Assembly: GCA_900318085.1 (NCBI GenBank)
Contig: ONJF01000002.1
Span: forward strand, 186,001-250,000
Source: an uncultured Bacteroidales bacterium
Lineage (GTDB): Bacteria; Bacteroidota; Bacteroidia; Bacteroidales; F082
Direction of reading: 5' to 3'
DNA length: 64,000 nucleotides
The notes under the pieces are model-generated. The model had not been told where the DNA came from and did no database searches. It saw only the letters and a list, made by a program, of their open reading frames with translations. Made by a program: the position numbers and the translations under genes. This document shows, one piece after another, positions 1 through 64,000 of this stretch (the stretch's first letter is position 1; the number at the start of each line of letters is the position of its first letter).

Positions 1-198
1 GGTCCTGTGGGTGTCAACACCATCGCCACGGCAGTGGGCGAGGACCCCGGCACTATCGAAGAGGTCTGCGAACCATTCCTTATCCAAGAAGGCTTCATCA
101 TGCGCACGCCCCGTGGCCGCGAATGTACCGATTTGGCGTATAAACATTTGGGAAAGACGCGGATTAAACCTACAGGGGAGATGAGCTTGTTTGATTAA
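1..198 (+). CDS. ruvB: RuvB Holliday-junction helicase, C-terminal end (partial)
   Basis: This is the last 65 codons of a gene entering from the left edge. The sequence shows the RuvB C-terminal winged-helix domain: [20 protein letters not shown], then [18 protein letters not shown] and the YKHLG motif near the end. In the family this domain binds DNA next to the AAA+ motor that drives branch migration with RuvA and RuvC. The ATPase domains lie outside the window. The frame ends at a TAA at 196-198. An ORF6N gene converges on it from the other strand and its frame stays open across this whole segment. The family call is firm; nothing can be said about the start. Confidence 0.93.
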
Positions 199-774
199 TA
201 TTTTCTTCTTCAGTATTGCAATTTCCAGGTTGGTCTGTTCCTGCTGCTCATTGATGTCATTTTGGTCATGCAGGATTTCCTCGATATAGGCGTTCAACTG
301 ATCGACTTTATGGGAAAGTTGCTCCATTTTTAGGTCGACTGAAAGCATTGTTGCAATTGCCTTTCGCATTGCAATAAAAGCCCTTGTCACCATCACGCTC
401 ATTTGTATGGCACAAGGGCTATGTAATACAGAGGCAAGCATCACAGCACCATGTTCGGTGAAAACATAAGGAGGTGCTGACTTGGGGCGTTTTTGTGGCG
501 ATGTCATCACATTTTGTGACGACAGATTGCTAATCCTCTCAATTTCAATCCATTCCTCTTTTGATAATTTAAACATGAAATCCTCAGGGAATCGGTCTGC
601 ATTACGTTTGACTGCTTGGTTGAGAGCTCGTGTCTCTACTCCGTAAATACTGGCGAGATCGCGATCAAGCATTACCTTTTGCCCTCGAATTTCATAGATT
701 ACATTCTTGATGTTGTCGATGTTCGCTTTTTGCATATCAAATTGAATGCTTTTGATTGGTTTGGTTGTTTCCAT
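1..774 (-). CDS. ORF6N domain protein (KilA-N-like DNA-binding), no stop inside the window
   Basis: An ATG at 774-772 opens a minus-strand frame reading [19 protein letters not shown]. The ORF6N core follows: [20 protein letters not shown], then [20 protein letters not shown] and [16 protein letters not shown] heptad-like tail ([19 protein letters not shown]) fits a coiled coil. ORF6N proteins are phage/plasmid-derived DNA-binding proteins common in Bacteroidota; their role is usually unknown. Recognisable homology stops at about residue 190 (near position 200). No stop codon occurs in frame from 774 down to position 1, so the frame runs antisense through the end of ruvB and off the left edge. 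The natural stop is therefore unseen or has been lost. The call is firm for residues 1-190 and open for the C terminus. Confidence 0.75.
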
Positions 775-840
775 ACTAATACTTTTGTGATTTTACGCTG
801 CAAAATAACGTTGCTTGGCAAGAATGAGCCGTTGATAAAA

Positions 841-883
841 CGTTTGTAGTCGATTACAGTCGTTTGTAGTCGTTTGCTGTCGG
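841..883. repeat. Four tandem 10-bp repeats upstream of the ORF6N gene
   Basis: Consecutive decamers are cgtttgtagt, cgattacagt, cgtttgtagt and cgtttgctgt, followed by cgg. They have an exact 10-bp period, about one helical turn, and lie 67 bp upstream of the ORF6N start. They could be an operator array or a slippage-prone tract; neither is shown. Apart from this array and an AT-rich stretch I see nothing between 775 and 999. Confidence 0.55.
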
Positions 884-999
884 ATAAATCATTGGTTTTT
901 AGTTGTTTGATTACGATACCTCAATTGTATTAAACGCAACAGTTTTATTGAAAAGTTGAAAAAATACTATAGTTAGCATAAGTATTCAGGTATTTTCCT

Positions 1000-1007
1000 T
1001 ATTTTTG
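1000..1007 (+). promoter_or_regulatory. Bacteroidota -7 promoter element
   Basis: TATTTTTG matches TAnnTTTG and lies just upstream of the structured leader at about 1014-1278. No convincing -33 TTTG was seen at the usual 19-21 bp spacing. Confidence 0.45.
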
Positions 1008-1013
1008 CCATTG

Positions 1014-1278
1014 GATTTGGTTCGCCAAGTCTGTTTTACAGAAGCGTTATGCTTGTCTTGTAGGTGAAAACGTAGGAACTTTTCATTGAGAATACAAGAG
1101 ATGGCATGATGGTTCCGCGCTTATAGCGTGGGCTGTTATACATGCTCGTATTCTCGGGTTTCCTACGACCTTCATCTGCAGCGTGGCATAGTCAGTTCCA
1201 CGCTTCTTTTGTATCAACAAATCTGGGGAATAAAGGATTCTCCTATGCTTTGGGGACTGAGAGCTGTAATAAAACAAG
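1014..1278 (+). ncRNA. Structured RNA or long structured 5' leader (candidate)
   Basis: Between a -7 element and the next start codon is about 265 nt with dense complementarity. A rod forms from 1060-1068 with 1171-1179, 1071-1078 with 1160-1167 (8 perfect pairs), 1088-1095 with 1148-1155 (8 perfect pairs), 1104-1108 with 1141-1145, and a tip of 1115-1120 with 1126-1131. A wide asymmetric bubble lies at 1079-1087 opposite 1156-1159. Two more hairpins follow: 1180-1186 with 1198-1204, and 1225-1231 with 1237-1243. The heptamer AGCGTGG occurs twice (1125-1131 and 1180-1186), and both copies can pair with CCACGCT at 1198-1204, so alternative folds are possible. The long rod with a central bubble resembles 6S RNA architecture. 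A cis-regulatory leader of the downstream gene is equally possible. I did not recognise a known sequence motif. Confidence 0.42.
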
Positions 1279-1833
1279 ATGAAAAGATTACTACTAATGC
1301 TATTGTTAGTTGCTTCAACTACTGTTTTCGCGCAAAAAGAGGTTACGAAGTTTCTCGGTATTCCTGTTGATGGTTATAAGTCAGAAATGATACAAAAATT
1401 GAAGGCAAAAGGTTACAAGTACAATAGTACGACAGATTACTTGGAAGGAGAATTTAATGGTCGAGATGTTGAAATTGCTGTTGTGACAAATAACAACAAG
1501 GTGTATCGTATTTTTGTGGCAGATAAATATTCAGTGGATGAAAGTCAAATAAAGATTAGGTATAACAATTTATGCCAACAATTCAGCAATAATGCTAAGT
1601 ATCTAACACTTAAGAATAATAGTATACCAGAGAGTGAAGATATTTCGTATGAAATGTTGGTAAATAAAAAGCCATATCAAGCTGCATTCTATCAGGTGCT
1701 TTCAGATGAAGATACAGATGAGGATATTTTAAATAGGCAAGTTTGGTTTGATATATTTGAACAATATGGAAAATACAAGATATTGATGTTTTATGACAAT
1801 GTATACAATCAGGCGAATGGAGATGATTTATAG
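1279..1833 (+). CDS. Small secreted protein of unknown function
   Basis: A 184-residue protein with a clear Sec signal peptide (MKRLLLMLLLVASTTVFA, cleavage before QKE). The mature part starts KFLGIPVDGYKSEMIQKLKA, then has beta-rich segments and an acidic C terminus (NQANGDDL). No catalytic motif or lipobox is visible. Short secreted proteins of this shape are common in Prevotella and other Bacteroidales, but I cannot name the family. The ATG at 1279 follows the structured RNA region directly, so expression may be controlled by that leader. It is AT-richer than most neighbours, which may indicate a different origin. Confidence 0.7.
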   Translation: MKRLLLMLLLVASTTVFAQKEVTKFLGIPVDGYKSEMIQKLKAKGYKYNSTTDYLEGEFNGRDVEIAVVTNNNKVYRIFVADKYSVDESQIKIRYNNLCQQFSNNAKYLTLKNNSIPESEDISYEMLVNKKPYQAAFYQVLSDEDTDEDILNRQVWFDIFEQYGKYKILMFYDNVYNQANGDDL

Positions 1834-1926
1834 TCCTATATTCAGCTCTTTTATCAAAAACCAATTAATATTAGCAAGGCTGTGCTTTTTTTGCTTTTAA
1901 TACCTCTGGGAATCAAAAATAATACC

Positions 1927-1934
1927 TATTTTTG
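1927..1934 (+). promoter_or_regulatory. Bacteroidota -7 promoter element for the DUF4160/DUF2442-type pair
   Basis: TATTTTTG lies 24 bp before the ATG at 1958, so the 5' UTR would be short. No good -33 element was seen at normal spacing. Confidence 0.45.
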
Positions 1935-1957
1935 CGGTATGATTAAACAAACTGATT

Positions 1958-2215
1958 ATGCCAGAATTATTTAGACAGTATGGTTTTATTTTTATGTTCT
2001 TTTCCCATGAACATGAGCCAATCCATGTGCATGTGAGAGGCCACAATGGCGATGCCAAATTTGTTTGGGATGGAGAAGGCTTTGTGTTGGAGAGTTCAAA
2101 CAACATCAAAGCTAACGACTTGAAACGTATTGAGCGTGCCATTCATGAAAACGCCGACATTATCATCAATCGTTGGTATGAAATCTTTAAACCAGAAGAC
2201 GATGAAGATCAATAA
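1958..2215 (+). CDS. DUF4160 family protein
   Basis: An 85-residue protein with the DUF4160 pattern: MPELFRQYGFIFMFF, then EHEPIHVHVRGHNGDAKF and an ERAIHENADIIINRWYEIF tail. The His-rich HEHEPIHVHV segment is the family hallmark. DUF4160 genes are commonly found beside DUF2442 genes and have been suspected of forming toxin-antitoxin-like modules; the biochemical role is not established. Its stop overlaps the next gene's start by 14 bp, which indicates a translationally coupled pair. The family call is confident. Any toxin role is inference. Confidence 0.82.
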   Translation: MPELFRQYGFIFMFFSHEHEPIHVHVRGHNGDAKFVWDGEGFVLESSNNIKANDLKRIERAIHENADIIINRWYEIFKPEDDEDQ

Positions 2216-2609
2216 AATATGGTTTGAGGGCGAGTGGATCTATGGCCTTGGCGATGATGGAAAGACCTATCGCCAGTCGCTACTTTGGTATAAAGATTTG
2301 TTGAAGGCTTCTGATTCGGAACGTGAAGAATATGAAATCAGCACGATCGGCATCCATTGGCGAAATTTGGATGTGGATGTCAGTTTTGAGAGTTTTACTT
2401 ACGATGAGGCGGAACCTTCTGAGTTGCAACGCTTTTTCTTGACCCATCCGGAAATCAATGTTGGACAGTTTGCATTGAAGGCAGGTATTAATGCTGGATT
2501 GCTTCGTAACTATATCAATGGCTTTAAAAAGCCTTCCCAAGAACGAGAGCAACAGATTTTGCAACAAATCCATCAATTAGGTCAAGAATTTGCGGCTGTT
2601 ACATTCTAA
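2202..2609 (+). CDS. DUF2442-like protein with a C-terminal helix-turn-helix
   Basis: The ATG at 2202 gives a 135-residue protein beginning MKINKIWFEGEWIYGLGDDG. The first ~80 residues have DUF2442 character (QSLLWYKDLLKASDSERE, then IHWRNLDVDVSFESF). The rest (RFFLTHPEINVGQFALKAGI, then NAGLLRNYINGFKKPS) reads like a Cro/C1-type helix-turn-helix with recognition helix NAGLLRNYINGFK. A frame extension to 2130 exists but would overlap the DUF4160 gene by 86 bp and lacks homology, so 2202 is preferred. A DNA-binding partner beside DUF4160 would suit an autoregulating antitoxin; this is inference. Confidence 0.75.
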   Translation: MKINKIWFEGEWIYGLGDDGKTYRQSLLWYKDLLKASDSEREEYEISTIGIHWRNLDVDVSFESFTYDEAEPSELQRFFLTHPEINVGQFALKAGINAGLLRNYINGFKKPSQEREQQILQQIHQLGQEFAAVTF

Positions 2610-2616
2610 AAAACTG

Positions 2617-2624
2617 TATTTTTG
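2617..2624 (+). promoter_or_regulatory. Bacteroidota -7 element upstream of leuS
   Basis: TATTTTTG lies 37 bp before the leuS ATG at 2661 and 8 bp after the preceding stop. Confidence 0.4.
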
Positions 2625-2660
2625 CAGTTTCTTTCAAAAACCGCAAAAACACCTCGTTGT

Positions 2661-5144
2661 ATGGACTATAACTTTACCGAAATCGAGAAGAAGTGGCAGC
2701 AATACTGGCGCGACAACAAAATCTATAAGGTTGATATTGACCACAGTAAGCCGAAATTCTATGTCTTGGATATGTTTCCGTATCCTTCGGGAGCTGGCTT
2801 GCACGTGGGACATCCGCTGGGCTACATTGCCTCGGATATTTATGCAAGATATAAAAGGCTGAAAGGCTTCAACGTGCTGCATCCGATGGGTTACGACGCC
2901 TACGGTCTGCCCGCTGAGCAATATGCCATCCAAACGGGTACCCATCCAGCCGTGACGACCGAGAAGAACATCAACCGCTACCGCGAGCAGATGGACAAGA
3001 TCGGTTTCTGCTACGACTGGGACCGTGAGGTGCGCACTTGCGAGCCAGGCTACTACAAGTGGACGCAATGGACATTCCTTCAGTTGTTTAACTCGTTCTA
3101 CTGCAACGGCTGTCAGAAGGCACAACCTATCAGCAAGCTGATTGCTCGTTTCGAGGAGAAAGGTACCGAAGGCCTCAATGTGGCCGAGAGCAAGCCGTTG
3201 AGCTTCACCGCCGCCGAGTGGAAGGCAATGAGCGAGAAGCAGCAACAAGAGGTACTGATGAACTACCGTCTTGCCTATCAAGCTGAGGCCATGGTGAATT
3301 GGTGCCCTGGCTTGGGTACGGTGCTCGCCAACGACGAGGTGGCCGACGGTCTCTCGGTTCGTGGCGGCTTCCCCGTGGAGCGCAAGTCGATGAAGCAATG
3401 GCAGCTCCGTATCACGGCTTATGCCGACCGCCTGCTTCAAGGTCTCGAGACCGTGGACTGGAGCGAATCGGTGAAGGACTTGCAGCGCAACTGGATTGGC
3501 AAATCCATGGGTGCTTCCGTTATCTTCAAGGTGGACGGTAAAGATATCGATTTAGAGGTGTTTACGACGCGTGCGGACACTTTGTTTGGCACGACCTTTA
3601 TGGTGCTGGCTCCTGAGCATGAGTTGGTAAAGGAAATCACCACGCCTGAGCAACGCGCTGAGGTGGAGGAGTATATCACCCGCACCAAGAACCGCAGCGA
3701 ACGCGAACGTATGGCTGAGGTCCGCAAGGTGAGCGGTGCCTTCACGGGTGCCTACGGCATCAACCCCATCACGGGTGCCAAACTGCCCATCTGGATTGCC
3801 GACTATGTATTGATGGGTTACGGTACGGGCGCCATCATGGCTGTGCCTGCCCACGACAGTCGCGACTTCGCCTTTGCCAGCCATTTCAACCTGCCCATCA
3901 TCCAAGTGGTGAAGAAACCTGGCACCGAGGCCACCGATCCTTCCACATGGGAGGAGAGCTTCGACGCCAAGGACGGCGAGCTGGTCAACTCGGGCTTCCT
4001 CAACGGCCTGACTGTGAAGAAAGCCATTGAGCGTATGATTGAAGAACTGGAGAAACTCGGTGTCGGCACGGGCAAGACCAACTACCGCCTGCGCGATGCC
4101 ATCTTCAGCCGCCAGCGTTATTGGGGCGAGCCATTCCCGATCTATTATAAGGACGGCATGCCTTACGCCATGGACGAGTCGAAACTTCCGCTTGAGTTGC
4201 CTGCCATCAGCGAATATAAGCCTACCGAGACGGGTGAGCCGCCTTTGGCTCGCGCCAAGAACTGGGTCACCGAGGAAGGCTATCCCATCGAGACCAACAC
4301 CATGCCTGGTTTTGCTGGTTCCAGCGGTTATTATTTCCGCTACGAAGACCCGCACAACGACAAGGAATACTTCAGCCGCGAAGCCAACGACTATTGGCAG
4401 AATGTCGACCTCTATATCGGTGGCGCTGAACATGCCACTGGCCACTTGATCTACAGCCGCTTCTGGTGCAAGTTCTTGTTTGATATTGGTTTGTCATGCA
4501 AAGACGAACCTTTCCAAAGGATGATTAACCAGGGTATGATTCAAGGCCGTTCGAGCTTCGCCTATCGTGCCAACATGGAGAAACTCTGCGAATATGGCGT
4601 GTGGCAACTCATCAAGGACAACAAACTCGGAGTGAAGTTCGAGAAAGACTTTAAGGACGGTCGCCGTCGCTTTGACTTCTTTTGCCCCGAGAAAGGCATC
4701 CTTATCGAGATTAACCGCATGGGCAACCTCGAAAAGGTGGTTGAGCCTTGGCAGGACTATGCCGATGAGAAAGGCTACAAGCTCTTGCTTGTCCCGATTA
4801 TCGATGTCGTTAACGACTTCAAGGAAGGCTCTCATGTCGTCGAACAGAAGATTAGGGATTTGGTTGCTGGCATGGATGTCCCCGTCTTCATTGAAGGCGA
4901 GGCCTATCATGGTGGTCCGTTGTTCGTCTCCAAGAACCTCGAAGGTCGCGAGCAGTTCAGCGACCCGATTCATGTGGACATCAACATGGTGCGCAACGAC
5001 ATCCTCGATGTGGAAGCGTTCCGCCAGTGGCGCGATGACCTGAAAGATGCCCAGTTCATCTTCGAGAAGGACAAGGATGGCAACGATATCTTTGTCTGTG
5101 GCAACGAGATCGAGAAGATGTCGAAACACGCTCCGTCTCTATGA
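2661..5144 (+). CDS. leuS: Leucyl-tRNA synthetase, N-terminal part of a broken gene, with a nuclease-like insertion
   Basis: Class I synthetase that charges tRNA-Leu. The HIGH-type motif is [16 protein letters not shown] near residues 40-55. The CP1 editing domain shows [19 protein letters not shown] and [14 protein letters not shown], and the body continues to [17 protein letters not shown]. After GRSSFAYR, about 115 extra residues (roughly 636-753) interrupt the family sequence, which resumes at [12 protein letters not shown] and PIHVDINMV. The extra block reads like a DUF559/Vsr-type PD-(D/E)XK nuclease: [59 protein letters not shown]. The frame ends abnormally: NEIEKMSK is followed by HAPSL and a stop where KMSKS and the next ~17 residues should be. 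The remainder continues in another frame from 5146. The start at 2661 fits the family N terminus ([16 protein letters not shown]). This is either a true pseudogenising deletion or an assembly error. Confidence 0.9.
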
Positions 5145-5145
5145 A

Positions 5146-5748
5146 ATGTTCCTCGGCCCCTTGGAGCAATCCAAGCCTTGGGATACGCAGGGTATCGAAG
5201 GCACTTTCCGCTTTGTGCGTAAGTTCTGGAGGCTGTTCCACAACGAGAACAACGAGTTCTGCGTCAGCGACGAACCTGCCACCGCGCCCGAGTTGAAGAG
5301 CCTGCACAAGCTCATCAAGAAGGAAGAGGACGGCATCGAGAGCATCTCGTTCAACACGGTCGTTTCGGCCTTCATGATTTGCGTCAACGAGCTGGCCGAC
5401 ATGAAGTGCAACAAGCGTGAGATCCTTGAGCCTCTGACGGTGATGATTTCGCCTTACGCACCGCATATCGCCGAGGAGTTGTGGCACCTGCTGGGTCATG
5501 AGACCTCAGTGGTGAACGCCGCATTCCCCGCTTACGACGAGAGCAAGACTGTGGAGAACAGCTTCAACTATCCCATCAGCTTCAACGGTAAGATGCGCTT
5601 CAATATGGAGCTGCCCGTCACGATGAATGCTGACGAGGTACAGGCCGCTGTGCTTGCCGCCCCTGAGTCCGCCAAATGGCTCGAAGGCAAGCAGGTGCGC
5701 AAGGTGATTTATGTGCCTAAGAAGATCGTCAATATCGTTGTGGGGTAA
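5146..5748 (+). CDS. leuS: Leucyl-tRNA synthetase, C-terminal part of the broken gene
   Basis: About 200 codons in a frame shifted relative to the upstream leuS part. They encode the anticodon-binding and C-terminal domains: MFLGPLEQSKPWDTQGIEG, FRFVRKFWRLFHNENNEF, EPLTVMISPYAPHIAEELWH and a terminal VRKVIYVPKKIVNIVVG. Upstream in this frame TLRLYEM is present, so homology resumes at 5128, before the ATG at 5146. The block between KMSK and TLRLY, about 18 residues in the family (SK-FNVVNPDD-YGAD), is missing. Separate translation from 5146 would give a fragment without catalytic function by itself. I read it as the 3' half of one gene split by a deletion of about 53 bp. Confidence 0.88.
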   Translation: MFLGPLEQSKPWDTQGIEGTFRFVRKFWRLFHNENNEFCVSDEPATAPELKSLHKLIKKEEDGIESISFNTVVSAFMICVNELADMKCNKREILEPLTVMISPYAPHIAEELWHLLGHETSVVNAAFPAYDESKTVENSFNYPISFNGKMRFNMELPVTMNADEVQAAVLAAPESAKWLEGKQVRKVIYVPKKIVNIVVG

Positions 5749-5806
5749 AATAGGAGTTTTTGCGAATTGAAATCGATTGTGTTCCAAATATGGAATATAG
5801 TTGGTT

Positions 5807-6481
5807 TTAGCCCAGCAAATCCAACGCATTGCCAACGATTTCCTGATGCATCGACTTCTCCAAAGCGTCAAAATCCGCTTTCAAGACCTGTTGTTTGAAA
5901 TTTCCGTCTTCCAAAAGGCAGATTTCGTCGCATGTTTGGGTCAAAGTCGTATAGATGTGCGACGACATGATGACGGTCTTGCCCCTTTGTTTCAAGGCCT
6001 TGATGATGTCGAAAACCAGCACACTGCTTTGGAAATCAATGCCATTGAAAGGCTCATCGAAGATATAATAAGGCACATCTTGAAGCAGTATGGCGAACAA
6101 GGCCAATTTCTTTTTCATGCCCGTAGAATAGGTTGAAATGTAATCGTTTAAGGGCAATTCAAAGATGTTTCTGGCGGCTATGTTTTCAATCTTTTGGTTT
6201 CGAGCGTTGCAGACAAACTGCACATATTCCATACCAGTCATCAACTTGTAGAAAAATAGTTCCGTCGGCAAATATCCGATGTGATTCTTTAAAGGGCGAC
6301 GCTCCGAAACAATCTCCCCTTTGCAGGATTCAAGGCCCGTCATGCAGTGGAACAAGGTCGTCTTTCCAGAACCGTTTTTCCCAACAATGCCGTAAACCTT
6401 ATTGTCTTCAAAGGTAAACGACAAACGGTCTAGAACGACATGGGAACCAAAGGCTTTTGAAATTTCAACAAGTTGAATCAT
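5807..6481 (-). CDS. ABC transporter ATP-binding protein
   Basis: A 224-residue nucleotide-binding subunit. Walker A is GKNGSGKTT (34-42), the signature is the divergent STGMKKKL (119-126), Walker B is YYIFDEP (138-144), and the switch His lies in MSSHIY. The ATG at 6481 overlaps the stop of the upstream membrane gene by 4 bp (ATGA), so the two are translationally coupled. The short length and the STGMK signature resemble small exporter ATPases of the CcmA/YhaQ/bacitracin-resistance type. The substrate is not evident. A longer frame up to 6580 runs into the membrane gene and lacks homology, so it was rejected as the start. Confidence 0.88.
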   Translation of the reverse strand: MIQLVEISKAFGSHVVLDRLSFTFEDNKVYGIVGKNGSGKTTLFHCMTGLESCKGEIVSERRPLKNHIGYLPTELFFYKLMTGMEYVQFVCNARNQKIENIAARNIFELPLNDYISTYSTGMKKKLALFAILLQDVPYYIFDEPFNGIDFQSSVLVFDIIKALKQRGKTVIMSSHIYTTLTQTCDEICLLEDGNFKQQVLKADFDALEKSMHQEIVGNALDLLG

Positions 6482-7428
6482 AGGTAGTTGTTTAGGTTTT
6501 TCTTGGCTTTGCCAAACAAGTAGAATGTCAAAGGAATCGGAAGGAGAGCTAATGGAGGATAGATGGGACAAATCACACAAGCGGCAAGTAGCATTACGTC
6601 TCCAATATGAAATGGTTTAGGGAACTCGGTGTATCTCAATAAGATAACAACGGTTAGATTCAAGAGGCCCATCAAAACAGCCAACACGAGAAATCCGATG
6701 TATTTCGGGAAAAAGACAGACAACGCCACGATGGGCACGACAACTAATGAAAAAGCGTAGATGGCAGCGGTTTTCAGTTTCTGGAAAAGGAACTGTTTGG
6801 GCTGCGCATCATGGAGCCAAACATAGTATTCTGGTTCCATTTGGCAATAATACACCATGCAAGTGATGAAAACGACATATGTAGCAACAATGCCCAAGTT
6901 GAAGTTGTCGTGGATGACGGCCATCAGCACTACATAATAGAGAAACAGAATCAATGGAAAACTGACGCGAAAACCTATTGCGAACTCGAAAGGCCTTTTT
7001 GAAAACGGCGTGGGTAAGGCTGGAAGGTTCATTCTTTTTCGGTTCCAATTAGCGGTAATGCCCCTAAAAAAAGCGATGATGAGTAAACCCAATGCCAAAA
7101 GGAACTGCCTGCGAATCAGCAGTACAAGGCTGAAAGGGAGAACGAGCAACAGGTTTTCAACCGTTCGGAGAAGGAGAAACTCGCGCTTGGAATAGCAAAT
7201 TTTCAGGAACTCGTTGCGTCCATCGCTGCGAAAAGGATTCATGGCAAGCACTCCGGCAGCGAGGTAAAGCCATGGGAAATAAGTCTTTTGCGGCCAAAGT
7301 ACCGCTGGCAACACCATCACCACCAAGGCCAAAAGCGCGTATCCAACCACAGGAGGCAGCCCGAAATGTCTGATGCTTCTTGAAAACAGTTTGAATTGCC
7401 AGGAAAAGTAATGCTGGATTATTTCCAC
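6478..7428 (-). CDS. ABC exporter membrane subunit, GTG start
   Basis: A 316-residue integral membrane protein with about eight hydrophobic segments, e.g. VVGYALLALVVMVLPAVLW, FALGLLIIAF-type stretches and LLAACVICPIYPPLALLPIP. It starts with a GTG at 7428 (MEIIQHYFSWQFKLFSRSIR); no in-frame ATG sits near the N terminus. It is followed at once by the ATPase gene (4-bp overlap), so the pair likely forms an exporter, two ATPases plus two membrane subunits. I do not recognise a specific substrate family. The N-terminal amphipathic FSWQFKLFSRS region is typical of ABC-2 type permeases. Confidence 0.75.
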   Translation of the reverse strand: MEIIQHYFSWQFKLFSRSIRHFGLPPVVGYALLALVVMVLPAVLWPQKTYFPWLYLAAGVLAMNPFRSDGRNEFLKICYSKREFLLLRTVENLLLVLPFSLVLLIRRQFLLALGLLIIAFFRGITANWNRKRMNLPALPTPFSKRPFEFAIGFRVSFPLILFLYYVVLMAVIHDNFNLGIVATYVVFITCMVYYCQMEPEYYVWLHDAQPKQFLFQKLKTAAIYAFSLVVVPIVALSVFFPKYIGFLVLAVLMGLLNLTVVILLRYTEFPKPFHIGDVMLLAACVICPIYPPLALLPIPLTFYLFGKAKKNLNNYL

Positions 7429-7580
7429 AACCGATAGAATTATATGCTTTTAACGCAAAAGGGGTTGCCTTTATTGCAAAAGCGTCAATAATCCCAATAA
7501 CCCATCCCAAAATGCCAAAGCGGGATGATGTTTTTTCAAATCGAGGAAATCTTCCCTCACTTTTTGCAAAAATCGCGGAA

Positions 7581-8990
7581 TTATTTCTTCGTTTTCATCT
7601 CAAACACCACCGCGTGCGGCATCTCGAAATGGTTCGGGAAGTCGATGCGGTAACGACCATCAGCCTCTCTGCAAAGGGAGGCTTTTTTGTTGCAGCCCAA
7701 GACCTTGATTCTGCCCGTTTTCAGGTTCATGCCCTTGCCGTCGAACCAATAGGTTTCGGGCACGGGACTTTCCTGCTCGTCCAGAAGGAAGATGCCATAG
7801 ACCTTGTCACCCTTCTGTGTGAAACGGAACTTGCCGTAGGTGAAAGGATAGATGGGCCTTGTGCCATAGATGGACTCACCGTTCACCTGCATCCATTCTC
7901 CGATTTCCTTCATACGGAGCAGGGCGGTGTCGGGCAGGTTGCCATCGGCATCGGGACCCACATTGAGGAGGAAGTTGCCGCCTTTGGCCACGATGTCGCA
8001 TAAGAGGTGGATGAGTTTGTTGGTGCTTTTGTAAGTGTCGGTCGAGACATACGACCATGAGTTGCCCATCGACATGCAGGTCTCCCAGGGATAGGGAAGG
8101 AGCGAGTCGGGCACTTGTTGCTCTGGGGTCTGGTAGTTCTCGTATTTTCCACCTACGGAGCGGTCGACGATGATGAGGTCTGGGTTGTTCTCGCGGGCGA
8201 TTTTTGCCACCGTGGGCATGTCGATGTCTTGGATGTAGCCTTGGCAGCCCAACCAGGGACGCGTTTCGTCGTTAACGCTCCATTCGGGACGCACCCAGCC
8301 GCCATCGAGCCAAAGGATGTCGATGTCGCCATAATTATGGGTGAGTTCGCGTATCTGTCTGTGGGTGAATTGTTTGTATTTCTCAAAACGCTCGGGCATG
8401 GCCGTCGGGTCGTAGTTGACATTGCGGTCGGGGGTGGCCCACTCGTGTGCCCAGTAGTCATCGCAGTGCCAGTCAGGTTTGGAGAAATAAAGGCCAGTCC
8501 AAAAACCTTTTTCGCGGAAGGCTTTCACCACTTCGCCAGTAATGTCAGCTTTGGGATTATTTGAGAACGGACAGCTTGGGTCGACGGTGGAGTAGGAGGT
8601 CTCCTTGGTGCCAAACATGCAGAAGCCGTCGTGGTGCTTCGTGGTGAAGACGACGTACTTCATGCCTGCTCCTTTGGCCGCCTCAGCCCATTTTGTGGGA
8701 TCAAAGTGTTGCGGATTGAAGGTTTTATTAAGGTTTTGGTAATCAGTCTTGTATTGGTAATAATCCGCTCCATTGCGGTTAATCCAAGGCTCGTTGCAGA
8801 TGGACCACGACTCCACCACTTCCCATTGGGCGTAGATGCCCCAGTGCATCATAAAACCGAACTTCAGGTCCTGCCATTGGCTGATGCGGTTCGTGATAAT
8901 GGGGTCGGTTTCAGGGCGTTGGTCGTCGGTTTGGGCGAAGGCCATCATGCAAACAAGGCATAAAAACGTGGAGAAAAAGCACTTCTTCAT
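7581..8990 (-). CDS. Alpha-L-fucosidase, GH29, secreted
   Basis: A 469-residue protein with a Sec signal peptide (MKKCFFSTFLCLVCMMAFA, then QTDD). GH29 features are FGFMMHWGIYAQWEVVESW, KYVVFTTKHHDGFCMF, WTGLYFSKPDWHCDDYW and the nucleophile segment DILWLDGGW with Asp229. The region KGGNFLLNVGPDADGNLPD is also characteristic. GH29 enzymes remove terminal alpha-L-fucose from glycans by a retaining mechanism; periplasmic or surface location is expected. The start is the ATG at 8990. A TTG two codons upstream is less likely. No SusC/SusD pair or other glycosidase lies nearby, so it is an isolated fucosidase rather than part of a visible utilisation locus. Confidence 0.93.
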   Translation of the reverse strand: MKKCFFSTFLCLVCMMAFAQTDDQRPETDPIITNRISQWQDLKFGFMMHWGIYAQWEVVESWSICNEPWINRNGADYYQYKTDYQNLNKTFNPQHFDPTKWAEAAKGAGMKYVVFTTKHHDGFCMFGTKETSYSTVDPSCPFSNNPKADITGEVVKAFREKGFWTGLYFSKPDWHCDDYWAHEWATPDRNVNYDPTAMPERFEKYKQFTHRQIRELTHNYGDIDILWLDGGWVRPEWSVNDETRPWLGCQGYIQDIDMPTVAKIARENNPDLIIVDRSVGGKYENYQTPEQQVPDSLLPYPWETCMSMGNSWSYVSTDTYKSTNKLIHLLCDIVAKGGNFLLNVGPDADGNLPDTALLRMKEIGEWMQVNGESIYGTRPIYPFTYGKFRFTQKGDKVYGIFLLDEQESPVPETYWFDGKGMNLKTGRIKVLGCNKKASLCREADGRYRIDFPNHFEMPHAVVFEMKTKK

Positions 8991-9147
8991 GGTCAATCAG
9001 ATTTATCGTGCAAAGGTAGGAAAAAACGGCTGTCTATTTGTGATTTTTCCATACATATTTAAACTAATGGAAGGAGTTAGAGTGAACTGGAAAAGCGAAC
9101 AAGGACGAAGGGGCGCAACTTTAAACATTAAGGATGTATTATTTGTT

Positions 9148-9178
9148 TTTGACGATAAAGATTGTTTTCCTATATTTG
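9148..9178 (+). promoter_or_regulatory. Bacteroidota promoter for the RND efflux operon
   Basis: -33 TTTG at 9148-9151, a 19-bp spacer, then -7 TATATTTG at 9171-9178, 26 bp before the first ATG. This is the best-spaced promoter in the window. Nothing else was recognised in 8991-9204. Confidence 0.6.
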
Positions 9179-9204
9179 CAAATTAAAAAATTAAATAACC
9201 CTTT

Positions 9205-10347
9205 ATGATTATGAATAAACCGTGTCTTTTGCTGTGCTCAGCGCTGCTATTGGCCTGTGGCATAATGGTTTCCTGTAGTGGAAACCAAACCCCAATGGAA
9301 TTGCCTATGACGAAGTACGAGACCAAGGTGCTTCAACCGGAACCCAAAACGTATAACATGTTGTTCCCAGCAACGACTTGCGGCATCACTGAAATCAAGG
9401 TGTATCCGCAGGTTGAAGGCATTGTTACGAAGAAAAATTACACTCCTGGCACCATCGTCCAAAAAGGCCAAACCCTCTTTGTGATCGACCCGACCGAGTA
9501 TCAACTCAGCGTGCAGTCTGCCGAAGCTAACCTTAAGGTGGCGAAAGCCAATTTGGAGACCACGAGATTGCAGTATGAGTCGAACCAGAAACTGTTTGAA
9601 AAGAGAATCATCAGCGATTATGTGCTCAACACCAGCCTCAACGACTACAATTCGGCGCAGGCTTCGGTTTCGCAGGCTCAGGCACAACTCAACATCGCTC
9701 GGACCAACCTCGGCTATTGTACCGTCACATCACCGGTGACAGGCTTCATTGCCGGCAACGAATTCAACGTGGGCGATATGGTTTCAAGAGCCAAGTATTT
9801 ATGCACCGTGAGCGACATCAGTAAGGTGAAAGCCAACTTCTCCATCACGGAAACCGACTTGCTGAGCATGGTCAAGGAATTTCACTTGATTAATGGCAAA
9901 AACGGCATGGAAGGCCCCAACGGCTCTCTCGTCAGCGACGTGCTGCCCAAAGTGAAACTCAAGCTGAAGGATGGCTCCATATATAATAATGATGGCAATA
10001 TTACCGTGATTGGCGCTATCGTCAACCAAACCACGGGTACGTCGTCATGCGAGGCTGTTTTTGACAACCCTGACGGCGTGCTTCGTTCAGGTTTGTCGGC
10101 CAACGTCATCATTCCAGTTTCGCTCAACAGCGTGCTGAGCGTGCCTCAAACGGCCGCCGTGCGCCTGCAAGACCAGATGATGTTCTACCGCGTCAAGCAA
10201 GATGGCACGGTGGAAGGCATCATCTGCAAGGAAGTGTATCCCTCAAACGACGGAACGGAATATTATATTTTCGAAGGCTTGAACGCAGGCGACGAAGTGG
10301 TCACCAATGGTGCGGGTAAGTTGACGAATGGACAGAAAATCAGATAA
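9205..10347 (+). CDS. RND efflux periplasmic adaptor (membrane fusion lipoprotein)
   Basis: A 380-residue AcrA/MexA-type adaptor. The N terminus is a lipoprotein signal (CLLLCSALLLACGIMVSC, lipidated Cys before SGN). Then come a biotinyl-lipoyl-like half motif (VYPQVEGIVTKKNYTPGTIV), an alpha-hairpin (ANLKVAKANLETTRLQYESN), the second half (YCTVTSPVTGFIAGNEFNVG) and the beta-barrel. It bridges the inner-membrane pump and the outer-membrane channel. It is first in a three-gene operon with pump and channel following in order. ATGs at 9205 and 9211 are both possible starts. An 85-bp gap to the pump carries two hairpin repeats. Confidence 0.92.
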   Translation: MIMNKPCLLLCSALLLACGIMVSCSGNQTPMELPMTKYETKVLQPEPKTYNMLFPATTCGITEIKVYPQVEGIVTKKNYTPGTIVQKGQTLFVIDPTEYQLSVQSAEANLKVAKANLETTRLQYESNQKLFEKRIISDYVLNTSLNDYNSAQASVSQAQAQLNIARTNLGYCTVTSPVTGFIAGNEFNVGDMVSRAKYLCTVSDISKVKANFSITETDLLSMVKEFHLINGKNGMEGPNGSLVSDVLPKVKLKLKDGSIYNNDGNITVIGAIVNQTTGTSSCEAVFDNPDGVLRSGLSANVIIPVSLNSVLSVPQTAAVRLQDQMMFYRVKQDGTVEGIICKEVYPSNDGTEYYIFEGLNAGDEVVTNGAGKLTNGQKIR

Positions 10348-10356
10348 TCTGTAGGG

Positions 10357-10416
10357 CTGTCACACTGTGGCAGCCGTACAATAATAAATGTCTGTCACAT
10401 TGTGGCAGCCGTACAA
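10357..10416 (+). repeat. Two direct copies of a 25-bp REP-like hairpin
   Basis: Copies at 10357-10381 and 10392-10416 differ at one base, start to start 35 bp. Each holds an imperfect palindrome (CTGTCACA with TGTGGCAG). They sit in the adaptor-pump gap. A related element with changed but still complementary arm bases lies at 45859-45908, so this is a dispersed family. Confidence 0.6.
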
Positions 10417-10432
10417 ATAAAGAGTTTAGCGT

Positions 10433-13400
10433 ATGGAAAAACCAATAAAACAAAAATATTTCGTAAAGCACTGGGTGTCAGCGCTTGTCGTCGCTGTGCT
10501 GGTTTGCCTTATCGGAGTGGTGGGACTCAATTCGTTATCGATTGAGCAATACCCTAACATTGCGCCACCACAGGTCGTCATTTCGGCCTCTTACACCGGT
10601 GCCGACGTTGCATCTATCATGAAATCGGTCATCATACCCATCGAGGAGCAGGTGAACGGTGTGGAAGATATGATGTATATCTCCTCATCGGCTTTCTCCA
10701 ACGGTAGTGCCGAAATCAGTGTGTATTTCAAGCAAGGCACCGATGCCGACAAAGCCACGGTGAATGTGCAAAACCGCGTGAGTCAGGCCGAAGGCAAATT
10801 GCCTGCTGCAGTGACCCAACAGGGTGTTACCGTGCAAAAGAGTGTCAACTCCATCCTGCAAATCCAGTCTTTGGAGAGTACCGACGACAGGTTTGACCAG
10901 AAGTTTATTATCAACTACTTGGACATCAATGTAATACCGCGTATCAGCCGTATCACTGGTGTGGGTAGCATCAAACTCCTCGGCGATACCTACGGTGTAC
11001 GTATCTGGATCAAGCCGGATGTGATGGCCTCATACGGCGTCACCAGGGAAGAGATTATCAATGCCATCAATGAGCAGCACATGGTGTCGCCCGTGGGTAG
11101 CATCGAGAGCACGGTTAACAAGATGGACATTGAGTTCAAGGGACAACTCAGCGAAATGAGCGAGTTCGGGGAAATCATCCTGCGTGCCACCCCTGACGGC
11201 GAGGTTTTGCGCTTGAGAGACGTGGCCGACGTGGAGTTTGGAACCAAGACGTACTCCTTCCGTTCGAAGGTGGACGGACATCCCGGAGCAATGTTCTTCG
11301 TCAAGCAGGCACCGGGTGCCAACGCTACAGAAGTCAACGCGGAAATCGACAAGGCGATCAAGGAAATCTCAAAGTCGTTGCCTGCTGGATTGGAGTTCAA
11401 GCAGATGGAGACCTCCGATGACTTCCTTTACGCCTCCATCCACAATGTGGTCGAAACCCTTATCATCGCCATCGTCCTCGTTATCCTCATCGTGTATCTG
11501 TTCCTACAGGATTTCAAGGCGACGTTGATTCCTTCGGTTTCCATCATCGTGTCGTTGGTGGGCACCTTTGCCATTGTGTGGGCCTTGGGCTATTCGCTCA
11601 ACCTAATCACGCTATTCGCCTTGGTGTTGGCCATCGGAACCGTCGTCGATGACGCCATTGTGGTCGTTGAGGCGGTGATGACGAAGATGGAGACAGGAAA
11701 ATACACCGCCGCATCCGCCACCAGCGAGGCACTCCATGAGGTGACGGCAGCCGCTATTTCAACCTCGTTGGTGTTTGTCGCCGTGTTTATCCCCGTGACT
11801 TTCATCTCGGGCACCCAAGGCACTTTCTTCAAGCAGTTCGGTTTCATTATGTCGGGTTCGGTGTGCCTTTCCACCCTTTCAGCCTTGACCATCTGCCCAG
11901 CCCTTTGCGCGCTTTTGTTCAAACCGAAAAAAGAAGGCGAAAAAGAACATAAGGGAGTCAGCTATTACGTCAAGCAAGCATACGATGTGGCATTCAATGC
12001 CATGTTGAGCAAGTATATGAAAGGCGTGAGCAAATTCATCAAGCGTCCTGCTGTTTCTTGGATTCTGGTAGCGGTTTTCAGTGTTGGTATGGTATGGTTG
12101 ATGAAGAGCGCCCAATCGGAACTTGTCCCTCAGGAAGACCAGGGCTTCTTCTTCGTCGATGTGCAAACCACACCAGGCACCTATCTGAACGAAACGGAAG
12201 CGGCGGTCAGTAAAGTCGAGAATTACGTTAAATCAATAGAGGATGTCGAACTGGTTAGCGCCGTGTCAGGCTTCTCCATCATGAACGGTGGTGCGGGCAC
12301 CAACTACGGCACCTTGATGGTACGAATGAAAAACTGGGAGGAGCGAGACTTCTACAGCGTCGCCACCGTGCAGAACCAAATCACATTGTGGTCGATGGAG
12401 AATATGCCGGAGGCCGATGTATCCGTGTTCCAGATGCCTCAGATTCCGGGCTATGGCTCAGGTTCGGCCATAGAGTTGAACCTCCAAAACAGTTCGAGTG
12501 ACGATGACGCGACCTTCATCAATTATGCGACCGAGTTCACGCAGAAATTGAATGAACGCCCAGAGGTGGCCATAGCTGTGGCTACCTATTCGGCCAACTA
12601 TCCTAAATACGAACTTACCGTTGATGTGCCGGCTTGCATTAGCAAGGGCATTTCGCCGAGGACCGTCGTCGAGACCATCGGCACTAACCTTGCCGGATCG
12701 TATATCGGCACCTACACCAAGTACGGCAAGGTGTACTATGTGATTGTGGAGGCGGGCAATGAGTATCGCATGGAGCCGAGCACGCTCAACAACATTTACG
12801 TTCAGGCAGGCGAAGAAATGACTCCAGTGTCGGGGTTGGTCACCATGACCCCGATCATGGGCACCTCGCAGGAGCGCCGTTTCAACCTGTTTACCTGCTA
12901 CAACATTAACCTGATTGCTAACCCAGGCTATACTTCGTCGCATGTGCGTACCGCCGTCGATGAGGTGATGGAAGAGGTGTTCCCCGAAGGCTACAGCTAT
13001 GAGTTTGGCGGTATGGCGCGTGAGGAGGCTGCCAATGCCGGTTCCAACACCACCGCCATCATTTATGCCATCGCCGTATTGTTGGTCTACCTCATCCTCG
13101 CCGTGTTGTATAACTCGGTGTTTATCCCCTTCGCGGTGTTGCTGTCCATCCCGTTTGGTATCTTTGGCGCTTACTTGTCGGTGCGCCCCTTGGAGGCGCT
13201 GATGGGCGTGGGAGTCAACGTATATGTGCAGGTAGGTGTCATTATGTTGATGGGTTTGGCGGCCAAGACTGCCATTCTTATCACTGAGTTCGCTGTGCAG
13301 AAACGCAAGGAGGGCATGTCGATTTACGATGCTGCCGTTGGTGCCTGCCAAGACCGTCTGCGTCCTATCCTGATGACCGTTTTGACCATGATTATCGGTA

Positions 13401-13579
13401 TGATCCCGTTGATTGTGGGCACGGGCGCAGGTGCTGTGGGTAACAAGTCGCTGTCCATCGCCGTGGTGGGCGGTATGACGGTGGCTATCATCGCCATCTT
13501 GTTCGTCACGCCGGCCTTGTACATTGTGTTCCAAACGATTCACGAGCGCTTGACACCTGATAAAGACGATGTTGAATAA
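10433..13579 (+). CDS. RND multidrug efflux pump, HAE1 family (AcrB/MexB-like)
   Basis: A 1048-residue inner-membrane proton antiporter. The N-terminal transmembrane helix is followed by SIEQYPNIAPPQVVISASY, the porter domain, and TM4 with the proton-relay pair in AIGTVVDDAIVVVEAVM. The second half repeats the fold (YLILAVLYNSVFIPFAVLLS, then GLAAKTAILITEFAVQKRKE). The length matches the family (about 1030-1050). It captures substrates from the periplasm and membrane and passes them to the outer-membrane channel. The ATG at 10433 has no competitor. The substrate range cannot be read from sequence; bile salts, detergents or drugs are typical for the family. Confidence 0.95.
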   Translation: MEKPIKQKYFVKHWVSALVVAVLVCLIGVVGLNSLSIEQYPNIAPPQVVISASYTGADVASIMKSVIIPIEEQVNGVEDMMYISSSAFSNGSAEISVYFKQGTDADKATVNVQNRVSQAEGKLPAAVTQQGVTVQKSVNSILQIQSLESTDDRFDQKFIINYLDINVIPRISRITGVGSIKLLGDTYGVRIWIKPDVMASYGVTREEIINAINEQHMVSPVGSIESTVNKMDIEFKGQLSEMSEFGEIILRATPDGEVLRLRDVADVEFGTKTYSFRSKVDGHPGAMFFVKQAPGANATEVNAEIDKAIKEISKSLPAGLEFKQMETSDDFLYASIHNVVETLIIAIVLVILIVYLFLQDFKATLIPSVSIIVSLVGTFAIVWALGYSLNLITLFALVLAIGTVVDDAIVVVEAVMTKMETGKYTAASATSEALHEVTAAAISTSLVFVAVFIPVTFISGTQGTFFKQFGFIMSGSVCLSTLSALTICPALCALLFKPKKEGEKEHKGVSYYVKQAYDVAFNAMLSKYMKGVSKFIKRPAVSWILVAVFSVGMVWLMKSAQSELVPQEDQGFFFVDVQTTPGTYLNETEAAVSKVENYVKSIEDVELVSAVSGFSIMNGGAGTNYGTLMVRMKNWEERDFYSVATVQNQITLWSMENMPEADVSVFQMPQIPGYGSGSAIELNLQNSSSDDDATFINYATEFTQKLNERPEVAIAVATYSANYPKYELTVDVPACISKGISPRTVVETIGTNLAGSYIGTYTKYGKVYYVIVEAGNEYRMEPSTLNNIYVQAGEEMTPVSGLVTMTPIMGTSQERRFNLFTCYNINLIANPGYTSSHVRTAVDEVMEEVFPEGYSYEFGGMAREEAANAGSNTTAIIYAIAVLLVYLILAVLYNSVFIPFAVLLSIPFGIFGAYLSVRPLEALMGVGVNVYVQVGVIMLMGLAAKTAILITEFAVQKRKEGMSIYDAAVGACQDRLRPILMTVLTMIIGMIPLIVGTGAGAVGNKSLSIAVVGGMTVAIIAILFVTPALYIVFQTIHERLTPDKDDVE

Positions 13580-13587
13580 ATTAAACA

Positions 13588-14946
13588 ATGACCGCTATGA
13601 AAAGATATATAGTTTTGATATGTGTTGGGTTCCTGCTGTTGCCTGGCTGCAACCTCTATAAGAAATACGATTCGAAAGCCAACACCATCACAGGCAACCT
13701 TATGGGCGATGTGATGAATCCGCAAGACACCTTGTCAATTGGCGACATGAGTTGGCGTGATGTCTTTAAAGATCCCAATCTCCAGAGCCTCATCGAAACG
13801 GCATTGGTCAACAACACCGATATGCGCACCGCTCAACTCACCATCGAGCAGGCGCAAAACGTGGTGAGGTCGGCCAAATGGGGCTATGCGCCCACTTTGT
13901 CGTTCTCTCCCAATGCCTCCTATAATTATCAAGGTGGAGCTGGTGGTTACAGCGTCCAAATTCCCGTCAGGGCGAGCTGGCAGTTGGGTATTTTTGGTCA
14001 GAACCGGAGCAAAGTCCGTTCAGCCAAGGCAAAACTCGCCTACGATGAAGACTTACGTCAAGCAGTGCAAGTCGACTTGGCCGCCAATGTCGCCAACCTG
14101 TATTACACCTTGGTGATGCTCGACCGCCAGTTAGCGATTTCCGAGGCGACCGAGATACTGTATCAGGAGTCGTACAACACCACGAAGGCCTTGTTCCAGG
14201 CGGGTACCTACAACAGCCCTGCAGTGTATGAGATGCAGGCTTCGTTGGAGGCTTTGCGTGCCGATATTGTAGATTTGCGCTACGGTATCGCTGCTACCGA
14301 AGCCTCGCTCTGCGTGTTGCTCGCAGAGCCGCCGCATCACATCGACCGCTCTTCTTTTGAGCAATTTGAGATGCCCGAGCAGATTCACGTCGGTTTGCCC
14401 ATTCGTTTTCTTGATGCTCGTCCCGATGTCCGTATGGCAGAGCGCAATATGGAAATTGCTTACTACACCACTCAGCAGGCGCGTCAGTCTTTCTATCCTT
14501 CGCTCAGCCTCGATGGTCTGTTTGGCTTAGCCGGTACTTTCAGCGCGCTTGACCTCATCGGTCAGGCCGTAGGCTCGTTGACGCAGCCCATCTTGCAAGG
14601 CGGACAGCTCACGGCACAGCTCCGTAATGCCAAAGCCGAACAAGAGAAGGCCAGTTTGGAGTTCGTCCAGACCCTTTACAATGCTGGTAGTGAGGTGTAT
14701 CAATACAAGAAAGCCATTGAGACGGCAGAGGAAAAGACCAGCCACATCGACATCCGCGTCAACGCCCTGCAAGAGGCTTTTTCGGCCACTACCGAGTTGA
14801 TGAACCATGGCTCGACCACTTATTTGGAGGTCCTCACCGCGCAGGAGTCGTTGCTTTCGGCTCAACTCGCACAAGTGGAAAACCGCTATGAGCTGGTGCA
14901 GGCCCTCATCAACCTTTACACCGCTTTGGGTGGATTTGGGAAGTGA
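13588..14946 (+). CDS. RND efflux outer-membrane channel (TolC/OprM-type lipoprotein)
   Basis: A 452-residue outer membrane factor. The signal is MKRYIVLICVGFLLLPGC with lipobox LPGC. Two repeated halves are visible: LQSLIETALVNNTDMRTAQL, then the NodT-type RPDVRMAERNMEIAY and a second hairpin (AFSATTELMNHGSTTYLEVL). It begins 8 bp after the pump stop; ATGs at 13588 and 13597 are both possible. With the adaptor and pump it completes a tripartite efflux system. A minus-strand terminator follows it. Confidence 0.93.
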   Translation: MTAMKRYIVLICVGFLLLPGCNLYKKYDSKANTITGNLMGDVMNPQDTLSIGDMSWRDVFKDPNLQSLIETALVNNTDMRTAQLTIEQAQNVVRSAKWGYAPTLSFSPNASYNYQGGAGGYSVQIPVRASWQLGIFGQNRSKVRSAKAKLAYDEDLRQAVQVDLAANVANLYYTLVMLDRQLAISEATEILYQESYNTTKALFQAGTYNSPAVYEMQASLEALRADIVDLRYGIAATEASLCVLLAEPPHHIDRSSFEQFEMPEQIHVGLPIRFLDARPDVRMAERNMEIAYYTTQQARQSFYPSLSLDGLFGLAGTFSALDLIGQAVGSLTQPILQGGQLTAQLRNAKAEQEKASLEFVQTLYNAGSEVYQYKKAIETAEEKTSHIDIRVNALQEAFSATTELMNHGSTTYLEVLTAQESLLSAQLAQVENRYELVQALINLYTALGGFGK

Positions 14947-14958
14947 GTTGAAGATACG

Positions 14959-14998
14959 AAAAAACCACGATTCGCAGCATATGCTGCAAGTCGTGGTT
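14959..14998 (-). terminator. Intrinsic terminator for the zeta-toxin pair
   Basis: AACCACGA (14963-14970) pairs with TCGTGGTT (14991-14998) around an inner palindrome GCAGCATATGCTGC. On the minus strand it is followed by a run of T (14964 down to 14959). It sits 24 bp after the last minus-strand gene. Confidence 0.7.
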
Positions 14999-15021
14999 AG
15001 ATTCTATGTGATGTCGGAAGG

Positions 15022-15222
15022 TTATTCCTGTTCCATCATGGCTCTGACTTCCTTGGCTTTCACGGTGTAGATGTTACCATCGGCATCGCAGAAGCAGAAG
15101 GTACCGTTGTGGCGGCAACGCATAGCAAGCAATCGTTGCATCGAGAGGTCGAGACCGCTCATCAATTTCTTGGTGAAGGACGAAACTTCATTCTTCTTGG
15201 CATTCACTGTTACTGTTGTCAT
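15022..15222 (-). CDS. Small protein overlapping the zeta-toxin-like gene, possible antitoxin
   Basis: A 66-residue protein starting MTTVTVNAKKNEVSSFTKKL and including LDLSMQRLLAMRCRHNGTF and a C-terminal VKAKEVRAMMEQE. The ATG at 15222 lies 35 bp inside the end of the zeta-like gene, so translation is likely coupled. A longer upstream frame to 15423 reads only through the kinase gene and has no homology. I do not know a named family. Small downstream partners of this kind occur beside Bacteroidota zeta-like genes as far as I recall. An antitoxin role is inferred from position and size only; classic epsilon or PezA antitoxins precede the toxin. Confidence 0.6.
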   Translation of the reverse strand: MTTVTVNAKKNEVSSFTKKLMSGLDLSMQRLLAMRCRHNGTFCFCDADGNIYTVKAKEVRAMMEQE

Positions 15223-15781
15223 ATTGTCTGATTTTTTTGAATTTTTCTTCATTGTAAAACTTGATGGATTTGATGTTTCCTTCGGCGATGACTTCGGAGG
15301 GCATGATGCTGTTGTCGATGAACAGAAAGTAGTCGACAACGGGGCAGTAAAGATGAAACAAGTTCTTGATGCCCGCTTTGTAACGCCTGCGGATGATACT
15401 GTCGTCCACATGATGACCGCCATGCTTCACTCGCTCGGCAACACGCTGGATGGCCAGTTCGGGGCTTTGCAGCCAGAAATAAATTAGGCTGGACTTATAG
15501 CCTTGCTCGCGTGCTTTGATGATAAGGGAGTGGTAGGATTTAGCGGCCAAGGTGGTCTCGATGGCAAAGTCTGCTTTGTCAGCGATGAGTTTCTTGATGC
15601 GCGACAACATCAGGCGGCCGGCGGCGACTTTGGCACCGTCGGGGTTGAGCGGCGACAGACCCTTGGCGATCTCGTCGCAGTTGACGAACTCCTTGCACTG
15701 CAGTGTTTCGGGTAACACAGTCAAAGAGGCGGTCGTCTTTCCCGCTCCGTTGCAACCTGATATGATATATAAACTCGGCAT
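15188..15781 (-). CDS. Zeta-toxin-like P-loop kinase
   Basis: A 197-residue protein with Walker A GCNGAGKT (9-16), substrate-side NCDEIAKGLSPLNPDGAKV, the strand FAIETTLAAKSY and a basic lid RVAERVKHGG-x-HHVDDSIIRRRY. These match the zeta toxin/PezT family, which phosphorylates UDP-N-acetylglucosamine or related sugar nucleotides and blocks cell-wall synthesis; some members are housekeeping kinases. The ATG at 15781 places the P-loop at the usual N-terminal position, and a frame extension to 15886 was rejected. It forms a two-gene unit with the 66-residue gene and ends at the terminator at 14959-14998. Toxicity is inference. Confidence 0.82.
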   Translation of the reverse strand: MPSLYIISGCNGAGKTTASLTVLPETLQCKEFVNCDEIAKGLSPLNPDGAKVAAGRLMLSRIKKLIADKADFAIETTLAAKSYHSLIIKAREQGYKSSLIYFWLQSPELAIQRVAERVKHGGHHVDDSIIRRRYKAGIKNLFHLYCPVVDYFLFIDNSIMPSEVIAEGNIKSIKFYNEEKFKKIRQYDNSNSECQEE

Positions 15782-15944
15782 CAATTGAATGATTTGCTCG
15801 TTTTCGTGACGGCATTTTTCGTGCCAAATCACGCTGCAAATATACAACTTTTGTGAATAAGTCAACAATTTTCCACACTTTTCCACGATTTTTTTTGTGG
15901 ATTCCGTATTAAACCCCTGATAGTCAAAGATTATCCTGACCGAT

Positions 15945-15952
15945 TATTTTTG
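15945..15952 (+). promoter_or_regulatory. Bacteroidota -7 element for the surface operon
   Basis: TATTTTTG lies 49 bp before the ATG at 16001. It would drive the five-gene run ending at the terminator at 21115-21155. Confidence 0.45.
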
Positions 15953-16000
15953 TCCCCATTTGCAAAAAAAATAGTACTTTTACCGCCTCAAACTGTTGCA

Positions 16001-16564
16001 ATGAAGATTCGTTTGTTCATCGGAATGATTGTTTTGCTTCTAGCGGTATGCTCCTGCCAAAAGCCGGTGGAGTACCCTATCGAGCCAAAGATTGCCTACG
16101 AGGGTTTTACCTATTTGATGAATCCCGACAGCACCTTCAGCGGCGAGGGCATTATTTCGTTCTCCTATACCGATGGCGACGGCGACCTCGGCCTTGACGA
16201 CAGCGACACGCTGCCGCCTTTCGGTTTCCGTGACGCACATTATTATAATATGGTGATCGATTACCTGAAGTGTGAGAATGGCGTTTTCGTGAAGACGCCA
16301 TTGCTTAGCCCTCATGTGCCGACAAGTCCCGCCGATACTCTTGTGCTTTACGACACCGTGACCTTCAACGCCCGCTTCCATCGCCTGCGTGACAACGATG
16401 AACCAAAAGCCATCAGCGGCACGATGGACTATAGGCTTATAGTACGGAATCCCTTGTCGCCTAACGACACGATCAAGTTTGAAATCCGCCTCCTTGACCG
16501 CGCCTTGCATGAAAGCAATGTGATACAAACCGACCCAATCTTCACCAATCCTTTATCGAAATAA
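16001..16564 (+). CDS. Lipoprotein of unknown function
   Basis: A 187-residue protein with signal MKIRLFIGMIVLLLAVCSC and lipidation at the second Cys before QKPVEYP. The mature region contains an acidic FSYTDGDGDLGLDDSDTLPP stretch that looks like a calcium-binding DxDxDG loop, then beta-rich sequence. It is the first gene of the run with the M1 peptidase 1 bp downstream. The ATG at 16001 gives an ideal lipoprotein signal; an upstream frame to 15950 does not. No family name is recognised. Confidence 0.75.
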   Translation: MKIRLFIGMIVLLLAVCSCQKPVEYPIEPKIAYEGFTYLMNPDSTFSGEGIISFSYTDGDGDLGLDDSDTLPPFGFRDAHYYNMVIDYLKCENGVFVKTPLLSPHVPTSPADTLVLYDTVTFNARFHRLRDNDEPKAISGTMDYRLIVRNPLSPNDTIKFEIRLLDRALHESNVIQTDPIFTNPLSK

Positions 16565-16565
16565 A

Positions 16566-18881
16566 ATGTATAGCAATATGAAACGACTATTCTTATTCTT
16601 GGTATTGTTACTGTCTTTTGCCACCATACAAGCGCAAACTGCCGGCGAAGGCATTGACGTGACCCACTATGAAATCCATGTTGGTGATTTCGATTTCGCC
16701 AATCGGACATTGCAGGGCGAGACCCATATCGAATTCACTGTAACAGCCAACAATATCACTACCATCGTGTTGGAGTTGAAGAGCCTCACCGTTAGCGATG
16801 TGGACTGCGACTTCACCGATGTGCAGAGTTTCAGTCAAGAGGGTGATTTCTTGACCATCAACTTGGCGGAAGCCCTGGTGGCCAACGAAAACGCGACCCT
16901 TATCATGCGCTATGGAGGTAACACCTTCAGCGAGACCTGGGGCGGCGTGGAATGGGATGATCCCAACTACGTCTATAACCTTGGCGTAGGTTTCGATAGC
17001 CAGCCGCACAACCTCGGCAAGACCTGGTTCCCTTGTGTCGACAACTTCACCGACAAAGCCACCTACGACGTGTATGTCACCACGACCAACGACAAGAAAG
17101 CCATCTGCGGCGGCGAGTTTGTCGAGACTATCGACAACGGCGACGGCACCTCCACTTGGCATTGGATGACCCCGCAGGAGATTGCCACCTATCACATCTC
17201 CTTTGCTGTTGGCGAGTATGACCTTTGGGAGGATGTCTATCACGGCATCGAGCGCGACATCCCTATCGAGGTCTATGCCAAACCGAGTCAGATGAACAAT
17301 GTGCCTGGCACTTTTGTCCATATCAAGGAAATTATTGGTTATTTTGAACAAATACTTGGGCCATATCCTTTCAACCGTATCGGTTATGTGAGCACCAAGA
17401 AAGGTTGTATGGAACACACCGACAACATCGCTTTCGCTTCGAGTATCATCAACGGCAACACGGGCGGCGAAGAATATGTGGCCCACGAGCTATCGCACAT
17501 GTGGTCGGGCAATCTGGTGACCTGTGCCGAGGCGGGCGACATGTGGCTCAACGAGGGCTTCGCCCAGTTCTGGGGCGCCTTCTACCGCTCGGGCGTGTAT
17601 GGCGAGGCGGATTACCAAAACACCATGTCGACAATGGTGAACAACGCGGTGAATAATTGGCAAACGAACCAATCACATTGGTTGCCTATCAACAACATGC
17701 CTCTGGATTTGACTTACGACAGCGATGTCATCTACAACCGCGGCGCCGTCATCGTCAGCACGATGATGAACTATATGGGACGCGAGAACTTCCTTGCGGC
17801 CATGCGCCAGTATTTCCAGCAATATGCCTATCAAACTGCCACTTCCGAGCTGCTTTGCGAGGCCTTGACCCAGTATTCCGGCATCGACATGCACGACTTC
17901 TTCGACACCTACGTTTATAGCGCGGGGATGCCGAGCCTTTATGCCAGCATCATCTCCGTCAATCCGGTAGGCAGCCAGTATGAGGTGACGCTCGACTTGC
18001 GTTATCAGCATATCGGCGACACGCATATCGGACAAAGCAATGGCTATGACATTACTTTTATTGGCCCTGATTTCCAAATGGCAACGGAGAGAGTGGAGTG
18101 GGATGGTCTGCATGGCGAGACTACCGTCACCCTTGACTTTTCACCTCTAGGTGTGGTCGGCGACATCGCCAATGGCTGGCTTGATGGCAAGACACAGAAG
18201 ATTTTCATGCTGAAGTCGACGTCGATGAGCAACTTTGCTAGATTCAGAGTCCAGCCGGAGACGCTTACCGACTCTGTGTTTGTTGCCATCGAGAACCATC
18301 TGGTCGGCCCTTACGACGACCCTCTGATACCCTATCTGACGATGTCGTCCAAGCATTTCTGGACTGTGAACCGCTATGATTTCGGTGAGGCCACGGTGAC
18401 GGGCATGATCGACTTCACTAGTGGTTCGGAGAACGACATCATCCACTCGGTGAACGACTCGGCCACGGTGTTGTATCGTCGCAATGCATCGGAGGCATGG
18501 CACGAAATCGAGCATACTTGGTATCCAGGAAGCACATGGAAGAACGGTCGTCTTGTCTTCGAAGACTTCCAGCCGGGTGACTATGCCATCGCTGTTTGGG
18601 ACAAGGCTTCCTTAAAACTGGATGAGCACCTGGAGCAGGGGAAGGCTATGCAACTTTATCCCAACCCCGCCAAGGGGCGTGTCAATGTGTCGTGGGGCGA
18701 ACCCTCCGATGGACAAATCCGTATCATCAGCGCGGAAGGCAAGGAATTGCAGCGTGTCGAATACAAGCAAGTTCGTAATGTGGAGATCGTGACTTCAGGT
18801 CTGCCGCAAGGATGGTGCACTGTGGTCAGACTCGACAAGGATGGGAAAGTCATGGAAACGGAAAAACTAATCATCAAATAA
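16566..18881 (+). CDS. M1 family metallopeptidase with a T9SS sorting domain
   Basis: A 771-residue gluzincin aminopeptidase. The signal is MKRLFLFLVLLLSFATIQA after a possible MYSN extension (ATGs at 16566 and 16578). The zinc site is HELSH (307-311) with the third ligand Glu330 in MWLNEGFAQFW. The substrate-binding exopeptidase motif is GCMEHTDN (280-287), a variant of GxMEN. The C-terminal ~85 residues (YPNPAKGRVNVSWGEPSDGQ) match a type A T9SS sorting domain, so the enzyme is probably secreted or surface-anchored. It trims N-terminal residues from peptides. It sits tightly between two lipoprotein genes (1 bp and 9 bp gaps). Confidence 0.93.
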   Translation: MYSNMKRLFLFLVLLLSFATIQAQTAGEGIDVTHYEIHVGDFDFANRTLQGETHIEFTVTANNITTIVLELKSLTVSDVDCDFTDVQSFSQEGDFLTINLAEALVANENATLIMRYGGNTFSETWGGVEWDDPNYVYNLGVGFDSQPHNLGKTWFPCVDNFTDKATYDVYVTTTNDKKAICGGEFVETIDNGDGTSTWHWMTPQEIATYHISFAVGEYDLWEDVYHGIERDIPIEVYAKPSQMNNVPGTFVHIKEIIGYFEQILGPYPFNRIGYVSTKKGCMEHTDNIAFASSIINGNTGGEEYVAHELSHMWSGNLVTCAEAGDMWLNEGFAQFWGAFYRSGVYGEADYQNTMSTMVNNAVNNWQTNQSHWLPINNMPLDLTYDSDVIYNRGAVIVSTMMNYMGRENFLAAMRQYFQQYAYQTATSELLCEALTQYSGIDMHDFFDTYVYSAGMPSLYASIISVNPVGSQYEVTLDLRYQHIGDTHIGQSNGYDITFIGPDFQMATERVEWDGLHGETTVTLDFSPLGVVGDIANGWLDGKTQKIFMLKSTSMSNFARFRVQPETLTDSVFVAIENHLVGPYDDPLIPYLTMSSKHFWTVNRYDFGEATVTGMIDFTSGSENDIIHSVNDSATVLYRRNASEAWHEIEHTWYPGSTWKNGRLVFEDFQPGDYAIAVWDKASLKLDEHLEQGKAMQLYPNPAKGRVNVSWGEPSDGQIRIISAEGKELQRVEYKQVRNVEIVTSGLPQGWCTVVRLDKDGKVMETEKLIIK

Positions 18882-18890
18882 ATCAACAAC

Positions 18891-19418
18891 ATGAAAAACT
18901 ACACATTAATGGCCCTGCTTTGCTTGATGGGTCTTTTCTTCGCCTCATGCAATGGAGGCTCGAAGACAGAATGGGAAAACTATTATGGTTACACCAACAA
19001 TGACATCATTGGAACTTACTCATATTCCAATGTGGCCGATGCTTTTGATGGCGTTGAAGGTGCGGGACGCTATGCTTGCGACAATGCCGAAATCAGCGTC
19101 GCACCGTATTCAGGGAGCCAGGTTGAGTTCAAGATCAACTGCCCCAGCCAAGGCTTCAACAGGACATTCACCGGCAAGCCTTCGCCCAATAACGACGACT
19201 TTATGGTGCACATGTCAAGCGGATATCAACACTATGGCTCCAATAAATTGAGAGCCTATAATGTGACGGGTTATGTGCTTAAAAACACGAAGCAACAATT
19301 GCGTATGCACGGTTATGCTGCGGTCAACACCTATAAACTGATTGTGCTTGAAACCGGAGGCGTTGATACCATCCCCGACAATGGGACTTATTATTATTTC
19401 GATGTCATTAAAAACTAA
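18891..19418 (+). CDS. Lipoprotein, paralogue A of a duplicated pair
   Basis: A 175-residue lipoprotein with signal MKNYTLMALLCLMGLFFASC and lipidated Cys before NGG. The mature region shows DIIGTYSYSNVADAFDGVEG near the start and ends TYYYFDVIKN. The same pattern recurs in the gene at 20630 (DIVGEYTFSNAADAFEGSEA and YWYYFDVIKK). The two genes are paralogues and flank the repeat protein at 19431. The small beta-rich mature domain suggests a ligand-binding or lipocalin-like fold, but this is guesswork. It lies 9 bp after the M1 peptidase stop. Confidence 0.75.
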   Translation: MKNYTLMALLCLMGLFFASCNGGSKTEWENYYGYTNNDIIGTYSYSNVADAFDGVEGAGRYACDNAEISVAPYSGSQVEFKINCPSQGFNRTFTGKPSPNNDDFMVHMSSGYQHYGSNKLRAYNVTGYVLKNTKQQLRMHGYAAVNTYKLIVLETGGVDTIPDNGTYYYFDVIKN

Positions 19419-19430
19419 ATACGTACAACG

Positions 19431-20621
19431 ATGAAAAAAGTTATTATTGCTTTAGCCGTCCTCGTGATGGCGTTTGGAAATGTGGGTTTCGCCCAGCGTA
19501 ATACCCATTTGAAATCAAAGGCGACAGCCAATGTACTCAAATACTATGGCGTGCGCGATGAAACTACTGTGGTGCCTCAACTTGCCCAATGGATGACCGA
19601 AGACGGTGAGACCTATCGGACCACCTACACCTACGATGAATATGATTATTATCTCATTGAGGAAGTCACCGAGTTTGCGGGTGGGTCATCATGGGAAAAC
19701 TATTATAAGTTGCAGTATGAATATGACTTTTACGGCAATGTGATAGAGGCTCTGGCTCAGTCGTCAATGGGTAATGGTTGGGTCAACGAGGCAAGGGCTT
19801 CCTATACTTATGAAGGCGATCAGCCGAGTGAGGTCGTTTATCAGAACTGGGAAGGCGGTGCATGGGTGAATGATACGAAGGAAGTATACAATTACAATGG
19901 TGATGTGACCACAGTCTTGTATTGGGACTGGAACGGAAACAACTGGACTTCGGATGAACTGTATACCTACACCTATAGTGGAGAGACCATCGAATTGCTC
20001 ATCCAATACATGCAAGGTGGTGCTTGGCAGAACGATGAGAAACAACTATTTACTCTAAATTTTGACGAGAGGGTCGTGGAAATTATTGAACAAGAATGGG
20101 TCGGCACTTCATGGGTTAACGATGAACGAATTAGTTATCGCTATGTTGGAGGAGTTTACCCCGATAAGACCGTTGAGGAATGGAACGGTTCTGCATGGGA
20201 AATTGATTGTATGTATGACTTCGTTTATGACCAGGGCAACGCCAAGGTGGGTGAGTGCAAAAAACCTTCGGGAAACGACTGGGAACCTTGCGATGGCGAT
20301 ATCGAGATGGCTTTCGGCTATAGCGAGAAGAGCAATACTTATTATGGCTGGAGGGTCGAAATCAGCTATGTCGACCTCACCAGTGTCAATGAGGATGCCC
20401 AACAGGTTAGTTTCTTGGTCTATCCCGTGCCTGCCCAAGGCGAGATTTTCATTGAGGCCGAAGGCTTCCAAAAAGCAGAGATCTATAGTTTGACGGGCCA
20501 AAAGTTGATGGAAAGCCTGCGAGATAGGATGAATGTGAGCGCCTTGTCATCTGGCCTGTATATCATGAAGGTCTATGACCGCGAGGGCGGTTGCGCCACA
20601 CAGCGTTTTGTAGTCAAATAA
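19431..20621 (+). CDS. Repeat-containing secreted protein with a T9SS sorting domain
   Basis: A 396-residue protein with signal MKKVIIALAVLVMAFGNVGFA. Residues ~50-290 contain about six degenerate repeats of 30-36 residues built on a W..N/D..W core (e.g. NWEGGAWVNDTKEVYNY, DWNGNNWTSDELYTYTY, EWVGTSWVNDERISYRY). The repeats are tyrosine- and acid-rich and likely form beta-hairpins. The C-terminal ~75 residues (VYPVPAQGEIFIEAEGFQK to TQRFVVK) form a type A T9SS sorting domain. It is probably a surface-exposed binding protein. It sits between two paralogous lipoprotein genes with gaps of 12 and 8 bp. No enzyme motif is visible. Confidence 0.82.
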   Translation: MKKVIIALAVLVMAFGNVGFAQRNTHLKSKATANVLKYYGVRDETTVVPQLAQWMTEDGETYRTTYTYDEYDYYLIEEVTEFAGGSSWENYYKLQYEYDFYGNVIEALAQSSMGNGWVNEARASYTYEGDQPSEVVYQNWEGGAWVNDTKEVYNYNGDVTTVLYWDWNGNNWTSDELYTYTYSGETIELLIQYMQGGAWQNDEKQLFTLNFDERVVEIIEQEWVGTSWVNDERISYRYVGGVYPDKTVEEWNGSAWEIDCMYDFVYDQGNAKVGECKKPSGNDWEPCDGDIEMAFGYSEKSNTYYGWRVEISYVDLTSVNEDAQQVSFLVYPVPAQGEIFIEAEGFQKAEIYSLTGQKLMESLRDRMNVSALSSGLYIMKVYDREGGCATQRFVVK

Positions 20622-20629
20622 TCCATGCC

Positions 20630-21097
20630 ATGAAAAGAATAAGTCTTATCGGACTCTTGCTCTTTTTGGGCCTCATAACGGTTTCCTGCAACAAGGAAAA
20701 GAAAGGCTACACTATTGATGACATCGTAGGAGAATACACCTTTTCCAATGCCGCCGACGCTTTTGAAGGATCTGAAGCGGAAGAGTACATTTATCTCTGT
20801 GATGATGCCGTCATTACCATTGCCCGGGATGGAAAGAATACTGTGGATTTTAGGCTTTCATGCCCTGAAGAGGACCACAATGCCCATTTTAATGGTGTCC
20901 CTTTCCAGAATGAGAACGATTCCGTTATCATGATGTCGTATGATTACGGTTATGGCAAGTTCCCGCCCAATGAAAGCAAGGTGTTTGCCAACGTTTCAAA
21001 AATGGAGGGTAAGATTCGGTTGCAAGGCTATCACTATTTTTATAGTGGCTCGTCGGGCAATTCGTATTGGTATTATTTTGACGTGATCAAAAAGTGA
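20630..21097 (+). CDS. Lipoprotein, paralogue B of a duplicated pair
   Basis: A 155-residue lipoprotein with signal MKRISLIGLLLFLGLITVSC, lipidated Cys before NKE. It shares DIVGEYTFSNAADAFEGSEA and the C-terminal YWYYFDVIKK with the gene at 18891. The frame can be opened to a TTG at 20591, but that overlaps the previous gene and has no signal, so the ATG at 20630 is used. It is the last gene of the run; the terminator begins 18 bp downstream. Confidence 0.75.
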   Translation: MKRISLIGLLLFLGLITVSCNKEKKGYTIDDIVGEYTFSNAADAFEGSEAEEYIYLCDDAVITIARDGKNTVDFRLSCPEEDHNAHFNGVPFQNENDSVIMMSYDYGYGKFPPNESKVFANVSKMEGKIRLQGYHYFYSGSSGNSYWYYFDVIKK

Positions 21098-21114
21098 GTG
21101 AGGCAGCTCTATGA

Positions 21115-21155
21115 CAATCCCCCGACAGTTTACTCATGTCGGGGGATTGTTTTTT
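21115..21155 (+). terminator. Strong intrinsic terminator
   Basis: A 13-bp perfect stem, CAATCCCCCGACA (21115-21127) with TGTCGGGGGATTG (21137-21149), is followed by T6 (21150-21155). It ends the plus-strand operon. The histidine kinase stop codon lies directly beside it on the other strand. Confidence 0.9.
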
Positions 21156-22663
21156 CATTTCTTCAAGGTGATTCTAAATGTTGTTCCTTCGCCTATCACA
21201 GAGGACTTGACGAAGATCTTTCCCTTGTGGTAGTCCTCGATGATGCGCTTGGCCAGCGATAAGCCTAATCCCCAGCCGCGTTTCTTGCTGGTGTAGCCAG
21301 GGTTGAACACCTGCTTGATTGTCGACTTCGGGATGCCTTTGCCCGTGTCGCTCAAGTCGAGGTGGATGTGGTCGCCGTCATCAATGAGGTCGAGGGTGAT
21401 CTTTCCGTGGTCGCCCATGGCATCGACGGAGTTCTTGGTGAGGTTTTCGAGCACCCAGCGGAACAGCGATGGAATCAGCGGCATGATCAACTCGCCCTCG
21501 GGCAGGTTGATTTCGAAGTCAAACTTCTTGGAGAACCGTTTTTGCAGGTAGTCCATCGTGTCGCGGATGAGGTAGTTGATGTCCGTGGGCTCGGGCACAG
21601 GCACAGAACCTATCTTTGAGAAGCGGTCGGTGACAATCTGTAGCCGCTCGATGTCTTTTTCCATCTCGTACGTGCCAACGAATGGCTCGTCTTGCATCTT
21701 TAGGAGTTCTACCCAGCCCATCAGCGAGGAAATCGGCGTACCCAGTTGGTGTGCGGTCTCCTTGGCCATGCCTGCCCACACTTGGTTTTGCTCCGAACGA
21801 CGGGCGTAACTAAAGAGAAGGTAGGCAATTAATAGGAATAGTGCGAATACAACGAACTGTATGACAGGGTAGTAGCGCATCTGTTGCACCAAGTCGGTAG
21901 TGCGGTAGAAGATGGTGGCCTTGCCTTTGTTCATGAACTCGATTTGCAAGGGATCGTTCTCGTCGCGCATGATGGCTAGCTGTTGCCTCACATAGTTGGA
22001 GTCCTGCATCATGAGTGAGTCGAGGTTGCCGAAGCTGAGGATGGTGTCTTGGGTCTCGTTGGTGACGATGACGGGTACACCCATTGAATTCAGGGTGATT
22101 TCTTCCATGAAGTGGTCCGACATGTCCTCCAAAACGGCCTTCAGGTCGGTGTAGATCAACGACTCGTTGTAGTAAAGATACTGCACAGAGCCGTAGCCTG
22201 GATCGATTTTGATGGGCGGGAATTTGGAGTAGGAGTCTTTCATCTCTTCGTCAAAGGTCTTCTTGCCTTCTTGAGCAGGTGGCAAGTTGCTGGAGAAGAG
22301 AATGTTGTCCTTTGTATCGGTGACCACCAAGGGAATGCTGATGTTGTTGCGGATGATGTCGAGATAAACGGCAGTGTTGTCGTTCGACGAGATGTCGATG
22401 ACGCGGCGATAGGCGTTGGCCAACAGGTCGACGCGCAACTGTTCCTGCTCGCTCACCTTTTTGAAGAATTCCTCTGTCGAACTCATCATCACGGCATGTT
22501 GCTCCATGGCGGCGGCCCACATCTTCACCTGCTTGACCTCTTGGTCGGCGATGGATTTAACAAGGTGATTGGTGTACCACAACGATGCACCGATGATGAG
22601 CAAGGCGACAACCGCCAAAGCCCATTTCCAACGTTTTTTGTTTGTATAGAGGTTCGTTTTCAC
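21155..22663 (-). CDS. Membrane sensor histidine kinase
   Basis: A 502-residue kinase. TM1 spans about residues 13-30 and TM2 about 266-286, framing a ~235-residue periplasmic sensor region. The phospho-acceptor is His305 in KETAHQLGTPISS. ATP-binding boxes are NLTKNSVDAMGD (N), DTGKGIP (G1) and GWGLGLSLAKRI (G2). It is predicted to autophosphorylate and pass phosphate to a response regulator. None is adjacent, so it is an orphan. The start is a GTG at 22663. The next gene upstream on this strand is rpoN, separated by two small hairpins; a functional link to sigma-54 is possible but unproven. Confidence 0.92.
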   Translation of the reverse strand: MKTNLYTNKKRWKWALAVVALLIIGASLWYTNHLVKSIADQEVKQVKMWAAAMEQHAVMMSSTEEFFKKVSEQEQLRVDLLANAYRRVIDISSNDNTAVYLDIIRNNISIPLVVTDTKDNILFSSNLPPAQEGKKTFDEEMKDSYSKFPPIKIDPGYGSVQYLYYNESLIYTDLKAVLEDMSDHFMEEITLNSMGVPVIVTNETQDTILSFGNLDSLMMQDSNYVRQQLAIMRDENDPLQIEFMNKGKATIFYRTTDLVQQMRYYPVIQFVVFALFLLIAYLLFSYARRSEQNQVWAGMAKETAHQLGTPISSLMGWVELLKMQDEPFVGTYEMEKDIERLQIVTDRFSKIGSVPVPEPTDINYLIRDTMDYLQKRFSKKFDFEINLPEGELIMPLIPSLFRWVLENLTKNSVDAMGDHGKITLDLIDDGDHIHLDLSDTGKGIPKSTIKQVFNPGYTSKKRGWGLGLSLAKRIIEDYHKGKIFVKSSVIGEGTTFRITLKK

Positions 22664-22710
22664 AAGGATAAAAACGATAATGTTTCCAAATTATTATGCA
22701 ACCTATAGTT

Positions 22711-22759
22711 CGGCTGGATTTGTGATCCGGTCGAATGGAATCGGGGATTTGTAATCCCC
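22711..22759. repeat. Two adjacent small hairpins of one pattern
   Basis: Hairpins centred on GGATTTGTGATCC (within 22711-22733) and GGGGATTTGTAATCCCC (22743-22759) share the core GATTTGTRATC. They lie between the rpoN stop and the kinase start. They may be REP-like elements or RNA processing sites. There is no T-run. Confidence 0.4.
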
Positions 22760-22765
22760 AAGAAG

Positions 22766-24268
22766 TCACATTTTCTTTCTCATCCTTCCCACAGGAATCC
22801 CAAGTTGTTCCCGGTATTTGGCCACAGTCCTGCGTGCTATGGGATAACCTTTCTCTTTCAGCACCAACATGAGCTGCTCGTCGGTCATGGGGTTGGCTTT
22901 GTCTTCGTTGTCTACCGCGTCTTTCAGGATTTTCTTGATTTCACGGGTCGACACCTCTTCTCCTTCCACATTGGTGATGCCTTCGCTGAAGAAGAACTTG
23001 AGCAGGAAGGTGCCATAGGGGGTCTGCACATATTTGCTGTTGGCCACGCGTGAGATAGTGGAGATGTCCAAACCGACCTTGTCAGCCACGTCTTTGAGGA
23101 TCATGGGTTTGAGTTTGGTTTCGTCCCCAGTGAGGAAGTACTCTTTCTGTATGTCGACGATGGCTTTCATGGTGACATACAGCGTGTTCTGACGTTGATT
23201 AATGGCGTCGATGAACCATTTGGCCGCGTCGATTTTCTGCTTCACGAACTGCACGGCTTCTTGCTTGTTGCGCGAGTCTTTGCTGCTCGAGAATTCCTCC
23301 AACATCTTGAGGTATTGCTTGCTGATGTGTAGTTCGGGCGTGTTGCGGCCGTCCAATGAGAGCTCCACCTGACCATCTCTGACGAAGACAAAGAAGTCGG
23401 GGGTGATGTAGTGGATGTTCTTGGTGCCCGAACTGGAAGCATCGGCGGGTTTGGGGTTGAGCTTGAGGATTTCGTCCAAAGCGGCTTTCAGTTCGCGGTT
23501 GCTGACTTCCAGTTTCTTGGCGATCTTGTCGTAGTGTTTCTTGGTGAATTCTTCAAAGAAATCCCTGACGATGGTGACGGATAGGCTGTAGTCGTTGTAA
23601 GGGTTCTCTTCCTGTAGGCGTTGCAATTGTATCATGAGGCATTCCTGCAGGTTGCGGGCGGCGATGCCAGGTGGGTCGAGTTGCTGTACGATGCTCAACA
23701 CTTCGGCCACCTCTTCCTCTGTGGTGGATATATTCATCGAGAATAGCATGTCGTCGACGATGTTGGGGATAGGACGGCTGAGGTAGCCGTTGTCGTCAAG
23801 GTTTCCGATGATGTATTGCCCGATTTCGAGCTGTTTCTCGTTGAGGTCGTGGTAGGCGAGCTGCTGTTGCAGATAGTCTTGGAAGGTCTCCTCATTGGCG
23901 ATGGGAGCCTCATAGGGGTCGTCATCGCTGCTGTAGTTGTTGGTTTGCAATCGGTACGAATAATCATCTCGGTCTTCTTCAGAGAGGTAGTCGCTTATGT
24001 CGAACTCATCATCTTTGCTGAAGTTGACTTCGTCATCGTTGTAGTCGTCATTCTCGCCATTGTCATCGGCAGGTTCTTCAACGGTTGGCTCGTTGTCATC
24101 ATAGTCGTTCTCGTGGCTGTCTTCAAGGGCGGGGTTGATTTCCATCTCCTCCTTGATGCGTTGTTCGAGTTCGATTAATGGCAGTTGCAACAGCTTCATC
24201 AGCTGGATTTGCTGCGGCGACAGCTTCAGTTCCTGTCGCTGGGTTTGAGTCAATCGTTGGTTGGGCAT
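22766..24268 (-). CDS. rpoN: RNA polymerase sigma-54 factor
   Basis: A 500-residue sigma-54. The N-terminal region I is Gln-rich and activator-contacting (RQELKLSPQQIQLMKLLQLP). A long acidic linker follows (about residues 50-110). Then come the core-binding region (LDPPGIAARNLQECLMIQL) and the C-terminal DNA-binding part with RpoN box ARRTVAKYREQLGIP (478-492). It directs polymerase to -24/-12 promoters and needs an AAA+ enhancer-binding activator, which is not seen here. The ATG at 24268 matches the family N terminus. A gap of about 100 bp separates it from the downstream kinase. Confidence 0.96.
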   Translation of the reverse strand: MPNQRLTQTQRQELKLSPQQIQLMKLLQLPLIELEQRIKEEMEINPALEDSHENDYDDNEPTVEEPADDNGENDDYNDDEVNFSKDDEFDISDYLSEEDRDDYSYRLQTNNYSSDDDPYEAPIANEETFQDYLQQQLAYHDLNEKQLEIGQYIIGNLDDNGYLSRPIPNIVDDMLFSMNISTTEEEVAEVLSIVQQLDPPGIAARNLQECLMIQLQRLQEENPYNDYSLSVTIVRDFFEEFTKKHYDKIAKKLEVSNRELKAALDEILKLNPKPADASSSGTKNIHYITPDFFVFVRDGQVELSLDGRNTPELHISKQYLKMLEEFSSSKDSRNKQEAVQFVKQKIDAAKWFIDAINQRQNTLYVTMKAIVDIQKEYFLTGDETKLKPMILKDVADKVGLDISTISRVANSKYVQTPYGTFLLKFFFSEGITNVEGEEVSTREIKKILKDAVDNEDKANPMTDEQLMLVLKEKGYPIARRTVAKYREQLGIPVGRMRKKM

Positions 24269-24286
24269 CTCTTTATAGAATTATGA

Positions 24287-24355
24287 GTGCGGAATGCTGA
24301 ATGATGAATTGAAGGCACAGCCCTGCATTCCGCATTCAGCATTCATCATTCAGCA

Positions 24356-24357
<2 letters not shown>
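24287..24357. repeat. Inverted repeat of GAATG-type units overlapping the asnS stop
   Basis: A 17-bp arm (24293-24309) is perfectly complementary to 24341-24357. A second pair (24288-24297 with 24325-24334, 10 bp) is nested and alternative. The right arm ends inside the asnS stop codon (24356-24358). The sequence is built from GAATG/CATTC pentamers. It may act as a processing or stabilising structure between asnS and rpoN. Confidence 0.55.
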
Positions 24358-25795
<1,438 letters not shown>

Positions 25796-25879
25796 TTTAT
25801 ATTGATAATCTCTTTAAAAGCGTAACTAATTCAACTGCAAAGTAACAAAAAAAAACGTCACGGTCAGCCAAAATTGCTG

Positions 25880-25887
25880 TATATTTG
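25880..25887 (+). promoter_or_regulatory. Bacteroidota -7 element for the transposase gene
   Basis: TATATTTG lies 26 bp before the ATG at 25914. Confidence 0.45.
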
Positions 25888-25913
25888 CAAAACCTACAAC
25901 GAACAGTGTTCTT

Positions 25914-26369
25914 ATGGCAAACACTTACACACAATTGTACACTCACATTGTTTTTCACACGAAAAGCACGGGTGTCGTCATGCGCGATGAGGATTTAAAT
26001 CGTGTGTTTGAATATATAGGTGGCATTATCCGCAGTGAAGGTTCTATACCGTTTGCTGTTGGTGGTGTTGCCGACCATATTCATGTTTTGATGACGTTGC
26101 CGAAGACTGTCACCATGTCGGATTTTGTTCGTGTCATCAAGGCGAAAAGCAGTAAGTGGTTGAAAACAGTGGATGCGTATTATGAGCCATTCCAATGGCA
26201 GGAAGGTTATGGTGCTTTTAGTGTTAGCCCATCTTTGATGGAACGGACTACAAAATATATTTTCGGTCAGGCGGAGCATCATAAAACCAAAACGTATTAT
26301 GACGAATATTGCGAAACGTTGAAAGCGTATGGAATCGAATATGATGAACGATATGCATTTAGGGATTGA
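25914..26369 (+). CDS. REP-associated tyrosine transposase (RAYT/IS200-like, Y1 HUH)
   Basis: A 151-residue Y1 transposase. It starts MANTYTQLYTHIVFHTKST, typical of IS200-type TnpA. The HUH metal site is HIHVLMTLPK (first His after VGGVAD), and the catalytic Tyr lies in WQEGYGAFSVSPS. The protein is intact and has its own -7 element. No flanking IS ends or tnpB are seen. Instead a ~125-bp multi-palindrome begins 14 bp after its stop, the arrangement expected of a RAYT with its REP/BIME partner. RAYTs cut single-stranded REP hairpins; most are domesticated single-copy genes. The last 41 bp overlap the longest frame of the next gene. Confidence 0.85.
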   Translation: MANTYTQLYTHIVFHTKSTGVVMRDEDLNRVFEYIGGIIRSEGSIPFAVGGVADHIHVLMTLPKTVTMSDFVRVIKAKSSKWLKTVDAYYEPFQWQEGYGAFSVSPSLMERTTKYIFGQAEHHKTKTYYDEYCETLKAYGIEYDERYAFRD

Positions 26370-27567
26370 CGAGGCGTATTCCTGTCACCCCTCTGGGGTT
26401 CCGACAGAGTCGGCGGTTTGTGGTCAGCAGGAGTTGCACAACCTGCTTAATGTCCTGCGTCCCTACGGGACTGCGCGGAACCCCGTAGGGGTGACGGACA
26501 TTAAGCAGGCGGATTTATCCCCTGCTTTTACACATAACGCCCCCATCATCATCGCCGGCCCCTGCAGCGTTGAGAGCGAGGAGCAAATCCTCGCCACGGC
26601 AAGAGCCTTGGCCGAGATTCCCGAGGTGAAGATGCTGCGCGGCGGCATCTGGAAGCCGCGTACCCGCCCCGATGCCTTCGAGGGCATGGGTGAGCGAGGC
26701 CTCGTCTGGCTCCGTGAAGCGAAACATGAAACGGGCTTGCCTATCCTCACGGAGGTGGCCACACCCGAGCATGTGGAGTTGGCCATGAAATATGATATCG
26801 ATGCCTTATGGATTGGTGCCCGAACGGTGGTCAACCCCTTCTCGGTGCAGCAGCTGGCAGATGCCTTACAAGGCGTCAACATCCCCGTGTTTGTCAAGAA
26901 TCCGGTTTCACCTGATCTGAAATTGTGGATTGGTGCCTTCGAGCGTTTCCAAAAAGCGGGCGTGACCCATCTTGCGGCTATCCATCGTGGCTTTGCCTAT
27001 TATAAGGAATCGCCCTATCGCAATTACCCCATGTGGGAGATTCCCATTGAACTGACGCGACAACTCAATGTGCCGCTTATCACCGACGTGAGTCATATCT
27101 GTGGTAACCGCGAGTTGCTGCTGCCCACGGCACAGAAGGCTCTTGACTTGGCTTCCGATGGATTAATGATAGAATGTCATATTAATCCTGACGAGGCTTT
27201 GACAGATGCCAAGCAACAAATTACCCCAGAGGCTTTGAAGACGATGCTGGCGTCATTGACTTTCCGATCGAAGCAGTCATGCCATGTGGAGCGTGACTTG
27301 GCAGGATGGCGTGGCGAGATTGATGACATTGACGCTGAATTGTTGCAGTTGTTGGCCCGTCGCATGGAGATCAGTGCGCAGATTGGAGAATACAAGAAGC
27401 AGAACAATGTCACCGTGGTGCAGATGGACCGTTGGAAGCAGGTCCTCGACGGACTCATGGTAACTGGGCAGGAGCTTGGCCTTTCGCCTATATTAATTAA
27501 TAAGGTGTTTGAGGCTATCCATCAAGCCTCCATAGATCGGCAGGCCCGTATCATGGAAGACGAATAA
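26329..27567 (+). CDS. Bifunctional DAHP synthase / chorismate mutase
   Basis: The maximal frame is 412 residues; the conserved protein starts near residue 61. The DAHP synthase domain (type I beta) shows IIIAGPCSVESEEQILATAR, GGIWKPRTRPDAFEGMG, DALWIGARTVVNPF, VKNPVSPDLKLWIGA and HRGFAYYKESPYRNYP. The C-terminal ~90 residues (LAGWRGEIDDIDAELLQLLA) form an AroQ-type chorismate mutase. It condenses PEP and erythrose-4-phosphate and rearranges chorismate to prephenate. The start is uncertain: ATGs from 26329 lie inside the transposase gene, and residues ~18-60 are encoded by a palindromic element. A GTG at 26491 would give 359 residues, close to the Bacteroides length, and is the more natural start. 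Confidence 0.9.
   Translation: MESNMMNDMHLGIDEAYSCHPSGVPTESAVCGQQELHNLLNVLRPYGTARNPVGVTDIKQADLSPAFTHNAPIIIAGPCSVESEEQILATARALAEIPEVKMLRGGIWKPRTRPDAFEGMGERGLVWLREAKHETGLPILTEVATPEHVELAMKYDIDALWIGARTVVNPFSVQQLADALQGVNIPVFVKNPVSPDLKLWIGAFERFQKAGVTHLAAIHRGFAYYKESPYRNYPMWEIPIELTRQLNVPLITDVSHICGNRELLLPTAQKALDLASDGLMIECHINPDEALTDAKQQITPEALKTMLASLTFRSKQSCHVERDLAGWRGEIDDIDAELLQLLARRMEISAQIGEYKKQNNVTVVQMDRWKQVLDGLMVTGQELGLSPILINKVFEAIHQASIDRQARIMEDE
26384..26509. repeat. Composite palindrome (REP/BIME-like) after the RAYT
   Basis: A 20-bp arm at 26384-26403 matches the inverse of 26476-26495 at 18 of 20 positions. CCTGCTTAATGTCC (26442-26455) is perfectly complementary to 26496-26509. Inside are small hairpins, including GTCCCTACGGGAC (26459-26471). 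It starts 14 bp after the transposase stop and is read through by the long frame of the DAHP synthase gene. Confidence 0.75.
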
Positions 27568-27620
27568 GGCCCGACCTTGTGGGACGAGCCTTGCCGTTAT
27601 ACGCCGCCGCGTATATTTTG

Positions 27621-27644
27621 ATGCACCAAATTCAGTAGTATTAC
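27621..27644 (+). repeat. Copy 1 of a leader motif shared with the receptor gene
   Basis: ATGCACCAAA, three variable bases, then AGTAGTATTAC. The same 24-bp pattern (21 of 24 identical) lies at 28861-28884, just before the TonB receptor start at 28900, with a third partial copy (ATGCACCA) at 28851-28858. Here no plus-strand gene follows. Nothing else was recognised in 27568-27767. Confidence 0.5.
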
Positions 27645-27767
27645 GATTACGCTGCAAAAGTAGCCCAAGCCTGATGACTGGGCAAGAAAAACCGTCTCCA
27701 CTTTTTCAACAAGTATCAACAAATTGACGATAATTTGCTGATTATTAGTAAAATGGTGTAGTTTTGT

Positions 27768-28265
27768 CTAATTGGAAATAACCAATTTACTTCCGTCATA
27801 CATGGTGTGGTATTGCACCAAAGGGAAGACGACGGTGCCGTCGGTGGGGAAGTTGGGCACCATGTCAAACTCCTCGCTGATGATGATCTGTCCGTTGAGG
27901 ATGTTGTAGTAGGCATTATTGCAATGGTCGACTACATAAGGGAATTCAACCACAAGGCGAGTGGTGTTGCCTTGGCTGTCGGTACAGGCGTCCGGGTCGT
28001 TGGGCGGGATGCGGTCGTAGGCCAAAAACTCGTAGTCGCTCAATTTATAGACGATGATGCCTCGGCTGGTGCTCTCGATGTCGGGCGTCAGGTAGAGCCA
28101 ACCGCTGACGAAGTTCAATTCCTGATATTGCAGCGTGTTGGGGTAGATGGTGATGGGGGTAGGGAGGATGGGCCTGACAGGGTTCTCTGGAAAGGAATGG
28201 CATCCGTGGAGAAAGGGCAGGAGCGCCATTAATATTAATAGGTGTAGTTTTGCGCGTTTCATCAT
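27768..28265 (-). CDS. Lipoprotein, possibly degenerate Rieske-like
   Basis: A 165-residue lipoprotein with signal MMKRAKLHLLILMALLPFLHGC and lipidated Cys before HSF. The mature part contains YQELNFVSGWLYLTPDIES, GIIVYKLSDYEFLAYDRIPP and YYNILNGQIIISEEFD. This layout resembles Bacteroidota lipoproteins related to Rieske ferredoxin folds, but the CxH/CxxH iron-sulfur ligands are not present. Two Met codons (28265 and 28262) could start it. Function is unknown. It is convergent with the DAHP synthase gene. Confidence 0.75.
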   Translation of the reverse strand: MMKRAKLHLLILMALLPFLHGCHSFPENPVRPILPTPITIYPNTLQYQELNFVSGWLYLTPDIESTSRGIIVYKLSDYEFLAYDRIPPNDPDACTDSQGNTTRLVVEFPYVVDHCNNAYYNILNGQIIISEEFDMVPNFPTDGTVVFPLVQYHTMYDGSKLVISN

Positions 28266-28317
28266 GACAAAGAAACGCGGTTTTTCCTAAAATCGTATCT
28301 GATTGCAGGAAAAATCT

Positions 28318-28325
28318 TATTTTTG
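28318..28325 (+). promoter_or_regulatory. Bacteroidota -7 element
   Basis: TATTTTTG lies 18 bp before the ATG at 28344 of the small basic lipoprotein. Confidence 0.45.
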
Positions 28326-28343
28326 CGCTCAAAACTAGTTGTC

Positions 28344-28604
28344 ATGAAGAAACCAACCCAACTGATTTCCTTCCTGCTGGTACTGCTTCTGCTGTTCAGC
28401 GGGTGTGCATCTTCGAAGTCGAGGGCCATACGCAAGGCCGAGCGTCAAATGGAACAGCAAGAACGGGCTGCAGCCAAGCAATACGACAAGGCCAAGACGT
28501 CGCACTACAAGCGGCAGGCGAAGAAAACCAAGCGGATGATCAAGAAAGACAAGCGTCATGCCGAGCGGATGCGTCGCCATCAACGCTCCAATCCGTTTTT
28601 CTGA
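28344..28604 (+). CDS. Small very basic lipoprotein
   Basis: An 86-residue protein with signal MKKPTQLISFLLVLLLLFSGC, lipidated Cys before ASS. The mature ~65 residues are almost all charged: ERQMEQQERAAAKQYDKAKT, then YKRQAKKTKRMIKKDKRHA and ERMRRHQRSNPFF. This would form one long, positively charged helix tethered to a membrane. Such proteins are common and uncharacterised in Bacteroidales; binding to peptidoglycan, LPS or nucleic acid is possible. The ATG at 28344 is preferred over an upstream frame at 28323. Confidence 0.75.
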   Translation: MKKPTQLISFLLVLLLLFSGCASSKSRAIRKAERQMEQQERAAAKQYDKAKTSHYKRQAKKTKRMIKKDKRHAERMRRHQRSNPFF

Positions 28605-28809
28605 TTTTACCCGCCAGGGAAGAACTTGTCACTTATAATACTTAAATGATAAGTTATTAGGCTGTTGAAGGATTCTGTTACGAAAAAGTGCGCTTGAAAC
28701 GGCAAAAAAACGTCTCAAAATGGTTTATTTGCAAACGATTGAAAATCAAAACTATATAGAAAGAGATTGTTTTTTGTTGAAAAAAAAACGCTGAAAATGC
28801 ATATTTTTC

Positions 28810-28840
28810 TTGCGTACTTTCAAATAAGGTTGTAATTTTG
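28810..28840 (+). promoter_or_regulatory. Promoter and leader of the TonB receptor locus
   Basis: TTG (28810-28812), a 20-bp spacer, and -7 TAATTTTG (28833-28840) lie 60 bp before the ATG at 28900. The leader carries the repeated ATGCACC motif (28851-28858 and 28861-28884) and a purine-rich AAGG just before the start. The stretch 28605-28809 is AT-rich with no other recognised feature. Confidence 0.5.
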
Positions 28841-28899
28841 ACGACTTTTAATGCACCATTATGCACCAAACAAAGTAGTATTACATAAAATTACAAGGT

Positions 28900-31800
28900 A
28901 TGTTTAAAAATTTACTAATGACCCTTGCCATCGTCCTGGCCACCTGCACGATGACCATGGCCCAGTCGCAAGGAAGACTCAAAGGCAAGATTACCGATGA
29001 AACAGGAGAAGGCGTACCATTTGCTAACGTCATTGTTGAAAAAGGCGGATCGCAAGTGGCTGGCGGCTCCTCGGATTTTGACGGTAACTACGACATCAAC
29101 CCGATTCCTCCGGGAACGTATGACCTCAAGGCGAGTTGTATCGGCTACAATGCGTTTGTTGTGAAAAACATCGTCATTCCGGCCAACAAGATCACCTTCT
29201 ACCCCATCAAGATGACTAGCGGCGCAATCAAGATTGACGAAGTCGTGGTCATCGATTACGAAATCCCTCTGATCTCGGCGGATAACACGACACAAGGTGC
29301 TACCATCACTTCAGAAGAAATCGCAAAGTTGCCGGTCCGTTCGGCAGAAGGCGTCGCCGCTAGCGTCGGTGGTGTGTTCTCGCAAGACGGTGAAGTCGGC
29401 TCCATCCGTGGTTCTCGTGAAGGCGCCGTCTACTACATCGACGGTGTGAAGGTCATTGGTAGCTCAAGCGTGCCTCAAAGCGCCATCGACCAAGTGGACG
29501 TCATCTTGGGTGGTACTCCCGCTATGTACGGTGACGCCATGGGTGGTATCATCAACATGACCACCAAGGGCCCCAGCCGTCAGTGGGGTGGTGGCATCGA
29601 AGCTGAGTATTCGATCGACGGCTACGGCCACGGTCGTCTCGGCGGTAGCCTCCAAGGACCGCTGTTGACGGTGAAGAGAACCAATGCCGAAGGTCAAGAA
29701 GAGAAAGACGCCCTCCTCGGCTTCTTCCTCGCTTTCGACCTCACGCGTAACAAGTACGGCTATTCTTCAGCCGTGGGTTATTGGCAAGCCAATGACGACT
29801 GGCTGCAGAAGATCACCGACCAGCCGCTGACCCTTTCGGGCCTTGGCACCGGTTCGAACCAAACTGCTGCCTACACGCGCAAGGACAACCTCCACGACAC
29901 CAGATTCCTCAGCAACACGACCAACCAGAGCATCAACCTGACTGGTAAGATCGACGTGAAGACGGGTAAGAACACCAACCTCACCTTCGGTGGTTCGATG
30001 GTGCTGTCGGGTGGCCACTATGCCAACGGCAGAGGCCAGTATTTCTTCAACACCGACAAGAACTATTTAGACAAGTCAGGCACCTATCGTGGCTATGTCC
30101 GTTTCAGCCAACGTTTCCCCTCGGATCCTGAAAGCACCTCGTTGGTCTCCAATGTGTACTACAGCTTCCAGGCTGACTATTCACGCTATACGAGCCAATC
30201 AGGCGACCCCGACTTGTGGGACAACATCTTCGCCTATGGCTATCTTGGTAAGTTCAAGACCACCCGTGAGCCCAACTATTACTTCCTGCAAGGCAGTATC
30301 GACTCTGTGATGGTGGACGGCCAATACAGAACGCTCAGCAATGTTTGGGTGCTGAACAACTACTACGACACCAATGTCGAGTTTACTCCGGCTGACTACA
30401 ACCCCAACCTGGCCATCTATGCCAATAACTACTTCGACCTGTATAAGGATTATGGCGCTGAGGGCTACTACAACAACCTCTCCAACATCATCCTGAACAA
30501 CGGTCTGATCAACGGCATGTCGCCGAGCCGCGTCTATGGCATGTTCGCTGTTCCTGGCACCATCCAGACCTCATACGACAAGGTTGTCAATGACCAGATT
30601 GCTGTCAATGTCAACGGTTCGTTGACCCTCGGACGTGGCGACAACTCGCACGATATCAAGTTGGGCTTCCAGTATGAGCAGCAAAACAACTCGCGTATGT
30701 TGTACAACAATAACTCGTATAACTACAACTACTGGACCCTGATGCGCGACTATGTCAACTACCACATCAGAGAGCTCGACCTCAACAATCCTTATGCCAC
30801 AAGTTATGATGGCTTTGCCGATACGGTCATGTACCACAGATTGTACGACAAGGACATGCAATATACCTTCGATGCCCGCCTGCGTAAGGCCATGGGCCTG
30901 CCCGTGGATGGCAAGGAGTGGATCCTCATCGATACCTACGACTTCAACAACAATACGGTCAGTTACTATGACGAGGCTGGCAAGCTTCACGAGAACGCTA
31001 AAGTGGATGGCGGTCTCGACATGAGCATGTTTGGCGCTGATGAACTCACACGTAATGGTAACTTCTCGGTTTACTACTATGGCTATACATACGACGGCCA
31101 CAAGAAGTACGGTCTCACCGAGCGTCCTTCACTCACCAACTTCTTCAACGATACTGACGATGAAGGCATCTTCACCCGCCCGATTGGTGCCCAACAGCCC
31201 ATCTACATGGCCGGTTACATCCAAGACAAGTTCGCCTTCAAAGACCTGATCTTCAACATCGGTGTTCGTGTCGACCGTTTCGATGCCAACCAAGACGTGC
31301 TGAAAGATCCTTATATCCTCTATGACTACTATACCGTGGGCGACTTGAGAGCCGGCCGCATCCATCTCGACGATCAGTCCACTGTTGACATCCCGGACAA
31401 CATCGGTGACGACTACGCCATCTATGTCAACAAACTGGCTGAGAAGACCGCCGTTGTCGGTTATCGTAATGGTAACACCTGGTTCAACGAAGTCGGTGCT
31501 GAAATCAGCGACCCGAACGTCCTCGACATGGGTACCGGCGTTTCGCCTTGGATTAAGGACCAATATATCGATATGGACAAGCGTAACGTCGACATCAACT
31601 CCTTCAAGGACTACGATCCCGCTTGGAGCGTCATGCCTCGTATCGCTTTCTCGTTCCCGATTTCCGACGAAGCCTTGTTCTTCGCTCACTACGATGTGCT
31701 GACCCAGCGTCCTTCCAGTGCCTTCTACTGCAGCCCGCTGTACTACTATCGCTTCAATGAACTTTCCGACGATATCGCCAACCCGAACTTGAAGCCTGCT

Positions 31801-32703
31801 CAGACCATTGAGTACGAACTCGGTTTCACACAGAAGGTGACCAACACCTCTTCGCTGACCATTTCGGGTTACTACCACGAACTGCGTAACATGATTCAGA
31901 TGTACCGTTTCAACGGTGCTTTCCCGAAGGCTTACAACTCCTTCAGCAACCTCGACTTTGGTACTGTCAAGGGTTTGACCGCCAGCTTCGATATGCGTCG
32001 TACCAAGAACGCTCGTATCCGTGCTAGCTACACCCTTCAATATGCTGACATGACCGGTTCATCGACCTCCACGGCTTCTGCTCTGATTGCCGCTGGTGTT
32101 CCTAACCTGAGGTCCACCTTCCCGACCAACGCCGACCGTCGTCACGCTTTCAACCTGACCCTTGACTATCGTTTTGCTGATGGCAAGAACTATGATGGTC
32201 CTGTCATCCACCGCAAGAATGGTAAGGATGTCCAAGTGTTGTCGAACACTGGTTTCGCTCTGACGGTTAACGGTGGTTCGGGTACTCCCTTCACCGCTTC
32301 TCGTACGGTCAGCTCCCCGATTTCGGGCGGCAACAACCTGTTGCAAGGTACCTACAACGGTTCTCGTATCCCCGCTTCGTTCCGTTTCGACCTCCGTGTC
32401 GACAAGGACTTCAACTTCATGATGGGTGCTAACGAGGCTGAAGGCAAGAAGGGCCGTGCAGCTTTCGTGAACGTCTACCTGCAAGTGCTGAACCTACTCA
32501 ACTCGAAGAACATCGTTGGCGTGTACAATGCCACGGGTAACCCCGACGACGACGGTTATCTGTCGGCTCCCGAATGGCAGCGTGAAATCAACAGCCAGAT
32601 TGACCCGCAGGCCTTCATCCAGATGTACTCCTTGTATGTCAACGCTGGAGGTAATTACTCGATGCCTCGCCACATCAGAGTCGGTTTGAGCTTCAACTTC
32701 TAA
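28900..32703 (+). CDS. TonB-dependent receptor with N-terminal carboxypeptidase-like domain
   Basis: A 1267-residue outer-membrane receptor. The signal is MFKNLLMTLAIVLATCTMTMA. A CarboxypepD_reg-like beta-sandwich follows (GKITDETGEGVPFANVIVEK, to about residue 105), then the plug (ITSEEIAKLPVRSAEGVAAS, SIRGSREGAVYYIDGVKVIG) and a C-terminal 22-strand barrel ending GLSFNF. It would import or signal for a ligand using TonB energy. No SusD follows; instead two genes 36-37 bp apart encode an exported 1505-residue protein and a PorV-like barrel, making a three-gene locus. Codon choice is strongly biased (CGT, GGT, AAC, TTC), which suggests high expression. Confidence 0.9.
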   Translation: MFKNLLMTLAIVLATCTMTMAQSQGRLKGKITDETGEGVPFANVIVEKGGSQVAGGSSDFDGNYDINPIPPGTYDLKASCIGYNAFVVKNIVIPANKITFYPIKMTSGAIKIDEVVVIDYEIPLISADNTTQGATITSEEIAKLPVRSAEGVAASVGGVFSQDGEVGSIRGSREGAVYYIDGVKVIGSSSVPQSAIDQVDVILGGTPAMYGDAMGGIINMTTKGPSRQWGGGIEAEYSIDGYGHGRLGGSLQGPLLTVKRTNAEGQEEKDALLGFFLAFDLTRNKYGYSSAVGYWQANDDWLQKITDQPLTLSGLGTGSNQTAAYTRKDNLHDTRFLSNTTNQSINLTGKIDVKTGKNTNLTFGGSMVLSGGHYANGRGQYFFNTDKNYLDKSGTYRGYVRFSQRFPSDPESTSLVSNVYYSFQADYSRYTSQSGDPDLWDNIFAYGYLGKFKTTREPNYYFLQGSIDSVMVDGQYRTLSNVWVLNNYYDTNVEFTPADYNPNLAIYANNYFDLYKDYGAEGYYNNLSNIILNNGLINGMSPSRVYGMFAVPGTIQTSYDKVVNDQIAVNVNGSLTLGRGDNSHDIKLGFQYEQQNNSRMLYNNNSYNYNYWTLMRDYVNYHIRELDLNNPYATSYDGFADTVMYHRLYDKDMQYTFDARLRKAMGLPVDGKEWILIDTYDFNNNTVSYYDEAGKLHENAKVDGGLDMSMFGADELTRNGNFSVYYYGYTYDGHKKYGLTERPSLTNFFNDTDDEGIFTRPIGAQQPIYMAGYIQDKFAFKDLIFNIGVRVDRFDANQDVLKDPYILYDYYTVGDLRAGRIHLDDQSTVDIPDNIGDDYAIYVNKLAEKTAVVGYRNGNTWFNEVGAEISDPNVLDMGTGVSPWIKDQYIDMDKRNVDINSFKDYDPAWSVMPRIAFSFPISDEALFFAHYDVLTQRPSSAFYCSPLYYYRFNELSDDIANPNLKPAQTIEYELGFTQKVTNTSSLTISGYYHELRNMIQMYRFNGAFPKAYNSFSNLDFGTVKGLTASFDMRRTKNARIRASYTLQYADMTGSSTSTASALIAAGVPNLRSTFPTNADRRHAFNLTLDYRFADGKNYDGPVIHRKNGKDVQVLSNTGFALTVNGGSGTPFTASRTVSSPISGGNNLLQGTYNGSRIPASFRFDLRVDKDFNFMMGANEAEGKKGRAAFVNVYLQVLNLLNSKNIVGVYNATGNPDDDGYLSAPEWQREINSQIDPQAFIQMYSLYVNAGGNYSMPRHIRVGLSFNF

Positions 32704-32740
32704 AATGCGAGACTATTCATAACGATAAATTATAAGTATT

Positions 32741-35700
32741 ATGAAGAATATATTTCGAATTTTGCTTGCGGCGCTGATTATGGTTGGCGCTGTGATTCCC
32801 GGAAAGGCTGAAATGTACAAGTATGAGCAGCAGGGCAAAGGCCAGCGCGCTCAAACCGCAGCCGGATGTACGCCTTCGTCATCGTTCGAATGGCTTGACA
32901 TCAACAACGTTAGAACGCGTATCAACTCTGGTGGTGACATGTGGTGGGACCTCCCTGCAGGTACCGGTTCCAAGTACTTCATCCCTGCCAACGGCTCTGC
33001 CACGTCCCTGTTCGCCGGTTCTCTGTGGATCGCCGGTGTCGACGTCAATAACCAGTTGAAGTGCGCCGCCCTGCGTTTCCGTCAGGTCGGTAACGACTAC
33101 TACACTGGCCCTCTGACTGTCGACGGCATGGCCTCCATCACGCCTGAGACCTGTGCCCGTTGGGACAAGATCTTCAAGATCACCCGTGCCGAAGTGGACC
33201 AGTTCCTTATGGACTACCAAAACGGCAACACGTCCGACATCCCGTCGATCATCAAGAATTGGCCTGCCACGCGTGCCGCTGAAGACCCAGATGGCATCGC
33301 CTACTACCTGGCTCCTTTCTATGATGCAGACGGCGACGGTGAGTATGTCCCTGAAAATGGTGACTATCCTTACTACGACATCTCCAACGAACTCTGCCAC
33401 ACCAAGATTCCGACCATGGAAGAGGAAGTCTATGGCACCATGCACGGCTCCATCCTTGCCGACCAGGTGCTGAAAGGCGACCAGACCCTGTGGTGGATCT
33501 TCAACGATAAAGGTGCTTCGCACACTGAATCAGGTGGTCAAGCCATCGGTATCGAAGTCCGTGCCCAAGCTTTCGCTTTTGCCACGAACGACGAAATCAA
33601 CAACATGACTTTCTATAGCTATGAAATCATCAACCGTTCGACCTACACCTTGACGGGTACCTACTTCTCGCCTTGGACCGACGTCGACCTCGGCTACGGC
33701 TGGGATGACTATGTAGGTTGCGACGTTGCTCGTGGTCTCGGTTACGGCTACAATGGTTCGGCTGTCGACGGTAGCGGTGAACCCGAAGCCTATGGTGCAC
33801 AACCTCCGGCGATCGGTATCGACTTCTTCCAAGGCCCTTACATGGATGCTGATGGAATCGACAACCCTAAGTATACGTTTGAACAAGTTTTCGACCATGT
33901 TGACCCCGCTACGGGTGATAGTATTTTTGTCAATGACTCGACCACCGCTTTGCAAGTGGTTGACGAGAGCATCAATGGTGTGAACTTCGGTAACGGCATC
34001 ATCGACGACGAACGTTTCGGTATGCGCCGTTTCGTGTATCACAACAACAGCTCGGCCGATAACGGTGACCCGAGCACTGCTCCTCAATATTACAACTACC
34101 TGCGTGGTATTTGGAAGAACGGTGCCAAGATGCGCTACGGCGGCAATGCCTTCACCGGCAACGATGTGGTGGGTCCTGAATGCGACTTCATGTTCCCTGG
34201 CGATTCTGACCCGTGGAACTGGGGTACCCAAGGCACTCCTCCCAATGGCGGCTACAATACCGATGGTCTCTACTGGTCAGAAGAGCAGTGCCAAAATGCT
34301 CCTAACGACCGTCGTTTCATGCAGTCGGCAGGCCCCTTCACCCTGGAACCTGGTGCTGTTAACTACATCACCTTCGGTGTGCCGTGGGCACGTGCCACCT
34401 CTGGCGGCGCCTGGGCTTCCGTCGAATTGCTGCGTGTAGTCGACGACAAGTGCCAAGCTTTGTTCGACAACTGCTTCAAAGTCATCGACGGCCCCAACGC
34501 TCCTGACCTGACCATCCGCGAACTTGACCAAGAACTTATCATCTATCTGTCGAATACGGCTATCTCCAACAACTACAAGGAAGGTTATGTCGAAGTCGAT
34601 CCCGAGATTCCGACTTCCATCGTTACTGCTGTTGAAGTCGTTTACGACTCGATTCACGCTACCCTTGATAATGGTAACGATACCGTCTTCCTCGTTCCCG
34701 TCGCTAATCACTCTATCGAAATGGAATGCGACAGACAGTACCGTTTCGAAGGTTATAAGGTGTACCAGTTGGCCAACGGCGAAGTTGGTGCCGATGAGCT
34801 GAACAACACCGATAAGGCCCGTCTGGTGTTCCAGTGCGATATCCGCAACAATGTGGGTCGTATTATGAACTATGAGTTTGACGAGTCATTGCAAGCCAAT
34901 GTGCCCAAGCTGAAGGTCAATGGCGGCGACGCCGGTGTCACCCACAGCTTCGTCATCACGGAAGACAAGTTTGCCCAGGGCGACAACCCGAACCTGGTCA
35001 ATCACAAGACCTACTACTTCATGGCTGTAGCTTATGCCTACAACAACTACCTGCCCTATTCACAAGAGCCTGGCGTTGAAAACGGCCTCCTCGGTCAGAA
35101 GAAGCCCTACCTCGAAGGTAGAAAGAACATCCAAGTCTACTCTGCAGTGCCTCATAAGACCATTAATGGTACGGTGCTGAACGCCACCTATGGTGACAAA
35201 CCCGCCATCACCCGTTTGGTCGGTGTTGGCAACGGTGGCAACGAACTCGAACTCTCGCAAGAGACCATCGACGAAATCATGAGCAAGCCTTTGGCCAACG
35301 ACTCGACCAACCGCTTCGGTAATCCTAACTACCCGATTGCCTACCACCCGACTTACGAGGCTGGCTATGGTCCTATCGACGTTAAGATTGTCGACCCGCT
35401 GAATGTCAAGTCGCACCGCTATGAGCTCTGGTTCGGAGACATGACCGAGGTATACACGCAGCGCATCACTGGCGATGCTGAGATCTTTGGCGATTCCGCT
35501 GCTCGCTTGGTGAACCGCTGGTATCTGAAGGATTTGGATGAGCCCGTAGAAGAAGGTGTCAATCCTATCGCAAGCGATACCACTACTATCTACACCAATG
35601 AGCAAATGTTTATCGACCGCGGTATCTCCATCAACGTGAGCCAGACCTATGACATTGGTCGAGTGAAGATTGGTTACTACTTTGAGGATGTCGATCCCGA

Positions 35701-37258
35701 AGGCATCGGTCCCGAAGACTATCACGACTACGCTGCTGTGATTGCCCCCAACAACGGTGTGATTACTTCCTCTATCGAGTTTGACGATCCCACTCAAGTG
35801 TGGCTCGACGGTATCAAGGACGTCGATGTTCCTGAATCCTTCTTGAACTGGATCCGTTCTGGTACGTATGTCGATATGGACAACGCTTCTAACAATGACT
35901 ACGCCATGTCGTCGAAGAAGACAAGCAAGGGCGATAGCAAACCTTGGGACCCGACGGAGAACTTTGAGAAGATCGCCGGTCGTACTTGGGCTCCCGCTCT
36001 GCTGACCACCTTCTCAAGCCAAGGTGATGACGGTAGGAACCCCGGTCCTTTGTACTCGGCTAACTCGCGCTTTGACGATGTCTTCAAGTGCACTTCCAGC
36101 CTCGACATCGTGCTGACTGCCGATAAGTCGAAGTGGAGCCGCTGCCCGGTCATCGAGATGGGTATGGACAAGAACCTGAACGAAGGTGGTGCCGACCGCT
36201 TCTTCCTGCGTAGACACGCTTCCGTCAACCAAGATGGTAAGACCTGCGCTCAACTTGGTGTTCAACCCAACCCGAACGACCCGAACAACCCGGCCTTCAT
36301 CGGTGAAAATGGTATGGGATGGTTCCCCGGCTATGTCATCGACGTGGAAACTGGCGTCCGCATGAATGTGGCCTTCGGTGAGGACTCTTATCTCGCCGAC
36401 ATGAACGGCCGCGACATGATCTTCAATCCTGCCAAGGTGCAGAAAGTTACGGCTGAGGACAACACAGGTATGCTCCAGACGAAAGATCCTGCCATCTTCC
36501 GTGGCGCCGACGGCGAACCCGTCTTCGGTGGCAAGCACTTCGTCTACATCTGGCGTATGGACTCCATCGTGATGCCTAACTCCTCACCTTGGAAGCAAGT
36601 CAAGAACTACGGTTACGACGGTGGTCAGTTGCTGTACAACACCATGCACTTCATTGAACAAATGACCAACTCTGGTGCTGCCAGGACCATGAACGCCAAC
36701 TTCTACCAGCTGGTTGAATGGATTGGCATGCCGATGGGTATCGAAGGCATGGAGTGGTTGCCTGAAGGTAACGCCTGCCGCATCCGTATCCGTCTTGCCA
36801 AACCTTACGGTCCTGGCTATGGCTATGAATTGCAGACCGCCAACAACGACCTGATGATTAACAACCTGAATCCGAAGTACTCCTTCACAATCGAAGGCTG
36901 GGATCCGACCCTCAACGATCCTGAAAAGACTAACGAAGACCTTAACCTCATCACGGTGGTGCCTAATCCCTACTATGCTTACGATGCATATGAAGGCAAT
37001 GCACTGACCAACAAGGTGAAGATCACCAACCTGCCCAACAAGTGCGTGGTGTCCATCTTTACGATGAGCGGTACCAAGGTGCGTCAGTTCCGCAAGGACA
37101 ACGAAAGTCCGAGCATCGATTGGGACCTCACCAACTTCGCCAATACGCCCGTGGCCAGCGGCTTCTACCTGATCCATGTCAAGGATCTGACCAGTGGCGG
37201 CGAGCGCGTCATCAAGTTCTTCGGCGCTATGCGTCAAGTTGACCTGAACACATTCTAA
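32741..37258 (+). CDS. Large exported protein with C-terminal sorting-like domain
   Basis: A 1505-residue protein. The signal is MKNIFRILLAALIMVGAVIPGKA. The N-terminal part contains SLWIAGVDVNNQLKCAALRF and GNDYYTGPLTVDGMA, a pattern I associate with large exported Bacteroidota proteins encoded beside PorV-like genes. The C-terminal ~100 residues (VVPNPYYAYDAYEGNAL, KITNLPNKCVVSIFTMSGTK, VASGFYLIHVKDLTSGGERV) resemble a T9SS C-terminal domain, followed by an extra FFGAMRQVDLNTF tail. No enzyme motif is recognised. It sits between the receptor and the barrel gene and is probably displayed on the cell surface with them. Codon bias matches the receptor, consistent with co-expression. Confidence 0.85.
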   Translation: MKNIFRILLAALIMVGAVIPGKAEMYKYEQQGKGQRAQTAAGCTPSSSFEWLDINNVRTRINSGGDMWWDLPAGTGSKYFIPANGSATSLFAGSLWIAGVDVNNQLKCAALRFRQVGNDYYTGPLTVDGMASITPETCARWDKIFKITRAEVDQFLMDYQNGNTSDIPSIIKNWPATRAAEDPDGIAYYLAPFYDADGDGEYVPENGDYPYYDISNELCHTKIPTMEEEVYGTMHGSILADQVLKGDQTLWWIFNDKGASHTESGGQAIGIEVRAQAFAFATNDEINNMTFYSYEIINRSTYTLTGTYFSPWTDVDLGYGWDDYVGCDVARGLGYGYNGSAVDGSGEPEAYGAQPPAIGIDFFQGPYMDADGIDNPKYTFEQVFDHVDPATGDSIFVNDSTTALQVVDESINGVNFGNGIIDDERFGMRRFVYHNNSSADNGDPSTAPQYYNYLRGIWKNGAKMRYGGNAFTGNDVVGPECDFMFPGDSDPWNWGTQGTPPNGGYNTDGLYWSEEQCQNAPNDRRFMQSAGPFTLEPGAVNYITFGVPWARATSGGAWASVELLRVVDDKCQALFDNCFKVIDGPNAPDLTIRELDQELIIYLSNTAISNNYKEGYVEVDPEIPTSIVTAVEVVYDSIHATLDNGNDTVFLVPVANHSIEMECDRQYRFEGYKVYQLANGEVGADELNNTDKARLVFQCDIRNNVGRIMNYEFDESLQANVPKLKVNGGDAGVTHSFVITEDKFAQGDNPNLVNHKTYYFMAVAYAYNNYLPYSQEPGVENGLLGQKKPYLEGRKNIQVYSAVPHKTINGTVLNATYGDKPAITRLVGVGNGGNELELSQETIDEIMSKPLANDSTNRFGNPNYPIAYHPTYEAGYGPIDVKIVDPLNVKSHRYELWFGDMTEVYTQRITGDAEIFGDSAARLVNRWYLKDLDEPVEEGVNPIASDTTTIYTNEQMFIDRGISINVSQTYDIGRVKIGYYFEDVDPEGIGPEDYHDYAAVIAPNNGVITSSIEFDDPTQVWLDGIKDVDVPESFLNWIRSGTYVDMDNASNNDYAMSSKKTSKGDSKPWDPTENFEKIAGRTWAPALLTTFSSQGDDGRNPGPLYSANSRFDDVFKCTSSLDIVLTADKSKWSRCPVIEMGMDKNLNEGGADRFFLRRHASVNQDGKTCAQLGVQPNPNDPNNPAFIGENGMGWFPGYVIDVETGVRMNVAFGEDSYLADMNGRDMIFNPAKVQKVTAEDNTGMLQTKDPAIFRGADGEPVFGGKHFVYIWRMDSIVMPNSSPWKQVKNYGYDGGQLLYNTMHFIEQMTNSGAARTMNANFYQLVEWIGMPMGIEGMEWLPEGNACRIRIRLAKPYGPGYGYELQTANNDLMINNLNPKYSFTIEGWDPTLNDPEKTNEDLNLITVVPNPYYAYDAYEGNALTNKVKITNLPNKCVVSIFTMSGTKVRQFRKDNESPSIDWDLTNFANTPVASGFYLIHVKDLTSGGERVIKFFGAMRQVDLNTF

Positions 37259-37294
37259 ACAAATGTAATTGCTAACCGTAAATAATTTATCATC

Positions 37295-38383
37295 ATGAAG
37301 AAATCATTTAGATATATCGTATTGAGTTTCGTAATCCTTTTGGGATTAAGTACTCCTCAAGCATTTGCAGGTAATAAAGACCGTTCAGGCCAAGCTGGCG
37401 CAGCAGAATTGTTGATTAACCCTTGGGCTGCTTCGTCGGGCTGGGGCAACGCAGGTATGTCGTTTGTCCACGGCGTGGAAGCCATCTACGGTAACGTGGC
37501 AGGTATCTCATCCTGCAACACCCTCGACCTGAACTTCACCCACACCAGCTGGCTGGTTGGTGTGGGCAACGACACGCGCATCTCGTCGTTCGGCCTCTTG
37601 GCCCGCGTCGGTGAATCGAGCGTGTTGGGTCTGTCAATCATGTCGTTTAGCATCGGTGAGATTCCGATTACCACGGTCCAGAACCCTGATCCGGGTACCC
37701 TCGGCACCTACAAACCCAACCTGATGAACATCAACCTGTCGTTTGCCAAGGCTTTCTCCAACAGCATTAGCGGCGGTTTCAACCTGAAGATCATCAGCGA
37801 GTCCATCAAGGATATGGGTGGTGTTGGTGTGGCCTTGGACGCTGGTATCCAGTACGTCACTGGTCCTTATGACAACGTTCACTTCGGCATCACGCTGAAG
37901 AACATTGGACCCACCATGAAGTTCTCGGGTGACGGTATCTCGCTCCGCGTGTTCATGGACAATAGCAGTAACCAGCAGTTCACGATGGTGCAGCGCGTCG
38001 ACGACTTCGAGTTGCCCACGCAGTTGAGCATCGCCGCCGGCTATGACTTCATCCTTGGTGAGACCAGCCGTCTGACTGTTGCCGGTAACTTCTGCTCCAA
38101 CTCCTTCACCAACGACCAGTTCACCTTAGGCATGGAATATGGCTTTAAGGATCTGTTCATGGTCCGTGCCGGTTACACCTACGAGAACGGCATTTGGTCG
38201 AAGGGTGGCTTCCAAGACAACGATGGCTGCATGAACATCAACCGTGGCCTCAGCGCCGGTGTGTCAGTGCAAGTTCCGTTGTCGAAGAAAGAAAACGGCC
38301 TGAAACTCGCTGTGGATTACTCCTACAGAGACACCTACGTCTTCAATGGAACTCACAGCGTTGGCGCCAGAATATTTTTCTAA
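37295..38383 (+). CDS. PorV/PorQ-like outer-membrane beta-barrel
   Basis: A 362-residue protein with signal MKKSFRYIVLSFVILLGLST and PQAFA. The hallmark NPWAASSGWGNAGMSF and VEAIYGNVAGISS region matches PorV/PorQ and FadL-like barrels. The rest alternates beta strands and ends AGVSVQVPLS then TYVFNGTHSVGARIFF, a typical outer-membrane C-terminal strand. PorV itself carries T9SS cargo between the translocon and the attachment complex; this may be a dedicated paralogue for the exported protein encoded upstream. Which paralogue it is cannot be decided from sequence alone. It is third in the locus (36-bp gap). Confidence 0.82.
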   Translation: MKKSFRYIVLSFVILLGLSTPQAFAGNKDRSGQAGAAELLINPWAASSGWGNAGMSFVHGVEAIYGNVAGISSCNTLDLNFTHTSWLVGVGNDTRISSFGLLARVGESSVLGLSIMSFSIGEIPITTVQNPDPGTLGTYKPNLMNINLSFAKAFSNSISGGFNLKIISESIKDMGGVGVALDAGIQYVTGPYDNVHFGITLKNIGPTMKFSGDGISLRVFMDNSSNQQFTMVQRVDDFELPTQLSIAAGYDFILGETSRLTVAGNFCSNSFTNDQFTLGMEYGFKDLFMVRAGYTYENGIWSKGGFQDNDGCMNINRGLSAGVSVQVPLSKKENGLKLAVDYSYRDTYVFNGTHSVGARIFF

Positions 38384-38411
38384 ATCTGACCTCGGATTAA
38401 GAAATTATTCG

Positions 38412-38419
38412 TATCTTTG
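38412..38419 (+). promoter_or_regulatory. Bacteroidota -7 element upstream of greA
   Basis: TATCTTTG lies 89 bp before the greA ATG and directly before the leader hairpin at 38438-38468. Confidence 0.5.
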
Positions 38420-38437
38420 CAGTCGCAAACCAAAAGT

Positions 38438-38468
38438 AGACCCTTATTTCGGTAAGGGTCTCTTTTTT
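38438..38468 (+). terminator. Terminator-like hairpin in the greA leader
   Basis: AGACCCTTA (38438-38446) pairs with TAAGGGTCT (38453-38461), 9 perfect bp with a 6-nt loop, followed by a T-run (38463-38468). It lies between the -7 element and the greA start, so it could attenuate greA or end a short RNA of roughly 40 nt. It could also terminate readthrough from the upstream locus. Confidence 0.75.
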
Positions 38469-38500
38469 GCAACCTGTTTAGAAATCAAATAACAAGAATT

Positions 38501-38974
38501 ATGTCTGAAATAAAGTACTTTACCCCCGAGGGGTTACAAAAACTGAAGGACGAGCTCGACGACCTGATCCTCCGCGAACGTCCGCGCATCGTGCAAGCCA
38601 TCCAGGAAGCACGTGACAAGGGCGACCTTTCAGAGAATGCCGAATACGACGCTGCTAAAGAAGCCCAAGGTCTGCTTGAAGCCAAGATTGCAGAGCTGCA
38701 AGACCTTATCTTCAACGCCCGTATCCTCGACGAGTCGAAGATGGACAACTCAAAGGTGCTGCTCTATTCAACGGTAAAGATCAAGAACGTCAAGTCGGGC
38801 ATGGTGATGACCTATGCCATCGTGCCAGAGAAAGAGGCTAACTTCAAGGAAGGCAAACTCTCCATCAACTCGCCCATTGGCCAAGGTCTGCTTGGAAAAC
38901 AGGTAGGCGATGTGGCCGAGATTCAGGTACCCGCCGGCAAAGTGAATTTCGAAATCATTGAGATCACCCGATAA
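38501..38974 (+). CDS. greA: Transcription elongation factor GreA
   Basis: A 157-residue protein of the family's usual length. The N-terminal coiled coil (residues ~1-77) carries the catalytic acidic tip GDLSENAEYDAAKE (Asp42, Glu45). The C-terminal FKBP-like domain includes INSPIGQGLLGKQVGD. GreA enters the RNA polymerase secondary channel and triggers cleavage of backtracked transcripts. The leader carries a -7 element and a terminator-like hairpin. The HIT gene follows after 10 bp, so the two are probably co-transcribed. Confidence 0.97.
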   Translation: MSEIKYFTPEGLQKLKDELDDLILRERPRIVQAIQEARDKGDLSENAEYDAAKEAQGLLEAKIAELQDLIFNARILDESKMDNSKVLLYSTVKIKNVKSGMVMTYAIVPEKEANFKEGKLSINSPIGQGLLGKQVGDVAEIQVPAGKVNFEIIEITR

Positions 38975-38984
38975 ACCAACGACT

Positions 38985-39377
38985 ATGGCTACCATATTCT
39001 CTAGAATCATTCAAGGCGAAATCCCTTGCTATAAGATTGCCGAGGACGAGCGTTTCTTCGCTTTCATGGACATCAACCCTGTGGCCGTGGGCCACACTTT
39101 GGTGGTTCCCAAACACGAAGACGACTATATCTTCAACCTCGATGATGACGAACTCGGTGCCATGATGGTCTTCGCCAAGAAGGTGGCCAAGGCCATCGAG
39201 AAAGCCGTACCCTGCAAACGCATCGGCGTGGCCGTCATCGGATTGGAAGTGCCTCACGCGCACATCCATCTCATCCCCATCACCCAAGAGGGTGACATGG
39301 ACTTCAAGAAAGAACATGTCCACATGAGTGAAGAGGAGTTTCGCGAAGTGCAGAAGCGCATCGTTGAGAATCTCTAA
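38985..39377 (+). CDS. HIT family nucleotide-binding protein
   Basis: A 130-residue HINT-like protein. The histidine triad is HAHIHLIP (His91, His93, His95), preceded by the family features FSRIIQGEIPCYKIAED and HTLVVPKHEDDYIFNL. HIT/HINT proteins hydrolyse adenosine phosphoramidates and similar nucleotides in the cytoplasm. The ATG at 38985 gives the standard N terminus; the frame extension to 38958 overlaps greA. A GC-rich palindromic terminator follows 23 bp later. Confidence 0.93.
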   Translation: MATIFSRIIQGEIPCYKIAEDERFFAFMDINPVAVGHTLVVPKHEDDYIFNLDDDELGAMMVFAKKVAKAIEKAVPCKRIGVAVIGLEVPHAHIHLIPITQEGDMDFKKEHVHMSEEEFREVQKRIVENL

Positions 39378-39399
39378 TATGATTTAATGAAACGGATTT

Positions 39400-39433
39400 G
39401 TAGAGACGGTGCATGCACCGTCTCTACATTTTT
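39400..39433. terminator. 28-bp perfect palindrome with T-run
   Basis: Positions 39400-39427 form a perfect palindrome centred on GTGCATGCAC, followed by T5 (39429-39433). It probably ends the greA-HIT transcript. The same kind of GTAGAGACGGTG palindrome is, as far as I recall, dispersed in many bacterial genomes, so it may also be a mobile repeat. Confidence 0.7.
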
Positions 39434-39435
39434 AT

Positions 39436-39443
39436 TACCTTTG
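39436..39443 (+). promoter_or_regulatory. Bacteroidota -7 element for the T9SS plug gene
   Basis: TACCTTTG lies 17 bp before the ATG at 39461, directly after the palindromic terminator, so the 5' UTR would be very short. Confidence 0.5.
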
Positions 39444-39460
39444 CGGCAAATACTACCGCG

Positions 39461-40732
39461 ATGAAAAGAATCACCTTATTGATACTGGCCTTTGGCATGA
39501 TGACGGGCTTGTTTGCTCAGGATTTCGACCTGCCCTGCGGCAACATCAACTACAAGCCCCAGGTGCAGACCGTGCTGCTTTATGCTGACGACAACCAGCT
39601 CAATGACCCTATCATCCCTTTGGAGGACATGATGGAACGTCTCACCCTTTCGTTCGACGTCATCGATGGCGAAGGCGAGGTGCTCAACTATACCTTCATT
39701 CATTGCAGTTACGACTGGCGACCCACCGACCTGCAACGCCTGCAATATGCCTCTGGCTTCGACTCTGACCGATTGGATGACTACGCTTTCTCGCGCAACA
39801 CCTTAATCGATTATGTCAACTATCACCTCAAGTTTCCAAAAGATGACATGATGCCCCTTCTTTCGGGTAACTACCTGCTTGTTGTTTATGGCGATGACAT
39901 CAATGACCTCTTTTTTACCCGACGTTTCATGGTGATTGACGAAAAAGCCCATGTGGGTGCCACCGTGCCACGCTATCCCGACGAGTTGTCGCTTACTGAT
40001 ACGCATCAGCAACTCAATGTTAGGGTGGACATGAACAACTATCTGACGGGTAACACGCAGCAATACAGCCATCTGACCATTAGGCAAAATGGCAGATGGG
40101 ACAATGCGGCCGAAGGCTTGAAACCCACCTATGTCTATCCCGACTATCTCTCGTTCGAGCATCATCCGCAGACCGTGTTTGAGGCTGCCAACCAATACAG
40201 AAGATTCAATACAAGCAACTTCTATTTCCAGTCAGAGAATTTGGCTCATATCAGGCAAACCGACGAGTCGTTTGAGATTGACATTGCCACTTGTGAGTCA
40301 CGAGCTCGACAAGCCTACGCTTCCTACGAAGACATCCATGGCGAGAAATTCATCTACGTGGAAGACGAGAATTTGGACAACGCTACCGAGGCCGACTATT
40401 GCCGCGTCAACTTCTTTTACAAGAGTGAAGCCCCGTTGACGCATGAGGACCTCTACATCATGGGCGCCCTCAACGACTGGTGTTTCAATGACAGCAACAA
40501 GATGACCTACGACTACCGCTTGCATGGCTACACCTGTTCGATGGTGCTCAAACAGGGCTACTACAACTTTATGTTTGTCACCGTCGACCGCAACACCTAT
40601 GAGGTCACTACCGAACTGACCGCTGGCAACCATTGGGAGACCAATAATGTCTACAAGTTGTATTTCTACTATTACAATGCCCTCAAAGGATATGATGAAT
40701 TGGTCGGCTATTCCACAGTAAATTCACATTAA
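39461..40732 (+). CDS. T9SS plug protein (DUF5103)
   Basis: A 423-residue protein with signal MKRITLLILAFGMMTGLFA then QDF. DUF5103 features are FIHCSYDWRPTDLQRLQYAS, GNYLLVVYGDDINDLFFTRR, LNVRVDMNNYLTGNTQQYSH and the C-terminal MGALNDWCFNDSNKMTYDYR. DUF5103 proteins (Plug) close the periplasmic face of the SprA translocon pore in the type IX secretion system. The start at 39461 gives the signal peptide; an upstream frame does not. This supports a working T9SS for the sorting-domain proteins in this window. Confidence 0.9.
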   Translation: MKRITLLILAFGMMTGLFAQDFDLPCGNINYKPQVQTVLLYADDNQLNDPIIPLEDMMERLTLSFDVIDGEGEVLNYTFIHCSYDWRPTDLQRLQYASGFDSDRLDDYAFSRNTLIDYVNYHLKFPKDDMMPLLSGNYLLVVYGDDINDLFFTRRFMVIDEKAHVGATVPRYPDELSLTDTHQQLNVRVDMNNYLTGNTQQYSHLTIRQNGRWDNAAEGLKPTYVYPDYLSFEHHPQTVFEAANQYRRFNTSNFYFQSENLAHIRQTDESFEIDIATCESRARQAYASYEDIHGEKFIYVEDENLDNATEADYCRVNFFYKSEAPLTHEDLYIMGALNDWCFNDSNKMTYDYRLHGYTCSMVLKQGYYNFMFVTVDRNTYEVTTELTAGNHWETNNVYKLYFYYYNALKGYDELVGYSTVNSH

Positions 40733-40760
40733 TTTAAAATTCAAGATTTAAAATTTAAAA

Positions 40761-43253
40761 TTGGATTCGGCTTCGACGGATAGAATCACATTGTTTGCTG
40801 AGGTGTTGCTGCCGATTCCGGTACCTGGCACCTTCACCTATCGTGTGCCGTACGCACTGAACGATCAGGTACGTGTGGGTCAACGGGCAGTGGTGCAATT
40901 TGGCAAGAGTAAGATCCTGTCGGGACTTATTGTGGGATTGACCGAACAGGTGCCCTCGGTAGAAGTCAAGTTCCTTACCGACCTGCTCGATGACCAGCCG
41001 ATGGTCAACGAGAAGCAGTTGAAGTTTTGGGACTGGGTGAAGACCTATTACATGTGCCATCCTGGAGAGGTGATGCAGGCTGCATTGCCTTCCGCCTTGA
41101 AGCTGAGCAGCGAGACCACCGTGGCTCTCTCGCCCGACTACCAGCTCGACTCTGTGGCTTTGAACGATTTCGAGTATCTCATTGTGGAAGCCTTACAAAT
41201 CAAGCCGAGAATCACCATCAGCGAGGTGAGCAAGATTATCGGTTTCAAGAAGGTGATGCCCTTCGTTCACAGCATGATGGAGAAAGGCATTCTCGTGATG
41301 GAGGAGGAGCTGAACGAGAAATATAAGGCCAAATACGAACGTTTTGTGCGGCTTGCGGCGGATTATCGCGATGAGGCCAAACTCCATGAGTTGATGGACA
41401 CACTGACAAAACGTGCCTATAAGCAACTGGAGGTGCTCCTCGCCTTTATCACCCTCGGTGGCGATGCCGACAACGACATCATGGCAAAGGCACTTCTGGA
41501 TAGGGCCAAGGCTTCTTCCACTATCCTGAAAGCTATGGTTGACAAGGGCATCTTCGAGGCCTACGAACGCAAGGTCAGCCGTCTAAAAGAGTTCAAGGTG
41601 CAGACCGATGTCGATAGCATTCAACTGACAGAGGCACAGCAGAAAGCCTATGAGGGCATCAAGGCTGGATTTGGCGAGAACAAGCCCGTGTTGCTTCATG
41701 GTGTAACCTCGAGCGGTAAGACCGAAATCTATATCAAACTTATCAAGGAGGCCATCGACCAAGGCAAGCAGGTGCTTTATCTCCTGCCAGAGATTGCACT
41801 TACAGCGCAAATTATCAATCGGTTGAAAGAATATTTTGGCGACAGGTTGGGCGTTTATCACTCGCGGTATGGCACCAACGAGCGAGTCGAGGTGTGGGAG
41901 CAGGTGCGTGGCTTCGGACAGACGCAGTCCCCAAAACACCAAATCATTATTGGTTCGCGGTCGGCTATCTTCCTGCCATATTCCGATATAGGCTTGATTA
42001 TCGTTGACGAGGAACATGACAGCAGCTTCAAGCAAGTCGATCCAGCACCGCGTTACAACGCCCGCGATGCCGCCATTGTGTTGGCCGCCATGCATAAGGC
42101 GAACATCGTTTTGGGCTCAGCCACACCTTCGTATGAGAGCTACTACAATGCCTTGAATGGTCGTTATCGTCTGGTGGAGATCACAGAACGCTATGGCGGT
42201 GTGCAGATGCCCGAAATCATCCTCAGCGACATGCGTGTGGAGCGTCGGCGCAAGACTATGAAGGCTGACTTCGGCAGCACCTTGCTGGATGCCATGAAAG
42301 AGACCTTGGAGGAGCACAATCAGACCATCTTGTTCCAAAACCGACGCGGATTCTCGTTGCGCATTGAGTGCGACGATTGTCATTATGTACCGCAGTGTAT
42401 CAACTGTGATGTGAGCCTCATCTACCACAAGAGCCAGAATGTGTTGCGCTGCCACTATTGTGGCTACACGGCCAGCGTGCCGAGCGAATGCCCTGTCTGT
42501 CACAGTCCTAACATCCGCATGCATGGCTTTGGGACGGAAAAGATAGAGGAGGATTTGAGCCTTGTCATGCCCGAAGCCAAGGTGGCCCGCCTCGACCTCG
42601 ACACAACCCGCTCGAAGAACGACTACCAGAGCATCTTGGAGCGCTTTCAGGACAAGGAAACCAACATCCTTGTGGGCACCCAGATGGTCACCAAAGGCTT
42701 GGACTTCGACTCGGTGAAGGTGGTGGGCATCCTCAATGCCGACAACATGCTCTCGTTCCCTGACTTTCGCGCCTTCGAGCGCAGCTTCCAGCTGATGGCC
42801 CAGGTGGCGGGCAGGGCAGGACGCAAAGGCAAGCAAGGCAAAGTCATCATCCAGACCTACGAACCTGCGCATCCCGTGTTGCAAGATGTGTTGCGCAACG
42901 ACTTCCGGGGACTTTACGACAAGCAGATGGTCATCCGTCAGCAGTTCGGCTATCCGCCCTTCTATCGTCTGATACTCATCCGACTGAAGCACAAGGACTA
43001 CCAGAAACTCAACCCTGCAGCGGCAGAGTTGGCCACTATGCTTCGACCCATTTTCAAACAGGATCTGCTTGGGCCTGAATACCCCGTGGTTTCAAGGGTC
43101 AAGAATTTGTATATCAAGCAGATGATGGTGAAATTTAGGCGCGATTATAACACACAAAAAGTGAAAGAGTTGATCGCCAATCAGATACATCTCTTCCAGC
43201 AAAACTCAGAGTATAAGGCTGTGCAAGTGCAGATCGACGTCGATCCGATGTGA
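40761..43253 (+). CDS. priA: Primosomal helicase PriA
   Basis: An 830-residue DEAH-type helicase that restarts collapsed replication forks. The N-terminal 3'-end-binding domain shows FAEVLLPIPVPGTFTYRVPY. Walker A is GVTSSGKT (314-321), Walker B DEEH (416-419). Two zinc sites use eight Cys (537, 540, 546, 549, 564, 567, 577, 580). C-terminal motifs include LVGTQMVTKGLDFDSVKVVG and AQVAGRAGRKGKQG. The start is a TTG at 40761; no ATG fits the family N terminus better. It follows the plug gene after 28 bp of AT-rich sequence made of short TTTAAAAT repeats. Confidence 0.96.
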   Translation: MDSASTDRITLFAEVLLPIPVPGTFTYRVPYALNDQVRVGQRAVVQFGKSKILSGLIVGLTEQVPSVEVKFLTDLLDDQPMVNEKQLKFWDWVKTYYMCHPGEVMQAALPSALKLSSETTVALSPDYQLDSVALNDFEYLIVEALQIKPRITISEVSKIIGFKKVMPFVHSMMEKGILVMEEELNEKYKAKYERFVRLAADYRDEAKLHELMDTLTKRAYKQLEVLLAFITLGGDADNDIMAKALLDRAKASSTILKAMVDKGIFEAYERKVSRLKEFKVQTDVDSIQLTEAQQKAYEGIKAGFGENKPVLLHGVTSSGKTEIYIKLIKEAIDQGKQVLYLLPEIALTAQIINRLKEYFGDRLGVYHSRYGTNERVEVWEQVRGFGQTQSPKHQIIIGSRSAIFLPYSDIGLIIVDEEHDSSFKQVDPAPRYNARDAAIVLAAMHKANIVLGSATPSYESYYNALNGRYRLVEITERYGGVQMPEIILSDMRVERRRKTMKADFGSTLLDAMKETLEEHNQTILFQNRRGFSLRIECDDCHYVPQCINCDVSLIYHKSQNVLRCHYCGYTASVPSECPVCHSPNIRMHGFGTEKIEEDLSLVMPEAKVARLDLDTTRSKNDYQSILERFQDKETNILVGTQMVTKGLDFDSVKVVGILNADNMLSFPDFRAFERSFQLMAQVAGRAGRKGKQGKVIIQTYEPAHPVLQDVLRNDFRGLYDKQMVIRQQFGYPPFYRLILIRLKHKDYQKLNPAAAELATMLRPIFKQDLLGPEYPVVSRVKNLYIKQMMVKFRRDYNTQKVKELIANQIHLFQQNSEYKAVQVQIDVDPM

Positions 43254-43294
43254 TTTTCTCCAATAATTCTAACTACCAATTGCTTGAAAATGCC

Positions 43295-43302
43295 TATTTT
43301 TG
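43295..43302 (+). promoter_or_regulatory. Bacteroidota -7 element for the beta-barrel receptor
   Basis: TATTTTTG lies 32 bp before the ATG at 43335. No -33 element at normal spacing was seen. Confidence 0.45.
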
Positions 43303-43334
43303 CAGTTTCCAAAACGAGCATATTAATCCCTTTT

Positions 43335-45809
43335 ATGAAAAGACAACTCCTTGTAATACTGGCACTTTTGTTCAGTCTTCCGTATACCTACGCCATTACT
43401 GTTAAAGGCCGCGTTATCGACAATTCGACAGGCCTTCCCATGGAATATGCTACGATACGGGCTTGCACCTTGCCCGACAAGACTTTCGTTTCAGGCTGTG
43501 TCACCGACCCCTCGGGACATTTTACTATGGAACTCGAGAAAGGCCGTTATGAGCTTGAGGTGCAATATATGGGGTTTAACACTTCCTATAAAACCGTTAA
43601 CCTCGACGGCTCAAAGAGCACGGTCGATGTAGGCAAGATCAATCTCTCGCCCGACAGCCGCATGCTGAACGAAGTGAATGTGGTGGCCGAGAAGAGCACC
43701 TACGAGATGACCTTAGACAAGCATGTGTTCAATGTGGGCAAGGACGTGGCCAACACTGCCGGCAACGCCATCGAGGTGCTGGAGAACATCCCCGCCGTGT
43801 CTGTCGATGTGGAAGGCAATGTCAGTCTACGTGGTGACGATGGCGTGCGTATCCTCATCGACGGCAAGGAGTCGGGCCTCTCGGGCATGAGCACCCAAGA
43901 TGCCTTGCGCACCTTGCAGGGCGACATGATTGAACGCATCGAGGTTATCACCAACCCTTCGGTGCGCTATGATGCCGAAGGCTCGGCAGGCATCATCAAC
44001 ATCATCTTGAAGAAGGACAAGCGTCAAGGCTTCAACGGCGCGGTCAACATCAGAGGAGGTTATCCTTGGATGTACGGCGTCAGCCTCTCGGGCAACTACC
44101 GCCTGAAACGCTGGAACTTCTTTGGTAGCTACGGTTTCAACAACCGTCGCAATATTGGCGGTGGCATCAATAGGACAAAACGCTTCAGTGATATCATGGA
44201 AGGCGATACCCTATTCACCCAACTCACCGACCAGACCACTGAACGCAGGATGAACCGCATGGGCCACAATGTTCGCGTGGGTGCCGATTATTATATCACA
44301 GACCATGACATCGTGAGTGCCGCATTCGTCTACCGTTATGGCAAGCTGGAGACGCATCCTGTGGTGCGTTATTCCGATGAGTATCCGCTTTGGGACTCCG
44401 CTTCGTATGATGTGCGCGCCGAGGACTATTGGGAGTATGACCCGATGTATGAGGTCACCCTTGACTATGACAAGACCTTTGAACGCAAAGGCCGCAGCCT
44501 GAAGGCTAATGTGCGTTTCTTCACCAATACCGAGAATGCGGGCTCCGACATCAACGAGTCGCTCTATCCTAATGCGGATGCGCAGCAGGCTTTATGGACC
44601 ATCTATCAGAAGACGGGCAACGACCAGCGTATGCGCAACCTGCAGGCCAGCATCGACTATGTGCATCCCTTCCTCACCAAGGCGCAGTGGGAGATTGGTG
44701 GTAAATATACCAATCGCAACATCTTGAGCAACGACAGCGTTTGGCAGAAGAATGACGGCATTTGGGAACCATTGTCCAACTATTGCTACGACTACGAATA
44801 CAGCGAACAGGTAGCCGCTTTGTACACCAGCCTCGGCAACGAATGGGGCCGTTGGTCGGGACAGGTGGGACTGCGTGCCGAGATGACCGACATCTTGACC
44901 AACCTGAAAGGCTATGCCCATGACGGCAACGACTCCATCAACGGAGGCAAGCCTTACTTTGACTTCTTCCCGAGTGCTCACATCAACTATTCGGTGAATG
45001 AATTCAACCAGTTCCAGATCAGCTACACACGCCGTATCCGTCGACCTGGCTTTTGGCAGATGAGCCCCTTCCGTTCCTATAACGACAACCGTAACATCCG
45101 CCTAGGCAACCCTGCCTTGACGCCGACCTATATGGACAGCTACGAACTCGGTTACATCCATTTCTGGGACAAGGCTAGCTTCAATTTCACAACCTATTAC
45201 CGACATGGCACCAATATGATTCGAAGCTACACCTACGAGGATGACGGCGTGTTCTACAGCATGCCTATCAACTTTGGCAAGGCCGACGATTTTGGCGTGG
45301 AGATGGTGGCCCAAGGCCAGATGACCAAGTGGTGGAACCTCAACGGCAACGTCAACTTCTTCCGTTCACAATTCAATGGTAAAATCAACGATAAAGTATA
45401 CGATGATGCCACTTGGATGCTCTTTGGCCGTGCTGTGTCGAAGTTCAAAGTGAGCAATTGGTTCGACCTGCAGCTGACGGCCCACATTATGGGCCCGCAC
45501 AAGGAGCCTTTGGGCATGCGTAAAGGCAACTGGTGGATGGACCTCGCTGTGAGCAAGGAAATCTTCAACGGCAACGGTACCATCACTTTCAACGTGCGCG
45601 ACTTGTTCAACTCACGCAGCTGGGGCGGCGAGTCGTGGGGCGACGGGTTCTGGCAATACAACACCAGCACTTGGAACCGCCGTTCGTTCTCGCTCAATTT
45701 CAACTATCGCATCAACCAGCAGAACATCAAGCGCAACCGTCCCGATGGTGAAGGAGGTGGTGACGATGAAGGCGGCGGTGGCGGCGAAGAACAATCAGAA
45801 GAGTATTGA
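43335..45809 (+). CDS. Outer-membrane beta-barrel receptor (TonB-type, OMP_b-brl_3)
   Basis: An 824-residue protein with signal MKRQLLVILALLFSLPYTYA. An N-terminal carboxypeptidase-like domain (VKGRVIDNSTGLPMEYATIR) is followed by a plug-like domain (VLENIPAVSVDVEGNVSLRG, IERIEVITNPSVRYDAEGSA) and a long barrel containing YTRRIRRPGFWQMSPFRSYN. This matches the OMP_b-brl_3 class of TonB-dependent receptors common in Bacteroidota; the ligand is unknown. The C terminus has a low-complexity tail (GEGGGDDEGGGGGEEQSEEY) that extends past the barrel, which is odd for an outer-membrane protein. The gene ends at a terminator shared with the giant adhesin. Confidence 0.88.
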   Translation: MKRQLLVILALLFSLPYTYAITVKGRVIDNSTGLPMEYATIRACTLPDKTFVSGCVTDPSGHFTMELEKGRYELEVQYMGFNTSYKTVNLDGSKSTVDVGKINLSPDSRMLNEVNVVAEKSTYEMTLDKHVFNVGKDVANTAGNAIEVLENIPAVSVDVEGNVSLRGDDGVRILIDGKESGLSGMSTQDALRTLQGDMIERIEVITNPSVRYDAEGSAGIINIILKKDKRQGFNGAVNIRGGYPWMYGVSLSGNYRLKRWNFFGSYGFNNRRNIGGGINRTKRFSDIMEGDTLFTQLTDQTTERRMNRMGHNVRVGADYYITDHDIVSAAFVYRYGKLETHPVVRYSDEYPLWDSASYDVRAEDYWEYDPMYEVTLDYDKTFERKGRSLKANVRFFTNTENAGSDINESLYPNADAQQALWTIYQKTGNDQRMRNLQASIDYVHPFLTKAQWEIGGKYTNRNILSNDSVWQKNDGIWEPLSNYCYDYEYSEQVAALYTSLGNEWGRWSGQVGLRAEMTDILTNLKGYAHDGNDSINGGKPYFDFFPSAHINYSVNEFNQFQISYTRRIRRPGFWQMSPFRSYNDNRNIRLGNPALTPTYMDSYELGYIHFWDKASFNFTTYYRHGTNMIRSYTYEDDGVFYSMPINFGKADDFGVEMVAQGQMTKWWNLNGNVNFFRSQFNGKINDKVYDDATWMLFGRAVSKFKVSNWFDLQLTAHIMGPHKEPLGMRKGNWWMDLAVSKEIFNGNGTITFNVRDLFNSRSWGGESWGDGFWQYNTSTWNRRSFSLNFNYRINQQNIKRNRPDGEGGGDDEGGGGGEEQSEEY

Positions 45810-45817
45810 TAAATGAA

Positions 45818-45841
45818 GGAGGCGACCCACGGGTCGCCTCC
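45818..45841. terminator. Hairpin between convergent genes
   Basis: GGAGGCGACC (45818-45827) pairs with GGTCGCCTCC (45832-45841) around CACG. There is only a weak T-run (CTTGCTT). It lies 8 bp after the receptor stop and probably serves that gene. Confidence 0.6.
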
Positions 45842-45858
45842 TTGCTTATGACAGCTCT

Positions 45859-45908
45859 TGTAGGACTGTCATGTCATGGCAGCCGCTTTGAAACGAGCGG
45901 CTGCCATG
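45859..45908. repeat. REP-like element related to the 10.36-kb repeats
   Basis: TGTAGGACTGTCA followed by TGGCAGCCG matches the elements at 10357-10416 in the outer bases; the arm bases between differ but stay complementary. A 13-bp stem (45875-45887 with 45896-45908) then forms a strong hairpin. Confidence 0.6.
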
Positions 45909-45919
45909 GTTACGGCTTA

Positions 45920-48900
45920 TCATTGCATGACCGTGACGCGTTTCACTGTCATACCGTTTGCCGTGTTGACGCGCACCATGTACATGCCCTTATTGAACTG
46001 GGCCATGTTCAGGGTGTATTCGTCGGCGTTGACTTCGGTGTCGAAGACCACCTGGCCGAGGACGCTCACCACCGTGATGTGGTTCATGCCCGAGGCTTGG
46101 ATGGTCACGTTGCCCTTGGTTGGATTCGGGAAGAGGGCGACCTCGTCGCTCTGTTCGTTCATGCCGACATTGACAGCGATAAGGACATAGTCCTGCGTCA
46201 GGTCGTCGGCATTCAAAGCCGGGACAGACTCACAACCGTCTTCATAGACTGTGCGGACTTGGTAATAGTAGTCGGCAGAGGTCTCGGGCGTGTCGATGTA
46301 CTCGTAGTAGGTCTGGCCTTCAACGTAAGGCACTTCACCGATGAGGGTGTAGTTGACATTGTCAGTCGAACGATACACGTTGTACTTCACGGGAGCACCG
46401 TTGTCGTCGCGCAAGCTTGTGGCGTTGAACGAGCTCATGCTTACAGGCTTCACAACCAGGTTGGCCTCGCGGGTCATACCGTTGGTGAAGTGAGTGCTAG
46501 TTCCATCGTTCATCGTCAGGAAGTCACCCTTGCCACCATTGGTCACGTGGACAAATTGGATGAAGCTATAGGTGTAGCCGAATGATGACAGCGGGACCCA
46601 CATGTCTTGTACGCCCATCCACATGGTGTTCGGGTCGTCAAGATAGGTCGTCATTGGGGCAGGAGCGTCGATGGAGCCGTCGGTGTAGAACAACACCCAC
46701 AGGTTCTGTGTTCCATCGATAGCCACAGGTTGATCGAGTTGGATAGGCTTCAAGCCTTGTTCGCCATCGATGTAGTAGGTCTGCGAGGTGATCTCCGTTT
46801 GAGGAGCATTGTCGCCGCCAAGGTAGATGTGCACTTCGCAATTGCCAGTCAGCTCGGGATCGCCAACGTCAATGTACCAGATTTGGTCAATCACTCCGCT
46901 GGTAAAGCCTTGCTCGGCAATCATGCTGGCAGGATACATGCAACCCCAATAGAACGGGATGCCTTGTGCGCCAAGGGTACCTTCAACGGGGATTTCATCG
47001 TCGATGGGCAGGTAGGACAGCCATTCGTTGCCAGGAACGGGTTGCTCACCCCACCAAATCTTGGATTGGTCGGTCGCCGTGAGGGCTTCGCCGTGGATGG
47101 TGATGTCGCTTTCACAAGCCTGGGCAATCTCGATGCACTCGGGGCAGCTCATGGCATAATAGTAGTTGTTGTCGGGCAGTTCGGCCGTGCCGGGATAGAC
47201 CATGCGGACGCATACCTCGCTGGCATTGCCAGTGTATTCGTATGTGTTGGTCGGGACGGGCACAAAGGCTTCCCATTCACCGTCGGCAAAGATCATGGCA
47301 CCGATGCAGTCGGTCTCGCCAGGTGTCGGAGGAGGTGTGGTGCCTTCCTCGATGTAAGCGCGAATCATCCAAGTGTAGTTCAGTGTCGGAGCGGCCTCAA
47401 GGATGTCCATCCAATCAACGCCGTCCATAGAGACCCAACGACCATTGGCATCGCCAGTGTTGTCGCAGCAAGCCGCAGGATAGGTGGCGCCACTTTCGTT
47501 GAAGAACACCACCCAGACGTTCTTGGTCGGGTCGATGGTGACGGGCTCGGCAAAGGTGAACTCGACGAAGTCTTCAGCACCTGTGAAGGTCACGTCCATC
47601 TGTCCTACCTGGTTGGCGGGAGCCGTGGCGCCGTCGTTGTAGATAGTCACATTGCCCGTCATGGCCATGTAATCGTAGGCCGAAACTTTGGTTACGGTGT
47701 TGCCGTTGTAGCTACCAGCGGGGAACATGACAGCCCAATAGAACTGTCCGCCGCCCGTACCGATGCCGTCCACGTTGACACCGTTGTCGTAGTAGTACCA
47801 TTCACCATCGCGGTTGGCAAGGTTCTCGGCAGTACGGATGGCACTCGCCAGCGTGGCCACATTCTCGCCCGTAGGCACAGAAACCATGCCGTTACGGTCG
47901 GTGATGGTCAAGTTAATCATGTCGCCCGTGCCTGAGCTGGAAAGCGTGTAGGTGTACATCTTACCGGCTTCATACACCATGTCGTCACCTTTGCTCTCGG
48001 CATTGCCGCTGTTGCCAGCAAACCATATCGTGCTGACTTTGTCGGGGTTGATGATGGCGTAGTCGTAGGTGCCAGCGGGGATTTCGATGGCCACGCTGTT
48101 GTTGACGACGATGTTGGCAGGGTTGATGCCATAGTCGGCGTTCTCGGGAATCGTGTATTCGAAGCCGTCGAAGCTGCCGATTTCGTCGAAATACATGGCG
48201 GCTGCGAGTTGCGTGTACATCGTGGCGTCGGCATCAAGCAGCATCTGATAGCCGGAACCATCGCCCCAAATGTCGGTCGGGACGTTCAGCACGACCACGG
48301 CATTCTCGCCCGGTTGTGGCGGAGGAACGGGACCCGTGCCAGTCGGGTAATCCCAGCTGATGGTGTTGCCGTTGACTGTTACACCGTTGAGGGTGCCATT
48401 GTAGTGTTCACAACTTTCGTATTGCCACACGCATTCTGTCCAGTCGCTCATGCCGGTGCTGTAAACGGCAGCCACCTTACAGATGTAGTGCTCGCCTTCT
48501 ACGAGTTCGTCGGTGTCGACTTGGCAGAACGGGTGCTCGGTATCGGCATTGAAGATAGGTTCGCCGTCGATGCTGGTGCACATCACCTTAAAGTACTCAA
48601 GGTGACGGTCGCCTTCGCCAGGGGTGCCATTGGGCTCCCACATAGCCCAGCCAGTACGGGAGACATAGAGGTTGTCGACACCGTAGATGATCTCAGTCAT
48701 CACATAGCGCAGATGGGTTTCATCCCAGATGTGGACGGTGTCTTCAATCGGATAGTAACCGTCGAAATCGATCTTCACGAGGTAATCGCCCTTGCGGAAG
48801 CTGTCCCAGCTGTAGAAGCCCGTCTCATCGAGCGTGATGGAGGCCATCGGGTTGTTGGCTTGTTCGTTTTCGTTCAGGTTGACGAAACTCACTTCGATAC

Positions 48901-51900
48901 CATCGGGGTTGTCGGCGCTGTTGAGCAACACATTGATGTCGACTAGGCCGTCGCCGAGATACATGCTCTTCTCGAGGCAGTTCGACCAGATGGTCTCGCT
49001 CTCACGAGGCAGGGCAAGTTGGTTGAGGTTGCCGCTGCCAGGAGTCGGAGTTGGGCCAGGAGTGCCACCATCTTCGAGGTAAGCACGAATCATCCATGTG
49101 CCGTCCAAAGCACCACCGGTAGCATTGTACAAGCCATCCCAGCTGATGCCGTCCATAGAGAGCCACTGGCTGTTGTCGTCGCCGCAATATTCAGCATAAG
49201 CAGCAACATATTGGCCATCGGAGTTGTTCATCACAATCCAGAGGTTCTGGGTAGGATCGATAGCAATAGGCGCGCTCAATGTCCATTCGGCAAAGTCTTC
49301 ACTGCCGGTGCAAGTGTAGGCTTCGGTGCCAACCAAAGTACCAGGAGCAGTATCGCCACCTTGGTAAATCAAGATGTTACCAGTGTGTGCAGTAGCATCA
49401 TACATGCTCACCTTGGTCAACATATTGCCTTCATAGCTGCCACCAGGGAACATCACGCCCCAGTAGAAGGAGCCACCCGTAGTCAAACCGATAGCATCAA
49501 TATTGACACCATCGTCATACATTAACCAACCGTCTCTGTTGGAAGCGCCATCGTTTTCAGTATGGCTACCAGCGGTAGTGCCATTCTTTGCAACGAAGTT
49601 ACCTGAAGTTCTGTTGACGGCTTGAGGAGCAGTCCAGTGGATCGGAGTTTCGATCATTTCGCCGCGGTTGCCCTCATAAACAGCACCGACACCCCACTTG
49701 TAGATACCAGGTTCGAGGTCGGCCCACTCAACGTCGATGTAGACGGTGTCGGGCACCCAAACGGTGGCCAACAGCACGGTGTTCTCTTCGGTATAAGGAC
49801 CATCGTTGTAGCAGTTCGTACGATACACTCTGTAGTGTGACAGGGAGCGATTGCTATCAGCCATCACTAACTGTCTGCTTGAAGCATTGGGGTTGATGCT
49901 CTCAGAAATCACCCTATTGTCGCCCTTCGCAATGGTACGGAGTCTGCTGTCGATCTTGGCGCTTTGACTCATGGCTAGAGGAGCATTTTGGACACTCTTG
50001 GCAGAGCCGAGAACCACGCTGCGACCCGAACGGTCGGTGAAGTAGTTGCGCATGGTCCAAACGCCACCGCCATAGTTTTCCCAGCCTTCGCCGGCATTCC
50101 ACCAGTCACCATTCGGGTTGTTGTCGCTGTTGCACATGCCAGCGGGATAGCCCAGGCCACCAGCCACGTTCACTTGCCAGATGACCCACAGGTCTTGGCT
50201 GCCGTTCACCGTAACAGGAGTGTCAAGATCCCAGTCGACCCATTCACCGAGACCAACGGGCAGGTCAACAGTTTGGGTGGACACCAAGGTACCTGCACCA
50301 GGAGTGTCGCCGCCTTGGTAGATGTTGCAGGTGTAGTTGCCACCCACAGCACCATAGAGGTCGTCGCTGAACATGGAGACCTTGGTCAGCAGGAAGCCGT
50401 TGTATTGGCCAGTGATGCTCGTCGGATAGTGGTAGCCGAAAGCAGGTTGGTCAGTCAGGTTCGAACGCAAGGCGTCGTTGAACTCGCCTTCCAGATAGGT
50501 GTGCCAACCGGCACCCACAGGTTCGGGTTGACGGTAGAAGGTGATGTAGTCGACATAGAAGCAGTCGTCATTGTTGTTCACGCTGCCATCCTTCTCATAT
50601 CTCCACTGGAAGGTGTGGTCGCCAGCGGTGATGGGGAACTTGCGCTCGCCCCAACTGCCAGCACCGGTGTAGCTACCCATCTGGGTACCATCGATGAAGA
50701 AGTAACCATAGTCCCAACCTTGTTCACTCGAGATCTTGCCGAAGAAGCTCATCTCGCCGTCGGCGGGAATATTGACCGTCACGGTCATGTTGCTGATGAC
50801 GCTGTTTACACCAGCACCGCCGCTCTTCATGCAGTAGGTGCCTTCATACGGATCGGTGGTGGTGATGCTCCAAGGATAGTTGGCGTCGATCTGCCAGTCA
50901 AACAGGCTGAAGTCGCCCGTCTCGAAGGGCTCGATGATCTCCTCACCAGGCAGGCCGCAGCCCCAGTACACCTTGACGTAAGGGCTCTCCGGGTCGAGGC
51001 TGTCGGGATAGTACTCGGCGATGACGGTGCAAACGGGATCGAAGTTCTCGTCCATGAGGAAGTTCACGGAGTCCACTTGGGCGTCGTAGGCCACGGTGAA
51101 GGGCAACGGATGGACCGTCACGACATCCTGATAGCCTTCCTTCGAAGCCACGGCATTGGTGTAGGTACCGGCATAGACCTGCTTGCTGTAGTAGCCATTG
51201 GCATCGGTCGTGGCAGTGTAGGTCTGGGTGTCGCCAAACTCATCTTGACCCGTCAGGGTGACGATGGCATTTTCGATGCCGGTTTCGCCATCTTGCTCCC
51301 AAACATAGCCGTTGATACCCGTCTCGTTGGTGTAGCCGCTCACCTGCACGGTGATGGTGTTGGAGGGCATCGATTCGCCTTCGTCATAGATGGCGGTCAC
51401 ATAGTATTCATAGCCGTCCATGTTGTATTCCAGCGGACCGTCCACATAGCTCGTGGCACTCACATCATTGGTGTTGGTCTCGCCCACCTTCTCGCCATTG
51501 CGATAAATGTAATAGGTGCGGAAGGTACGGTCTTGGATGGCCGTCCAACTCAAAGTGACTTCTTGGTCGTCGAAGATGGTGTAGTCGTTGGCGACGAGGT
51601 CATGAGGCTTGTTGAGATGTGTGGTGAAGCCCCAGATTTCGCCGAGGGTTTCGCAACCTTCGCTGCCGTTACGCACATCCACTCTCCAGAAGTAGTTGGT
51701 GTTGTTCCAAAGGTCGGTCACCGTATAGCTTTCGGCGAGGTCGCTTGTCCAGTCAACGAGGACGGATTGCGGATGCTCCGGATCGGGATAGTAGGTTGTG
51801 CCGAACACCAAGCGATACTCCGTGGCGAAGTCGGGCAGATGCCATTTCAGGGTCACGCTGGCAGGTTCAATGCTGTCGGTGTCGTCAGCTGGAGTGGGAC

Positions 51901-53830
51901 CGTAGGCCTGCTCGGGGCAGGGCATGGGCTCGGTGTTGATTTCGACTGTGAACGGGTCGGAAGTCGAAGAGGCTACGAGATAATAGGTGCCAGGGGTGAC
52001 GGGCAGGTTCTCGATGACGGGACCTGCACTGATGTCGAGGCTGCCAGGATTGGGATTCGTGTTTTCGCTATAAGTCAGCGTGACATCGTCAATCCAAATC
52101 TCGTATTGGTCATAATCCAAATGGTGGAAAGCCACCCAAACCTCTTGACCGGCATAGGCGCTCAAGTCGACGGTGTGCTCACGCCAGTTGTTATAGCGGT
52201 TGTTGTGGCTGAAACGCACAGGGGCGTGATTGCCGCTACGGTCGGCCGTGCCGCCCCAAACCATCGTGAAGTCGCTGGCGGTCGGGTTGTCGGTAGTGGC
52301 CACGCAGACCTCGAAATAGTCGGGATAGCCGTCGGAGCCATAGTCGACAAAAAAATTCAGGTTTGAACCCGTTTCCATGAGATACTTCTGGGGTGAGACG
52401 AGGTAGTTGTCGGCATCAATCGAAGTATAGGTGATGTCGCTGTAGGAAGCAGAGACCGCGAAGCCATCGGTGCCGTCGTGGCCCAGGCCAGTGTAGTCAT
52501 AGCCCGACAATGCCATGCTGTTGCTGCTGTGGAACCAGTCGTTGCCGTCACCGTCGTTGTCGATGGTGGTCCAGTCTTGAAGGCCGCCTTCAAAGTCGAA
52601 CACAGCGGTTGAACGGTTGTCGCGGCCATTGACTTGCGGGCCGGTGTAGTTGTTGTGGGCCATGGGACCTCCTTCACCGTAGAAATCCTCGGTGTAGAGG
52701 GCCACCTTGCCGTTTTCGCCGTCGCTGACGCTGGCATTCAGCACCGCATCGGCATCGATGACAAGCTCAAACACGGCGTCGTTGCCTTCCTCGATGTTGG
52801 GGAAAGGAAGCGTGTAGTCGTTGTGCATGCCTGCGACCGTTTCCACATAGGGGAAGGTGATTTCATCGTGCGGTCGCGGCATTTCGACGACGTCAGGAAT
52901 CTCGGGAGCATAGAACTCAACGGTGACGGGCCAAACGGAAGCCGTGCGGCCTGCTTCTTGGTAAATGGCCACGAACTGGCGGTCGACAACGCCGGCTTCC
53001 ACGCCATTGGTGCTGATGTCGAGGTCAACGGTTTCGTCGCGACCAATCAAGAAAGGCATTGCCATGTCACCCAGGACGAAGATACCGTCTTGGGGCGTGA
53101 AATCGAGGGTCGTCACCGTGGCGGCGGCACCTTCGCTTTTCAGTTGGAAGTGGAAAGGCTCCATCCAGGCCCCGACGGGACGGGTGCCCAAATTGAGGGT
53201 GTCCACTTCTTCCTCATTGACGAGGGCTACCAAACGGTGCTCGACGGGAGCACTCGCTTCGTAGACGAAAGTGGTTTGGGGCAGGAAATCGCGCACGATA
53301 GGCGTGATGGCTTCAAGGCTGGTGTAGCTGTAGTTCTGCACACAGGCTCCTGGAGCGTCGATGCCCTTGAAAGTGATGGATTTGTAGTTACCTCTTATCG
53401 GTTGATAGACACCGATCAACAGGTTACCACCATGGTAGGTGTAGGGAGTGGTAAAGTCAACCACCAGTTGCTCGCCCGTTCCGTCGAGGGGACCTTCGTA
53501 GACGATGGTCGCACCCTCAGTGCCATGGAACGCACTCATGGTGGTGTAGTCCACTTCCATCAGGAAAACTTGAAAAGTTCCAGTCCAGGCCTCCAATGCA
53601 GGGAGGTCGATCTGGAACCTCAAGCTTGTGATGTCACTGTCGGCCATGCTGGCAAGGTCGGCAGCGGGCGTCACGAACTCCGCCTTTAGGTAGGCGTCGG
53701 CGTAAAAACCATAAACCGGCACATAAGCATTAGTGACAGTGCCTGTGTTTACGGTCAGCTCTTCGGCTCTCACCAGACCAGTTATGGCCAGCAAGAGCAC
53801 CAAAACCATAGAAATTACTTTTTTTTGCAT
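45920..53830 (-). CDS. Giant modular T9SS adhesin with gingipain/HagA-like domains
   Basis: A 2636-residue surface protein with signal MQKKVISMVLVLLLAITGLVRA. The order is as follows. An N-terminal module (about 30-190). A Cleaved_Adhesin/choice-of-anchor-J domain at about 410-580 (FDFEGGLQDWTTIDNDGDGN to IWIDDVTLTY). Two fibronectin III-like modules at about 640-830. A carboxypeptidase-like domain at about 833-925 (GINGYVWEQDGETGIENAIV). A second jelly-roll at about 967-1100. Four related ~100-residue modules around 1170, 1490, 2070 and 2340 (e.g. IYQGGDTAPGTLVGTE). A DUF2436 domain at about 1840-1985 (SGYQMLLDADATMYTQLAAA, FEYTIPENADYGINPANIVV, IPAGTYDYAIINPDKVSTIW). A type A T9SS tail at about 2560-2636. 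DUF2436 and Cleaved_Adhesin are known from P. gingivalis gingipains and HagA, where they bind haemoglobin, matrix and erythrocytes. No protease domain is present, so this is a haemagglutinin-like adhesin. Confidence 0.92.
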   Translation of the reverse strand: MQKKVISMVLVLLLAITGLVRAEELTVNTGTVTNAYVPVYGFYADAYLKAEFVTPAADLASMADSDITSLRFQIDLPALEAWTGTFQVFLMEVDYTTMSAFHGTEGATIVYEGPLDGTGEQLVVDFTTPYTYHGGNLLIGVYQPIRGNYKSITFKGIDAPGACVQNYSYTSLEAITPIVRDFLPQTTFVYEASAPVEHRLVALVNEEEVDTLNLGTRPVGAWMEPFHFQLKSEGAAATVTTLDFTPQDGIFVLGDMAMPFLIGRDETVDLDISTNGVEAGVVDRQFVAIYQEAGRTASVWPVTVEFYAPEIPDVVEMPRPHDEITFPYVETVAGMHNDYTLPFPNIEEGNDAVFELVIDADAVLNASVSDGENGKVALYTEDFYGEGGPMAHNNYTGPQVNGRDNRSTAVFDFEGGLQDWTTIDNDGDGNDWFHSSNSMALSGYDYTGLGHDGTDGFAVSASYSDITYTSIDADNYLVSPQKYLMETGSNLNFFVDYGSDGYPDYFEVCVATTDNPTASDFTMVWGGTADRSGNHAPVRFSHNNRYNNWREHTVDLSAYAGQEVWVAFHHLDYDQYEIWIDDVTLTYSENTNPNPGSLDISAGPVIENLPVTPGTYYLVASSTSDPFTVEINTEPMPCPEQAYGPTPADDTDSIEPASVTLKWHLPDFATEYRLVFGTTYYPDPEHPQSVLVDWTSDLAESYTVTDLWNNTNYFWRVDVRNGSEGCETLGEIWGFTTHLNKPHDLVANDYTIFDDQEVTLSWTAIQDRTFRTYYIYRNGEKVGETNTNDVSATSYVDGPLEYNMDGYEYYVTAIYDEGESMPSNTITVQVSGYTNETGINGYVWEQDGETGIENAIVTLTGQDEFGDTQTYTATTDANGYYSKQVYAGTYTNAVASKEGYQDVVTVHPLPFTVAYDAQVDSVNFLMDENFDPVCTVIAEYYPDSLDPESPYVKVYWGCGLPGEEIIEPFETGDFSLFDWQIDANYPWSITTTDPYEGTYCMKSGGAGVNSVISNMTVTVNIPADGEMSFFGKISSEQGWDYGYFFIDGTQMGSYTGAGSWGERKFPITAGDHTFQWRYEKDGSVNNNDDCFYVDYITFYRQPEPVGAGWHTYLEGEFNDALRSNLTDQPAFGYHYPTSITGQYNGFLLTKVSMFSDDLYGAVGGNYTCNIYQGGDTPGAGTLVSTQTVDLPVGLGEWVDWDLDTPVTVNGSQDLWVIWQVNVAGGLGYPAGMCNSDNNPNGDWWNAGEGWENYGGGVWTMRNYFTDRSGRSVVLGSAKSVQNAPLAMSQSAKIDSRLRTIAKGDNRVISESINPNASSRQLVMADSNRSLSHYRVYRTNCYNDGPYTEENTVLLATVWVPDTVYIDVEWADLEPGIYKWGVGAVYEGNRGEMIETPIHWTAPQAVNRTSGNFVAKNGTTAGSHTENDGASNRDGWLMYDDGVNIDAIGLTTGGSFYWGVMFPGGSYEGNMLTKVSMYDATAHTGNILIYQGGDTAPGTLVGTEAYTCTGSEDFAEWTLSAPIAIDPTQNLWIVMNNSDGQYVAAYAEYCGDDNSQWLSMDGISWDGLYNATGGALDGTWMIRAYLEDGGTPGPTPTPGSGNLNQLALPRESETIWSNCLEKSMYLGDGLVDINVLLNSADNPDGIEVSFVNLNENEQANNPMASITLDETGFYSWDSFRKGDYLVKIDFDGYYPIEDTVHIWDETHLRYVMTEIIYGVDNLYVSRTGWAMWEPNGTPGEGDRHLEYFKVMCTSIDGEPIFNADTEHPFCQVDTDELVEGEHYICKVAAVYSTGMSDWTECVWQYESCEHYNGTLNGVTVNGNTISWDYPTGTGPVPPPQPGENAVVVLNVPTDIWGDGSGYQMLLDADATMYTQLAAAMYFDEIGSFDGFEYTIPENADYGINPANIVVNNSVAIEIPAGTYDYAIINPDKVSTIWFAGNSGNAESKGDDMVYEAGKMYTYTLSSSGTGDMINLTITDRNGMVSVPTGENVATLASAIRTAENLANRDGEWYYYDNGVNVDGIGTGGGQFYWAVMFPAGSYNGNTVTKVSAYDYMAMTGNVTIYNDGATAPANQVGQMDVTFTGAEDFVEFTFAEPVTIDPTKNVWVVFFNESGATYPAACCDNTGDANGRWVSMDGVDWMDILEAAPTLNYTWMIRAYIEEGTTPPPTPGETDCIGAMIFADGEWEAFVPVPTNTYEYTGNASEVCVRMVYPGTAELPDNNYYYAMSCPECIEIAQACESDITIHGEALTATDQSKIWWGEQPVPGNEWLSYLPIDDEIPVEGTLGAQGIPFYWGCMYPASMIAEQGFTSGVIDQIWYIDVGDPELTGNCEVHIYLGGDNAPQTEITSQTYYIDGEQGLKPIQLDQPVAIDGTQNLWVLFYTDGSIDAPAPMTTYLDDPNTMWMGVQDMWVPLSSFGYTYSFIQFVHVTNGGKGDFLTMNDGTSTHFTNGMTREANLVVKPVSMSSFNATSLRDDNGAPVKYNVYRSTDNVNYTLIGEVPYVEGQTYYEYIDTPETSADYYYQVRTVYEDGCESVPALNADDLTQDYVLIAVNVGMNEQSDEVALFPNPTKGNVTIQASGMNHITVVSVLGQVVFDTEVNADEYTLNMAQFNKGMYMVRVNTANGMTVKRVTVMQ

Positions 53831-53934
53831 AAAAAAAAGATTTGATAATTAATAATGATTGAATAAAACTTGGAGTGTAGAATGCACTCTGCATACTTTA
53901 GTTGAAATAATGGCTTGTAGAATAACAATGAAAA

Positions 53935-53967
53935 GAAAAAATGCCGCAAGACGGACAACTTGCGACA
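53935..53967 (-). terminator. Terminator-like hairpin in the adhesin leader
   Basis: On the minus strand TGTCGCAAG (53967-53959) pairs with CTTGCGGCA (53950-53942) with one mismatch, followed by a T-run (53941-53935) and further pyrimidines. It sits about 105 nt before the adhesin start and could attenuate it or end a ~100-nt RNA started near 54033. On the plus strand it is also followed by T5. Confidence 0.5.
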
Positions 53968-54139
53968 TTTTTAAGCAAAAATTCACCTGTTTGATTAACC
54001 AAATCAATTCAGTCAGCAAGTTAGGTGCAAAAAGTCTCCCAAAAGTAACTTGGTGTTTGGACATTGCCGGCAAAATATTCCGAAGCAAAACTGTTTCGGA
54101 ATATTTGTATCTTTATGAATCAGTTTAGATAAAATCTCC

Positions 54140-54147
54140 TATCTTTG
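54140..54147 (+). promoter_or_regulatory. Bacteroidota -7 element for purL
   Basis: TATCTTTG lies 32 bp before the ATG at 54180. Confidence 0.5.
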
Positions 54148-54179
54148 CGCCATCGTTTTATGCATAAAACCTTGCGCTT

Positions 54180-57100
54180 ATGATATGCTTTTTCCAATCT
54201 GATAATCAAAAGGTTATCGCTGTTGATTCCAAATCCGAGCTTTCGAAGGAAACAGTCTCCAAACTCTCTTGGCTGTTCGGCAATGCCGAAAAAATTGAAA
54301 AAGATACGGTGAAAGGACATTTTATCGGTCCGCGTCGTGAAATGATTACGCCTTGGAGCACTAACGCCGTCGAAATCACCCAAAACATGGGCATCAAAGG
54401 CATCGTCCGCATCGAGGAGTTCCACAAGGTGGAGTCGAAGGACGCACCCTACGACCCGATGCTCCAAAACCGTTACAAGGACCTCGACCAAAAGGTGTTC
54501 ACCGTCGACCGCAAGCCTGAACCGCTGCAATATATTGACGACATCGAGGCCTACAACCAACAGGAAGGTCTGGCTTTGAGCGAAGAGGAGATGGAATACC
54601 TGAAAGGCATATCCGAAAAGATTGGACGCAAACTTACTGACAGTGAGGTGTATGGTTTTGCACAGGTCAATTCCGAACACTGCCGCCATAAGATCTTCAA
54701 CGGCACTTTCATCATCGATGGCAAGCGCATGCCCAACACGCTCTTTGCCCTCATCAAGAAGACCTCGAAGATGAACCCTAACCGTCTCGTTTCGGCTTAT
54801 AAGGACAATGTGGCCTTCATTCTCGGTCCCAAGGTGGAACAGTTCGCTCCTGCCGAGCCCAACAAGCCTTCTGCCTTCCAGATAAAGCCCATCGAGACGG
54901 TGATTTCGCTGAAAGCCGAGACGCATAACTTCCCGACCACTGTGGAGCCTTTCAACGGTGCTGCCACTGGTACGGGCGGTGAGATCCGCGACCGTTTGGC
55001 TGGTGGTCAGGGTAGCCTGCCTTTGGCGGGCACTGCCGTCTATATGACCTCCTATCCCCGCACGGAGCAAGGCCGTGAATGGGAGAAGGACATCGAGCCG
55101 CGCAAGTGGCTCTATCAGACCCCGGAAGAGATCCTCATCAAGGCTTCCAATGGTGCCTCCGACTTCGGCAACAAGTTCGGCCAGCCCCTTATCAACGGCA
55201 GCTTGCTGACCTTTGAGCATAGCGAGAAAGAGACTTTGGGCTATGACAAGGTCATCATGCTGGCGGGCGGCATCGGCTTCGCCAAGGTGAAGGACGCCAA
55301 GAAGCTGGAACCCGAGGAAGGTGATGTCATCATCGTGTTGGGCGGCGACAACTACCGCATCGGCATGGGTGGCGGTGCGGTGTCGAGCGTCGACACAGGT
55401 CAATATAGCAACGCCATCGAGCTGAACGCCGTGCAGCGTGCCAACCCCGAGATGCAGAAACGCGTGAGCAATGTCATCCGTGCCATGGCAGAAAGTAGCG
55501 ACAACCCCATCCGTAGCATTCACGACCACGGCGCGGGCGGCCACCTCAACTGCCTCTCCGAGCTCATCGAAGACGCAGGCGGTGTGGTCTATGTCGACAA
55601 CCTGCCCGTCGGTGACCCGACCCTTTCCGACAAGGAGATCATCGGCAATGAGTCGCAGGAGCGTATGGGCCTCTTGGTCAACAAGAAGGACATCGCTCTC
55701 ATCAAGGAGACTGCCGAGCGCGAGCGTGCCCCTTATTACGAGGTGGGCGAGGTGACAGGTGACGAACGCCTCCGTTTCGTTCGCAAGAAAGGCAAGGCCC
55801 CCATCGACTTGGCCATCTCCGACTTCTTCGGCAGCGCCCCCAAGACGATATTGAAGGACAAGACTAAGCCCTATCATTTCAAGAAGATCAGCTATACCAA
55901 ACGCGACATACACAAATACCTCAACAATGTGCTGCAGATGGAAGCCGTGGCTTGTAAGGACTGGCTCACCAACAAGGTGGACCGCTCCGTGACCGGTCGC
56001 GTGGCACAGCAGCAATGCGTGGGTGAGGTGCAGCTGCCGTTGAGCAACCTCGGCATCAGCGCCTTGGACTACAACGGCAAGCGAGGCATCGCCACGGCTT
56101 TGGGTCATGCCCCGATTGCGGGCCTCATCGACCCGGCCGCCGCTTCACGTCTCTCGGTCTCCGAAGCCTTGACCAACATCCTCTGGGCCCCCATCGAAGG
56201 CAACCTCGCCGGGGTTTCTTTGAGTGCCAACTGGATGTGGCCTGCCAAACAGGAAGGCGAGACGGCCCGCCTCTATGAGGCCGTGAAGGCCTTGAGCGAC
56301 TACTGCGTGGCCTTGGGCATCAATGTGCCGACGGGTAAGGACAGCCTCTCCATGACGCAGAAATACCCCAATGGCGAGAAGGTCGTCGCTCCTGGTACGG
56401 TCATCGTCTCCGCTGCCGGCGAGGTGTCGAACATCCGCCAAGTGGTGCGCCCCGTGGTGAAAGCCGACGAGAACACCGAGCTCCTTTACATCGATTTCTC
56501 GAAAGACGGCTTTGAGTTGGGTGGCAGCAGCTTTGCCCAAAGCATCGGTGCTATCGGCCAGGCCGTTCCCGATGTGAAGAGCGTCAACTACTTCAAGAAA
56601 TGTTTCGATGCCATCCAAAAGCTCATCGAGAGTAACCTTGTCTTGGCGGGTCACGATGTGTCGGCAGGTGGTTTGATCACCACTTTGTTGGAAATGAACT
56701 TCGCCAATACCACTTATGGCATGAACCTCGACATGACTGCCTTCGACAAGGATGATCTGATGGCTGTGTTGTTCTGCGAGAAGCCCTCGGTGGTCATCCA
56801 AGTTTCCAACGACGGCATCGCCAACCGCATGCTGCGCGAGTTAGGCATCAACTTCAAGATGATTGGCAAGCCGCAAGCCAAACGTCAAATCAACATCGCA
56901 CACGGCGACCACAACTATATCTTCGACATCGACGAGCTGCGCGACACATGGTTCAAGTCGTCATATCTCCTCGACCGCAAGCAGAGCGGTCCCCGCAAAG
57001 CCATGGAGCGTTTCATGAACTACAAGAAACAGTACCTGCACTATAGTTTTGGACGCAGCTTTACCGGTACCGCAACCAGCCTCGGCATCGATATGCATCG

Positions 57101-57869
57101 CCGCAAGCCCACGGGCATCAACGCGGCTATCATCCGCGAGAAGGGCTGTCAGTGCGACCGTGAGATGGCATACGCACTCTATCTCGCTGGCTTCGATGTG
57201 AAGGATGTCACCATGACCGACCTCGCCACAGGCCGCGAAGACTTGACGGATGTCAATATGATCGCCTTCGTGGGCGGTTTCTCCAACTCCGATGTGCTCG
57301 GTTCGGCCAAAGGCTGGGCAGGCGCCTTCCTTTACAATAAGAAAGCCAAGAAGGCCTTGGATGACTTCTATGCCCGTGAGGACACCCTCAGCCTTGGCGT
57401 GTGCAACGGCTGCCAGCTGATGATGGAACTCGGCCTGCTCTATCCCGACCATGAAGAACATCCCGTGATGATGCACAATGACTCGCATAAGTTCGAGTCG
57501 GGCTTCCTCAATGTGGAGATCGGCCAGAACGAGAGTGTGATGCTCAAGTCGTTGTCGGGCCGCCGCCTCGGCGTGTGGATTGCCCACGGCGAGGGTCGTT
57601 TCTACTTCCCTTGCTATCGCGACCAATACAAGATCGTGATGACTTACGGTCAGGACGAATACCCGGGCAACCCCAACGGCAGCGACTGGTCGACGGCCGC
57701 AGTCTGCTCCAACGACGGTCGCCATCTCGCCATGATGCCGCACCTCGAGCGCGCCTTCCTGCCCTGGCAGTGGGCCTATTATCCTGAAGATCGCAAGAAC
57801 GATGAAGTGTCGCCTTGGATGGAGGCTTTCGTGAATGCCCGTAAGTGGGTGGAGGAGAACAAGAAATAA
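54180..57869 (+). CDS. purL: Phosphoribosylformylglycinamidine synthase, large single-chain form
   Basis: A 1229-residue enzyme of purine synthesis (FGAR + Gln + ATP to FGAM). The N-terminal domain is followed by the linker VYGFAQVNSEHCRHKIFNGT and the catalytic region LKAETHNFPTTVEPFNGAAT with GTGGEIRDRL. A second half-domain follows, including PTGKDSLSMTQKYPNGEK. The C-terminal glutaminase domain has the nucleophile Cys1075 in LGVCNGCQLMMELG and the late PHLERAFLPWQW motif. The length fits the proteobacterial/Bacteroidota single-chain type rather than the split PurL/Q/S type. The ATG at 54180 matches the family start (MICFFQSDNQKVIAVDS). Confidence 0.97.
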   Translation: MICFFQSDNQKVIAVDSKSELSKETVSKLSWLFGNAEKIEKDTVKGHFIGPRREMITPWSTNAVEITQNMGIKGIVRIEEFHKVESKDAPYDPMLQNRYKDLDQKVFTVDRKPEPLQYIDDIEAYNQQEGLALSEEEMEYLKGISEKIGRKLTDSEVYGFAQVNSEHCRHKIFNGTFIIDGKRMPNTLFALIKKTSKMNPNRLVSAYKDNVAFILGPKVEQFAPAEPNKPSAFQIKPIETVISLKAETHNFPTTVEPFNGAATGTGGEIRDRLAGGQGSLPLAGTAVYMTSYPRTEQGREWEKDIEPRKWLYQTPEEILIKASNGASDFGNKFGQPLINGSLLTFEHSEKETLGYDKVIMLAGGIGFAKVKDAKKLEPEEGDVIIVLGGDNYRIGMGGGAVSSVDTGQYSNAIELNAVQRANPEMQKRVSNVIRAMAESSDNPIRSIHDHGAGGHLNCLSELIEDAGGVVYVDNLPVGDPTLSDKEIIGNESQERMGLLVNKKDIALIKETAERERAPYYEVGEVTGDERLRFVRKKGKAPIDLAISDFFGSAPKTILKDKTKPYHFKKISYTKRDIHKYLNNVLQMEAVACKDWLTNKVDRSVTGRVAQQQCVGEVQLPLSNLGISALDYNGKRGIATALGHAPIAGLIDPAAASRLSVSEALTNILWAPIEGNLAGVSLSANWMWPAKQEGETARLYEAVKALSDYCVALGINVPTGKDSLSMTQKYPNGEKVVAPGTVIVSAAGEVSNIRQVVRPVVKADENTELLYIDFSKDGFELGGSSFAQSIGAIGQAVPDVKSVNYFKKCFDAIQKLIESNLVLAGHDVSAGGLITTLLEMNFANTTYGMNLDMTAFDKDDLMAVLFCEKPSVVIQVSNDGIANRMLRELGINFKMIGKPQAKRQINIAHGDHNYIFDIDELRDTWFKSSYLLDRKQSGPRKAMERFMNYKKQYLHYSFGRSFTGTATSLGIDMHRRKPTGINAAIIREKGCQCDREMAYALYLAGFDVKDVTMTDLATGREDLTDVNMIAFVGGFSNSDVLGSAKGWAGAFLYNKKAKKALDDFYAREDTLSLGVCNGCQLMMELGLLYPDHEEHPVMMHNDSHKFESGFLNVEIGQNESVMLKSLSGRRLGVWIAHGEGRFYFPCYRDQYKIVMTYGQDEYPGNPNGSDWSTAAVCSNDGRHLAMMPHLERAFLPWQWAYYPEDRKNDEVSPWMEAFVNARKWVEENKK

Positions 57870-57914
57870 GACCAATCAATTACAAGTTCAACTATAATTA
57901 GAAAGGGAAAGCTT

Positions 57915-58685
57915 ATGAAAAAACTCTCATTAGTCTTATTGGCCATGTTGGCCTTTTCATTCATGGGGTGTCAGGGATGGCTAAATACCGACGACCCTAC
58001 CCCAGAACCGGAGCCCGAGCCCAATCCGGAAGTGGAGGCTGTGATTACACTCGAAGAAACTTCAGTTGTCCTGCATAGTGGTGACACCTGCCAGATTCAA
58101 GCCGAGTGCGAGTTTCCCATCACATATTCAAGTGAGAATGAGTACTATGCAACGGTATCAGAAGAAGGTCTGGTGACTGCGAATTTTGTGGGCGCCACTA
58201 CCATCAACCTTGAGGCGGAAGGTGACTCTAAAACCTTTGAGGTGACGATTGAGCCGGTAAGCAACCTGTATCCCGAACCCGAAATCGAAATCGGCATGTC
58301 AAAGGATTCCATTATTGGAATATTTGGCGAGCCGGTTGTTGAAGAAGATGGAATATTGGGATTCACCGACTATTCAGAGAATGTCACGATGTTAATGGTC
58401 ATGATTGACGAGGAAGACCTCGTGACCGACTATGCTGTCATCTTGGAAACGAGCTTTGAAGAGGAGCTGGATACATTCCTTGGGGAGAGATACCTGTTTG
58501 TCCAGGAACAGGAAGGTATGAAGATCTATATCAACGCCCTGTCTATAGAAGAAACCTCGATGCTCATCGGATCGCAAAATGTTGAAGGCGAATTCTTGAT
58601 GGCCATCTATACTAGCTATTCTGAAGAAGAAGCTAAAGGGAAAGCCGAAAGCTTTAAGGCTATTTTGAAAGCTTTGGGCAAGTAA
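57915..58685 (+). CDS. Lipoprotein with Pro/Glu linker and Ig-like domain
   Basis: A 256-residue lipoprotein with signal MKKLSLVLLAMLAFSFMGC, lipidated Cys before QGW. A PTPEPEPEPNPEVEA linker precedes a BIG2-like Ig domain (VVLHSGDTCQIQAECEFPIT, YATVSEEGLVTANFVGATTI). The C-terminal half (IEIGMSKDSIIGIFGEPVVE) is an acidic domain of unknown family. It is probably anchored in the outer membrane with the domain held off the surface. A terminator follows 21 bp downstream. Confidence 0.82.
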   Translation: MKKLSLVLLAMLAFSFMGCQGWLNTDDPTPEPEPEPNPEVEAVITLEETSVVLHSGDTCQIQAECEFPITYSSENEYYATVSEEGLVTANFVGATTINLEAEGDSKTFEVTIEPVSNLYPEPEIEIGMSKDSIIGIFGEPVVEEDGILGFTDYSENVTMLMVMIDEEDLVTDYAVILETSFEEELDTFLGERYLFVQEQEGMKIYINALSIEETSMLIGSQNVEGEFLMAIYTSYSEEEAKGKAESFKAILKALGK

Positions 58686-58706
58686 AGTATAATAGTAAAT
58701 GAAAAG

Positions 58707-58738
58707 AACCGGTGGGGCGACTTGCTCCGCCGGTTTTT
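58707..58738 (+). terminator. Intrinsic terminator directly before ybaK
   Basis: A 12-bp stem with two G-T pairs, 58707-58718 with 58724-58735, is followed by a T-run to 58738. The next base begins the ATG of the downstream gene. Confidence 0.8.
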
Positions 58739-59242
58739 ATGCAAATGGCTAAAATCAACAAAACCAACGCCTGCCGCATCCTCGACCAGAAGGGGATTGC
58801 CTATGAACTGATACCCTACGAGGTGGACGAGAACGACCTCGGTGCGCAGCATATCGCTGACCAACTAGGCGAGGACATCGACCAAGTGTTCAAAACCTTG
58901 GTGCTGAAAGGCGATAAGATCGGGTATTTCGTCTGCGTCATCCCAGGCAACGACGAACTTGACCTGAAGAAGACCGCCAAGGCCACGGGCAACAAGAGCT
59001 GCGACCTCATCCCGATGAAGGAATTGTTGCCGCTCACAGGTTACATTCGTGGCGGTTGTTCGCCCGTGGGCATGAAGAAACAATTTCCTACCTTCATCCA
59101 CGAGACCTGCGAGTTGTTTGACTACATCTATGTCAGCGCGGGTGTGCGGGGCTTGCAGTTCAAGCTCAATCCCATGGACTTGATTCAGGTGGTGGACATG
59201 ACCATTGCCGATTTGACCATCTTTGAATTGGGGCAGAAATGA
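58739..59242 (+). CDS. ybaK: YbaK/EbsC-type aminoacyl-tRNA deacylase
   Basis: A 167-residue protein of the YbaK family, which hydrolyses Cys-tRNA-Pro. Motifs: LDQKGIAYELIPYEVDEND, VFKTLVLKGDKIGYFVCVIP (substrate-binding Lys), and GYIRGGCSPVGMKKQFPTFI. Start candidates are ATGs at 58739 and 58745; a GTG farther upstream lies inside the terminator hairpin and was rejected. Its stop overlaps the start of the GNAT gene by 4 bp (ATGA). The ATG follows the terminator T-run at once, so transcription must come through it or the mRNA is nearly leaderless. Confidence 0.92.
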   Translation: MQMAKINKTNACRILDQKGIAYELIPYEVDENDLGAQHIADQLGEDIDQVFKTLVLKGDKIGYFVCVIPGNDELDLKKTAKATGNKSCDLIPMKELLPLTGYIRGGCSPVGMKKQFPTFIHETCELFDYIYVSAGVRGLQFKLNPMDLIQVVDMTIADLTIFELGQK

Positions 59243-59733
59243 GTTACACCATCCGCAAATCGACTTTAGCCGACCTGCCCGTCATCCTCAACCTTCGCGA
59301 CCAAGCGCGCGAAATCATGCGTAGCTATGGCAACACCTTTCAGTGGCCAGACGGTTATCCCCGCGACGATATGTTTAGGAAAGACATCGAATTGGGCGGC
59401 AGTCATGTCATGCTTGACGAGAGGGGAGATGTGGTCGGCACATTCGCCCTGTTGCCCAGCCCCGAGGTGACTTACAATGTCATCTATGACGGTCAATGGC
59501 TGGATGACGAGCCCTACTATGTCATCCACCGCATCGCTAGCACGCCTGGCTCGCATGGCATCTTGGACGCGCTTTTGGACTATTGCGAAAGCCAAGTGCG
59601 CAATATCCGCATCGACACGCATGAGGCCAACATCATTATGCGCAAAGGATTGGAAAAGCATGGCTACCAGTATTGTGGCATCATCCACCTCTTGGATGGC
59701 AACGAGCGTTTGGCCTTCCAGAAAAGACTATAA
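59239..59733 (+). CDS. GNAT family N-acetyltransferase
   Basis: A 164-residue acetyltransferase. The N-terminal GNAT strand pattern is YTIRKSTLADLPVILNLRDQ. A central FALLPSPEV strand and the acetyl-CoA region YVIHRIASTPGSHGILDALL follow, where the usual Q/RxxGxG/A loop is divergent (SHGIL). The end has EANIIMRKGLEKHGYQYCGI. The substrate is unknown. The 4-bp overlap with ybaK implies coupled translation, hinting at a shared role in translation quality control or amino-acid derivatives, which is inference. Confidence 0.85.
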   Translation: MSYTIRKSTLADLPVILNLRDQAREIMRSYGNTFQWPDGYPRDDMFRKDIELGGSHVMLDERGDVVGTFALLPSPEVTYNVIYDGQWLDDEPYYVIHRIASTPGSHGILDALLDYCESQVRNIRIDTHEANIIMRKGLEKHGYQYCGIIHLLDGNERLAFQKRL

Positions 59734-59769
59734 CATTCTTCTCCAGGGCAAGTAACCTTTACACCCTCG

Positions 59770-59858
59770 CCGTCATCGCGGACTCGATCCGCGATCTCCT
59801 AAAGAAAGGGACAATCCCTTTTCATCAGGAGATGGCGGATCCTTGTCCGCCATGACGG
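59770..59858. repeat. Three-hairpin palindromic element
   Basis: An arm at 59770-59800 is near-complementary to 59827-59858. Each arm also folds on itself (GCGGACTCGATCCGC and GCGGATCCTTGTCCGC), and a central hairpin AAAGGGA/TCCCTTT lies between. Differences between the arms keep base pairing. It is MITE- or BIME-like, between convergent genes. Confidence 0.7.
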
Positions 59859-59894
59859 TCTAATGGTGGCGTTGTATCCCCTATCGGAAATTTT

Positions 59895-61052
59895 TCAATC
59901 AATATTTTCTATAATCTTATCCTCCTCACTCAAGTCGGGCACTAACCGTTGGATAATCTTGTAACGGTAGAAGAACCGGATGGCGACGACACGCACCACT
60001 GTATATGCCGGGATGGCCACAAGCATCCCGATCGTGCCGCCGATGTGGCCTGCCATGAGCAACACGATGAAGATCTCCAAAGGATGTGCCTTGATGCTCG
60101 TCGAATAGATGAGCGGTTGATAGATGAAGTTGTCGATGAGCTGGGCCGTGAGCATGATGGCCAAGATGATGAGGGCAAAGACCCACACGTTGACATCCAA
60201 GCCAGCCCCCACACCGAGTTTCAAGACGATGCCGAACACCACCCCGATGACCTCGCCGATGATGGGGCCTACATAAGGAATCACATTGAGAAGACCTGCG
60301 ATGAAGGCGATGCCGATGGCATAGCTGAAGTCGAGGCGGGCGATGAGCCATAGGCCGAGGAAGTCGATCAAGGCCACACCAATCATCTCGATGAGGAGAC
60401 CGACGAAATAACGCGAAAGCAGTTCCTTGATCTCGTTCAAGGTCTTGTTCAAGGTCAGCTCGTGCTTGTCGGGGACCAACGCGCAGATGATGCGGTCGAA
60501 AAGCCCCTCTTCCTTGATGAAGAAGAACGAGATGAAGGTCACGGAGAACAAGGCGACGAAAAGGTCGACTACCAATGAGGCTACCGATCCCACAATGCCA
60601 CCCACCTTGCCGAAGTCGACCAGCTCCTGGACTTTCTGTATGAGGAGTGCCGCAATGTCGAAGTCGGGGTCGAGGTTGGGAAACACGCCGATGAACCATT
60701 GGTTTACCTTCTCGATGGGGTTGGGACCAACAGTGGAAGTGCTCCCCAAGGCCGAGGCATCGCGTATGATATTGGATATCAAGGGAATCATTTGGGTGAC
60801 AATCAAGACCAGAAACGCGATGATGACCAGGATGGTCAGGATGGCCAGGAGCCAGTCGGGTGCCGACTTCCCCTTGATCTTGATACGCCTCAACAGCTTC
60901 ATCACAGGACGCCCGATGAGCGACACCACGAAAGCCGCAATGATGTAGATCAAGACATTTTTGAAATAAAGGCATAGAGCTAAAATAATGGCCAGTCCGC
61001 CTAGTTTGATGATGTAACCCGCTAATCTATCGGTGTTTCGCTCGTTCTCCAT
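59895..61052 (-). CDS. AI-2E family transporter (PerM-like permease)
   Basis: A 385-residue inner-membrane protein with eight hydrophobic segments, e.g. LAGYIIKLGGLAIILALCLY, WLLAILTILVIIAFLVLIV and FALIILAIMLTAQLIDNFIY. Family features are LLNVIPYVGPIIGEVIGVV and the end motif HIGGTIGMLVAIPAYTVVRV. AI-2E proteins include autoinducer exporters and Na+/H+ antiporters; the substrate here is unknown. The ATG at 61052 matches the family start. It is a single gene, convergent with the GNAT gene and divergent from the transglycosylase. Confidence 0.9.
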   Translation of the reverse strand: MENERNTDRLAGYIIKLGGLAIILALCLYFKNVLIYIIAAFVVSLIGRPVMKLLRRIKIKGKSAPDWLLAILTILVIIAFLVLIVTQMIPLISNIIRDASALGSTSTVGPNPIEKVNQWFIGVFPNLDPDFDIAALLIQKVQELVDFGKVGGIVGSVASLVVDLFVALFSVTFISFFFIKEEGLFDRIICALVPDKHELTLNKTLNEIKELLSRYFVGLLIEMIGVALIDFLGLWLIARLDFSYAIGIAFIAGLLNVIPYVGPIIGEVIGVVFGIVLKLGVGAGLDVNVWVFALIILAIMLTAQLIDNFIYQPLIYSTSIKAHPLEIFIVLLMAGHIGGTIGMLVAIPAYTVVRVVAIRFFYRYKIIQRLVPDLSEEDKIIENID

Positions 61053-61117
61053 TGGTTTTTCGTTTGGGTTTTGTGGTACAAAAATAGTTTTTTTCTCTCT
61101 TTGTATATGATTTTTGG

Positions 61118-61125
61118 TATTTTTG
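61118..61125 (+). promoter_or_regulatory. Bacteroidota -7 element for the transglycosylase
   Basis: TATTTTTG lies 48 bp before the ATG at 61174. Confidence 0.45.
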
Positions 61126-61173
61126 CGTTCGCTTAAAAATAAGTCTCACCAAATCTATTAAAAACACAACCCA

Positions 61174-62721
61174 ATGAAGCGCATCTCTTTCATCGTATTC
61201 CTGTCCCTCTTTGCCTTCACTACCCTGACGGCTCAAAACTATGTCCCTTCTGCACCCAATGCCGACACCATTGACACCGCGACCGACGACCAGCGTATCC
61301 ACGACTTGAACTCTGGCAAGGCCGTCGTCGAGGAGTCGACCGTGATGGAGATGCTCGACTTGGTGAGCACCCTCAGCACCACCAAGGACATCTATCTGGA
61401 GATCGACAGGGACGTTTGGAACAAGTATGGCTTCAAGGAGGGCGAGGTGCCTTATTACGACGACAGCGTCTACATGCAACGCATCCAGACGTTGGCTTAC
61501 GAGACTTCCATGCCCTTGACGTTCAATGCGCACGTCAAGTCGTTCATCGACCTCTATGCCAATCGCCGTCGTCAACAGTCGAGCCGCATGTTGGGCCTCT
61601 CCTACGTCTATTTCCCGATGTTCGAGCAATACCTTTCGCAATATAACTTACCTTTGGAACTCAAGTACTTGGCCATGGTAGAGTCGGCCCTGAACCCCAC
61701 CGCAGGCTCCAAAGCCGGCGCCAAGGGCCTGTGGCAGTTCATGCGTGGCACGGGCTCCGAATACGGCTTGAGGGTCAGCTCGTTGGTCGACGAACGCTTC
61801 GACCCCGAGAAGGAGACTGTGGCCGCCTGCCAATACCTGCAGAGCCTCTATGCCCGCTATGGCGATTGGTTCCTCGTGTTGGCTGCCTACAACTCGGGTC
61901 CTGGTACGGTCAACAAGGCCATCCTGCGCGCTGGTGGTGTCAAGAACTACTGGGCCATCTGGCCTTACCTGCCCGCCGAGACGCGTGGCTATGTCCCCGC
62001 CTTTATCGCCGTCACCTACCTGATGAACTACGCCCCCGAGCATAACCTCTATCCCATGAACCCAGGCCTGCTGATGCATGGCACCGACACCGTTTCGGTG
62101 CGCAATCGCGTGGCCTTTGACCAAATCAACGAATGCATCGGCGTGCCCATGGAAGACCTCCGTTTCTTCAACCCGCAATACACCAAGGGCATCATCCCTG
62201 GAACGCCAGAATACCCTTATGAATTGCGTATGCCCACCAAATACACGCTTCGCTTCGTCCAACTTGAAGACAGCATCTACAACTACGTGAGCAAGGCCGA
62301 GCAGGTGCGCGAGATTATCGAAGAGAAGGTGGAGACCGTCAGCGACAGCTTCATCCACACCGTCAAGAAAGGCGAGAGCCTCGGCAGCATCGCACGCAAA
62401 CATCACTGCACGGTGGCCAACCTCAAGAAATGGAACCACCTCAAGCGTGAGACCATACGCCCTGGACAGAAACTCACCATCTACCGTTCGGGCGCGCCTA
62501 TGGCCCAGGTGAAGAGCAATAACGATACGAAGAGCAGCAAGGGCTCCAAAAGCTCATCAGGAGGCTCGAAGCAGTCAGTCAAGACCCATACCGTCAAGAG
62601 AGGGGAGACCCTCAGCTCCATCGCACGCAAATATGGTTGCACCGTCAAGGAAATCAAGAAATGGAACAACATGAAGAGCGACAAGGTGCAAGCTGGACAG
62701 AAACTGAAGATCAAGAAGTAA
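61174..62721 (+). CDS. Lytic transglycosylase with two LysM domains (MltD-like)
   Basis: A 515-residue cell-wall enzyme with signal MKRISFIVFLSLFAFTTLTA. The GH23 SLT domain covers about residues 150-290: catalytic Glu170 in LAMVESALNP, then SKAGAKGLWQFM and VLAAYNSGPGTVNKAI. Two C-terminal LysM repeats lie at about 395-437 and 472-514 (HTVKKGESLGSIARKHHC and HTVKRGETLSSIARKYGC), joined by a Ser/Lys/Gly linker. It cleaves peptidoglycan glycan strands to 1,6-anhydro ends; LysM anchors it to the wall. The domain order matches MltD of Bacteroidota. Confidence 0.94.
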   Translation: MKRISFIVFLSLFAFTTLTAQNYVPSAPNADTIDTATDDQRIHDLNSGKAVVEESTVMEMLDLVSTLSTTKDIYLEIDRDVWNKYGFKEGEVPYYDDSVYMQRIQTLAYETSMPLTFNAHVKSFIDLYANRRRQQSSRMLGLSYVYFPMFEQYLSQYNLPLELKYLAMVESALNPTAGSKAGAKGLWQFMRGTGSEYGLRVSSLVDERFDPEKETVAACQYLQSLYARYGDWFLVLAAYNSGPGTVNKAILRAGGVKNYWAIWPYLPAETRGYVPAFIAVTYLMNYAPEHNLYPMNPGLLMHGTDTVSVRNRVAFDQINECIGVPMEDLRFFNPQYTKGIIPGTPEYPYELRMPTKYTLRFVQLEDSIYNYVSKAEQVREIIEEKVETVSDSFIHTVKKGESLGSIARKHHCTVANLKKWNHLKRETIRPGQKLTIYRSGAPMAQVKSNNDTKSSKGSKSSSGGSKQSVKTHTVKRGETLSSIARKYGCTVKEIKKWNNMKSDKVQAGQKLKIKK

Positions 62722-62727
62722 TACCAA

Positions 62728-62789
62728 GGTCCCTGAGCTCGTCGAAGGGCCGACCGCTAAAGAACGGCCTTTCGTCGGGCTCGGGGACC
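62728..62789. repeat. Palindromic intergenic element
   Basis: Arms at 62728-62752 and 62765-62789 match as inverted repeats at 22 of 25 positions, with two of the differences giving G-T pairs. The GGTCCCTGAGC...GTCGAAGGG core recurs, as far as I recall, in many genomes as a REP-like repeat. It lies between the transglycosylase and the DUF4837 gene. Confidence 0.7.
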
Positions 62790-62832
62790 TGCAGATTACC
62801 ATAACGAAAACACTTTCAAAAACATTAATATC

Positions 62833-63843
62833 ATGAAAAACTATTTGAAAATCGCAGCATTCATCCTCATGGTTGGCCTGATGGCCTCATGCGACGATGG
62901 AGCGAGATCCAACCGCAAAGACCGTTCGGTGGGTGGTACCTCCGAGATTCTGGTCGTCACCCAAAACCCCGATCAGTGGGACGGCCGCATCGGCGACTCG
63001 ATCCGTCACTTCTTCCTCGACTACCAATATGGGCTGCCGCAGCCCGAGTCGCGCAATGAGTTGGCCCACGTCACCACGCAGGGCTTCTCCGACATGTTCA
63101 AAAAGCACAAGTGTATTCTCGAAGTCGAGATCAATCCGAACCTCGAGAAGGCCATGGCCGAGACCTCGGAGAACGCTGTGGCTGCACCGCAGCGCTATGT
63201 GAAGATTAGCGCGCCCAGCATCACCGCCTGGGTCGAGTATTTCGACCGCAACAAGGAGGTATACAAACAGTGGTACGACAAGGTGGAGCGCGAGCGCATC
63301 CTCAACTTCTTCCGTCCCGATGTCGATGCCGACATTGTCAATGCCATCGTCAAGAAGTTCGGCTTCAAGCTCACCGTGCCGCAGGGTTTCTATATCGCCA
63401 AGAATGAGCCCAACTTTATGTGGCTCCGCAAGGAACTCGAGAAATCGAGCGCCGACATCGTCATCTACCAGATGCCTTACAAAGACACGCTCCAGTTTGA
63501 GACGCCCAGCCTCGTGGCCATGCGCAACATGATGGAGGGACAATACATCCCTGGTCCGTCGGAAGGCTCGTTCATGGGTACCGAGACGGAGTTTGTGCCG
63601 CCTTTGGTGACCACCGTGAAGGACTATCCTGCTGGTTATGCCAAGGAGATGCGCGGCATGTGGAAGGTGGAGAATGACTACATGGGTGGTCCCTTCGTGG
63701 CCTACACCTTCGCCGACAGTCGCACGGGTAATCTCGTCACAGTGGAAGGCTTTTACTACGAGCCCAACCAGAAGAAACGCACGCCGTTGCTCCAGCTCGA
63801 GTCCATCGCCTACAGCCTGAAGTTCGTGGAACCTGAAGAATAA
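62833..63843 (+). CDS. DUF4837 family lipoprotein
   Basis: A 336-residue lipoprotein with signal MKNYLKIAAFILMVGLMASC, lipidated Cys before DDG. DUF4837 features are GGTSEILVVTQNPDQWDG, GDSIRHFFLDYQYGLPQPES, VPQGFYIAKNEPNFMWLRKE and MRGMWKVENDYMGGPFVAY. The family is widespread in Bacteroidota and uncharacterised; an outer-membrane or periplasmic location is expected. It stands between a cell-wall enzyme and a membrane-protein gene, but no link is shown. Confidence 0.92.
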   Translation: MKNYLKIAAFILMVGLMASCDDGARSNRKDRSVGGTSEILVVTQNPDQWDGRIGDSIRHFFLDYQYGLPQPESRNELAHVTTQGFSDMFKKHKCILEVEINPNLEKAMAETSENAVAAPQRYVKISAPSITAWVEYFDRNKEVYKQWYDKVERERILNFFRPDVDADIVNAIVKKFGFKLTVPQGFYIAKNEPNFMWLRKELEKSSADIVIYQMPYKDTLQFETPSLVAMRNMMEGQYIPGPSEGSFMGTETEFVPPLVTTVKDYPAGYAKEMRGMWKVENDYMGGPFVAYTFADSRTGNLVTVEGFYYEPNQKKRTPLLQLESIAYSLKFVEPEE

Positions 63844-63855
63844 AAGGGTCTCGCC

Positions 63856-64000
63856 TCAATTTTTAATCCTTGCCTGCCCCTTCTTCCAACAACACCATAC
63901 GATGAGCGCCACCGTGACAACGGCACTGGCAATGAGAACCCATGTGTTTTGCGCTTCACCGAAATGGTCGACATCGACATTGATGATACCCTTGTGGTTG
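63856..64000 (-). CDS. C-terminal end of a membrane protein (partial), possibly CorA-like
   Basis: The last 47 codons of a minus-strand gene cut by the right edge. The visible end is NHKGIINVDVDHFGEAQN, one transmembrane segment TWVLIASAVVTVALIVWCCW and a basic tail KKGQARIKN with stop at 63858-63856. The layout (short outer loop, last helix, basic end) resembles CorA-type magnesium transporters, but the GMN motif would lie outside the window, so this is a guess. Confidence 0.6.
   Translation of the reverse strand, partial: NHKGIINVDVDHFGEAQNTWVLIASAVVTVALIVWCCWKKGQARIKN

Follow-up and report, generated by a model that had tools for sequence, protein, structure and literature searches.

The leucyl-tRNA synthetase (LeuRS) gene leuS of the window, by which we mean the whole stretch of 64,000 nucleotides of Bacteroidales DNA that was analysed, carries in frame an inserted domain that is a DUF559/Vsr-type PD-(D/E)XK nuclease in fold, and we read this insert, at a probability of roughly 0.46, as a homing-like selfish nuclease that is old and decaying in the lineage of the window. 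In such a history a DUF559/Vsr-type domain would have integrated into leuS, keeping its frame, at the base of the leucine-specific domain, would remain in the mature synthetase, and would show selfish behaviour of the homing type without a surrounding intron or intein. The ancestral copy, its E...D...ExK site still intact, would have spread between leuS alleles through local recombination at one site, a spread that cutting of leuS may have driven; later the third catalytic residue would have been lost, perhaps followed by deletion that left scars, and the window copy with its E-I-N would stand at a degenerate stage. The points that were computed are the nuclease fold, the in-frame place, the single clade and site, the invariant acids, the spread of N, K and R at the third catalytic position, the conflict in genealogy (for one group of carriers) and the presence or absence of related copies within a genus. 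Coordinates are collected in Table 1.

Table 1. Position of leuS, its insert and the residues discussed in the text, numbered along the window.
Feature	Position	Strand	Basis or remark
leuS (leucyl-tRNA synthetase), listed ORF start to KMSK	2622..5126	+	ORF; Pfam LeuRS editing and tRNA-synt_1 domains; alignment with relatives
Inserted DUF559/Vsr-type PD-(D/E)XK domain, 116 residues, in frame with LeuRS	4569..4916	+	Missing in many relatives; Pfam DUF559; model pLDDT 91.9; Foldseek 3hrl and 3r3p
Helix A Glu, insert residue 8	4590..4592	+	Putative; matched by eye through spacing, to within one residue, with E73 as put forward for Caulobacter VsrA; E in 51/51 aligned inserts (L126 left out)
Catalytic-type Asp, insert residue 36, FDF	4674..4676	+	D in 52/52
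E-I-N: ExK-motif Glu (residue 47) and replaced third residue Asn (residue 49)	4707..4715	+	E in 52/52
Leucine-specific domain of LeuRS, adjoins insert on 3' side	4917..5111	+	Alignment with relatives
EKMSK	5112..5126	+	53 bp of relative L075 absent directly after, junction about 5125/5126; blastn to L075
Remaining leuS, anticodon-binding and C-terminal part, other frame	5127..5748	+	ORF 5047-5748; Pfam Anticodon_1

The initial annotation had placed a block of about 115 residues inside LeuRS at 4570-4920, and comparison with relatives confirms an interruption of 116 residues at 4569-4916. The insert sits between ...QGRSSFAYR and PLFVSKN at the base of the leucine-specific domain, a place that we call site 1, where eight of 80 named LeuRS loci (L137, L140, L144, L149 and L151-L154) have just five residues. 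An intact insert is found in 51 of these 80 loci, in every case in LeuRS and at this site, and one further locus (L125) holds a masked partial copy; the named loci were ranked by similarity to a query that holds the insert, which biases them towards carriers, and most of them are metagenome-assembled genomes. Among 35 genomes of the same genus, a match spanning the insert is found in 23, a LeuRS without the insert in five and no match in seven. Alignment of related LeuRS sequences, a check proposed along with the annotation, gives a patchy picture with the insert present in some relatives and missing in others. An ordinary LeuRS subdomain is ruled out, as the block is missing in many relatives.

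The listed LeuRS reading frame extends from 2622 to 5144 on the + strand, with the true start probably near 2661 (MDYNF) as judged by comparison with relatives. In a blastn comparison with L075, leuS of the window lacks 53 bp immediately after KMSK, which shifts the frame, and because of this gap the remainder of the gene is read in a different frame. A genome search finds a single LeuRS in the window's genome, and strain mixture or an assembly fault seems to us a likelier explanation for the gap than an essential gene being dead, though a real deletion is possible. With such a gap and frameshift close by, and with a relative (L076) that breaks off at the same point, the insert itself could be suspected of being an assembly or binning artefact; its recurrence in 51 intact named loci and many further genomes refutes this for the insert and makes an artefact extremely improbable.

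That the block is a DUF559/Vsr-type nuclease, as initially proposed, is borne out by Pfam, by a profile match to PDB 3hrl, by Foldseek and by profile-profile comparison. Taken alone, the window insert matches Pfam DUF559 (PF04480) at E 0.0098 with 16.2 bits, which lies below the gathering cut-off of 20.6, and 37 of 39 aligned inserts match the family at E up to 1 (best 4e-7). The profile of these 39 inserts retrieves 3hrl, an endonuclease-like protein, from the PDB at E 1.7e-6, whereas the remaining six of the chains listed reach E 0.28 at best. An AlphaFold2 model of the insert (39-row alignment; pLDDT 91.9, pTM 0.86) has 3hrl as its first Foldseek match (E 2.5e-4, TMt 0.72) and its sole match at E up to 0.001; the second is 3r3p, the catalytic domain of the homing endonuclease I-Bth0305I (E 3.7e-3, TMq 0.55-0.56), and ranks 4, 5 and 7-10 are taken by mitoribosomal proteins of Toxoplasma and Tetrahymena (E 0.04-0.16). 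When a profile of 51 site-1 inserts is compared with one of 87 other DUF559 domains, the probability is 98.6 and E is 7.6e-16 (for a single target) across 96 columns. Foldseek, profile and profile-profile results thus agree on the fold of the solved DUF559 member 3hrl, and the structure prediction that had been recommended as a check returned a nuclease fold and not an ordinary LeuRS subdomain. The block is neither common to all Bacteroidales LeuRS nor devoid of similarity to nucleases, the two properties that the initial annotation had itself named as speaking against its proposal. A full-length LeuRS model (mean pLDDT 70.7, pTM 0.45, with ten-residue blocks across the insert at 79-92) is too poor for placing the insert relative to tRNA.

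Two other identities were considered. A defence-system protein was dropped, PADLOC being empty for the window copy and for L115; L123 gave a weak AbiEi match (E 0.00054). PHROGs returned weak matches for the window copy, the best of which carries the name homing endonuclease (E 0.0059). An intein or other spliced element, which an in-frame nuclease-like domain within an essential enzyme could bring to mind, was rejected and retains next to no likelihood at all: the nuclease core fills nearly the whole insert, leaving no space for a splicing domain, and no intein family is among the Pfam scan matches of the window and the inserts.

Insert residues 8 (E), 36 (D) and 47 (E), the last of which we take to be the Glu of the classic PD-(D/E)XK motif, are invariant in 51 site-1 inserts (L126 left out). 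The 39-row alignment, which includes L126 and in which identity falls to 23%, has five invariant columns, and three of them are these acids; if its 112 columns are exchangeable, the chance of these three falling among the five is about 4e-5. The initial annotation had pointed out E-I-N in place of the usual E-x-K or E-x-D, which is correct, and N at the third position is limited to the insert clade that holds the window, where it occurs in 31 of 35 rows, the other four (L090, L099, L106 and L107) having K. Over all 52 inserts residue 49 is N in 31, K in 17 (L114-L118 among them) and R in four, these last belonging to some deep lineages (L111, L112, L119 and L126); without L126 (n=51) the counts are N 31, K 17 and R 3. 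The PD-(D/E)XK triad D...ExK is therefore complete in 17 of the 52 site-1 inserts and incomplete in the window, which has D...E-x-N. The ancestral form was probably E...D...ExK with a later change of K to N, a decay that we count in favour of the selfish reading; the presence of R and not K in some deep lineages counts against it. Judged from its residues, catalysis by the window copy is doubtful, and its ability to cut has presumably been lost.

For Caulobacter VsrA, a DUF559 protein, E73, D102, D115, H119 and D124 are the proposed active-site residues (PMC12907096); judged by their spacing, E73, D102, D115 and H119 would correspond, give or take one residue, to insert residues 8, 36, 49 and 53. 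The E-D-D-H site of the VsrA type is not present in the inserts: E and D are kept in 51/51, the Asp of ExD is replaced by N, K or R, and none of the 51 site-1 inserts has H at residue 53.

Conservation of this kind bears on the idea of a passive old insertion, in which the product of a single ancient and harmless event would since have been passed down and recombined along with leuS in the usual way, the domain now being neither selfish nor useful. One clade, one site, apparent repeated loss and the lack of flanking repeats all suit such a history, but passive baggage would hardly keep three active-site-type acids among five invariant columns, and we regard it as unlikely.

Insert profile matches (E up to 1e-15) are found in 20 of 295 genomes drawn from the order and in 14 of 183 genera; location in LeuRS is judged for these 20 from frame length (1032-1201 aa in 18, 844 aa in the window and 704 aa in one). 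In a class sample of 395 genomes, matches at E below 1e-38 come from the window's own genome and from four genomes of a single family, with the next match at 1.5e-12. On a quick tree of 89 LeuRS bodies with the insert cut out, presence of the insert needs 11 changes, and starred branches force at least five; both large trees were made by the quick method, whose stars deserve less trust where branches are long. The insert is missing from seven close relatives (L128-L130, L029, L030, L032 and L033), which have a LeuRS of ordinary length and retain 18 residues that by eye resemble both insert ends. These remnants are best read as scars of insert loss, an ancestral half-site being a possible alternative.

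Other material also occupies this site. L127 and L133 have 25-26 residues there, starting VNVQKYKEYF or VSVQKFKDYF, which are possibly remnants of the insert's first helix. LeuRS of other Bacteroidota (L131, L132, L136, L138, L141, L142, L145, L148 and L150) have inserts of unlike sequence, 60-118 residues long, at the same site, and since differing inserts occupy it the base of the leucine-specific domain seems insertion-tolerant. Additionally, a record titled Methanobrevibacter sp. (L089) has a Bacteroidales-type LeuRS with insert, for which reason its contig looks mis-binned.

Nine carriers together with the seven scarred relatives form one branch of the body tree (SH-aLRT 90, unstarred), and their genealogy conflicts with that of the insert. 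The insert rejects a clade of the nine carriers (AU p 0.00026, or p 0.013 when rows with long branches are left out), as it does a clade of the seven that remain without L109 and L110 (p 0.013), and the nine-carrier clade is also rejected by the 120 residues upstream of the insert (p 0.0057). The group is recovered in body windows 150-270 (eight of nine present, unstarred), 280-400 (eight, starred) and 860-980 (nine, starred), a recovery that is partly circular as the group was defined from the whole body. The conflict reflects exchange, in some members of the family, of a stretch that surrounds the insert, and homing with co-conversion or ordinary recombination would both give such a pattern. 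In the nine carriers the same site, patchy presence, a genealogy unlike that of the host gene and a flank that conflicts along with the insert would fit homing. However, ordinary leuS recombination accounts for the local exchange equally well. A second group, made up of the 28 carriers that share a body clade with the window, withstands the test against the insert (p 0.178), and for the nine-carrier group window 400-520 (p 0.38) and the leucine-specific domain (p 0.40) decide neither way. Raised synonymous divergence as proof of exchange was set aside, as the leucine-specific domain shows it as well.

The main rival to a selfish history is retention for a tRNA- or nucleic-acid-binding role. 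Here the domain would be kept as a LeuRS aid, e.g. a nucleic-acid-binding appendage that touches tRNA or adjusts editing from beside the leucine-specific domain, with catalysis abandoned in the rumen clade; we consider this possible though less probable. Median dN/dS is 0.099 for the insert, 0.043 for the upstream LeuRS body and 0.104 for the leucine-specific domain (243 usable pairs of 1081 with enough sites), and the low value of the insert together with E8, D36 and E47, invariant at identities down to 23%, also fits a useful host function. The leucine-specific domain is reported to lie close to the D-loop base of tRNA (PMC6588880), and mitoribosomal proteins are among the Foldseek matches, though at E 0.04-0.16. 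Against retention as an aid stand the near relatives that lack the insert and keep a LeuRS of ordinary length, the patchy presence (20/295 genomes), and the occurrence of the same family inside unrelated enzymes.

This last point comes from a survey of DUF559, which occurs in 124 of the 295 genomes drawn from the order, with many matches in frame within long reading frames. Among the matches listed, 84 frames of at least 300 aa hold such a copy, 24 of 25 from the order sample (L072, 341 aa, was set aside as of stand-alone type) and 60 of 67 further ones from the class sample; these copies in Bacteroidia are at L035, L036, L051-L071, L073 and L165-L224. Host identities were obtained by clustering and by NCBIfam on 19 representatives. 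Among the matches listed (n=84), the hosts are LeuRS (26), MetH (9), IleRS/ValRS-like (7), acetate-CoA ligase AcsA (6), HsdR (4), RecG (4), HisF (3), the IcmF/methylmalonyl-CoA-mutase group (3), TsaB (2), RecJ (2), a methyltransferase-like pair, an unnamed pair, and 14 single hosts that include TsaD, an RluA-type pseudouridine synthase and HsdM; the host at L060 is presumably ValRS. The LeuRS copies among the matches listed use two further places, at residues of about 320-385 (17 rows) and 565-690 (9 rows). Of the 87 other DUF559 domains (the 84 in-frame copies and three stand-alone ones), 86 have an intact E-D-D-H site, and host labels are intermixed on a quick DUF559 tree of few columns, with 42 changes for 16 groups.

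Signs of mobility accompany these copies. In 52 of 83 in-frame copies (one more was dropped for short or masked flanks) the inverted repeats on either side are better than in any of 100 shuffles, and 36 of the 83 lie above the 95th percentile of mismatched flank pairs, the lower count probably being due to repeats that are alike across loci. Within one genus of seven genomes, RecJ is filled in three (G484, G344 and G423) and empty in four (G454, G514 and G387 by sequence, G541 by match coordinates at a contig end), and as to TsaD, G541 is filled, G484 keeps a repeat-like remnant, and the remaining five are without a nuclease (G454 as judged from match coordinates only). Two LeuRS genes have two nuclease-like domains each. 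That of L119 has a repeat-flanked DUF559 at 2525-3121, in the first of the other places, and a site-1 insert at 4085-4423, and the 93% identical L123 is without the repeat-flanked upstream copy; that of L147 has a DUF559 at the upstream place (1952-2524) and a divergent EIK-bearing insert at site 1 (3515-3853). Also present in the window's own genome is a DUF559 gene that stands alone (L074 1302-1769; G000:C82:18412-18735) between imperfect inverted repeats of about 44 bp, and a 141-bp flank query from this locus gives 14 matches in the genome, self included.

The insert of the window probably derives from, or is of common origin with, these in-frame DUF559 nucleases of Bacteroidota housekeeping proteins, which are often repeat-flanked. 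Descent from a mobile copy is hypothetical, since flanking inverted repeats beat shuffles in none of the 52 site-1 inserts, the window insert having none, and since a long branch divides site-1 inserts from the mobile DUF559 copies on a quick tree. The site-1 rows entered in this tree, 18 of the 52, form one clade separate from the 87 other DUF559 domains (SH-aLRT 100; quick tree, few columns). A homing-like selfish nuclease is nevertheless favoured by the one site, the patchy presence, the local exchange in the nine-carrier group, the decay of the third residue, the scars and the mobile relatives. Among the functional guesses offered by the initial annotation, a selfish element is best supported, mainly via analogy with those mobile relatives, and a tRNA-acting domain is less supported.

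A broader proposal, which we advance tentatively and at somewhat less than even odds, is that Bacteroidota harbour a class of selfish elements that is intein-like but never splices. Each would consist of a Vsr-fold nuclease gene lying in frame in an essential enzyme, often between translated palindromic inverted repeats, with LeuRS (three sites), IleRS, MetH, AcsA, RecG, RecJ, TsaD, TsaB and HisF as hosts, and its imprecise deletion would kill the host gene. The window insert would be an ancient member whose repeats are lost and which, having spread through leuS by homing, is now in decay. In the literature searched, no title or abstract opening is on a nuclease inside LeuRS or on in-frame repeat-flanked DUF559 in housekeeping proteins, and as subscription journals were mostly outside this search such absence is unproven. 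An essential synthetase tolerates an additional nuclease domain beside its tRNA-contacting leucine-specific domain, which points to a general hiding route for selfish nuclease genes, in frame within essential proteins and with no splicing. If this is true, the annotation of fused 'DUF559' domains in housekeeping proteins would change, and filled, empty and remnant-bearing alleles among close relatives provide ready natural experiments.

The insert can be set against several known systems. Inteins are also in frame, in essential enzymes and nuclease-linked; the insert differs in having no room for a splicing domain and is predicted to remain in the protein. I-Bth0305I (PDB 3r3p), the second-best fold match, is a selfish nuclease with a Vsr-like core, presumably of the EDxHD family, and is reportedly linked to a group I intron, whereas the insert shows no sign of intron or intein. 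Rickettsia palindromic elements (RPEs) to our knowledge encode no nuclease, unlike the in-frame copies of Bacteroidota, and the window insert is without repeats. RPEs are described as palindromic repeats in frame within reading frames of likely functional proteins (PMC3733652). A further comparison is with DUF559 itself, as seen in PDB 3hrl and Caulobacter VsrA; fold and family are already known. Fold and element order are common with the insert, and the helix A Glu and the Asp appear, by spacing, at positions proposed for VsrA (PMC12907096). The insert differs from VsrA in having N, K or R and no H at the positions that would match D115 and H119 (51/51), and in being lodged inside LeuRS where VsrA stands alone.
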